From IMG/VR virus record IMGVR_UViG_3300027861_000160, positions 1 to 27,523 of that record: a stretch of DNA of 27,523 nucleotides; one strand, given 5' to 3'. The stretch comes from a virus. Positions 1 through 27,523 of the stretch are shown in pieces. The position numbers and the translations under genes were made by a program. Each line of letters begins with the position of its first letter. Position 1 is the first letter of the stretch. The notes under the pieces are model-generated. The model was not told where the DNA came from and made no database searches. It saw only the letters and a list, made by a program, of their open reading frames with translations.

Positions 1-151
1 TGTCGAGTTCATCCTCAATGATAGATCTGAGCCTAATCATGTAATCTACATTTGAGCTTTCTTCGTGAATCATCACAAGCCTGTCATGGATAAAGGATAG
101 GCGTTCTTTGATTTGTTTCAGTTTGTCAGTCATGGTTTGTTCATCTGACAT
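1..151 (-). CDS. Hypothetical protein, N-terminal 50 residues (runs off the left end)
   Basis: The reading frame opens at an ATG at 151 and stays open to the window edge, so only the first 50 residues are visible. A GGAG Shine-Dalgarno sits about 9 bases upstream of that ATG, which decides the start. The visible part is charged and probably helical (MSDEQTMTDKLKQIKERL, then a segment rich in I, H and E). I recognise no family. It is preceded by its own candidate promoter (260-287) and a leader hairpin (175-219) whose internal bulge can pair with the region next to its Shine-Dalgarno, so its translation may be regulated. Confidence 0.6.
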   Translation of the reverse strand, partial: MSDEQTMTDKLKQIKERLSFIHDRLVMIHEESSNVDYMIRLRSIIEDELD

Positions 152-154
152 TTG

Positions 155-250
155 GCATTACTCCAAAGTAGAAAAGCCCCCGGAAACACCGATAAAGGTG
201 GTAATGCTTTCCAAGGGCTGAAGTTGATTTTACCGCGTGCATTACTCCGC
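155..250 (-). promoter_or_regulatory. Leader hairpin with an alternative pairing that reaches the downstream ribosome binding site
   Basis: On the - strand a 12-bp helix (208-219 with 175-186, two G-U pairs) encloses a second helix CACC/GGTG and an unpaired 7-nt bulge GCATTAC (201-207). It is followed by TTTTC, so it could also terminate transcription. The bulge is the exact complement of GTAATGC at 155-161, beside the GGAG of the gene starting at 151, and also of a second GTAATGC at 239-245 upstream. Both copies lie in the same ten bases, GGAGTAATGC. Two mutually exclusive pairings would make this a translational or attenuation switch. The base pairing is visible; the switching is inference. 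Confidence 0.5.
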
Positions 251-259
251 TGTTAATTC

Positions 260-287
260 AAGTTAATCATATTCGCGTAAAAGTCAA
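260..287 (-). promoter_or_regulatory. Candidate sigma70 promoter for the leftmost gene
   Basis: TTGACT (282-287) and TAACTT (260-265) are spaced by 16 bases on the - strand. The same -35/-10 pair, with 17 bases between, occurs at 10516-10544. The -35 overlaps the stop codon of the upstream gene. Confidence 0.45.
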
Positions 288-457
288 GACTTCTGCATCA
301 ACTCTTTCCAAATCTTCTCGTTTTCTCTTACGGCTTCTTGGTCGTTAGCATCCACGAATCCGCTGAATGCCTCGCACCATCTGCAGAACAGGCAGTCAGC
401 TGGTTTTGATCGGTAAAAACAGTTGTCGCAACTAGGGCGCGTTTCATTGTCATGCAT
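284..457 (-). CDS. Small cysteine-rich protein, 57 aa
   Basis: The start is taken as the ATG at 457, which overlaps the end of the previous gene by eight bases (ATGCATGA) and so suggests translational coupling. An in-frame ATG nine codons earlier has no ribosome binding site. The N-terminal half carries four cysteines in CDNC and CLFCRWC, compatible with one zinc-binding site. The C-terminal half is acidic and helical. No family is recognised. It is the last gene of the small operon that starts with the broken methyltransferase and may be a small metal-stabilised adaptor; that is inference. Confidence 0.55.
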   Translation of the reverse strand: MHDNETRPSCDNCFYRSKPADCLFCRWCEAFSGFVDANDQEAVRENEKIWKELMQKS

Positions 458-776
458 CGCTGTCAACCTCGCTGTATTCCACATTTTCGAGTTTTGCTTT
501 TGGTTTAACCCTGGATGCTGATATTGGCCTAATCTTTCCTTCTGCGGTCATTATATTTGCTGATAGGGTTTTGACATCTTGCCCGGATATTCTTCGCTCT
601 TTCCCTTCGAAATATTCAAGGAACGTCCCTTCTCTAATCAACTGCGGTCCTGGATGCCTGTCACCATGAAGAAAAACAACCTTTTGACCGCGAACCATCT
701 GGACGGCCTCGTGATCTATTCCTGGTAGAGCCCGCCATAGTGCCGATCCAGTGAATGTTGCTGTAATGTGTTTCAT
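450..776 (-). CDS. Hypothetical protein, 108 aa
   Basis: It starts at an ATG overlapping the stop of the upstream gene by four bases (ATGA), so it is probably translated by reinitiation. The sequence opens MKHITATFTGSALWRAL and has a mixed beta-rich N-terminal half (VVFLHGDRHPGPQLI) and a charged tail ending EYSEVDSDA. No catalytic motif or membrane segment is visible and I recognise no family. The tight overlap on both sides supports it being a real gene. Confidence 0.55.
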   Translation of the reverse strand: MKHITATFTGSALWRALPGIDHEAVQMVRGQKVVFLHGDRHPGPQLIREGTFLEYFEGKERRISGQDVKTLSANIMTAEGKIRPISASRVKPKAKLENVEYSEVDSDA

Positions 777-1021
777 AAATCACCTCTCTTGTAGTTCTTG
801 GAATGTATCCTGAGCTCTTGTTCTGGCGTCCAGGGGCCATAGAGCAGTAGCGGCGCGTCCGATACCTCCCCGTTATCCTTCAACGCCTTCAGGATGATGT
901 TTAGGCGTTCTTTCCGTCTTCCGCGTTCGTATGCGTAGGAGACTGATTTTGTCCAAATCCCCATGATCAGCGCGACAAGCATGATCCCGGCGGCTATCTG
1001 GTAGCGTTCACGGTTGGTCAT
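773..1021 (-). CDS. Single-pass membrane protein, 82 aa
   Basis: After a short charged N-terminus (MTNRERYQ) there is a hydrophobic stretch at about residues 9-24, followed by a strongly basic segment (YERGRRKERL). This predicts one transmembrane helix with the C-terminal domain in the cytoplasm by the positive-inside rule. The start codon overlaps the last base of the methyltransferase stop (TAATG). Function is unknown. It is not an obvious holin: it has one helix, a long soluble tail and an early-gene position. Confidence 0.6.
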   Translation of the reverse strand: MTNRERYQIAAGIMLVALIMGIWTKSVSYAYERGRRKERLNIILKALKDNGEVSDAPLLLYGPWTPEQELRIHSKNYKRGDL

Positions 1022-1625
1022 TAGAAAAGCTCCTGTTGTGCTGTTTCCCGTTCAATACGTTTCATCATTGCCTCGTAATAGTCAGCGTCAAGCTCTGAAC
1101 CTGTCAGATCAAAACCCATGTAATAACAGGCAATGGCAGTTGTTCCGGTTCCCAAAAATGGATCTAAAACCCTTTGGCCCGGCCGTCTCTTGATAAAATC
1201 ACAATCATTTCAAATTGTGCATTGAGCATTCCTTCATTAATACATGGCTCTGCTGATCCCTTATTCCATATAACGACATCTTTAATTAATCCCGACAAGG
1301 CGCCAAGTGCGGAGAATACTGGCTGTCGATTACCCGTTAATAGCTGAATATTCCAAAATACGAGGCCTGCAACCCGTGTCATTTCCGTTAGTGTGCCGAT
1401 GGTAAACTTTTCATACTCTTCCAGCGGCATTTGGTCTGGGCATCCTTTGTACTTTTCCCCAAATCGCGTTCCTGTTTTTCTCGGTATGACGGATCCATTA
1501 ACACAGTGCATTTTTGCATTATAAGGCGGTGACGTGATAGCCAAGTCAAAATGATTGTCTTCATACTCTGCCATAAGCTCCATGCAATCCATGTTGCGGA
1601 GGTCAAGTTTTCCGTATTGCTTCAT
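1021..1625 (-). pseudogene. DNA N6-adenine/N4-cytosine methyltransferase, broken by an internal deletion and frameshift
   Basis: The N-terminal half starts at the ATG at 1625 behind AGGAGTAG and carries the catalytic motif SPPY (motif IV). This frame ends in a TAG at 1164-1166, right after RDGRAKGF. In the -1 frame the sequence continues at once with VLDPFLGTGTTAIACYYMG, the AdoMet-binding motif I, and runs to the stop at 1021. The order IV then I is that of the beta class. In this family about 50 or more residues with the target-recognition region normally lie between these two pieces; here almost nothing does. The likeliest reading is a deletion of that region that also shifted frame. I see no slippery heptamer, so programmed frameshifting is unlikely. 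The MTase stop still couples to the next gene. Confidence 0.75.
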
Positions 1626-1651
1626 AATCCTGCTACTCCTATATTTGTTGT

Positions 1652-1963
1652 TTACAGGTACACCCACGATGTCTGTATCTCTTTCCCTAAGCTCTTTGCA
1701 AATTCGACCTCAGCCCTTGCGCCTTTTGAATCCTCCCACCCGTCGAGCAGTAACAAGGCGTCGGCATTCTTAACATCAAGAAATGCGTACTCCATGTACT
1801 GCTGATATGTGAGTCCGTCTGGCTGTCGCGTTGGATTTATAGGTATCATCTCCATTTCTTCTAACTTCTGCGCCACCATGTCAAACTCTGGGTAGTTGAA
1901 TCCTTCAATCCCGGTCATCGGACCGGATATGTACACTTTCTTTTTTGCTTCCGCTGTGCTCAT
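1652..1963 (-). CDS. DUF4406 protein (nucleoside 2-deoxyribosyltransferase-like fold)
   Basis: The start is the ATG at 1963, preceded by AGGAGG at a good distance; a longer in-frame version lacks a ribosome binding site. Near the N-terminus is KVYISGPMTG, the signature of the DUF4406 family, followed by FNYPEFD, INPTRQPDGLTYQQYM, DALLLLDGW and GARAEVEFAKSLGKEI. These match the nucleotide-binding elements of the nucleoside deoxyribosyltransferase superfamily (YISGPM loop, D..LLLDGW, GA..E...A). Length (103 aa) is usual for phage members. The substrate is not known; a role in nucleotide salvage or base modification is possible. It starts where the upstream 48-aa gene stops. Confidence 0.85.
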   Translation of the reverse strand: MSTAEAKKKVYISGPMTGIEGFNYPEFDMVAQKLEEMEMIPINPTRQPDGLTYQQYMEYAFLDVKNADALLLLDGWEDSKGARAEVEFAKSLGKEIQTSWVYL

Positions 1964-2109
1964 CAGTCTCTCCTCCTGTCGTTTTTCTTGAACATGAAAC
2001 ACGCATCTGGTCGTGTGTAGGTCTTATTGTTCACTGTGCATTTGAACTTGCCTATCTGGTTTAATCTGCGGTAAAACTCGCAGTCTTTGCAGTTGTTTTT
2101 GTTTTTCAT
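1963..2109 (-). CDS. Small cysteine protein, 48 aa
   Basis: The frame runs from the ATG at 2109, just after the helicase stop, to a TGA whose last base is the first base of the DUF4406 start codon (TGATG). It begins MKNKNNCKDCEFY and has four cysteines (CKDC, then one near residue 24 and one near residue 37), compatible with zinc binding. The coupling on both sides supports it. Its ribosome binding site is weak. No family is recognised. Confidence 0.6.
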   Translation of the reverse strand: MKNKNNCKDCEFYRRLNQIGKFKCTVNNKTYTRPDACFMFKKNDRRRD

Positions 2110-2112
2110 AAT

Positions 2113-3396
2113 TTACTCGTACGATTCAAAAGATGTTGTTTCTGGGTGAAATCTTAGTAGTTCAAAAAATGTTGGCCCATTGCGATTCTTTGATGTGAGC
2201 ATTGCAGCAAGGTTAGTCGGGACAGAGCTATTGTATATTGACACCTCATTGCCTTCTCTGTTGAAATAGCTTCTCCTGATATCCTTATGGGTTCTTTCGC
2301 TCTCTGGTCGATCTAGTAGGAAAATATGAGTTGCATCTTGCTCGAATTGCCCGCAGCCTTTGATTTGAGATATTGACGGCGCGAGTCCATGTGCGTCACG
2401 ATTCAACTGAGCCAGTGCAATGACGGCCACTCCTGTTTTTAATGCCAAGTTGCGAAGCTCTGTTGAGATGTAGTTCAACCGTTCCACATTGTCGCGGAAT
2501 TTTTTCTCTGTTTTGAGTATCTGCACATAGTCTATCATTATCCAGTCTGGCTTATGAATCTCGACCATTGAGATAACTTCCTCAAGAGTGACGCCGCCTT
2601 GAATAAACCACTCTTCAGGAAACTCATCTTCGATCTTGCATATTGATGCTGCAATCTCTGTTATCTCTCTTTTTGTTGCTTTGAATGTTCTTGAGTTGAT
2701 ATATTTTCGCAACTCAACACCTGACATTTGTGACGATAGCCGTGAGTAGCTTTGTCTTGCATCCATCTCGATACAGAAGAACAAACCGCGCTTTCTGTCA
2801 TTGCCGAGGAAATTTTCAAGGATCATCCCAGTAGCAACTGCGGATTTACCAACTCCAGGGCGAGCACCAAGCACAACAAAGTCTCCAGGCTGTATTGGTG
2901 CAGAAATGTCAACTTGTGGAATTCCTGTATAAAATGCCTTCTCGTTATTCATCATGCCAGCTTGAACTGTTTTAGTGTCGTCTACGGTCTTTGATGGAAC
3001 TTTGCAAGCCCGCGGGTCAATTGCTTCCGAAATAACGTCCCTGACCTGTCTATGGGCTGATGTGATATCATTTGAATAATCTCTCACAAGTTCCAGGATA
3101 CTTGCCATGGCAATTTCTGTCTTTCTCCGGATTGAATGGTTGATGACGGTCTTTGCGGCGCTCCATAGCGGCATCATATTCTCAGGAGTGTTTATTTCTC
3201 CAATCACCTGACCTGTATATTCTGCCAATTGCCCAGCAATATAGGCTTTGTGGAGATTCTCGAATATTCTCTCATTATTCGGGTCCATAAAATCATCTGA
3301 TTTAATTTCCTGCAATAGTCTCGGCGTGTGTGCTGTGCCAGTTACAATGGCAAAGATTACATTCTGCTCTGCGTTGATATTAAAATGAGTGTCCAT
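2113..3396 (-). CDS. Replicative DNA helicase, DnaB family
   Basis: This is a 427-aa hexameric 5'-3' helicase that would unwind the phage replication fork. The N-terminal 100 residues resemble the DnaB N domain (AEQNVIFAIV, DFMDPNNERIFENLHKAY). The RecA-like core has Walker A GARPGVGKS (177-185), Walker B WIMIDYVQ (285-292), the H3/H4 stretch ALAQLNRD (327-334) and SQIKGCGQFEQDA (343-355), which in Escherichia coli DnaB reads as a SDLRESGAIEQDA-like segment. Near the C-terminus SKNRNGPT corresponds to the arginine-finger region (K.RNGPTG). The length is slightly shorter than bacterial DnaB and typical of phage forms. It lies in one operon with the initiator (3612-4340), which would load it. 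Confidence 0.95.
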   Translation of the reverse strand: MDTHFNINAEQNVIFAIVTGTAHTPRLLQEIKSDDFMDPNNERIFENLHKAYIAGQLAEYTGQVIGEINTPENMMPLWSAAKTVINHSIRRKTEIAMASILELVRDYSNDITSAHRQVRDVISEAIDPRACKVPSKTVDDTKTVQAGMMNNEKAFYTGIPQVDISAPIQPGDFVVLGARPGVGKSAVATGMILENFLGNDRKRGLFFCIEMDARQSYSRLSSQMSGVELRKYINSRTFKATKREITEIAASICKIEDEFPEEWFIQGGVTLEEVISMVEIHKPDWIMIDYVQILKTEKKFRDNVERLNYISTELRNLALKTGVAVIALAQLNRDAHGLAPSISQIKGCGQFEQDATHIFLLDRPESERTHKDIRRSYFNREGNEVSIYNSSVPTNLAAMLTSKNRNGPTFFELLRFHPETTSFESYE

Positions 3397-3619
3397 TATT
3401 TCCCTCGTGCTCTGCTAATTCTTTGTTTCGTTCAATTAATGTCGCTGCTATTTCCTGCTTTATATCGCCTTCTGCAACCTTCAGTAGGTCAGTCAATAGT
3501 CTTATTGCCGCTTTAATGTATTTGACATCGCGGTCTTTATGACATTGCCCGCAAAGTATCCATGAACCTTCCTTGTCGGTGCTGAAGTCCATCTTACACT
3601 TGTGGCATTCTCTAACCAT
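3380..3619 (-). CDS. Zinc-ribbon protein between initiator and helicase, 79 aa
   Basis: It starts eight bases inside the end of the initiator gene behind AGGTGA and overlaps the helicase start by 17 bases. Residues 1-26 hold CHKC and CGQC separated by 14 residues, a compact zinc ribbon. The rest is an amphipathic helical segment (IKAAIRLLTDLLKVAEG, then EIAATLIERNKELAEHE). The position between initiator and helicase is where lambda-like phages keep the helicase loader, so a loader or accessory role is possible, but there is no sequence evidence for it. Confidence 0.7.
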   Translation of the reverse strand: MVRECHKCKMDFSTDKEGSWILCGQCHKDRDVKYIKAAIRLLTDLLKVAEGDIKQEIAATLIERNKELAEHEGNNGHSF

Positions 3620-4340
3620 TAGACTTCACCTGGTAGGCGTCAGGTGCACCAGAACGCATTCCCATTGGGGCAGGGTTGTCATTCAATGGTAGCTTCCCTT
3701 GGCTGTTTCCAAAATTATTTTTATTCCACGTCGCGAGCCTTCCTCCAGTACTCCAAGTTTTATTAAGTTGGAACTTCATTTTTCCTTTTGGGTCTGGCTC
3801 TATCCAATACCTAAAGAAGTCGCCAAGCATTTCCTGAGAATACTTATCCTTGAATGTCCAAACCTCTTTCCTGAAATCATCTTCAGAATATTTTTTGAAT
3901 GTTTTAATTTCTTCATTCCCTTCATTCCCTTCATTATAGTGCTGCCCCTTGGCTTGCCCTTTGCTGTGCCCCTTTGCGTGCCCTTGCCCTGCCCCTTTGT
4001 AGTTATGGACGTCTTGGAACTTACTGTAGTTGCAGATAGTTATCCTCTGCCCTGAGCGTGCCCCTTTGTGTGCCCCTTGCGATTGTATAAAATTAATGCT
4101 TCTTAACCTGTCTAGTGCACATCTGACAGCCTTTATTGAGATATTGCAATCCTCTGATATGATACCTAAAGTCTTCCAGCATTGGCCGCGTTTTAGATTC
4201 TTACGTTCATCATCGGAGAACGTTGCAGACAATAATAGGTAGATTGCTACCTTAATAGTATTTGACGAGCAGAACCATATATCTGATTCTAGTAGGGATT
4301 TGGCTAGATAAATATATCCGCCTTCGATGGGGTCTTTCAT
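3612..4340 (-). CDS. Phage replication initiator (lambda O / replisome-organiser type)
   Basis: The start is the ATG at 4340, eight bases after AAAGGAAAG. The longer frame has no ribosome binding site. Residues 1-100 form a winged-helix-like domain (GGYIYLAKSLLESDIWF, then ISIKAVRCALDRLRSINFI), as in phage origin-binding proteins. Residues about 115-143 are a low-complexity linker rich in G, K, H and Q. The C-terminal part has DFFRYWIEPDPKGKMKF and KTWSTGGRLATWNKNNFG, a signature I know from phage replication proteins. The DNA of the linker carries repeated GCCCCTTT units, which recalls the lambda origin inside gene O. It sits directly upstream of the helicase gene. Confidence 0.8.
   Translation of the reverse strand: MKDPIEGGYIYLAKSLLESDIWFCSSNTIKVAIYLLLSATFSDDERKNLKRGQCWKTLGIISEDCNISIKAVRCALDRLRSINFIQSQGAHKGARSGQRITICNYSKFQDVHNYKGAGQGHAKGHSKGQAKGQHYNEGNEGNEEIKTFKKYSEDDFRKEVWTFKDKYSQEMLGDFFRYWIEPDPKGKMKFQLNKTWSTGGRLATWNKNNFGNSQGKLPLNDNPAPMGMRSGAPDAYQVKSNG
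3911..4080. repeat. Short direct repeats inside the initiator gene; candidate replication origin
   Basis: On the + strand TTCATTCCC occurs twice in tandem (3912-3929), followed by a partial third copy. GCCC(C)TTT-type units then occur at about 3944, 3956, 3968, 3980, 3991, 4060 and 4072. In protein they encode the GQGHAKGHSKGQAKGQ-like linker. Lambda carries its origin iterons inside its initiator gene, so an origin here is plausible, but the repeats could also just reflect a low-complexity linker. Confidence 0.4.
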
Positions 4341-4383
4341 TGTAGAACTTTCCTTTGACCATTGCATTTAGCGACCGAGTTTT

Positions 4384-4466
4384 TGAAAAAGATTAGGCGG
4401 AGAGGGGAACGGTCAAGTAAAACCTCTGCTGACGCTACCAGGGAGCTTATTCCTGATACCGCCTAA
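4384..4466 (-). ncRNA. Structured RNA, three-way junction followed by a U-run
   Basis: Read on the - strand, an 8-bp closing helix TTAGGCGG/CCGCCTAA (4459-4466 with 4393-4400) encloses two hairpins. One is 7 bp (TATCAGG with CCTGGTA, 9-nt loop), the other 5 bp (AGAGG with CCTCT). The closing helix is followed by TCTTTTT. It fills most of the gap between the 85-aa gene and the initiator gene. It could be an unusual terminator, a processed small RNA, or a cis-regulator of the initiator. A second element with the same layout lies at 8553-8633. Confidence 0.5.
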
Positions 4467-4479
4467 CCATTAAGTTACT

Positions 4480-4737
4480 CTATTCCGCCGCCTTTTCAAG
4501 TGGCTTTGTTGCTTTGATGCTAAACGGGTTATTCCTATGCAGTTGCTCTACCCGATTTCCTCCCTTGTGGACGTACTTAGCGGTGTTCTTTCCTTTCATA
4601 GTCTGGACAGTCTCCAGTTGTTCTGGTGTAAGATTCTTTTTTAGTATGTCCTTACAGAAGTCGGAGAGATCTTCCCTTGTCGCGGTTATCCTGTCTTCAA
4701 GCTCTGGCCCAACTGTTCTACGATTATTTCGTTCCAT
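4480..4737 (-). CDS. Hypothetical protein, 85 aa
   Basis: The start is the ATG at 4737, just after the stop of the upstream gene, with GGGTGA close by; an in-frame ATG eight codons earlier lies inside the previous gene. The protein is hydrophilic and basic (MERNNRRTVGPELED, DILKKNLTPEQLETVQTM). It has no cysteines in a zinc pattern apart from a single C and no membrane segment. I do not recognise a family. It is the last gene before a structured RNA element. Confidence 0.6.
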   Translation of the reverse strand: MERNNRRTVGPELEDRITATREDLSDFCKDILKKNLTPEQLETVQTMKGKNTAKYVHKGGNRVEQLHRNNPFSIKATKPLEKAAE

Positions 4738-4741
4738 GATT

Positions 4742-4966
4742 TCACCCATCCAAACACTCAACTTGCGGCGGTTCTACTGGCATGACATCTAGATCACCGT
4801 CGTAACTGTGGCCTTCTTTTGATCCTTCCATCCGTTCTCGTGCTTTGATTCGCAGTTCTTCACCAGTTACGGTCACTCCTTTCTCTTTCAACATTTCAAG
4901 AAGGATGTTGCGCTCGATGCAATAGATTTCAAGGGTTGATGCGGTCATTGTATCAGTTAAACACAT
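4742..4966 (-). CDS. Hypothetical protein, 74 aa
   Basis: The gene opens behind the repeated AGGAGTAGCA motif, which fixes the ATG at 4966. The N-terminal half is helical (TLEIYCIERNILLEMLKEKGV), the C-terminal half acidic (HSYDGDLDVMPVEPP). No motif of known function is visible. It lies three bases downstream of the XRE regulator gene and is probably co-transcribed with it. Confidence 0.6.
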   Translation of the reverse strand: MCLTDTMTASTLEIYCIERNILLEMLKEKGVTVTGEELRIKARERMEGSKEGHSYDGDLDVMPVEPPQVECLDG

Positions 4967-4969
4967 ATG

Positions 4970-5176
4970 CTACTCCTGGTTATCTGTGTCGGTTGCTAAG
5001 TGGCGAGTTCTTGGGTCGTACAGGAGGCGCTTAGGTGGTTGCGCCCTGTTCTTTGGCTGCTCCCACGATTTTACGGTCCAGGCGCTTACACCCATATCCT
5101 TTGCAAATTCTTCCTGCGTAAGGCCAAGAGAAATGCGGTATTCGCGGATCGCCTGCTTTGTGATTACTTTTGGCAT
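4970..5176 (-). CDS. XRE-family helix-turn-helix regulator, 68 aa
   Basis: It starts at the ATG at 5176 behind AGGAGG. Residues 8-40 form a classical HTH_3 fold: REYRISLGLTQEEFAKDMGV followed by the recognition helix SAWTVKSWEQ. There is no dimerisation or cleavage domain, so it is Cro-like or excisionase-like in size rather than CI-like. The 31-bp inverted repeat at two promoters of this strand (7111-7141 and 10528-10558) needs a repressor, and this is the best candidate visible here; the link is inference. The phage antirepressor at 14816 could act in the same circuit. Confidence 0.85.
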   Translation of the reverse strand: MPKVITKQAIREYRISLGLTQEEFAKDMGVSAWTVKSWEQPKNRAQPPKRLLYDPRTRHLATDTDNQE

Positions 5177-5184
5177 GATTCCTC

Positions 5185-5439
5185 CTATTGTTCAAGCAGC
5201 CTTTTCGCCACTCGGTTGTACTGGTTGTATGTTGTGATAACTCCCCGGCTTACGAGTCTGTGCATAAGCCGGTACTTGTGTGCTGCATCTGCGCACTCTG
5301 GGTATTCATCCATCTGCTGAATCGTATTGCTCAGGTGGAGCATGATATGGCCTATGATGGGCTCAGTTGTTCTCGCTCCGTATCTGAGTCGTCGATATGC
5401 GCGTTGCTTTTCATCCTGCATTAATCCCAGCCCTTTCAT
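5185..5439 (-). CDS. Hypothetical helical protein, 84 aa
   Basis: The ATG at 5439 follows AGGAGGAAGTAGCT, a stretched version of the AGGAGTAGC motif. The protein is basic and helical (DEKQRAYRRLRYGARTTEPI, then HKYRLMHRLVSRGVITTY), without cysteines in a zinc pattern and without a membrane span. The helical basic character would fit nucleic-acid binding, but no family is recognised. Confidence 0.6.
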   Translation of the reverse strand: MKGLGLMQDEKQRAYRRLRYGARTTEPIIGHIMLHLSNTIQQMDEYPECADAAHKYRLMHRLVSRGVITTYNQYNRVAKRLLEQ

Positions 5440-5441
5440 AG

Positions 5442-5864
5442 CTACTTCCTCCTGCTAATTGATCGTTGCACGTCGTGGTACGAGTTGCCGGCCGAATCGC
5501 TTGAAGAGTCGAGGCACACATTTGCCTCTGCTTTCATCCGTTCGGCCTTGATTCGTTCGGCCTTGATGAAGTCAGCATGAATCGCCGGGATGTTGCTGAA
5601 CTCCCGATCGACGTAGGTGTGGATAATCTCCCGCCATTGTTCCAGGGTGTACTCATCGCTCACATCCAGGACCGTTTTCTCAACTGGCTTGTCTGGGTCA
5701 ATTGGTTCGATTTGCCCGGTAGGGAATATACCAGTAAACGATTCCCTACCACTACGCCGCCAGGATATCTCAGATTTTCGCGCGACAAGTTGAAGGGCAA
5801 GCCCGTAGAAGTCTGCTAAGGCGCGCAACTTTTCACAGCATAACTTTAATTTTACAATTTTCAT
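5442..5864 (-). CDS. Hypothetical protein, 140 aa
   Basis: The frame opens MKIVKLKLCCEKLRALADFYGLA and ends in a serine/arginine-rich tail (SSSDSAGN, SISRRK). The middle has a short repeat (FIKAERIKAERMKAEANV). No clear Shine-Dalgarno precedes the ATG at 5864; a stable GC hairpin lies just upstream (5875-5890), so translation may be weak or coupled to events at that hairpin. No known domain. Confidence 0.5.
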   Translation of the reverse strand: MKIVKLKLCCEKLRALADFYGLALQLVARKSEISWRRSGRESFTGIFPTGQIEPIDPDKPVEKTVLDVSDEYTLEQWREIIHTYVDREFSNIPAIHADFIKAERIKAERMKAEANVCLDSSSDSAGNSYHDVQRSISRRK

Positions 5865-5870
5865 GATAAA

Positions 5871-5895
5871 TAGCGGGGCCCGAAAGCCCCTTGCC
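5871..5895 (-). terminator. GC-rich intergenic hairpin, possible attenuator
   Basis: GGGGC (5886-5890 on the - strand) pairs with GCCCC (5875-5879) around a 6-nt loop in the gap after the DUF1351 gene. It is followed by CGCTATTTATC rather than a clean U-run, so it is probably partial termination or RNA stabilisation. Confidence 0.4.
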
Positions 5896-5897
5896 CC

Positions 5898-7058
5898 TTA
5901 CGCGTTGAAGGTGATGTGAGGAATCTTGCATGCAATAATTGCGTCAAGGAGATCGCGAGCTGCGTCAATGTCGGCAATGCATCCAGTCTCATACATTGCA
6001 ACATACGCCGCCTTGCATGATTCATTGTGTCGCTTCTTGGCTGCTTTAGCTTCATCAGCGATACGTTTCTTTTCTGCCTTCTCGTCAGCCTTGCGTTGTT
6101 TTTCCGCAGCAGCTTCGTCATCCTTCTTCTGCTTGGCAATCGCTTCGTCCTGTATCCGCTTCTCTTCTGCCAGGCGGTTGTCTTCGATCTCTTGCTTCTG
6201 GCGGTCGATCTCTGCCTGCTGTTTCTGCATCTCTTCTTGCTGCTTGCGAAGTTTCTCCGCCTGTTCTGCGCGGATAGACGCCTGCTTGTCGTCCTCGATC
6301 TTCTGCAGGCGTTCGCGTTCCTGACGTGCAATCTCTTCCTTGGCCTCGCGCTCTTCACGTTCCGCCTTGTCGTTGGCTTCCTGCTCCTTGCGTTTGGCTT
6401 CCATCTCTTCCTCGCGGCGCTTAAGTTCCGCCTCGCGTTTCTCCTGCTCAATGGCGGTCTCTTCGGCCTTTAGCGTGGACGTTGCAACTTCATGCATCTT
6501 GTCCAAAAGCTTACCCTTAAGAACAATAGCGCGCTCGGTCATCTCCTGGTAGTCATCTTCGGAGATCTCCATTGCTTCGAGTTCGGCAATCTTCTGATAA
6601 ATTTCCTGAGATGTTTTACCTACACATTCCCGGCATAGATCCTGCATCACTTCTGCCCGCTTTTCGATGGCGGCAATGCGTTCTTCCTCGGCCTTCTTTT
6701 TGGCAGCCTTGGCATCTTCCTTCGCCTTGTCTGCCTTGGCCTTCTCTTCCTTCAGTGGTTCAACGATCTCAGTCAGGACCGTAGTGATTCGCTTGGCCTC
6801 TGCGTCAACCTTGCGGCCATACTCCAGGGATTCAGCTTTCAGGACTTTGCGATGCTTCTCAACGCCCACCCATGTCTCGCGAAGCTCTGCAATGCCCGTT
6901 TTGACATCCTTATATCCTTGAACTGTGCTGGCGTCAGGGATGATCAGATACTTGGCTTTGAGATCTTCCAAAGCCTCGTTGGTGACATTGTACTTTACCA
7001 CCTGTCCGGTTGATTCGGCGGAATCTTCTACTTCCACGTTTGCGGCTTGTTCTGTCAT
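5898..7058 (-). CDS. DUF1351-type coiled-coil protein of the phage recombination block, 386 aa
   Basis: The true start is the ATG at 7058 behind AGGAGTAGCACG and a strong promoter; the frame stays open for 98 more codons upstream, but these cross the promoter. The N-terminal 130 residues (YNVTNEALEDLKAKYLIIPD, then YKDVKTGIAELRETWVGVEK) match the DUF1351 pattern found beside phage RecT/Erf and YqaJ genes. Residues about 130-330 are a long charged coiled coil of K, E, A and R. The C-terminus (ESCKAAYVAMYETGCIADID) is a small globular piece. The role is unknown; an accessory in single-strand annealing recombination is usually suggested from gene neighbourhood. Confidence 0.8.
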   Translation of the reverse strand: MTEQAANVEVEDSAESTGQVVKYNVTNEALEDLKAKYLIIPDASTVQGYKDVKTGIAELRETWVGVEKHRKVLKAESLEYGRKVDAEAKRITTVLTEIVEPLKEEKAKADKAKEDAKAAKKKAEEERIAAIEKRAEVMQDLCRECVGKTSQEIYQKIAELEAMEISEDDYQEMTERAIVLKGKLLDKMHEVATSTLKAEETAIEQEKREAELKRREEEMEAKRKEQEANDKAEREEREAKEEIARQERERLQKIEDDKQASIRAEQAEKLRKQQEEMQKQQAEIDRQKQEIEDNRLAEEKRIQDEAIAKQKKDDEAAAEKQRKADEKAEKKRIADEAKAAKKRHNESCKAAYVAMYETGCIADIDAARDLLDAIIACKIPHITFNA

Positions 7059-7097
7059 CGTGCTACTCCTTTGTTTTGTTAATTTTAAGCTTACTTC

Positions 7098-7126
7098 AAT
7101 ATAGGATATAATCCTAGTCGTGTCAA
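7098..7126 (-). promoter_or_regulatory. Strong sigma70 promoter for the DUF1351 operon
   Basis: On the - strand TTGACA (7121-7126) and TATATT (7098-7103) are separated by exactly 17 bases. Transcription would start about 30 bases before the AGGAGTAG of the DUF1351 gene. An operator-like inverted repeat overlaps the box region. Confidence 0.8.
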
Positions 7127-7141
7127 TAGCAAAACTAGGAT
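7102..7141. promoter_or_regulatory. Operator-like inverted repeat over the promoter
   Basis: ATCCTAG (7111-7117) and CTAGGAT (7135-7141) are a perfect 7-bp inverted repeat with a 17-bp spacer that contains the -35 box. A third half-site, TAGGAT at 7102-7107, forms a tighter palindrome TAGGAT-ATA-ATCCTA with the first. The same ATCCTAG-N17-CTAGGAT arrangement recurs at 10528-10558. Confidence 0.65.
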
Positions 7142-7196
7142 ATTTGTAAAAATGTGCGAAATGGCTATATTTGAGCAACAAAAGGAGGTATGCAAA

Positions 7197-7436
7197 GTGA
7201 AAATATGCCCAGAATGTAATAGAGCTGCTGCAAACGGAATTCCTAAATGCAGGAATAAGAAGTGCGGCCACGTCTACACGAATAACTACGGATTCAAAGA
7301 CGACAAGCCAACTGTTCGACCTGATCGAAAGGTTGACCCGAAAGCAGCACACAGAAACGAGAACAATCGGAAGGTGGCTAGATTGCCGAAAGAGGAAGAT
7401 GGGAAGTTATACATATCCACGTTCCCCAAAACGTAG
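7197..7436 (+). CDS. Zinc-ribbon protein on the opposite strand, 79 aa
   Basis: The start is a GTG at 7197, eight bases after AAAGGAGGT; the protein then begins MKICPECNRAAANG, as is typical for zinc ribbons. The frame continues upstream to an ATG but without a ribosome binding site. Cysteines at residues 4, 7, 18 and 23 (CPEC, C-x4-C) make one zinc site. The rest is basic and soluble (KDDKPTVRPDRKVDPKAAHR). It is the only + strand gene within the left arm and diverges from the DUF1351 operon, so its promoter would overlap the operator at 7102-7141. A regulatory role is possible but unproven. Confidence 0.75.
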   Translation: MKICPECNRAAANGIPKCRNKKCGHVYTNNYGFKDDKPTVRPDRKVDPKAAHRNENNRKVARLPKEEDGKLYISTFPKT

Positions 7437-7441
7437 GCAGT

Positions 7442-7496
7442 AAAAAGCCCAGGCCAATGATTTAGGAGTAGCATCGAAGATCATGGTCCGGGCTTA
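7442..7496 (-). terminator. Long-stem terminator for - strand transcription
   Basis: On the - strand AAGCCCGGACCATGAT (7480-7495) pairs with ATCATTGGCCTGGGCTT (7445-7461) with two irregularities, and the stem is followed by TTTTTA. It would stop transcripts from the gene at 7586-8005 before they run into the convergent zinc-ribbon gene. The loop carries the complement of AGGAGTAGCA. Confidence 0.7.
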
Positions 7497-7585
7497 AGTC
7501 GAGTTGGAGAAAAGAGAAAGAGGCATAAGGAGGTTCTGCAACTCTCGGCTGTAAATACTATTGCTCCTGGTTCGCCGTTGTCAAG

Positions 7586-8005
7586 TTAATCGGTTGGCTT
7601 GTTCTTGATTTGTTCGATATATTTGTTGTATGCGGCGCTTACTGAGCAGTCGTCATCGATGACAATATCAAGCACCTCCGAAGGTATTGTTGTTGCATCG
7701 TCGCACCAGATATCACCATCGTAGTCATCAGGGTCGATGAATTCAACATTGCACTTCTTACAACGCCTTATGAATTCCTCTTCATTTCTTCCGCTCATAT
7801 AGCAAATGCCACGGGCTGACAGTTGGACGTCAAAATCACCCTTGTATTCATTGCATAGAGTGCCGCATACATCGCGACACACATCTTCGGGATAATCCCT
7901 AAATGAGTAATTAGTGAAGCAAACAATTGTCTGAGTCTGTGCTAGTTTGTAGAGTCTTTTATAGTCCTTACTGACTGCCTGGTATTTATGTGCTGGTCTA
8001 CTCAT
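7586..8005 (-). CDS. Hypothetical acidic protein, 139 aa
   Basis: The ATG at 8005 follows AGAGGA and overlaps the end of the 58-aa gene. The protein has ten cysteines, including CRDVCGTLC and CKKC, and a very acidic C-terminal half (DPDDYDGDIWCDDA, IVIDDDCS). It could bind metal, but the spacing matches no zinc-finger class I know. A convincing terminator follows it, so it is the last gene of its operon. Confidence 0.6.
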   Translation of the reverse strand: MSRPAHKYQAVSKDYKRLYKLAQTQTIVCFTNYSFRDYPEDVCRDVCGTLCNEYKGDFDVQLSARGICYMSGRNEEEFIRRCKKCNVEFIDPDDYDGDIWCDDATTIPSEVLDIVIDDDCSVSAAYNKYIEQIKNKPTD

Positions 8006-8174
8006 TGAAATTGTCCTCTATTACGTTATGGTTCATCGGCTCGGCAAGTAAGTCCTTTAGGCGCTCTATGTTCGCCTCTTCAATCACGCGCTGTTCGTCC
8101 GTATCCGCGTCCTCAAGGCGCTGGCGTGCTCGGGCTATCGTCGCGGTTATCCGGAAGTGGTTGGCGTCTGTCAT
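7998..8174 (-). CDS. Small helical protein, 58 aa
   Basis: It starts at the ATG at 8174, which overlaps the stop of the zinc-finger gene by one base (TAATG), and ends inside the start of the next gene (ATGAGTAG). The sequence MTDANHFRITATIARARQRL followed by EEANIERLKDLLAE predicts two helices. No family is recognised. The overlaps on both sides are the main support. Confidence 0.6.
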   Translation of the reverse strand: MTDANHFRITATIARARQRLEDADTDEQRVIEEANIERLKDLLAEPMNHNVIEDNFNE

Positions 8175-8536
8175 TAATATGGAAATCTCGCTGGTTTAAT
8201 CTTCTCTCTCTCATTCTTGTGGAAAATGTCATCGAACGTCATATCTTCAAAGTCATCGCATTCAATTGGCATTCTTATGTCTGAATTTTCAATAGCATCC
8301 AACAATCTGCGCCTCTCAGCAGCATATCCATACATAGTACAATTCTTCTTGCGGCATGTTATGGTAATCTCTCCAAGGTCGCGCTCCTGGTGTAGGTGCT
8401 TGCAGTCTTGAAAGCACTTATGATCATTAGCGGGATTTAGCCGGCAGTGTTTTTCGTGCCATTCGGCGGCATGTTTTCGAACATAATACTTTCCGCAGAA
8501 ATCACATATATAATTCTTTCTTGTAACCTCTTTCAT
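8174..8536 (-). CDS. C2H2-like zinc-finger protein, 120 aa
   Basis: The ATG at 8536 follows AGGAGTAGC directly. Residues 10-31 form a C2H2-type finger (YICDFCGKYYVRKHAAEWH, then HC). More cysteines follow (HKCFQDCKHLH, CRKKNC), so a second zinc site is likely. The C-terminal third is acidic then basic. Such single-finger proteins are frequent in phage early regions and probably bind DNA or a host protein; the target is unknown. Confidence 0.75.
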   Translation of the reverse strand: MKEVTRKNYICDFCGKYYVRKHAAEWHEKHCRLNPANDHKCFQDCKHLHQERDLGEITITCRKKNCTMYGYAAERRRLLDAIENSDIRMPIECDDFEDMTFDDIFHKNEREKIKPARFPY

Positions 8537-8552
8537 GCTACTCCTGATTGTT

Positions 8553-8633
8553 AAAAGATCCCCGGCGCTGCTTCATGACAGTGGCAAAACAGTTAGCGTC
8601 AATGAAGCACCCGCACTCGCAGGACACCGGGAA
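8553..8633 (-). ncRNA. Structured RNA, three-way junction followed by a U-run
   Basis: On the - strand a 7-bp closing helix TTCCCGG/CCGGGGA (8627-8633 with 8559-8565) encloses two hairpins. One is CCTGC/GCGGG with a GAGT loop (8610-8623). The other is TGCTTCA and TGAC paired with GTCA and TGAAGCA, 11 bp with one bulged base (8569-8609). TCTTTT follows. It lies in the gap between a terminator (8643-8679) and the zinc-finger gene, so it would be either the 5' leader of that gene or a separate small RNA. The layout matches the element at 4384-4466. Confidence 0.55.
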
Positions 8634-8642
8634 TTAAGGTTA

Positions 8643-8679
8643 AATTAAAAGCCCGGATCACGCCTCACGATCACCGGGC
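8643..8679 (-). terminator. Intrinsic terminator after the recombination block
   Basis: On the - strand GCCCGG-TGATC and GATC-CGGGC form a stem with a two-base bulge, followed by TTTTAATTT. It begins nine bases after the stop of the gene at 8688-9362. Confidence 0.8.
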
Positions 8680-8687
8680 ATTGCCTC

Positions 8688-9362
8688 CTACAGGTCGGGT
8701 AAAACATCGCCCTCCAGCGATCCCGGCTCTGAAGTTGTTTCTTCTGGCGGAAACTCCGCGTTTTTCGGATCCACTTCTGTTTTTACATCTGCCCGGATTC
8801 GCTCCTGGGCTACCTGGTAGTGAGCGCGGATCAATAGAGATCCAGCTTCGTCATACTTGTTCGTAGCGACACGCAAACCGATATTCTGCAGGTCTGCCAT
8901 CGTCTGAGCGCGTTCGATCTCCTGTTTCCACAGTTCGAGCGTTTCAGTTGGTAGTGGATTTCCCTTGAACACAACCAATGGCTGAACAGTAAAGGCTTCT
9001 CGCTTTCCTCTGGTTATGGTTAACATTGTGCGGATTGGCTTTTCCAGGTCCGACATATGACTGATGCGAATGCCACCTTGTTCAGCTCCGCCATACCTTA
9101 CTGTAGGCTCGCGGAATAGCGTCATACTTTTTGCAACATAGGCGTGTCCATCCTCTCCCCAGCCCAACGCCAAAACTCGCATCATTGATAAGTTTGGCTT
9201 ATATGGTCGTCCCTCGCCGCCCTCGTAATCAATGTTTATAGGTTGCTTCACGTTGCCAGTTTCAGTGACTTTGGTGATCTTGATTGTTTGTGGTCCAGAT
9301 ATAAAGTCATCTGCATTGGTTTGGTCGCTGCGTGGCTGGATGTGCTTTTTCATATCGATCAT
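8688..9362 (-). CDS. Conserved phage protein paired with the YqaJ nuclease, 224 aa
   Basis: The start is the ATG at 9362 behind GGGAGTGAG; an ATG three codons later is possible. The core reads RVLALGWGEDGHAYVAKSMT, then GGAEQGGIRISHMSDLEKPI and KREAFTVQPL. I know this pattern from unnamed phage proteins next to exonucleases. The C-terminal 30 residues are acidic (PPEETTSEPGSLEGDVLPDL), as in single-strand-binding proteins that recruit partners by an acidic tail. It occupies the place where a RecT, Erf or Bet annealing protein would be expected, but it has none of their motifs that I can see. An SSB-like or annealing role is inference. Confidence 0.6.
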   Translation of the reverse strand: MIDMKKHIQPRSDQTNADDFISGPQTIKITKVTETGNVKQPINIDYEGGEGRPYKPNLSMMRVLALGWGEDGHAYVAKSMTLFREPTVRYGGAEQGGIRISHMSDLEKPIRTMLTITRGKREAFTVQPLVVFKGNPLPTETLELWKQEIERAQTMADLQNIGLRVATNKYDEAGSLLIRAHYQVAQERIRADVKTEVDPKNAEFPPEETTSEPGSLEGDVLPDL

Positions 9363-9364
9363 GA

Positions 9365-10048
9365 TTACTCACTCCCTGTTATTTCTACGTCTGTATTGAA
9401 GTCTTGCCATTCCGTCTGCACCATGCTTGATGCCTTATCAAGATACTCAAGACGGATACTTTCAATCGCTTCTTCAAAGTCGATCATTGCGTCAACAATC
9501 ATTTCTCGGCGCACTGGGTCAACTTCAATGCGTTTGACAAATAACGGAAGTCCTGAGCTGTACTGGATGAAATCCGCATAATCACGGCCAGAGATAAGCA
9601 AATTGCCCTGAACCTGGTTAGCGAAACTCTTATCCATTTCACCGGCAATGATCGTCTCAACCTGGAACTTGGCCATTCTGGACTTGATCTCAATTAACCC
9701 ATCTTCGGAAATAAGGCCGTCTGGACTGCATCCAACAGTAAATCCATAGTTGTCGTTGGTGATGAATCCGCACTGCTTGACAGGCTCGTAGTTCTCGCTG
9801 TAAATATCACGAGCAACGTCTTCTTGCAAGTGTCCAAGCATCATTTGATATGATTGGAAATTTTCCTCTGCGCGCTTGGTAATGCGTTGCGCCGCAAGTT
9901 CAGCCGCATACTGTCTTGTTGTGGCGTTCTTTGCAAGCTTACCTCCAGCTGTAACGATCTTATTGATGTTGCTGCCGGTGATGATGCCCAGACGAAGGGC
10001 CAACCATTCGTCTGTGTTCTGTTCGACCTCGTAATGATACTTGATCAT
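9365..10048 (-). CDS. YqaJ / lambda-exonuclease-type recombination nuclease
   Basis: This 227-aa protein belongs to the PD-(D/E)xK nucleases that resect double-stranded DNA ends for phage recombination. It has WLALRLGIITGSNINKIV at the N-terminus, then GHLQEDVAR (E76), the catalytic core GCSPDGLI with D110 and LIEIKSR with E120 and K122, and the helix residue pattern QVQGNLL near 145-151. All catalytic residues are present. The ATG at 10048 follows AGGAGTAGCACACC. The stop is three bases before the partner gene. The length is usual for YqaJ-like phage members. Confidence 0.9.
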   Translation of the reverse strand: MIKYHYEVEQNTDEWLALRLGIITGSNINKIVTAGGKLAKNATTRQYAAELAAQRITKRAEENFQSYQMMLGHLQEDVARDIYSENYEPVKQCGFITNDNYGFTVGCSPDGLISEDGLIEIKSRMAKFQVETIIAGEMDKSFANQVQGNLLISGRDYADFIQYSSGLPLFVKRIEVDPVRREMIVDAMIDFEEAIESIRLEYLDKASSMVQTEWQDFNTDVEITGSE

Positions 10049-10065
10049 GGTGTGCTACTCCTTGT

Positions 10066-10299
10066 TTACACGAATAATACGGTCAGTGACTCGTTAATCG
10101 TGTTGTTTTCTATTTCGACATCAACGATCTGATCTACATCGTTGAGAAAAAGCTTGATTGTTGATTCGTGCGGATTGTGGTACAATGCGTTTCCTTTTGC
10201 ATCGTAATAAACTCGGATTACATCGCCATTGTAGCCGGCAAAATGCCAGCCAAGGTTTGATAGAAAGCTATCGACATTCTTGATCTGTTCGTTGCTCAT
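10066..10299 (-). CDS. Hypothetical protein, 77 aa
   Basis: The start is the ATG at 10299, overlapping the previous stop as ATGA, with GGGAGAG upstream. The sequence is a small beta-rich domain (GWHFAGYNGDVIRVYYDAKG, then IVDVEIENNTINESLTVLFV). No zinc site, membrane span or catalytic motif is visible. It lies between a zinc-ribbon gene and the nuclease gene in the same transcript. Confidence 0.6.
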   Translation of the reverse strand: MSNEQIKNVDSFLSNLGWHFAGYNGDVIRVYYDAKGNALYHNPHESTIKLFLNDVDQIVDVEIENNTINESLTVLFV

Positions 10300-10484
10300 T
10301 GTGCGCTCTCCCATGATTCGCGTTCGTTCTCTTCAAAGATGAAACGGGCCTCGTCATTCTCGGACGACTTGTTTTTCTTGTCCATGCACTCAGGGCATAG
10401 CAGCGAGAATCTAATTACCTCGCTACGGTGCAGTTTGAATAATTTGCAGCACTCGCCGCAAGTGACTTCTAGTGGATCTGACAT
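10296..10484 (-). CDS. Zinc-ribbon protein, 62 aa, first gene of the nuclease operon
   Basis: The ATG at 10484 follows AGGAGTAGCAACC and lies directly downstream of a repressible-looking promoter (10516-10544). CGECC (residues 9-13) and CPEC (30-33) make a four-cysteine ribbon. The C-terminal half is acidic (SSENDEARFIFEENERES). It resembles small phage zinc-ribbon proteins of unknown role. Confidence 0.65.
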   Translation of the reverse strand: MSDPLEVTCGECCKLFKLHRSEVIRFSLLCPECMDKKNKSSENDEARFIFEENERESWESAQ

Positions 10485-10515
10485 AGGTTGCTACTCCTGT
10501 TTTTAAGTTCTCTAT

Positions 10516-10544
10516 AAGTTAGCACATATCCTAGCTTTAGTCAA
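10516..10544 (-). promoter_or_regulatory. Sigma70 promoter for the nuclease operon
   Basis: On the - strand TTGACT (10539-10544) and TAACTT (10516-10521) are separated by 17 bases. The promoter overlaps an inverted repeat (10528-10558) matching that of the DUF1351 promoter. Confidence 0.7.
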
Positions 10545-10558
10545 TAGCCTTCTAGGAT
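10528..10558. promoter_or_regulatory. Operator-like inverted repeat, second copy
   Basis: ATCCTAG (10528-10534) and CTAGGAT (10552-10558) enclose 17 bases that contain the -35 box and GCTATTGAC, which is also shared with the copy at 7111-7141. The outer half overlaps the stop codon of the 43-aa gene. Confidence 0.65.
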
Positions 10559-10683
10559 TTTTTCCTATTTCTTTTCTTTTTGTTCTTGCGCAGTTCACGA
10601 CGATCTTCCTTTGTCAATGATGGTAGCGCATTCTGTCGCCAATTGGTCGCATCCTCAAGTTCCTGTCTGGTCTTATAGGTCAC
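10552..10683 (-). CDS. Small basic protein, 43 aa, GTG start
   Basis: A GTG at 10683 follows AAGGAGGG at a good distance and overlaps the stop of the 46-aa gene as GTGA. The frame stays open further upstream, but only in a region where another frame encodes the 46-aa protein. It reads MTYKTRQELEDATNWRQNAL and ends in a strongly basic tail of K, R and N residues (14 of the last 20). A nucleic-acid-binding role is possible. Confidence 0.6.
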   Translation of the reverse strand: MTYKTRQELEDATNWRQNALPSLTKEDRRELRKNKKKRNRKKS

Positions 10684-10820
10684 TGGTCCCTCCTTGGGTT
10701 TGGGTAGATTGGCCGGGGTCTGAATTTGCAGGGATTGCCCTTCTTGCTTACACGCAGTTTGCAGCCACCATTGAGCCAGATTCGATTGCTGCACCGATTG
10801 CAGTCAGGTTTTGGGCCCAT
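10680..10820 (-). CDS. Small cysteine-rich protein, 46 aa
   Basis: The start at 10820 shares its A with the stop of the previous gene (TGATG). The sequence opens MGPKPDCNRCSNRIWLNGGC and has a fourth cysteine in GNPCKF, a four-cysteine arrangement fit for zinc. It is proline and arginine rich at the end. An alternative ATG six bases upstream is closer to AGAGGTG. No family is recognised. Confidence 0.55.
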   Translation of the reverse strand: MGPKPDCNRCSNRIWLNGGCKLRVSKKGNPCKFRPRPIYPNPRRDQ

Positions 10821-11188
10821 CAACATATGCACCTCTTAATGATTCCATAATTCACCAAAAGAAGCTTGATCGTGCCGAACGTTGGCGTCCTTCTCCCAGA
10901 CTTCCAGGACCAGACAGTATCAAGCGAGGATCCAGCAGCTATTGCCAGGTCAACGCATTCATCACAGTATCCATCGACAATAGCGTTAACGATGGCAGTG
11001 TAAACCGCCTTTTGATCCAGGTCGCATTGAACGCCGTCAGTGATCTGCACAAACTCCCAAGTGTCCAGGAGAACAAGCGCACCAGTACCGCCATTACCCC
11101 TCTGGACTATCTTGCCGACGATCTCCGCGTCTTCTGGCAGCTTCGGCACGTACTTTGCCGCGTCGTGGTTCTTTATCTCAACTCTCAT
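10820..11188 (-). CDS. Protein with a C-terminal XRE-like helix-turn-helix, 122 aa
   Basis: AAGGAG precedes the ATG at 11188. Residues 1-60 are a small beta-rich domain (DAEIVGKIVQRGNGGTGALV). Residues about 75-120 look like a helix-turn-helix: DLAIAAGSSLDTVWSWKSGR followed by RTPTFGTIKLLLVNYGI, where SSLDTVWSWKSGRRTP resembles the recognition helix and wing of XRE proteins. It may be a regulator or a degenerate one. The gene is the third in a chain of micro-genes downstream of the C5 methyltransferase. Confidence 0.6.
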   Translation of the reverse strand: MRVEIKNHDAAKYVPKLPEDAEIVGKIVQRGNGGTGALVLLDTWEFVQITDGVQCDLDQKAVYTAIVNAIVDGYCDECVDLAIAAGSSLDTVWSWKSGRRTPTFGTIKLLLVNYGIIKRCIC

Positions 11189-11197
11189 CGGTTCTCC

Positions 11198-11293
11198 TTA
11201 ACGTGTTTTCGCGTAAGTTATGCATATTACTATGACAATGATTACAATACACACTGATACACATCCAATAGTGTTCTCTGTTTGATTGTCCAT
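11198..11293 (-). CDS. Micro membrane protein, 31 aa
   Basis: The ATG at 11293 overlaps the previous stop (TAATG) behind AGGGGAGAG. The protein has a polar N-terminus (MDNQTENT), one hydrophobic helix of about 16 residues (VSVCIVIIVIVICITY) and a basic end (AKTR). This is a one-helix membrane peptide with N-out, C-in topology expected. Function is unknown. Confidence 0.6.
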   Translation of the reverse strand: MDNQTENTIGCVSVCIVIIVIVICITYAKTR

Positions 11294-11457
11294 TACTCTC
11301 CCCTTGACCTGCTTGCGTGTTTAGGTTTGTCCCGGTCCAGGATGAACGGCTTCTCTGCTTTGCGAAACTTATTCGCGAAAAAATCAAAGATGTCTTTCGC
11401 AACAAGAATAAGCGTCAGCATCGTTACCAGGCATACAATTAATTTGATGATTGTCAT
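11293..11457 (-). CDS. Small membrane protein, 54 aa
   Basis: GAGGTAAT precedes the ATG at 11457. Residues 2-20 form a transmembrane helix (TIIKLIVCLVTMLTLILVA), followed by a basic cytoplasmic or periplasmic tail (NKFRKAEKPFILDRDKPK). It could also be a signal anchor. It is followed without a gap by the 31-aa membrane gene, so the two may form a pair. Confidence 0.6.
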   Translation of the reverse strand: MTIIKLIVCLVTMLTLILVAKDIFDFFANKFRKAEKPFILDRDKPKHASRSRGE

Positions 11458-11481
11458 TATTACCTCTTTTGGCCACTTTTG

Positions 11482-11619
11482 TTATTTACGTAATTTCAAG
11501 CACTTACAGCAACTCACTTTCGCCCATCTCGCAGACAAAAGACACCCCTTCCGATTAGGCTGGCACTTAGGACGATAACCACCGTCCTTGTAGATCATCG
11601 CGTGAATCTTGGATTTCAT
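11482..11619 (-). CDS. Small basic cysteine protein, 45 aa
   Basis: The ATG at 11619 overlaps the stop of the methyltransferase gene (ATGA) with GGAGC upstream. It reads MKSKIHAMIYKDGGYRPKC and ends in VSCCKCLKLRK, with five cysteines in all. It is basic and probably binds metal. No family is recognised. Confidence 0.55.
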   Translation of the reverse strand: MKSKIHAMIYKDGGYRPKCQPNRKGCLLSARWAKVSCCKCLKLRK

Positions 11620-12644
11620 ATTAGCTCCATTACTGTTTCGATGAAGATTTGCGCTTGGGGCCCAAGGATTGCATTGCCGTAACCCCGCAGGAGCCCCACA
11701 CGGCAGGGAGCCCCATCAACCAGCGGGAATGTTCCGGGTTCAACTGGCCTGAACTTTCCATCCCGGCATCCGAGCCAGTCAGAATCTCTCCAGTAACCGT
11801 TAACCGGACCGGGCCGCAGAGCTCCGCCGCGTCCACAAGAGTTAGTCCCGGATTCCTTGTCGATGTTGTTATGTCCCTTGCGCTCGCTGCATCGCCCTTT
11901 ACTGTCGTCGGCCAACCCGCAAGATGACTCTGCACTGTCAGTGATGGCATCCCGCCGGAATGCGCCCGGCCTATTTCCTTCTCCGCCGCTTCTGGATGTT
12001 CGCAATTCACACGTGCGCTTGGCGTCATCCATGTGGCAAGCCCCACTACTCTCCCCAACTGGTCCAGTCTGTTGCGTTTCGATCCGTCTGGATTCACCGC
12101 CTCCGTTGCCATTCCAATCGTGTCCTTGTGATCTCTTGTTGTTGTTGTTGGCCACCCAGTAAAGTCGTTGACGCTGATGCGGCGCACCGACGCTGCAAGC
12201 CGGGAATGTAACCGACCCGAAGGCATAGTTACTTTCTTCCATGTCAGATTGTACATGGTCGAGCCAAGACATTCCAGCCTTGCCGCTAACCTGCTCTCCA
12301 AAGACTGCTGAAGGGCGACACTCTCTGATGAGATCTCGAAAGACGGGCCAGAGGTGTCGATCGTCTGCAAATCCTTTTTGCTTGCCGGCGCTGCTGAATG
12401 GTTGACAAGGGCAACTACCGGTCCAGACAGGCCGGTCATCCGACCATCCAGCAGACCGCAGTGCGTGCGACCACACCCCGATCCCTGCGAAGAAATGGCA
12501 CTGGGTAAATCCCAAAAGGTCATCTGCTTTGATTTCTGTGATTGATCGTTCATCTACAATACCCTCTGCTATGTGTCCTTGTTTGATTAATTCCCGCAAC
12601 CATGCTGCGGCTTTTGGGTCTATCTCGTTGTAGTAGACGCTCAT
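11616..12644 (-). CDS. DNA cytosine-C5 methyltransferase
   Basis: This 342-aa enzyme would methylate cytosine at C5, most likely to protect phage DNA from restriction. Motif I is FFAGIG (51-56), motif IV is GSCPCQPFS with catalytic C80, motif VI is GEQV (116-119, usually ENV, so E is kept and N is Q), and motif VIII is QRQRLYWV. The C-terminus has motif X-like GNAILGPQAQIF. Between motifs VIII and X, where the target-recognition domain lies, the sequence is a low-complexity run of G, S, R, N and D. That same DNA encodes a second long frame (11630-12553), which may explain the unusual composition. The start overlaps the previous gene's end. Confidence 0.9.
   Translation of the reverse strand: MSVYYNEIDPKAAAWLRELIKQGHIAEGIVDERSITEIKADDLLGFTQCHFFAGIGVWSHALRSAGWSDDRPVWTGSCPCQPFSSAGKQKGFADDRHLWPVFRDLIRECRPSAVFGEQVSGKAGMSWLDHVQSDMEESNYAFGSVTFPACSVGAPHQRQRLYWVANNNNKRSQGHDWNGNGGGESRRIETQQTGPVGESSGACHMDDAKRTCELRTSRSGGEGNRPGAFRRDAITDSAESSCGLADDSKGRCSERKGHNNIDKESGTNSCGRGGALRPGPVNGYWRDSDWLGCRDGKFRPVEPGTFPLVDGAPCRVGLLRGYGNAILGPQAQIFIETVMELI
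11630..12553 (-). CDS. Overlapping same-strand gene inside the C5 methyltransferase, 307 aa
   Basis: A second frame, +1 to the methyltransferase, is open for 307 codons and starts at an ATG at 12553 preceded by GAGGG about eight bases away. It is not random: it has ordered segments ESRLAARLECLGSTMYNLTW, then PSGRLHSRLAASVRRIS, and repeats of GWPTT (DFTGWPTTTTRDHKD and HLAGWPTTVKGDAAS). I recall this order (SLESRL.AR, LTWK, RASARRTS, GWPTP) from hypothetical proteins of many phages, but cannot check it here. The methyltransferase frame is degenerate exactly where this frame is best ordered. Function is unknown. Confidence 0.6.
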   Translation of the reverse strand: MNDQSQKSKQMTFWDLPSAISSQGSGCGRTHCGLLDGRMTGLSGPVVALVNHSAAPASKKDLQTIDTSGPSFEISSESVALQQSLESRLAARLECLGSTMYNLTWKKVTMPSGRLHSRLAASVRRISVNDFTGWPTTTTRDHKDTIGMATEAVNPDGSKRNRLDQLGRVVGLATWMTPSARVNCEHPEAAEKEIGRAHSGGMPSLTVQSHLAGWPTTVKGDAASARDITTSTRNPGLTLVDAAELCGPVRLTVTGEILTGSDAGMESSGQLNPEHSRWLMGLPAVWGSCGVTAMQSLGPKRKSSSKQ

Positions 12645-12838
12645 AGCTTCACAACCTTAAAAGCACATGGTACATCTTGACCAAATTTCTTCTTCCATCG
12701 TTTCTGTAAGGGAGTCAGTTCATCCTTCAAAGCCCAAGAAGGAGCATGTTCCTTACAGCACTTGGTAACTTGCTTCTTTCCGACCTTCTGGCGAAGTTCC
12801 AGAACCGCTGGTTTATTGCATCCTACATAGTCACACAT
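12641..12838 (-). CDS. Zinc-binding small protein, 65 aa
   Basis: The start is the ATG at 12838 with GGAGTGG upstream; a longer frame lies inside the previous gene. It begins MCDYVGCNKPAVLELRQKVG and continues TKCCKEHAPSWAL, giving a C-x4-C and CC-x2-H arrangement that fits one zinc ion. The rest is basic (LQKRWKKKFGQDVPCAF). It overlaps the methyltransferase start by four bases. Confidence 0.65.
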   Translation of the reverse strand: MCDYVGCNKPAVLELRQKVGKKQVTKCCKEHAPSWALKDELTPLQKRWKKKFGQDVPCAFKVVKL

Positions 12839-12842
12839 AGTT

Positions 12843-13112
12843 CTACCACTCCGATGATGGTTTTGCGGTTGAATAGTCAATCTCTACGATAGTCCCGGTA
12901 ACATCACCAGAACCGCGATTGATGGTACAGTACGCGCTATATTCTTCAAGAGTGTTTGAAGCTACACAGACTCCCTCGAACGTGTCAGTGTCAACGCATC
13001 CCATCTCTTGATCAATCTCCCAATCAAGAGACTTCATGTATTCGAGAAACTTTTCTGCTTTTGCTTCACCGTCTGAACAGGTGGTACATGGGCAATTCTG
13101 GTGGTGGCTCAT
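12843..13112 (-). CDS. Hypothetical cysteine-containing protein, 89 aa
   Basis: The ATG at 13112 follows AGGAGTAGCATT. The N-terminus MSHHQNCPCTTCSDGEAKAE carries two histidines and three cysteines, a possible metal site. The C-terminal part is beta-rich (GVCVASNTLEEYSAYCTINR, then TGTIVEIDYS). No family is recognised. Confidence 0.6.
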   Translation of the reverse strand: MSHHQNCPCTTCSDGEAKAEKFLEYMKSLDWEIDQEMGCVDTDTFEGVCVASNTLEEYSAYCTINRGSGDVTGTIVEIDYSTAKPSSEW

Positions 13113-13116
13113 AATG

Positions 13117-13296
13117 CTACTCCTCATAATGATTGTTGTCGTCGTAAGTGCTGCCCGCGACTATTGGCATGTTAATAAGTCTCCAAGATACGAACATCAG
13201 TATGAAGGCGGTCAAGATTCCGCAGGTCTTCAATGTGAAGGCGATTGAAGTTAAGCGATCTGTTTTGCGGCGTATTCGGGACCGACTTATAAACAT
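13117..13296 (-). CDS. Possible membrane protein overlapping its neighbour, 59 aa
   Basis: Read from the ATG at 13296, this frame has a basic N-terminus (SRSRIRRKTDR), one clear hydrophobic helix (SIAFTLKTCGILTAFILMFV) and a short acidic C-terminus. The topology would be N-in. The ribosome binding site is poor, and 125 bases overlap the gene at 13172-13363 in another frame on the same strand. One of the two could be spurious, or it could be translated by coupling. Confidence 0.35.
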   Translation of the reverse strand: MFISRSRIRRKTDRLTSIAFTLKTCGILTAFILMFVSWRLINMPIVAGSTYDDNNHYEE

Positions 13297-13363
13297 CACC
13301 GCGCAATACAAAGATAGAGAATGGATTGCCTATTAGGTAAGAGGTTTGTTTCATTGCTTTCAT
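13172..13363 (-). CDS. Hypothetical protein, 63 aa
   Basis: The ATG at 13363 lies behind the strong AGGAGTAGCACCAA signal. The protein is basic (MKAMKQTSYLIGNPFSIFVL, then DLRNLDRLHTDVRILETY) with no known motif. Most of its length overlaps the membrane-protein frame at 13117-13296. The ribosome binding site favours this frame, while the hydrophobic helix favours the other. Confidence 0.5.
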   Translation of the reverse strand: MKAMKQTSYLIGNPFSIFVLRGDVYKSVPNTPQNRSLNFNRLHIEDLRNLDRLHTDVRILETY

Positions 13364-13409
13364 TTGGTGCTACTCCTGCGGCGATTACCCGCGCCGCTCG
13401 GGGTTGGGT

Positions 13410-13604
13410 TTATTCGCATTCCCAGCGTTCAATAACCGTCTTTACTGCCACAGGGTACTTACTACGAGTCAGGACAATATACGGAAATGCAGGATTTTCA
13501 TTCTCTGGGATTATGAAGATAAGCTTGCCGATACGCTCCGAACCATCATCGGCAGTATACAGGACACTCTGAGGTAATTCGTTTGAGACTTCTTGGTTTG
13601 ACAT
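13410..13604 (-). CDS. Hypothetical protein, 64 aa, first gene of the left arm
   Basis: The ATG at 13604 follows AGGAGTAGCATTCAC, directly downstream of a candidate promoter. The middle of the protein is beta-rich (GKLIFIIPENENPAFPYIVL), the C-terminus has VAVKTVIERWECE. No family is recognised. As the first gene read leftwards after the divergent promoter region, it is probably among the earliest genes expressed; that is inference. Confidence 0.65.
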   Translation of the reverse strand: MSNQEVSNELPQSVLYTADDGSERIGKLIFIIPENENPAFPYIVLTRSKYPVAVKTVIERWECE

Positions 13605-13643
13605 GTGAATGCTACTCCTTGGTTTGTGTTAAAATCTAATGTT

Positions 13644-13671
13644 AAAGTAAGCTCAAACTGTACAATGTCAA
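13644..13671 (-). promoter_or_regulatory. Candidate promoter for the outermost left-arm operon
   Basis: On the - strand TTGACA (13666-13671) is followed after 16 bases by TACTTT (13644-13649). The -10 box is weak, but the -35 is perfect and the position upstream of 13604 is right. Another TTGACA lies at 13688-13693. Confidence 0.45.
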
Positions 13672-13702
13672 GTGCTCACAATTTTTTTGTCAATCTTTTT
13701 TC

Positions 13703-13731
13703 TTGACAATCAACGCGTTCTTGGTTATGGT
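13703..13731 (+). promoter_or_regulatory. Promoter for the tRNA/tmRNA cluster
   Basis: TTGACA (13703-13708) and TATGGT (13726-13731) are separated by 17 bases, followed by GGTAATA. The promoter before the antirepressor gene has the same TTATGGT-N-GTA ending. Transcription would begin about 80 bases before the first tRNA-like gene. Confidence 0.7.
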
Positions 13732-13817
13732 GGTAATACATTTTAATTATATCTGAACGACAATGTTCACAGAGGTTTTATTATGTATCAAGGCTGGGAA
13801 AGCCAGTCAATTCAAAC

Positions 13818-13897
13818 GGTCCCTTGGTGTATACGGCCTAGCACAGCATCCACATGAGGATGATGGAAGACAGGTTCAATTCCTGCAGGGGCCCCCA
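13818..13897 (+). tRNA. tRNA-like gene with an abnormal anticodon loop (CAT in the loop)
   Basis: A 7-bp acceptor stem GGTCCCT/AGGGGCC (one G-U), encoded CCA, a D arm GTGT/GCAC with GG in the loop and a T arm CAGG-TTCAATT-CCTG are present. The anticodon stem CATCC/GGATG is perfect, but its loop is only six bases (ACATGA) and lacks T33. If CAT is the anticodon this is a Met or Ile2-type tRNA. The variable region is about seven bases. It may be a divergent, decayed or alternative-function tRNA. Confidence 0.55.
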
Positions 13898-13900
13898 AAA

Positions 13901-13975
13901 GTGATAGTAGCTCAGTTTGGTTAGAGCGTCCGGATGTGGCCCGGAAGGTCAGTGGTTCGACTCCACTCTTTCACT
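13901..13975 (+). tRNA. tRNA-His (GTG)
   Basis: The acceptor GTGATAG/CTTTCAC has one T-T mismatch. The D arm is GCTC...GAGC, the anticodon stem TCCGG/CCGGA holds the loop ATGTGGC with anticodon GTG, and the T arm AGTGG-TTCGACT-CCACT is perfect. CCA is not encoded (TCAA follows). No separate G-1 paired with C73 is visible, although that is the usual identity element for histidyl-tRNA synthetase. Confidence 0.85.
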
Positions 13976-14008
13976 CAAAACCGCCGAGAGGCAGTTGCAA
14001 TTATGTTT

Positions 14009-14040
14009 GGGGTCCCGTCTTCGGGCGGGGTAGCCTTTTT
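14009..14040 (+). terminator. Hairpin with TTCG tetraloop and T-run between tRNA-His and tmRNA
   Basis: CCCGTC (14014-14019) pairs with GGCGGG (14024-14029) around TTCG, with GG/CC pairs further out, followed by TTTTT. It could partially terminate transcription before the tmRNA or act as a processing site. No good separate tmRNA promoter is visible after it. Confidence 0.5.
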
Positions 14041-14060
14041 CATAGAGTTCTTTCAAAATT

Positions 14061-14462
14061 GGGCGCGACATGACTTCGACTGTTCAGTGGAAATCATAGT
14101 CACATGCCGAGGATGATAGTTGGCCTCGTTAATCGTCTATCAAACAAATAATTGCTAAACCAATTATGTTCCCAGGCCAGCAAATGCTGGCTGTAGCTTA
14201 GTCACAGATTGAGCTAACGTTTTCGCCATATTGAACGGTTGTCAAATTGGTAAGGGGTCGAGCACGACCTAGGGCTATTAACGCTCATGAATAGGGCGAA
14301 AGTCGTAGTGATACGCAGCACCCTCACAGTATGGTGTATAATATCTGTCTGTTGCTGATAGTGAGACAAACCACATTGGCGTAAAATTAGGTTGCAAAAG
14401 CATGTATAATGACGTGATGGAAGTTTTGCAGGACCCGGGTTTGATCCCCGGCGCGTCCACCA
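14061..14462 (+). ncRNA. ssrA: Phage-encoded tmRNA (transfer-messenger RNA), one-piece form
   Basis: The RNA rescues stalled ribosomes by acting as tRNA-Ala and then as a short mRNA. The 5' end GGGCGCG pairs with CGCGTCC (14452-14458) over seven bases with G3-U70, the alanine identity pair; A73 and CCA follow. Conserved tmRNA segments are present: GACTTCGAC (14072), CATGCCGAGG (14103), TTGGCCTCGT (14120) and AAGCATGTA (14398). PK1 can form (CGAGG/CCTCG and TGATAG/CTATCA), and the P2 helix pairs ATCA, GTCA and ACATGC with GCATGT, TGAC and TGAT. The tag frame starts at GCT (14154) and reads AKPIMFPGQQMLAVA to TAG (14199-14201). The T loop is TTTGATC, with T where C56 is usual. 402 nt, longer than the 363-nt E. 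coli RNA. Confidence 0.9.
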
Positions 14463-14538
14463 AGACCAACGATCTCGGTTAAATTCCGAGCAAGGGACTA
14501 AAAAACCCTGTAGCTCAATGTGAGAGCATTGGTCACGT
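14463..14538 (+). tRNA. Candidate circularly permuted tRNA (3' half before 5' half)
   Basis: This 76-nt stretch lies exactly between the tmRNA CCA and the first base of tRNA-Thr. It begins with the 3' half of an anticodon stem (ACCAA), then a 4-nt variable region, a perfect T arm CTCGG-TTAAATT-CCGAG and CAAGGGA. After ACTAAAA come CCCTG, the tRNA-typical TAGCTC...GAGC D arm, and TTGGT, the exact partner of ACCAA (6 bp with the next C-G). CCCTG pairs with CAAGGG with one bulged base. Joining the two ends would give a 7-nt loop CACGTAG, which lacks T33. It could instead be two fused tRNA remnants or a structured spacer. The D loop lacks GG and no CCA is encoded. Confidence 0.45.
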
Positions 14539-14614
14539 GCTTTCTTAGCTCAGATGGTAGAGCGTTTCCTTTGTAAGGAAAATGTCCACGGTTCGATCCC
14601 GTGAGAAAGCCCCA
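14539..14614 (+). tRNA. tRNA-Thr (TGT)
   Basis: A perfect cloverleaf: acceptor GCTTTCT/AGAAAGC, D arm GCTC-AGATGGTA-GAGC, anticodon stem TTTCC/GGAAA with loop TTTGTAA (anticodon TGT, reading ACA), T arm CACGG-TTCGATC-CCGTG, discriminator C and encoded CCA. Confidence 0.97.
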
Positions 14615-14639
14615 AAATTCCCCGGTATCCCATATCCAG

Positions 14640-14670
14640 GCCGTCCACTATTTAGGTGGGCGGCTTTTTC
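14640..14670 (+). terminator. Intrinsic terminator of the tRNA/tmRNA cluster
   Basis: GCCGTCCAC (14640-14648) pairs with GTGGGCGGC (14656-14664) over nine bases with one G-T, with a 7-base loop, followed by TTTTTCTTT. Confidence 0.9.
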
Positions 14671-14680
14671 TTTGATCGTG

Positions 14681-14708
14681 TTGACAACCGCGCGGATTCG
14701 ATTATGGT
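14681..14708 (+). promoter_or_regulatory. Promoter for the antirepressor gene
   Basis: TTGACA (14681-14686) and TATGGT (14703-14708) are spaced by 16 bases. It starts ten bases after the terminator T-run. The -10 and downstream bases resemble those of the tRNA-cluster promoter. Confidence 0.7.
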
Positions 14709-14723
14709 AGTATCAAATAGCGA

Positions 14724-14812
14724 GGTCGAAGTCGCTGAGAAATTTTTAATGCTGTTCAGGACTGGCTTAACCGCCAACTTCGACCCTGAGCGGCATTTTT
14801 TATGGAGTAATT
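14724..14812 (+). promoter_or_regulatory. Structured leader of the antirepressor gene, possible attenuator
   Basis: GGTCGAAGT (14724-14732) and ACTTCGACC (14777-14785) are perfect 9-bp complements with a 44-base loop. A competing small stem CCGC/GCGG is followed by CATTTTTTA, which would be terminator-like. The ribosome binding site TGGAGTAATTACC comes after it. Mutually exclusive folding is possible but only inferred. Confidence 0.45.
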
Positions 14813-14815
14813 ACC

Positions 14816-15553
14816 ATGACAGACAACCAACTCATCCCTCTAAACACCACCGGAAATGATGAATTTCCCGTAAACGCAAGAGATTTGCATGAATTTCTTC
14901 AGGTTCAGAATCAATTCTCAGATTGGATTGCACAGCGCATACATGACTACGAGTTTGTGCAAGGTGTTGATTTTAAGACTTTTACCCATGCAGGAGTAAA
15001 AGGCGGCAGACCTCGAAAAGAGTATGCATTCACTCTGTCAATGGGTAAAGAAATGGCAATGCTTGAAGCCAACGAGAGAGGCAAGCAGGCCCGCCGATAC
15101 TTTATCGAATGCGAGAAGGGATTGAAGAAGCTTGCAGCACTTCCAGATTTCACCAATGCAGTCGAGGCAGCTCGTGCCTGGGCCGATTCTCAGGAAAAAC
15201 TTCTGGAGTCTCAGCAGGTTCTTGAAGCACAGATAACGCACATCAAGGAAATTGAGCCAAAGGCAAAGTATACAGACGATGTACTGGCAAGCAAAAACTC
15301 ATATGCAACAACTGTCATCGCCGCTCAACTCGGAATGTCTGCAATAAAACTCAATCGATTCCTGGTTGAAAAATCAGTCCAGAGAAAAGTTAGCGGATGC
15401 TGGGTTCTTTGCGCGAAATACCAGAGAAAGGGATATGACGATATTTTGACCGGAACCATCGAGGGATCCGAAAGTGGTAGATCCTTCAAACAACTTAGGT
15501 GGACGGAGAAAGGGCAGAAGTTCATTATCGAGCTCTGGAATAAGGCAGTCTGA
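14816..15553 (+). CDS. ant: Phage antirepressor (AntA domain plus KilAC domain)
   Basis: The 245-aa protein starts at the ATG behind TGGAGTAATTACC. Residues 18-100 match AntA/AntB (VNARDLHEFLQVQNQFSDWI, DYEFVQGVDF, then EYAFTLSMGKEMAMLEANER and GKQARRYFIECE). Residues about 155-245 match the C-terminal KilAC domain (SYATTVIAAQLGMSAIKLNR, then SVQRKVSGCWVL and WTEKGQKFIIELW). Antirepressors bind and inactivate a phage repressor, so their presence points to a temperate ancestry or a repressor-based switch, although no integrase or CI gene is in this window. The gene has its own promoter and a structured leader. Confidence 0.9.
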   Translation: MTDNQLIPLNTTGNDEFPVNARDLHEFLQVQNQFSDWIAQRIHDYEFVQGVDFKTFTHAGVKGGRPRKEYAFTLSMGKEMAMLEANERGKQARRYFIECEKGLKKLAALPDFTNAVEAARAWADSQEKLLESQQVLEAQITHIKEIEPKAKYTDDVLASKNSYATTVIAAQLGMSAIKLNRFLVEKSVQRKVSGCWVLCAKYQRKGYDDILTGTIEGSESGRSFKQLRWTEKGQKFIIELWNKAV

Positions 15554-15823
15554 ACCGTCCTATCCAAGTTTGAGAGAATTGTATTTAATATACCGAAAAT
15601 CCCCCAAAATTCAAGCAATTCCTATATTTTAAGATCGACATCCGAGGCGGAACTCTCGAAAAAATTTGCCCAAATTAGCACATGTTAAGACGGACTTGAA
15701 AAAAGACACAGAAATGACAGGTGTTAATTCATTTAACAAGGTTTGAAAATAAAAGGGGACTCACGTAGTGAGAAAGAAGAGGGAGGATACAACAAGCATC
15801 GTAACCAAAGCATCTCGTATAGT
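15554..15823 (+). other. Region without a convincing gene after the antirepressor
   Basis: The 355 bases from 15554 to the small-terminase start hold no supported gene. Visible are an AT-rich stretch (TTGTATTTAATATAC), a small palindrome GTTAA-TTCAT-TTAAC near 15725, and CTCAC-GTA-GTGAG near 15762. Only frames under 20 codons are present. The promoter at 15824-15851 closes the region. The packaging start site of a phage often lies near the small-terminase gene, but I see no repeat series that would mark it. Confidence 0.4.
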
Positions 15824-15851
15824 TTGACAGAATCGCGAAATGAGTTATTAT
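15824..15851 (+). promoter_or_regulatory. Promoter for the packaging genes
   Basis: TTGACA (15824-15829) and TATTAT (15846-15851) with 16 bases between. The following TATAGTGATTAA is similar to the end of the two promoters at 13703 and 14681. Confidence 0.7.
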
Positions 15852-15908
15852 AGTGATTAAACAAGCCAGACGCGCGTGACGTGCAGAGCAGGAACATCAG
15901 GAATAGAC

Positions 15909-16634
15909 ATGCCTATAAAAGACCCGAGAAAGAGAAAGCTATCAGATCAGCAGCGCAAAGCCGTCGAAGAACGCGCAAAGCCTGACTGCCCCACCAATGT
16001 AGCAGCCATACGCGCCGCCTACCCCAAGTCCTGCAAGTGGAAGACTACCACTATCAATAAGTTTGCGTGCGACTTCTTCAAGAAACCCCATATTGAATAC
16101 GCGCTTGAGAAGGAAATGGACAAGCTCCGTAGCAAGGGGCGAAATAAGACCGCCTTATCCGCGCAGAGGGTTATCGACGAGTTTAAGTATCTCGCGCTTG
16201 CATCGATTACGGACGTTGTTCAGTACGAGAAGCGGAAGAATCGTTACGGCGTGGACATCTACGTGATGAAGATCACCGAATTTGATAAGTTGACTGACGA
16301 CACCAAGCGCGCGATGAAGAAGATAAAGATCCGCACGAAGCCTGTTAAAGAAGGTGAAGGCGAGGAAGTAACCTGGCACGAGATCCAGGAGATTGAATTC
16401 GAGCTCTACGACAAGCAGAAGGCTCTTGATTCACTCGCGAAGTACTTTGACCTCTACGTTGAAAAGCTCGAGATACACCACACCGGTACGATCGGGCATG
16501 TCCACACGACGGTCCAGGAGATGCGCACCCTGTTCGACGCCATGACCCCAGAAGAACGCGCAACGCACCTGGACAAGCTCATGGGCGATATGACGATTGA
16601 CGTAACCAATGACAGCGACGCAGGGGGTGAGTGA
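15909..16634 (+). CDS. terS: Terminase small subunit
   Basis: The protein (241 aa) would recognise the phage DNA packaging site and deliver it to the large subunit. The start is the ATG at 15909, eight bases after AGGAA; a longer frame has no ribosome binding site. The N-terminal half has the helix-turn-helix-like segment (RKLSDQQRKAVEERAK, AAIRAAYP). The middle carries the Terminase_2 pattern SAQRVIDEFKYLALASITDV, then VVQYEK and KQKALDSLAKYFDLY. The C-terminal 60 residues are acidic, fitting the portal-binding tail. It lies four small genes upstream of the large subunit. Confidence 0.85.
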   Translation: MPIKDPRKRKLSDQQRKAVEERAKPDCPTNVAAIRAAYPKSCKWKTTTINKFACDFFKKPHIEYALEKEMDKLRSKGRNKTALSAQRVIDEFKYLALASITDVVQYEKRKNRYGVDIYVMKITEFDKLTDDTKRAMKKIKIRTKPVKEGEGEEVTWHEIQEIEFELYDKQKALDSLAKYFDLYVEKLEIHHTGTIGHVHTTVQEMRTLFDAMTPEERATHLDKLMGDMTIDVTNDSDAGGE

Positions 16635-16804
16635 TGAATAAATACAAAGTCACCACCAAGTCAGGCGAGTTAACGCAGGAGCACACGAAGTCGGCCAGGT
16701 GCATCAGAACGCTTCTATATATATTTGACGCGATCTTTGAAGCTGACTGGGATAATGAGTGGGAGATTGTTAAGATCGAACTAATTGAGAAGGAGGTGGA
16801 GTGA
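16634..16804 (+). CDS. Hypothetical protein, 56 aa
   Basis: The ATG at 16634 shares its A with the small-terminase stop (TGATG). The protein (MNKYKVTTKSGELTQEHTKS, then IFEADWDNEWEIVKIELIEK) looks like a small beta-alpha-beta unit of phage accessory proteins. The stop overlaps the next start in the same way. No family is recognised. Confidence 0.65.
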   Translation: MNKYKVTTKSGELTQEHTKSARCIRTLLYIFDAIFEADWDNEWEIVKIELIEKEVE

Positions 16805-17085
16805 TGAAAGTAATATTTGAAATTGAGGCAGACCTGCCGACTGGAAGCTTCGAGGCTGTACAGTTGGCTTTGCAGATCAACGACAAGTGGTCTAAGCCCG
16901 TCCTCTTTGCTTTTGGAAGACCTCAAACGGTTAGAGAGGGCAAGCACCTGAAGATAGACAATAAAACATGCAAAGTGATCGCAGTAGGAGATGGTGATGG
17001 GTGCCCCATCTGTGGCCAAGGCGAACCCCTTCTTGAAGACGGTTGGTGTCAGGGTTGCGATAACGATTCACGGCTAGGAGGATAA
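16804..17085 (+). CDS. Hypothetical protein with a C-terminal zinc ribbon, 93 aa
   Basis: AGAAGGAGG precedes the ATG at 16804. Residues 1-60 are a beta-rich domain (MKVIFEIEADLPTGSFEAVQ). Residues about 68-88 contain CPICGQGEP and CQGC, a four-cysteine ribbon. It belongs to the run of small genes between the terminase subunits. The function is unknown. Confidence 0.6.
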   Translation: MKVIFEIEADLPTGSFEAVQLALQINDKWSKPVLFAFGRPQTVREGKHLKIDNKTCKVIAVGDGDGCPICGQGEPLLEDGWCQGCDNDSRLGG

Positions 17086-17088
17086 GTG

Positions 17089-17277
17089 ATGGAAGTGATG
17101 GATAGCATAAGATGCCCTTTCTGCAGCCACGAGTTTGAGACCGAGTTTAACTGGATGATTGAAGATGTCGATTGCCCAGGCTGCAAGAAGACTATTGATA
17201 TGGAAGTCGATGGCGGAACCGAGACAGGTTTCTATATGACGCCGAGCGGGTGGAACTACACGGAGCTGGAGCTATGA
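17089..17277 (+). CDS. Zinc-ribbon protein, 62 aa
   Basis: The start is the ATG at 17089 behind AGGAGG; a GTG three bases earlier is possible. CPFC and CPGC, 17 residues apart, make a typical ribbon (SIRCPFCSHEFETEFNWMIE, then DVDCPGCKKTI). The last part is polar (GGTETGFYMTPSGWNY). Unknown role. Confidence 0.65.
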   Translation: MEVMDSIRCPFCSHEFETEFNWMIEDVDCPGCKKTIDMEVDGGTETGFYMTPSGWNYTELEL

Positions 17278-17645
17278 ATACAGATGATCACAAATTAACC
17301 ATAAACGGCGGTTGCACCATCCAAGACCCTGAAGGATTGCTACAGCGATCATTGTGCACATGCGACTACAGCAAAGGCATGGGGCCAAACCTGAAGTGTC
17401 CGGTTCATGGTGGTGACAAGCTACTGATCGGCGTGCCATCATCCATGTCAGCAGAGAAGGTGTCACTTGCACCAGCAGGAGAGTCAACGCCCGCACCATT
17501 CGACCCGGATGACCTGACCGACGAAGAGAAGAAAGAGCGACTGCAGACAATTGAAGAGATGCTGGCGGAGATCGGGCGCACTGGTCAGAACCAGCATATC
17601 ATATTCGATGCACTTTGCGACATCGTAATGGTGGGAGATTATTAG
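17274..17645 (+). CDS. Hypothetical protein, 123 aa
   Basis: The start is the ATG at 17274, which overlaps the previous stop (ATGA) with GGAGCTGGAGC upstream. CTCDYSKGMGPNLKCPVHG gives three cysteines and a histidine, a possible metal site. A proline and acid rich linker (STPAPFDPDDLTDEEKKERL) leads to a helical C-terminal part. No family is recognised. Confidence 0.6.
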   Translation: MNTDDHKLTINGGCTIQDPEGLLQRSLCTCDYSKGMGPNLKCPVHGGDKLLIGVPSSMSAEKVSLAPAGESTPAPFDPDDLTDEEKKERLQTIEEMLAEIGRTGQNQHIIFDALCDIVMVGDY

Positions 17646-18002
17646 ATGAGTGAATCAAAGCGAACTTACCGACGAGGACAGTACAGGACCTTGGCTGATG
17701 TCGCCCAAAATGGTCTATTCAATGACCACGATATCCAGATCCCGCTTGAAGGTTGCGAGATAAAGGGCAAAGACTCTCTTGATGGCGAGACGAAGATCGT
17801 AATGGACATCAAAGTTGATACATCTCTCGTTGGGAGCGTCATCCACCAGAAGGATAGTTTAAGCGACACAGTTGCCACCCTCTTTTGGCTCTATTGTTGG
17901 TTCTCCGTGGTATTCCTCGAGTGTCGGCATCTCAACTGGGTAACACAAGCTGGTAGGGAAACCTACAGCAGCGAATCCCCTACCAATAAGGAGGAAGTAT
18001 GA
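17646..18002 (+). CDS. Hypothetical protein with a hydrophobic segment, 118 aa
   Basis: GGGAGAT precedes the ATG at 17646. The N-terminal half is polar and beta-rich (YRTLADVAQNGLFNDHDIQI, then VMDIKVDTSLVGSVIHQK). A strongly hydrophobic aromatic stretch follows (VATLFWLYCWFSVVFLE, about residues 76-92) and then a polar tail. The tail reads like sequence outside the usual constraint, so a membrane segment or a locally shifted frame are both possible. Confidence 0.5.
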   Translation: MSESKRTYRRGQYRTLADVAQNGLFNDHDIQIPLEGCEIKGKDSLDGETKIVMDIKVDTSLVGSVIHQKDSLSDTVATLFWLYCWFSVVFLECRHLNWVTQAGRETYSSESPTNKEEV

Positions 18003-18391
18003 GCAAATTCGACAAGATCAAAGAACTACTAGAACTCAAAAAGAAGCATGAGAAAGGTATCAACGAGGTAAACAAGATTCTTACAGAGTCAAGTGAGTCG
18101 CTTAATATTGGTGAAAGCGAGACTATAAATCTATCAGTTTGCGATACTGGTCATGTGACGATTAATGATATAGTTCTTGATCAGTCCGAATGCATAACAC
18201 TTGTCGCACAGCTGAAAAAGTGGGGAGTTGTGGGGGAAGATGAAAAGGTAATCCCCATCCCCGGCATGAAAGACATCTCAGGAGGAGCTTTGTACGACGA
18301 CTGCCTGAAGTGCGGCGGAGTGCTCAAGATGACCTGGATCGAGGGCGAGGATAAGCCTGACATGTGCAAGCAGTGCGAAGATAGCCTATGA
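17999..18391 (+). CDS. Hypothetical protein with a C-terminal zinc ribbon, 130 aa
   Basis: AAGGAGGAAGT precedes the ATG at 17999. Residues 1-30 are a charged helix (MSKFDKIKELLELKKKHEKG), the middle is beta-rich, and the end has CLKCGG and CKQC, forming one zinc site. It overlaps both neighbours by four bases, as do the other small genes here. Confidence 0.65.
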   Translation: MSKFDKIKELLELKKKHEKGINEVNKILTESSESLNIGESETINLSVCDTGHVTINDIVLDQSECITLVAQLKKWGVVGEDEKVIPIPGMKDISGGALYDDCLKCGGVLKMTWIEGEDKPDMCKQCEDSL

Positions 18392-18486
18392 GCGACACGA
18401 CACAATTCTACATTGCCTGCTTCTTTGCGGGCCTGCTGCTCTACCCGGTAGTCAAGAACATCATAGACAAGAGGCGGAAGAAATGA
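18388..18486 (+). CDS. Micro membrane protein, 32 aa, directly before the large terminase
   Basis: The ATG at 18388 overlaps the previous stop (ATGA) and its own stop overlaps the large-terminase start (ATGA). It has a hydrophobic helix (FYIACFFAGLLLYPVV) and a basic end (DKRRKK), so N-out, C-in topology is expected. It is too small to be a holin of known type. The double overlap makes it convincing despite the size. Confidence 0.6.
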   Translation: MSDTTQFYIACFFAGLLLYPVVKNIIDKRRKK

Positions 18487-20099
18487 CCGACACCACCGCC
18501 TTCACGAAGTATCAGGACCGGCTCAAGCACTTGCGCGGGCTCGCTCCTGTCCAGAAGGCGGAGGTCAAGAACCAGGCGGCCATTAGTTGCATGCAGAGCC
18601 AGGCGCGTGGCGGTCTACTAAGCTTCAACGCATACACATGGCAACTAAATGAGCCATACTTAGCAGGTCGTCACACAACAGAGACAGCAGCAGCCCTTGA
18701 CCGAGCAGTTGAAAGGTTCAACAAGGGTCAGTCAACGTATCTTATTGTAACTCAGCCATTTCGACACGGCAAAAGCCAGCTAATCAGTAGGTCATTTCCG
18801 CCTTACGTATTTGGTAGCCTGCAAGAGCATGAACCAGAGATCATTCTAAGCACATACGGACAAGACCTGTCTGATGAAATGAGTAGAGATGCCCAAGACA
18901 TCATAAAGAGCGATGAATACAAGTCACTCTTCCCGGGTGTGCAGATAGATCCAAAAAGGGGAGGCGTCAAAAATTGGAGAATTGATGACAGTAACGCCAA
19001 GCTAACTGCAGTTGGACTACAAGGTGCTGCTATCGGTAAAGGTGCCCACGTTCTTTTAGTTGATGACTATTTGAAAGGTCGAGAGAATGCAGAATCAGAA
19101 ACAATTAGAGCAAAGACATGGCAGGGATTCGTTGACCTGATGACGCGCCTTGCTCCGGTTCACATCGTCGTTGTCCTAGCTACGAGGTGGCATGTTGATG
19201 ACGTGATTGGCCGCATAAAGAATAACAACAATCCGAGGCATGACGACTACAAGCCAGAATTCCCTGTATTCGAGGAAATGCACTTTCCCGCACGCTATGA
19301 AGATGGCACGTACTTATTTGCTGAGAGAATGGGGGAAGCGTGGTATAAAACACAGTTCGGAACTCTACCGCCATTCCGAGTTGCATCAGAGCTCCAAGGG
19401 GATCCGACTATCCCGGGCGGTAATATGATCAAAACAGACCAGATTCATTACAACGCAGAGATGCCCGATGATTTGAGCTATGTCCGGGCATGGGATCTCG
19501 CGTCAACCGAGAAAGAGCGTAACAGCGATGACCCAGATTACACATTCGGCGTATGCTTGTCGGTTCGCCAAAAGACCGTAAGAGATTTAATGGGGAAAAC
19601 CATACTGAACGACGAGGGCGCACCAGTGAAGGTTTATGATATCTACATTGAGGACGGAAAGTATTGCAGAGAAGAAGCCCCAAAGCGTGACGCACTGATT
19701 CGCATGACAGCCTTGGAAGATGGTCCGGAGGTGTGGCAGGGAACAGAGTCAGTCGCAGGATACAAGGATTGCTACGCCATATTGAATAAGATCCTTGAAG
19801 GCATTCGGGTGGTTCGCAAAATCACCCTCAAAGGTGACAAGGTTATCCGCGCATCTGTACTGGAGCCTATATTTTTAGTCGGCAATGTCCACATTAACGG
19901 CAATGTTGCAGATGATCGATGGGTAGAATTACTCATCAAACACATTTCAGAGTTTCCAAACGGCGCGCACGATGACGGAATAGACGCGCTCGTAAACGCT
20001 TTCAATCTCGCGCTGCAGAGAGCAGCCGAGGCCGGTGTCAGTTCGGGCACCTCAACAATAAACGGAGAAGACCCACTATGGGGAGGTGCAGCAGTATGA
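18483..20099 (+). CDS. terL: Terminase large subunit
   Basis: This 538-aa motor and nuclease packages phage DNA into the prohead. The ATPase half has a Walker A-like QPFRHGKSQ (91-99), Walker B HVLLVDDY (189-196) and the coupling motif ATRWHVDD (233-240). The nuclease half begins with RAWDLAST with catalytic D338, continues with QGTESVAGYKD and ends with NGAHDDGIDALVNAFNL, in which the DDGIDA acidic pair matches the last metal site of RNase H-fold terminases. All expected motifs are present and the length is usual. It is preceded by a run of small coupled genes after the small subunit. Confidence 0.95.
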   Translation: MTDTTAFTKYQDRLKHLRGLAPVQKAEVKNQAAISCMQSQARGGLLSFNAYTWQLNEPYLAGRHTTETAAALDRAVERFNKGQSTYLIVTQPFRHGKSQLISRSFPPYVFGSLQEHEPEIILSTYGQDLSDEMSRDAQDIIKSDEYKSLFPGVQIDPKRGGVKNWRIDDSNAKLTAVGLQGAAIGKGAHVLLVDDYLKGRENAESETIRAKTWQGFVDLMTRLAPVHIVVVLATRWHVDDVIGRIKNNNNPRHDDYKPEFPVFEEMHFPARYEDGTYLFAERMGEAWYKTQFGTLPPFRVASELQGDPTIPGGNMIKTDQIHYNAEMPDDLSYVRAWDLASTEKERNSDDPDYTFGVCLSVRQKTVRDLMGKTILNDEGAPVKVYDIYIEDGKYCREEAPKRDALIRMTALEDGPEVWQGTESVAGYKDCYAILNKILEGIRVVRKITLKGDKVIRASVLEPIFLVGNVHINGNVADDRWVELLIKHISEFPNGAHDDGIDALVNAFNLALQRAAEAGVSSGTSTINGEDPLWGGAAV

Positions 20100-20443
20100 A
20101 TAGATTCAGGTTCAGATTCTGGAATAAACTCACAAATGACTGGATAGAGGCGCATAAAGGTCTTGACGGTCTAAGCATGTTCGGGGAATCCATGATCATC
20201 CAAGGCTCTGTTCCAGGTGTATCAATTGAAGACCTTGACAATATCGTCGTTGAGGGTGATGTAGTTATGGTCGAAAAAGAATTATATGTTGTTGTGTGGT
20301 CGATTGACGATATTTGTATTGGAACAGGTTGGGGGATTGTAGATAAGTTGGATTATCTTTGCAGTGATGAGCGTTCGCCTAATTACTGTCTTGATAGCAA
20401 TTGTGATTTGCTAGGAAATATCCACGAAAACTCGGAGTTGTAG
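20096..20443 (+). CDS. YopX-like protein, 115 aa
   Basis: The start is the ATG at 20096, overlapping the large-terminase stop (ATGA) behind GGGGAGG. The sequence opens with the typical RFRFRFWNK and ends with LLGNIHENSEL, both as in the YopX family of phage proteins (R..W...M near the start, IGNIYENPEL at the end); between them is a VVEGDVV motif. The function of YopX proteins is not known. The length is normal. Confidence 0.75.
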   Translation: MNRFRFRFWNKLTNDWIEAHKGLDGLSMFGESMIIQGSVPGVSIEDLDNIVVEGDVVMVEKELYVVVWSIDDICIGTGWGIVDKLDYLCSDERSPNYCLDSNCDLLGNIHENSEL

Positions 20444-20445
20444 AG

Positions 20446-20655
20446 ATGAGCGAGATGCCAAGATGGAACCGAGAACCGTGCGACACCTGCAATGGTTCCG
20501 GAAAGAGTCACAAGAAGCGTAAACGTCCATGCCCCGACTGCAATGGATCAGGAACAGGCGACATATGCGCCGACTGTGGTAAATTTATAAGCCCTAGACC
20601 CGCAGAAGTGGCGGATGAATGCAAATGTCAGGAGATACCACCAGGCCATGAATAA
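20446..20655 (+). CDS. DnaJ-type zinc-motif protein, 69 aa
   Basis: GGAGTTGTAG precedes the ATG at 20446. CDTCNGSG, CPDCNGSG and CADC are CxxCxGxG-type repeats as in the central zinc domain of DnaJ, here without a J domain; a further CKC lies near the end. Such stand-alone proteins are common in phage and may help protein folding or RNA binding; the target is unknown. Confidence 0.75.
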   Translation: MSEMPRWNREPCDTCNGSGKSHKKRKRPCPDCNGSGTGDICADCGKFISPRPAEVADECKCQEIPPGHE

Positions 20656-21286
20656 AACAATAGTTCCCCCGATCCGTCAGCAGATGGACATGAAGACCCG
20701 GGAAGTGCGGCTCTGGTTCGACAAGGACACGAGCGTTGCGCCTGATGGCAAGTACCGCATGCTTGGCGGCATGTTCCTTCCGTCAAACGTCAAGAGTGAC
20801 GACGGGCATAGCAGGATTCGCGGGTATTCACTGGTTGCCGGGCGGAATGTTGACACAAAGATAACCTACATATTCGACGAGACTGAATGGGTAACGGTCG
20901 ATCATATTCTTGACGATACTGATGGTTCGATTATCGCTGAGGGCGTTGTGACATGGTTGCTCAATGTCTGGAGCAACTACTTTTGCAACACGTATTCCCA
21001 CCGCCAGGACGACGAGACGCTATTTCGCTACCAGATTGATTTCAACCGATGCACGATGCTTCAGCCAAAGACTTCATTTCTTGACGCGGAATGGAATGAC
21101 GACTCTCAGCCTGTTAGTGTAATCACCCGCGAGTTGACACTTTCCCGCCTTAAGATGAAGCGCAACAGCATCTTAATCCGAGAATTAGACCAATTTCGCG
21201 CAACCCCCGATATTGACCCTAAGAACCTGCCTGCAATGCATTCTTTGATGTGCTGTCTTTCAACGCTTGACAGATATTGGCCTTGA
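20648..21286 (+). CDS. Hypothetical protein, 212 aa
   Basis: The start is the ATG at 20648, eight bases before the end of the previous frame, with AGGAGATACC upstream. The protein is mixed alpha/beta (REVRLWFDKDTSVAPDGKYR, then YSLVAGRNVDTKITYIFDET) with no motif I can place. It is in the run between the large terminase and the portal. The promoter of the portal gene overlaps its stop. Confidence 0.6.
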   Translation: MNKTIVPPIRQQMDMKTREVRLWFDKDTSVAPDGKYRMLGGMFLPSNVKSDDGHSRIRGYSLVAGRNVDTKITYIFDETEWVTVDHILDDTDGSIIAEGVVTWLLNVWSNYFCNTYSHRQDDETLFRYQIDFNRCTMLQPKTSFLDAEWNDDSQPVSVITRELTLSRLKMKRNSILIRELDQFRATPDIDPKNLPAMHSLMCCLSTLDRYWP

Positions 21287-21311
21287 CATTTATTGTCTAT
21301 GTGTGTACAAT
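21283..21311 (+). promoter_or_regulatory. Promoter for the portal gene
   Basis: TTGACA (21283-21288) and TACAAT (21306-21311) with 17 bases between. TGTGTACAAT is shared with the promoter at 24005-24033. A second TTGACA lies 15 bases upstream. Confidence 0.75.
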
Positions 21312-21361
21312 GATTACACAGCGCTTAATCGATGATCATCAATTTCAGGAGTCCATGACCA

Positions 21362-23332
21362 ATGGCCGCAACAACAACAAATAAGCCGGTGTCACCGCTG
21401 GCGGAATATCTTATCGATGTCTTATACTCGCGCTGGTCATCAGACCGGCAGGATTTGGATATCAAGTGGGAACAAAACGACTGCACTATTCGCAGGATCC
21501 GCCAGAGTGACTGGAAGAAGGATGAGGGCGAAGGCTGGAGGGCGAATACTTCAATTGGCGCGGTAAAACAGAAATGGTTGACCGGTTGCGCGTTGGTGTT
21601 GGATCATGTTTTAGAGGGTGGCGTTCTCAATGCGGGACTGAAGGTTAATGAGCTATGGGAGGATTTGACCACGCAGCAGCACGACGAGCATGCCGAAGAT
21701 CTTGACCATGCAAACAGGCAGCTACAGACAATGTTTGCCCTTGGAAAGATCGATAAGCCCACGATGAAGGCTGTTTTTTCTGCCGGTAAGTATGGCATGG
21801 CCTGGGGAGCGTATTACACTGACACAATCACGCGCGTCGAGTATCAACCGGTAGAGTATGAATTTGAAGTAGAAGACCCGGAAGACCAACGATTTGAGCG
21901 CGTTGTCCATGAGATCGAGACGCCTATGGTTGAGTGGGTGCCCGTTTGGGAAATGTTCTGGGATATGACCGAGGACGACATTCGCAAGGGCGATGGATTC
22001 TGCCGAGAGCAGAACTTTACAGCATACAAGCTCCGGGAATCTGCCGAGAATGGCGAGGGCTGGATAATGCCGATGGTCGAGCAGGTTATTGAGGAAAGCA
22101 AGTCGAGCGACCATGAGGGTGAGGGAGACGACGGAAACATAGCGCCCGGCCGCAGGCATATCCAGTACAGTAAGAATAATATCAAGTTCCGCGAGTTCCA
22201 TTGTAGAGTTCCAAAGAAGGTCCTGAGGGATTATAAAAAGGACTTTCTTAGCGAAAAGGCTCCTGATTTTGATGCAGGGTTCGATACGATTGACGAGACC
22301 GACGGAAATGAGCAGGAAGTACTGTGCGTCGTGGCAAATAATATGGTCGTGCGATTCCTTCCTATTGACGATGACACAGACTTGAGAAAGTATTATAAGT
22401 TCTATTGGGAAGATGACCTTGACCACGAGCAGGGCGTTGGAATTGCTGATAACGGATTCCAGGCACAGGAGATCCAAAACGGCGCATTCAATGCGTTCCA
22501 GGATAACAAGAAGCTTGCCGGCGACATTCAGGGATTCTATTCTCCATTCCATTTCAATGATGACGAGGATATGTCAATCCAGCCAGGTAAATTCAGGCCG
22601 ACAAAGGAAACGTGCAAAGATGCCAAAGATGCAGTTCATCAGCTTCAGTTTGCCGACACTGGCGAGTCACTTATCAGCGTTATCAGACTTGCTCAGGAGA
22701 TGCTTGACGACGAAACTAACATCCCGAAGATGGCACAGGGCGCATTGGGCCCGGTAACACCGAATACGGCCTATGAAGCAAGTCAGATGATGGAGAAGTC
22801 GGGAAAGTATATCGCGGGCGTCATTCGCAATGTTGACAACGGATGGTCAGCACCAATCGCAGGCGACTATTTTGAATTCATTATGATGGATCCAAGATCA
22901 ACGGTTGCCAAGGGTAATTATGTTGCTATCGCGAAAGGGTTCACAAGTTTCCAGGATAAGATTGTCAGGGTTCAGAAACTCATGCAACTGCTTACCCTGG
23001 TAATGAGCAATGAGACAATTGAGGGGATGACGAGAGTTATGAAACTTCTCGAAGAAGTATTACGGGCAAACGACATCGATCCTGATGAGGTGCTTTTCTC
23101 TCAGGAAGAATACATTGCCAAGATGCAGGCGGAAGAAGAGCGCCAACGGCAAACGGCAATTGAGGTTGAAAAAGCGAAGAACGACCCAGAGGCCCATGAA
23201 CTCGACAAAGAAAAGACCGCAGCCGAGATAGCAGAGATCGAGAACGATGGGCGGCGCAAGGATGAAGAGTTGGAGCTTAAGAAGGCTGAACTATTGATGA
23301 ACCAACGAAACGAGAACAATAACCAGGAGTAG
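21362..23332 (+). CDS. Portal protein
   Basis: The 656-aa protein should form the dodecameric ring through which DNA enters and leaves the head. AGGAG lies ten bases before the ATG at 21362. The N-terminal 100 residues include SRWSSDRQDLDIKWEQNDCT; the middle has many aromatic and acidic residues (YKFYWEDDLDHEQGVGIAD, then NGFQAQEIQNGAFNAFQDN), and residues about 440-480 read LAQEMLDDETNIPKMAQGAL, a pattern of podovirus-type portals. Residues 585-656 form a long charged coiled coil. The position between terminase and capsid genes fits. It is recognised partly by position. Confidence 0.8.
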   Translation: MAATTTNKPVSPLAEYLIDVLYSRWSSDRQDLDIKWEQNDCTIRRIRQSDWKKDEGEGWRANTSIGAVKQKWLTGCALVLDHVLEGGVLNAGLKVNELWEDLTTQQHDEHAEDLDHANRQLQTMFALGKIDKPTMKAVFSAGKYGMAWGAYYTDTITRVEYQPVEYEFEVEDPEDQRFERVVHEIETPMVEWVPVWEMFWDMTEDDIRKGDGFCREQNFTAYKLRESAENGEGWIMPMVEQVIEESKSSDHEGEGDDGNIAPGRRHIQYSKNNIKFREFHCRVPKKVLRDYKKDFLSEKAPDFDAGFDTIDETDGNEQEVLCVVANNMVVRFLPIDDDTDLRKYYKFYWEDDLDHEQGVGIADNGFQAQEIQNGAFNAFQDNKKLAGDIQGFYSPFHFNDDEDMSIQPGKFRPTKETCKDAKDAVHQLQFADTGESLISVIRLAQEMLDDETNIPKMAQGALGPVTPNTAYEASQMMEKSGKYIAGVIRNVDNGWSAPIAGDYFEFIMMDPRSTVAKGNYVAIAKGFTSFQDKIVRVQKLMQLLTLVMSNETIEGMTRVMKLLEEVLRANDIDPDEVLFSQEEYIAKMQAEEERQRQTAIEVEKAKNDPEAHELDKEKTAAEIAEIENDGRRKDEELELKKAELLMNQRNENNNQE

Positions 23333-23335
23333 CAC

Positions 23336-23668
23336 ATGCCGAACGAAGACACATCAATTGAGATTTACAACTACGACATGGGCCACTTTCCAGAGACTCA
23401 GGATGAGTCAGACGAGATTGGGCAGCGGATTGTAGCAAAACAGATTCTGGCAGTCAAAAAACTGATCGCAGGTGCGTTTCAAGATGTGTTTCATAGAAAT
23501 TGGGATGAGTCATTCAAGGTTGATTGTCGTCACCAGGCGATAGGCGATAAGGAGATTATATTCTACAAAAACCGGCCATTTCTTGAGCTTGGAGAAATGG
23601 AGGAAGACCTTGCCATGAAGAATGGCACTCAGCACCTGGTAATCAACCAAAGCTATCAGGTACTGTGA
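23336..23668 (+). CDS. Hypothetical protein, 110 aa
   Basis: AGGAGTAGCAC precedes the ATG at 23336; this is the only + strand gene with that extended signal. The sequence (QRIVAKQILAVKKLIAGAFQ, then DKEIIFYKNRPFLELGEMEE) is mixed alpha/beta with no known domain. It lies directly after the portal. Confidence 0.6.
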   Translation: MPNEDTSIEIYNYDMGHFPETQDESDEIGQRIVAKQILAVKKLIAGAFQDVFHRNWDESFKVDCRHQAIGDKEIIFYKNRPFLELGEMEEDLAMKNGTQHLVINQSYQVL

Positions 23669-23979
23669 TGGATCAGCACGACGCAAGAGATCATATGAAG
23701 CGATGCAGAGACATCGATATCGAAACATGGTCGTCCAAGGCTATCAATCGTGCGGCGGAGAAAGTTCGCATTTACACCGAGAAAGGCAAGACGGAATGTG
23801 AATTGGATCTAAAATACCCCCCAAGAGATCCAGACGACAATACATCCGCAGAGGTTGCTGAGAATCTTGTGAAGCATTTCGAGGCTGTTGGATACTCAGT
23901 TCAACTGATTCAGAGAACGAACCACCTCGGCGCAATTTGCCGGGTTAAATGGTCCGGGAGCAAGCGACTCGATGCATGA
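23668..23979 (+). CDS. Hypothetical protein, 103 aa
   Basis: The ATG at 23668 shares its A with the previous stop (TGATG). The second half has EVAENLVKHFEAVGYSVQLI, a helix and strand typical of phage accessory proteins, and ends VKWSGSKRLDA. No family is recognised. The promoter at 24005 follows it. Confidence 0.6.
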   Translation: MDQHDARDHMKRCRDIDIETWSSKAINRAAEKVRIYTEKGKTECELDLKYPPRDPDDNTSAEVAENLVKHFEAVGYSVQLIQRTNHLGAICRVKWSGSKRLDA

Positions 23980-24004
23980 TCGAAACAATAATTTTGCAAA
24001 TAAC

Positions 24005-24033
24005 TTGACATCCATTGACATCATGTGTACAAT
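24005..24033 (+). promoter_or_regulatory. Promoter for the pre-capsid operon
   Basis: TTGACA (24005-24010) and TACAAT (24028-24033) with 17 bases between; a second TTGACA starts ten bases downstream of the first, and TGTGTACAAT matches the portal promoter. Confidence 0.75.
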
Positions 24034-24055
24034 TATTGAATACAGGAGACATTAA

Positions 24056-24295
24056 TTGATCAAACTAGATTCTTATGAACTGCAACAGCTCGCAAACTTT
24101 GAACAGGGTGATTTTTGGGCTCTGCTTAAGAAGGTGGTTGGCGCGGATCTGCAGATTTTAGAGGATGAGGTCAGAACATCTCCAAAGTTTTCCGATGAGG
24201 ATCTAACGGAGGATCTTCGTTACAAAATGGGTGGTATCAACTGCCTGAAACGAGTGCTCGAACTTCCAAGTGAAGCTAGAAAGCTCATAAAATAG
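24056..24295 (+). CDS. Hypothetical protein, 79 aa, TTG start
   Basis: The frame opens at a TTG at 24056, seven bases after AGGAG, so a TTG start is well supported. The protein is helical (LQQLANFEQGDFWALLKKVV, then MGGINCLKRVLELPSEARKL). This kind of small helical protein often stands before scaffold and capsid genes in phages, but the function is unknown. Confidence 0.7.
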   Translation: MIKLDSYELQQLANFEQGDFWALLKKVVGADLQILEDEVRTSPKFSDEDLTEDLRYKMGGINCLKRVLELPSEARKLIK

Positions 24296-24305
24296 AGGTA
24301 AGAAC

Positions 24306-24764
24306 ATGCCCTACGTACAACGTATGCTTAGGCGATTTCTGAATGTGGCTAACGTCTGGTTGAAGCCCCAGACCTTCTTGACTGCAACAAGCAAGAAAAA
24401 GGTTGCATCCGCATCTATTGTTGTTGGCGCTGAAGCTGCCAATGTAATCAACGTGGCTGTCCAGCTCAAATCCGCAGACGGTAAAGATGTTGCATACCGC
24501 GCAGGCATGGGTTTTTACCTGTCCAGCGATGCCGATGGCGACACAATCGAAGCCAGCGGCCCTGACTCATGGGCAATCGGCACTGACGGTATCCTTCTCC
24601 CTGATGGCGGCGACAGCCTTATCAGTGGCGTTGTTATATCTGAAGTCGATGGCGACATTGATATTGATATGACTCATTCAGGTGCAGATACATTCTATCT
24701 CAACCTTCTGGTTGACGGCGAAGTCTACACCTCAGACGCAATCACATTTGACGCGACTACCTAA
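24306..24764 (+). CDS. Possible capsid decoration or beta-sandwich head protein, 152 aa
   Basis: AGAGGTAAG precedes the ATG at 24306. The sequence is beta-rich (SIVVGAEAANVINVAVQLKS, AYRAGMGFYLSSDADGDTIE) and ends TSDAITFDATT. I know similar sequences from phages with N4-gp56-type capsids, where they stand before the scaffold gene; an Ig-like decoration role is inferred from fold and place only. It has no catalytic motif. Confidence 0.55.
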   Translation: MPYVQRMLRRFLNVANVWLKPQTFLTATSKKKVASASIVVGAEAANVINVAVQLKSADGKDVAYRAGMGFYLSSDADGDTIEASGPDSWAIGTDGILLPDGGDSLISGVVISEVDGDIDIDMTHSGADTFYLNLLVDGEVYTSDAITFDATT

Positions 24765-25423
24765 TGATTAAGCACGTTCATATTTGTGGCCTATTTCGGG
24801 CAGATCTTAAAGGCGTAGGCCAAAAAGACCTGTCTGTTGGTGCTGAAATATGGACGTGCAACGATTGGTACAGGTGTTATCCATGGATGATGCCAGACCG
24901 CGTTTTTAATATTCACTATGCCCCACACATCAACGAGAGTCGTGGCCGATTCCCAGGGAACTGGAAGAAGTGGTATGACAATGTAATTGATAATGGTGGC
25001 AAAGTGTCCGTTGTTCAAAAGATCGATGGCATTAATCCGGACGGTCAACACTTGTTGCCGATGGAGTTGCTTGATAAATTCAGTATAAGTAGTATGGGTT
25101 GTTCAATCAGCCTTGCATTATGCCTGGCAATACATGAGGGATTCCAAAAGATTACCCTTCATGGCGTTCGCCTTCGCGATGCTGAATACTCTCACCAGAT
25201 CGACTTTATCAACAACGCGCTGAAACATTGTACATTGAATGGCGTACAGGTGGACAATCCTTACGCAGAACAATGGAAGGCGAGAGAGGTCAGCAAGATC
25301 GATTGGAATAATGTGGTCGATGTTGACTGCGGAAGCCTTAAGCATCTTGTCAGATATTTCAAGCCTGACTTAACAATAACACTCCAAGAGGAACAACTAC
25401 CATGCCAGACGACATTGAAATGA
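24764..25423 (+). CDS. Rossmann-like protein resembling the MptE/DUF115 group, 219 aa
   Basis: The ATG at 24764 overlaps the previous stop (TAATG). The sequence opens MIKHVHICGLFRADL, then AEIWTCNDWYRCYPWMMPDR and MGCSISLALCLAIHEGFQKI, TLHGVRLRDAEYSHQIDF. The short GSx-like N-terminal strand, the W.CND..Y segment and the GCSISLALCLAI helix recall phage proteins related to MptE/DUF115 (glycosyl or nucleotide transfer folds). The match is from memory and partial. It overlaps the scaffold gene start by 22 bases, which is unusual for an enzyme gene within a head cluster. Confidence 0.5.
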   Translation: MIKHVHICGLFRADLKGVGQKDLSVGAEIWTCNDWYRCYPWMMPDRVFNIHYAPHINESRGRFPGNWKKWYDNVIDNGGKVSVVQKIDGINPDGQHLLPMELLDKFSISSMGCSISLALCLAIHEGFQKITLHGVRLRDAEYSHQIDFINNALKHCTLNGVQVDNPYAEQWKAREVSKIDWNNVVDVDCGSLKHLVRYFKPDLTITLQEEQLPCQTTLK

Positions 25424-26355
25424 GCGCCGAGCAGGAAACCGAAGAAGAGATGTCCATCGAAGAGCAGGAAGCTCTATTTGACCAGGATGAATCGGAATAC
25501 GAAGACGAAGACACTTCAACCGACGAGGATGCAGAAGATGAAGAAGCTGCAGACGACGAAGAGGAAGATGAAGAGTCAGCTGATGATTCAGATGATACTG
25601 AAGAAGACAGCGACGAAGAAGACTCTGATGATGATGCCGAAGAGGAAGAAGGTGAAGACGACGATGAAGACCCGTTGGCAGACATCAAAAAGAAAGCCGC
25701 AGCACTGAAGCAATCCGAGCAAGACGCTGCAGACAAAGCGACTGCTGATGCAGAACGCAGCGAGAAGATGTCAATCGCAAAAGACGAACTACTCAAGGAG
25801 CTATTCGGGCAGGAAAAGGTTAAGGTAGGCGACAAAGAAATTGACCTATCTCAGATGAAAGAAGACTATGGCGAAGACATTGACACTCTTATCACTGCCC
25901 GCGCATTTCAGATCGTAGAGCCCCTTATGGCAAAAGCAATGGAAACCTCAGGATATGCAAGTAGCGAAGAATTGCAGGCCCTTAAGTCAGAGAATGAAGA
26001 TTTTAGATTCATGTCCAAGGTTGCTCAAGAGCATCCAGACGCATGGAAGATTCGCGACGATGATAAATTCTGGAACTGGGTTGATGCCCAGGGCGACGAC
26101 GTAAAGACCTTAATTGAAAAGGGCGGCGTCGAGGGTACATCAAGCGTGATCGGTGCCTACAAGAAGGCATCAATCAAGAAGACCAACTCTGTCATTGACA
26201 AAAAGGCCACTGCGAAGAAAAAGCAGCACACCGACCTCCATGGCTCAACAGTGAGAACCAAGAAGGGCGGAAAAGGCAAGAAGGCCAAGAGAGGCGGCCA
26301 CATGTCTGAAGAGGAAGCCGCCGCAGAATTTGATGATTACGAGGTGGAAGACTGA
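25402..26355 (+). CDS. Capsid scaffolding protein
   Basis: GAGGAAC precedes the ATG at 25402. Residues about 8-92 are almost only D, E, S, A and T, followed by a charged helix (DIKKKAAALKQSEQDAADKA) and a C-terminal basic part (TAKKKQHTDLHGSTVRTKKG, GKGKKAKRGG) that would bind the capsid protein. This acidic-then-basic layout and the place immediately before the capsid gene are those of phage scaffolds. It would guide prohead assembly and then leave or be cut. No protease domain is seen. Confidence 0.8.
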   Translation: MPDDIEMSAEQETEEEMSIEEQEALFDQDESEYEDEDTSTDEDAEDEEAADDEEEDEESADDSDDTEEDSDEEDSDDDAEEEEGEDDDEDPLADIKKKAAALKQSEQDAADKATADAERSEKMSIAKDELLKELFGQEKVKVGDKEIDLSQMKEDYGEDIDTLITARAFQIVEPLMAKAMETSGYASSEELQALKSENEDFRFMSKVAQEHPDAWKIRDDDKFWNWVDAQGDDVKTLIEKGGVEGTSSVIGAYKKASIKKTNSVIDKKATAKKKQHTDLHGSTVRTKKGGKGKKAKRGGHMSEEEAAAEFDDYEVED

Positions 26356-26567
26356 TGAGCAACAAGGAAACTCAGACTTTAACCGCAACATGCACCTACA
26401 AAACCAAGGTGATTGACATCGAAGCGATGAAGAATGAAACTCGTTGCCCTCACCCCCGTTGCAAGAAAATACTTTTCAAAGGAATACTTGGACCCGGTAC
26501 CAGAATCGAAGTGCTCTGCCAAGGTTGCAGGAACATGACGATTATTCAGGTGGTTCCGAGTCAATGA
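26355..26567 (+). CDS. Com-like zinc-finger protein, 70 aa
   Basis: The start overlaps the scaffold stop (TGATG) and GAGGTGG lies upstream. The pattern TRCPHPRCKKILFKGI...IEVLCQGCR matches phage Mu Com (C..C.K.LFK...IE..C..C), which binds mRNA to allow translation of the DNA-modification gene mom. No mom-like gene follows within this window; the capsid gene does. Here it could be a translational regulator of the capsid gene or only a related zinc finger. Confidence 0.65.
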   Translation: MSNKETQTLTATCTYKTKVIDIEAMKNETRCPHPRCKKILFKGILGPGTRIEVLCQGCRNMTIIQVVPSQ

Positions 26568-26653
26568 ATTAACATAAATCACATCTAGTAACTGCCACTA
26601 GCCAGAACGCCGTGAGTGTCCGTGCATTGGTCAACCAAAAAGGGAGGCTACCA
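26568..26653 (+). promoter_or_regulatory. Capsid gene leader
   Basis: The gap contains a short hairpin CTAGT-AACTGCC-ACTAG and the strong ribosome binding site GGGAGG before the capsid ATG. No terminator or good promoter is visible. Confidence 0.4.
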
Positions 26654-27523
26654 ATGGCCAACTATAACACAAACGGCGATCTGACACAACGGACCGCTGT
26701 AAAGGCTGCAAAGCGACTTCTGAAGCGCGCCCAGGAAATGATGATCCTGGAACGTTTCGGGCAGAAAGACCCGCAGCCACAGAACAGCGGGAAGACTCGT
26801 ACCTACCGGAGATATCATTCTCTGGCGGCTCTTCCTGCAACCGCGCCTTTGGCAGAAGGTGTAACCCCGACCGCGAAGAAGCTTACGTATTCTGACGTGT
26901 CGGTTACGCTCGAAACTTATGGCGATCTCGTGGAATTGACCCGCGAAGTGAAGCTCTACCATGAAGACCCTGTTTTCAAGGAAACCTTCAACATCCTGGG
27001 TGAACAGCAGGCGGAAGTCGTTGAGCTGATTCGTTGGAACGCGCTGAAAGGCGGAACTAACGTTTTCTATGCCAACAACGTTTCATCCCGCGCAACTGTT
27101 GACTCTCCTGCAACTTCTGCAGACCTGAAGCGCATTGAGCGTGGATTTATGCGGAATCGCGCAACCAAGATCACCAAGATCGTCAAGGCCAGTCCAAAGG
27201 TTTCAACAGAGCCTATCCAGGCTGCATTCGTGCTGCTTGGCCACACAGACTGTAAGGCTGACTTGGAAGCTCTTGCCGGCTGGGTTCCTGTTGCCAATTA
27301 CGGCGACAGCATGAAAGCCATGCCGCAGGAAGTTGGAAGCTTTGGGGTCTATCGTGTCCTCTTGTCTTCTCTCTTTACTTCATGGGAAGTTGCTGGTGCC
27401 TCTGGTACTACCTATCTTTCCGGTGGTGAAGAAGTCAGCTCCGCCGCGAATTGTGATGTATATCCGCTTATCGCACTCGCCCGAGATGCCTACGCTATCG
27501 TTCCTCTCCAGGGATATGGCGCG
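26654..27523 (+). CDS. Major capsid protein, N4-gp56 family (runs off the right end)
   Basis: The first 290 codons are visible, starting at the ATG at 26654 behind GGGAGGCTACCA. The N-terminus (AVKAAKRLLKRAQEMMILER, FGQKDPQPQNSGKTRTYRRY) and ATAPLAEGVTPTAKKLTYSD, VTLETYGDLVELTREVKLYH, are typical of N4-gp56-type capsid proteins. These form the HK97-fold shell. Placement after scaffold and before the window end fits. The C-terminus is missing only because the window ends. Confidence 0.9.
   Translation, partial: MANYNTNGDLTQRTAVKAAKRLLKRAQEMMILERFGQKDPQPQNSGKTRTYRRYHSLAALPATAPLAEGVTPTAKKLTYSDVSVTLETYGDLVELTREVKLYHEDPVFKETFNILGEQQAEVVELIRWNALKGGTNVFYANNVSSRATVDSPATSADLKRIERGFMRNRATKITKIVKASPKVSTEPIQAAFVLLGHTDCKADLEALAGWVPVANYGDSMKAMPQEVGSFGVYRVLLSSLFTSWEVAGASGTTYLSGGEEVSSAANCDVYPLIALARDAYAIVPLQGYGA

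Follow-up and report, generated by a model that had tools for sequence, protein, structure and literature searches.

The window analysed here is the whole of a 27.5-kb linear virus record, which carries genes for a terminase, a DnaB helicase, a YqaJ recombinase and an antirepressor. A plus-strand RNA cluster lies at a strand switch and consists of an odd tRNA, a tRNA-His, a tmRNA, a 76-nt element and a tRNA-Thr(UGU). The tmRNA (14061–14462, +), with the tag AKPIMFPGQQMLAVA and an encoded CCA, is recognised by both ARAGORN and Rfam (RF00023, 99.5 bits over the full model), as is the tRNA-Thr (14539–14614, +; Rfam tRNA, 65.7 bits). Because both programs place the end of the tmRNA at 14462 and the start of the tRNA-Thr at 14539, the spacer is exactly 76 nt, and the element (14463–14538, +), delineated by sequence, folds and covariance-model matches, fills it without a spare base, as an initial annotation of the sequence had claimed. 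The odd tRNA (13818–13897, +; ‘tRNA-???’ in ARAGORN) has a perfect 7-bp acceptor stem and a CCA, but an anticodon loop of 6 nt (CAUCC-ACAUGA-GGAUG). Beyond the cluster, an inverted repeat formed by GGTCGAAGT (14724–14732) and ACTTCGACC (14777–14785) lies directly upstream of the AntA/KilAC antirepressor gene.

Read from 5′ to 3′, the element is made up of GACCAA, a 4-nt CGAU linker, a T-arm, an acceptor-like hairpin, UA, a D-arm, a single A and UUGGUC. Sequence and fold agree with the annotation that the 3′ half of a tRNA here precedes the 5′ half and that the ends are complementary over six bases: GACCAA (14464–14469, +), equivalent to the anticodon-stem positions 39–43 plus one, forms six Watson–Crick pairs with UUGGUC (14529–14534, +) in the computed fold, with pair probabilities of 0.81–1.0 and overhangs of 1 nt and 4 nt. 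The T-arm (14474–14490, +; CUCGG-UUAAAUU-CCGAG) has 5 Watson–Crick pairs and a 7-nt loop from which C56 and G57 are missing, while the D-arm (14513–14527, +; GCUC-AAUGUGA-GAGC) has 4 such pairs and a 7-nt loop with no GG. Between them, the acceptor-like hairpin (14491–14510, +; CAAGGG-ACUAAAAAA-CCCUG) pairs over 5 bp with one bulged A, the single bulge already described for the acceptor strands. A structure descriptor finds this T-arm/hairpin/D-arm unit only once in the whole window. Joining the two ends would give the 7-nt loop originally predicted if the closing helix is taken as 5 bp, but a loop of 5 nt if it is taken as 6 bp. The departures from a working tRNA that had been listed, namely the lack of T33, of a D-loop GG and of an encoded CCA, are all present in the sequence, and the T-loop UUAAAUU, which had escaped mention, also deviates from TTCRANN.

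The fold energy of the element corresponds to a z-score of −3.0, with 2 of 200 shuffled sequences folding equally well. The tRNA-like fold (−20.8 kcal/mol) competes with a minimum-energy fold (−22.0 kcal/mol) in which the D- and T-arms are partly cross-paired, and the computed arm probabilities (0.53 for the T-arm and 0.38 for the D-arm) fall within what genuine YrlA modules of viruses show. All 15 Watson–Crick pairs are retained in the closing, T and D helices, whereas the normally invariant loop positions 33, 56, 57 and one of 18/19 have been lost, and with the D-loop GG and the T-loop C56 both partners of the tRNA elbow are absent. The retention of the helices alongside the loss of the decoding and elbow bases suggests that a tRNA-like fold has been kept rather than tRNA function, which fits selection on the fold and not on decoding. 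Two further readings were rejected: an intrinsic terminator, as there is no T-run downstream, and an attP-type tRNA 3′ fragment, which leaves the complementary 5′ half downstream unexplained.

A permissive Rfam scan of the element picked out the bacterial Y RNA YrlA (RF02553), with a score of 17.9 bits that lies among those of ordinary tandem-tRNA junctions (10–25 bits); the RF02553 cut-off is 69, and the best YrlA matches in Ro-carrying phages, mostly at 30–52, also fall below it. Two dedicated covariance models were also used, one of 33 viral YrlA modules and one of artificially permuted tRNAs, and in both the element is the best match of the window, over its full length (32.2 and 29 bits, respectively). 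In the YrlA model, tandem-tRNA junctions have a median of about 20 bits, with two of them scoring higher than the element; in the permuted-tRNA model the element ranks 22nd, behind YrlAs and several tandem-tRNA junctions. The covariance search proposed in the initial annotation thus singles out the element within the window, but does not separate it cleanly from tandem-tRNA junctions.

YrlA itself is described as a mimic of tRNA: it has D, T and acceptor arms, and Rsr/Ro60 binds to its basal stem (PMC8394870, which also cites the Salmonella YrlA structure, PDB 6CU1). Its tRNA-like domain has been proposed to compete for an anticodon nuclease (PMC7790460). Y RNAs were described in mycobacteriophages by Chen et al. 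2014, as cited in PMC12282133, and our phage examples come from Gordonia, Mycobacterium and Streptomyces phages. In Gordonia phage Boopy, the cluster runs from a Ro protein gene through tRNA-Asn, tmRNA and further tRNAs to a YrlA (L031:2480-2579; MK894436.1), where GenBank annotates an overlapping tRNA-Leu. Among ten other Ro-carrying phages, nine have YrlA matches of 30–47 bits. A strict pattern retrieved 56 viral contigs, most of which share the T-arm/hairpin/D-arm module. Many phages thus have tRNA-like arms in permuted order, for the most part in modules of the Y-RNA type. Our literature search found no phage permuted tRNA, in keeping with the remark in the annotation that no such case was established, but that remark had overlooked the Y RNAs, in which the same order of arms is common among viruses.

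A TROVE (Ro60) gene was detected in 15 of 36 tested viral records with such modules. Several large viral contigs (G041, G043 with 371 kb, G054, G056 and G065) carry YrlA-type modules with no detectable TROVE/Ro60 gene, hinting at Y-like RNAs that are independent of Ro. In the window and its five related contigs, all linear and perhaps fragments, no TROVE gene was found either. Elsewhere, T-arm/hairpin/D-arm modules are clustered or chained with tRNA-like units near tRNAs and sometimes a tmRNA (L077, L079, L084, L090, L109 and L117). Compact tmRNA matches of about 80 nt and 52–65 bits, which span both ends of the Rfam model and leave no room for a tag-coding domain, were seen in three contigs that also hold permuted tRNA-like modules (L077:2616-2695 (−), G037:C1:2306-2384 and G038:C1:41294-41373).

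The element is retained in one close relative, L004, with a single D-stem substitution that changes GCUC to GCUU and keeps the pair as G-U. Divergence between the window and this relative is 0 in the tRNA-Thr, 0.25% in the tmRNA and 9.2% in the adjacent ORF; the value for the element, 1.3%, differs without statistical meaning from the 3.0% of the adjacent noncoding DNA. Such low divergence hints at a possible constraint on the RNA cluster, although a single change is no proof where the element itself is concerned. As for the compensatory changes that had been suggested as a check, the two known copies are nearly identical and hold no real covariation, their one difference being the pair-preserving substitution. 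Exact-pattern searches of viral and bacterial collections matched only the L004 contig, and DNA searches of phages and plasmids gave nothing beyond tRNA-Thr-like and short D-arm matches. A tmRNA-based pattern search found no relatives besides L004 and G001, and TerL-based relatives, which are only distant in bacteria, yielded no additional tmRNA among as many as 80 loci and 27 records. In the more distant G001, whose tmRNA is related (75% identity), a tRNA-Met follows 3 bases after the tmRNA and the element is absent. The tRNA content varies between close relatives; in L004, an ordinary tRNA-Met takes the place of the odd tRNA and tRNA-His of the window. In the distant relative, GACCU..AGGUC and GCAACU..AGUUGC interleave after the tRNA-Met (L024:861-980) and may form a pseudoknot ahead of the portal gene.

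The element falls under neither the definition of a permuted tRNA nor that of a YrlA, and is most likely not a working rearranged tRNA but a YrlA-like tRNA look-alike or what remains of one. We tentatively favour, at somewhat less than even odds, a tRNA-like module with the T-arm before the D-arm, which has the architecture of the YrlA domain without the Ro-binding stem and would act as a putative tRNA mimic or decoy. The element would be transcribed within a precursor of the tmRNA and tRNA-Thr. Since it abuts both mature neighbours exactly, their normal maturation could release it: RNase P cleavage at the 5′ end of tRNA-Thr and 3′ maturation of the tmRNA would free a linear RNA some 76 nt long, with the 6-bp helix closing it. 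This RNA would carry no amino acid; it may instead mimic a tRNA and, for example, act as a decoy for nucleases or tRNA-handling enzymes or compete for them. Boopy offers a precedent for a YrlA inside a tmRNA–tRNA cluster, and viral YrlA modules likewise have a short acceptor-like hairpin and a D-loop of 7 nt. Against it stand a YrlA score within the background of tRNA junctions, the lack of a Y stem, the failure to find a TROVE gene in the window or its relatives, the absence of the element from G001 and the competing D/T fold.

Nearly as likely is that the element is dead, left over from a tRNA array that was rearranged or from what was once a Y RNA, with a complementarity that is inherited and not maintained. 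In its tRNA-array form this is the origin proposed in the initial annotation, by tandem duplication and loss of the outer halves. Such a relic would account for the degenerate loops and acceptor stem, the missing CCA, the existence of just two near-identical copies and the absence from a distant relative, and it suits a cluster with other odd tRNAs nearby (e.g., that with the 6-nt anticodon loop) and a tRNA content that shifts among close relatives. Less readily explained are 15 pairs in three helices with no mismatch despite the loss of several invariant loop positions. Nor is a parent gene visible, since the rejoined tRNA, compared with 560 phage tRNAs, matches none of them clearly better than random tRNAs match one another (best identity 70%, the 95th percentile of random tRNA pairs), and no candidate parent stands out.

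It is improbable that the element is simply a structured spacer, which would hold the tmRNA and tRNA-Thr apart, offer them in the right form to RNase P and the 3′-processing enzymes and have no role once released. The gap is indeed filled to the base, and the closing helix insulates the element from both neighbours; however, in G001 the tRNA-Met follows the tmRNA with no such spacer, and tandem tRNAs elsewhere do without one.

Smaller still is the chance that the 3′ and 5′ halves are remnants of two unrelated tRNAs and complementary by coincidence. All tRNAs resemble one another in their D-arm and T-arm sequences, and about 2 Mb of other viral DNA, a set in which tRNA arrays and Y RNAs are over-represented, yielded 97 distinct T-then-D units, of which 3, including the L004 homologue, are closed by 6 Watson–Crick pairs. 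On the other hand, when halves of unrelated phage tRNAs were paired (22,350 pairings), a fully Watson–Crick anticodon stem arose in 0.58%, and only 0.15% combined it with an acceptor duplex whose stability equals or exceeds that of the element. The halves of the element therefore belong together, through common origin or selection.

The initial annotation had read the element as a circularly permuted tRNA, and the order and pairing on which it drew are borne out. With the halves put back in normal order and flanks added artificially, ARAGORN reports a tRNA-Thr(CGU) for 4 of 20 boundary choices, and U8, A14, A21, A26, U54, U55, A58 and the Levitt-pair positions (A15, U48) are in place. However, U33 is replaced by A33, and G18G19, C56 and a CCA are absent. 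A tRNA acceptor stem has 7 bp, whereas that of the element has 5, with a bulged A and unpaired outermost bases. No bulge-helix-bulge (BHB) motif was seen by eye at the junction: the flanks GCGCGU/ACGUGC, which are part of the mature tmRNA and tRNA-Thr, could extend the pairing beyond the closing helix only by leaving a one-sided bulge of 7 nt. Neither a splicing endonuclease nor RtcB nor an Rnl2-type ligase was found in the 27.5-kb fragment or its relatives. It is accordingly very improbable that the element is a working permuted tRNA-Thr(CGU) which, once freed from the tmRNA–tRNA precursor, a ligase would close into a circle before a further cut opened it at the acceptor, the maturation route of red and green algae; to our knowledge, it would be the first permuted tRNA from a virus or bacterium.

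If expressed, the element would be a minimal Y-RNA-type tRNA mimic that lacks the Ro stem and is produced free through the processing of its neighbours. If dead, it would exemplify how phage tRNA arrays give rise to permuted halves, and caution that permuted order by itself is no proof of a permuted tRNA.

The permuted tmRNA, a two-piece RNA (RF04321), is another bacterial RNA with a permuted tRNA-like form; its match here (21 bits against a cut-off of 47) is explained by the ordinary tmRNA 3′ domain upstream. With the type II permuted tRNA genes of Cyanidioschyzon, prasinophytes and Bigelowiella (PMC3978253), the element shares a leading 3′ half, complementary anticodon-stem ends and a short intervening sequence. 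Unlike the element, in which none of these is intact, those genes have G18G19, U33, U54U55C56, a full acceptor stem and a BHB junction, and the working genes of C. merolae keep G18G19, U33, U54U55C56 and the BHB junction (PMC3978253). From YrlA (RF02553) the element differs in its stronger, 6-bp closing helix and its 9-nt hairpin loop. It also has no UUCRANN T-loop or D-loop GG, no Ro60 gene that could be found in the window or five related contigs, no CGGTTA-type motif of the kind found upstream of many viral YrlAs, and, its flanks being the mature ends of the tmRNA and tRNA-Thr, no long basal Y stem with a Ro-binding motif. The likeness lies in the architecture of the tRNA-like domain itself, which in both cases runs from a closing stem through the T-arm, a short acceptor-like hairpin, U-A and the D-arm back to the closing stem.
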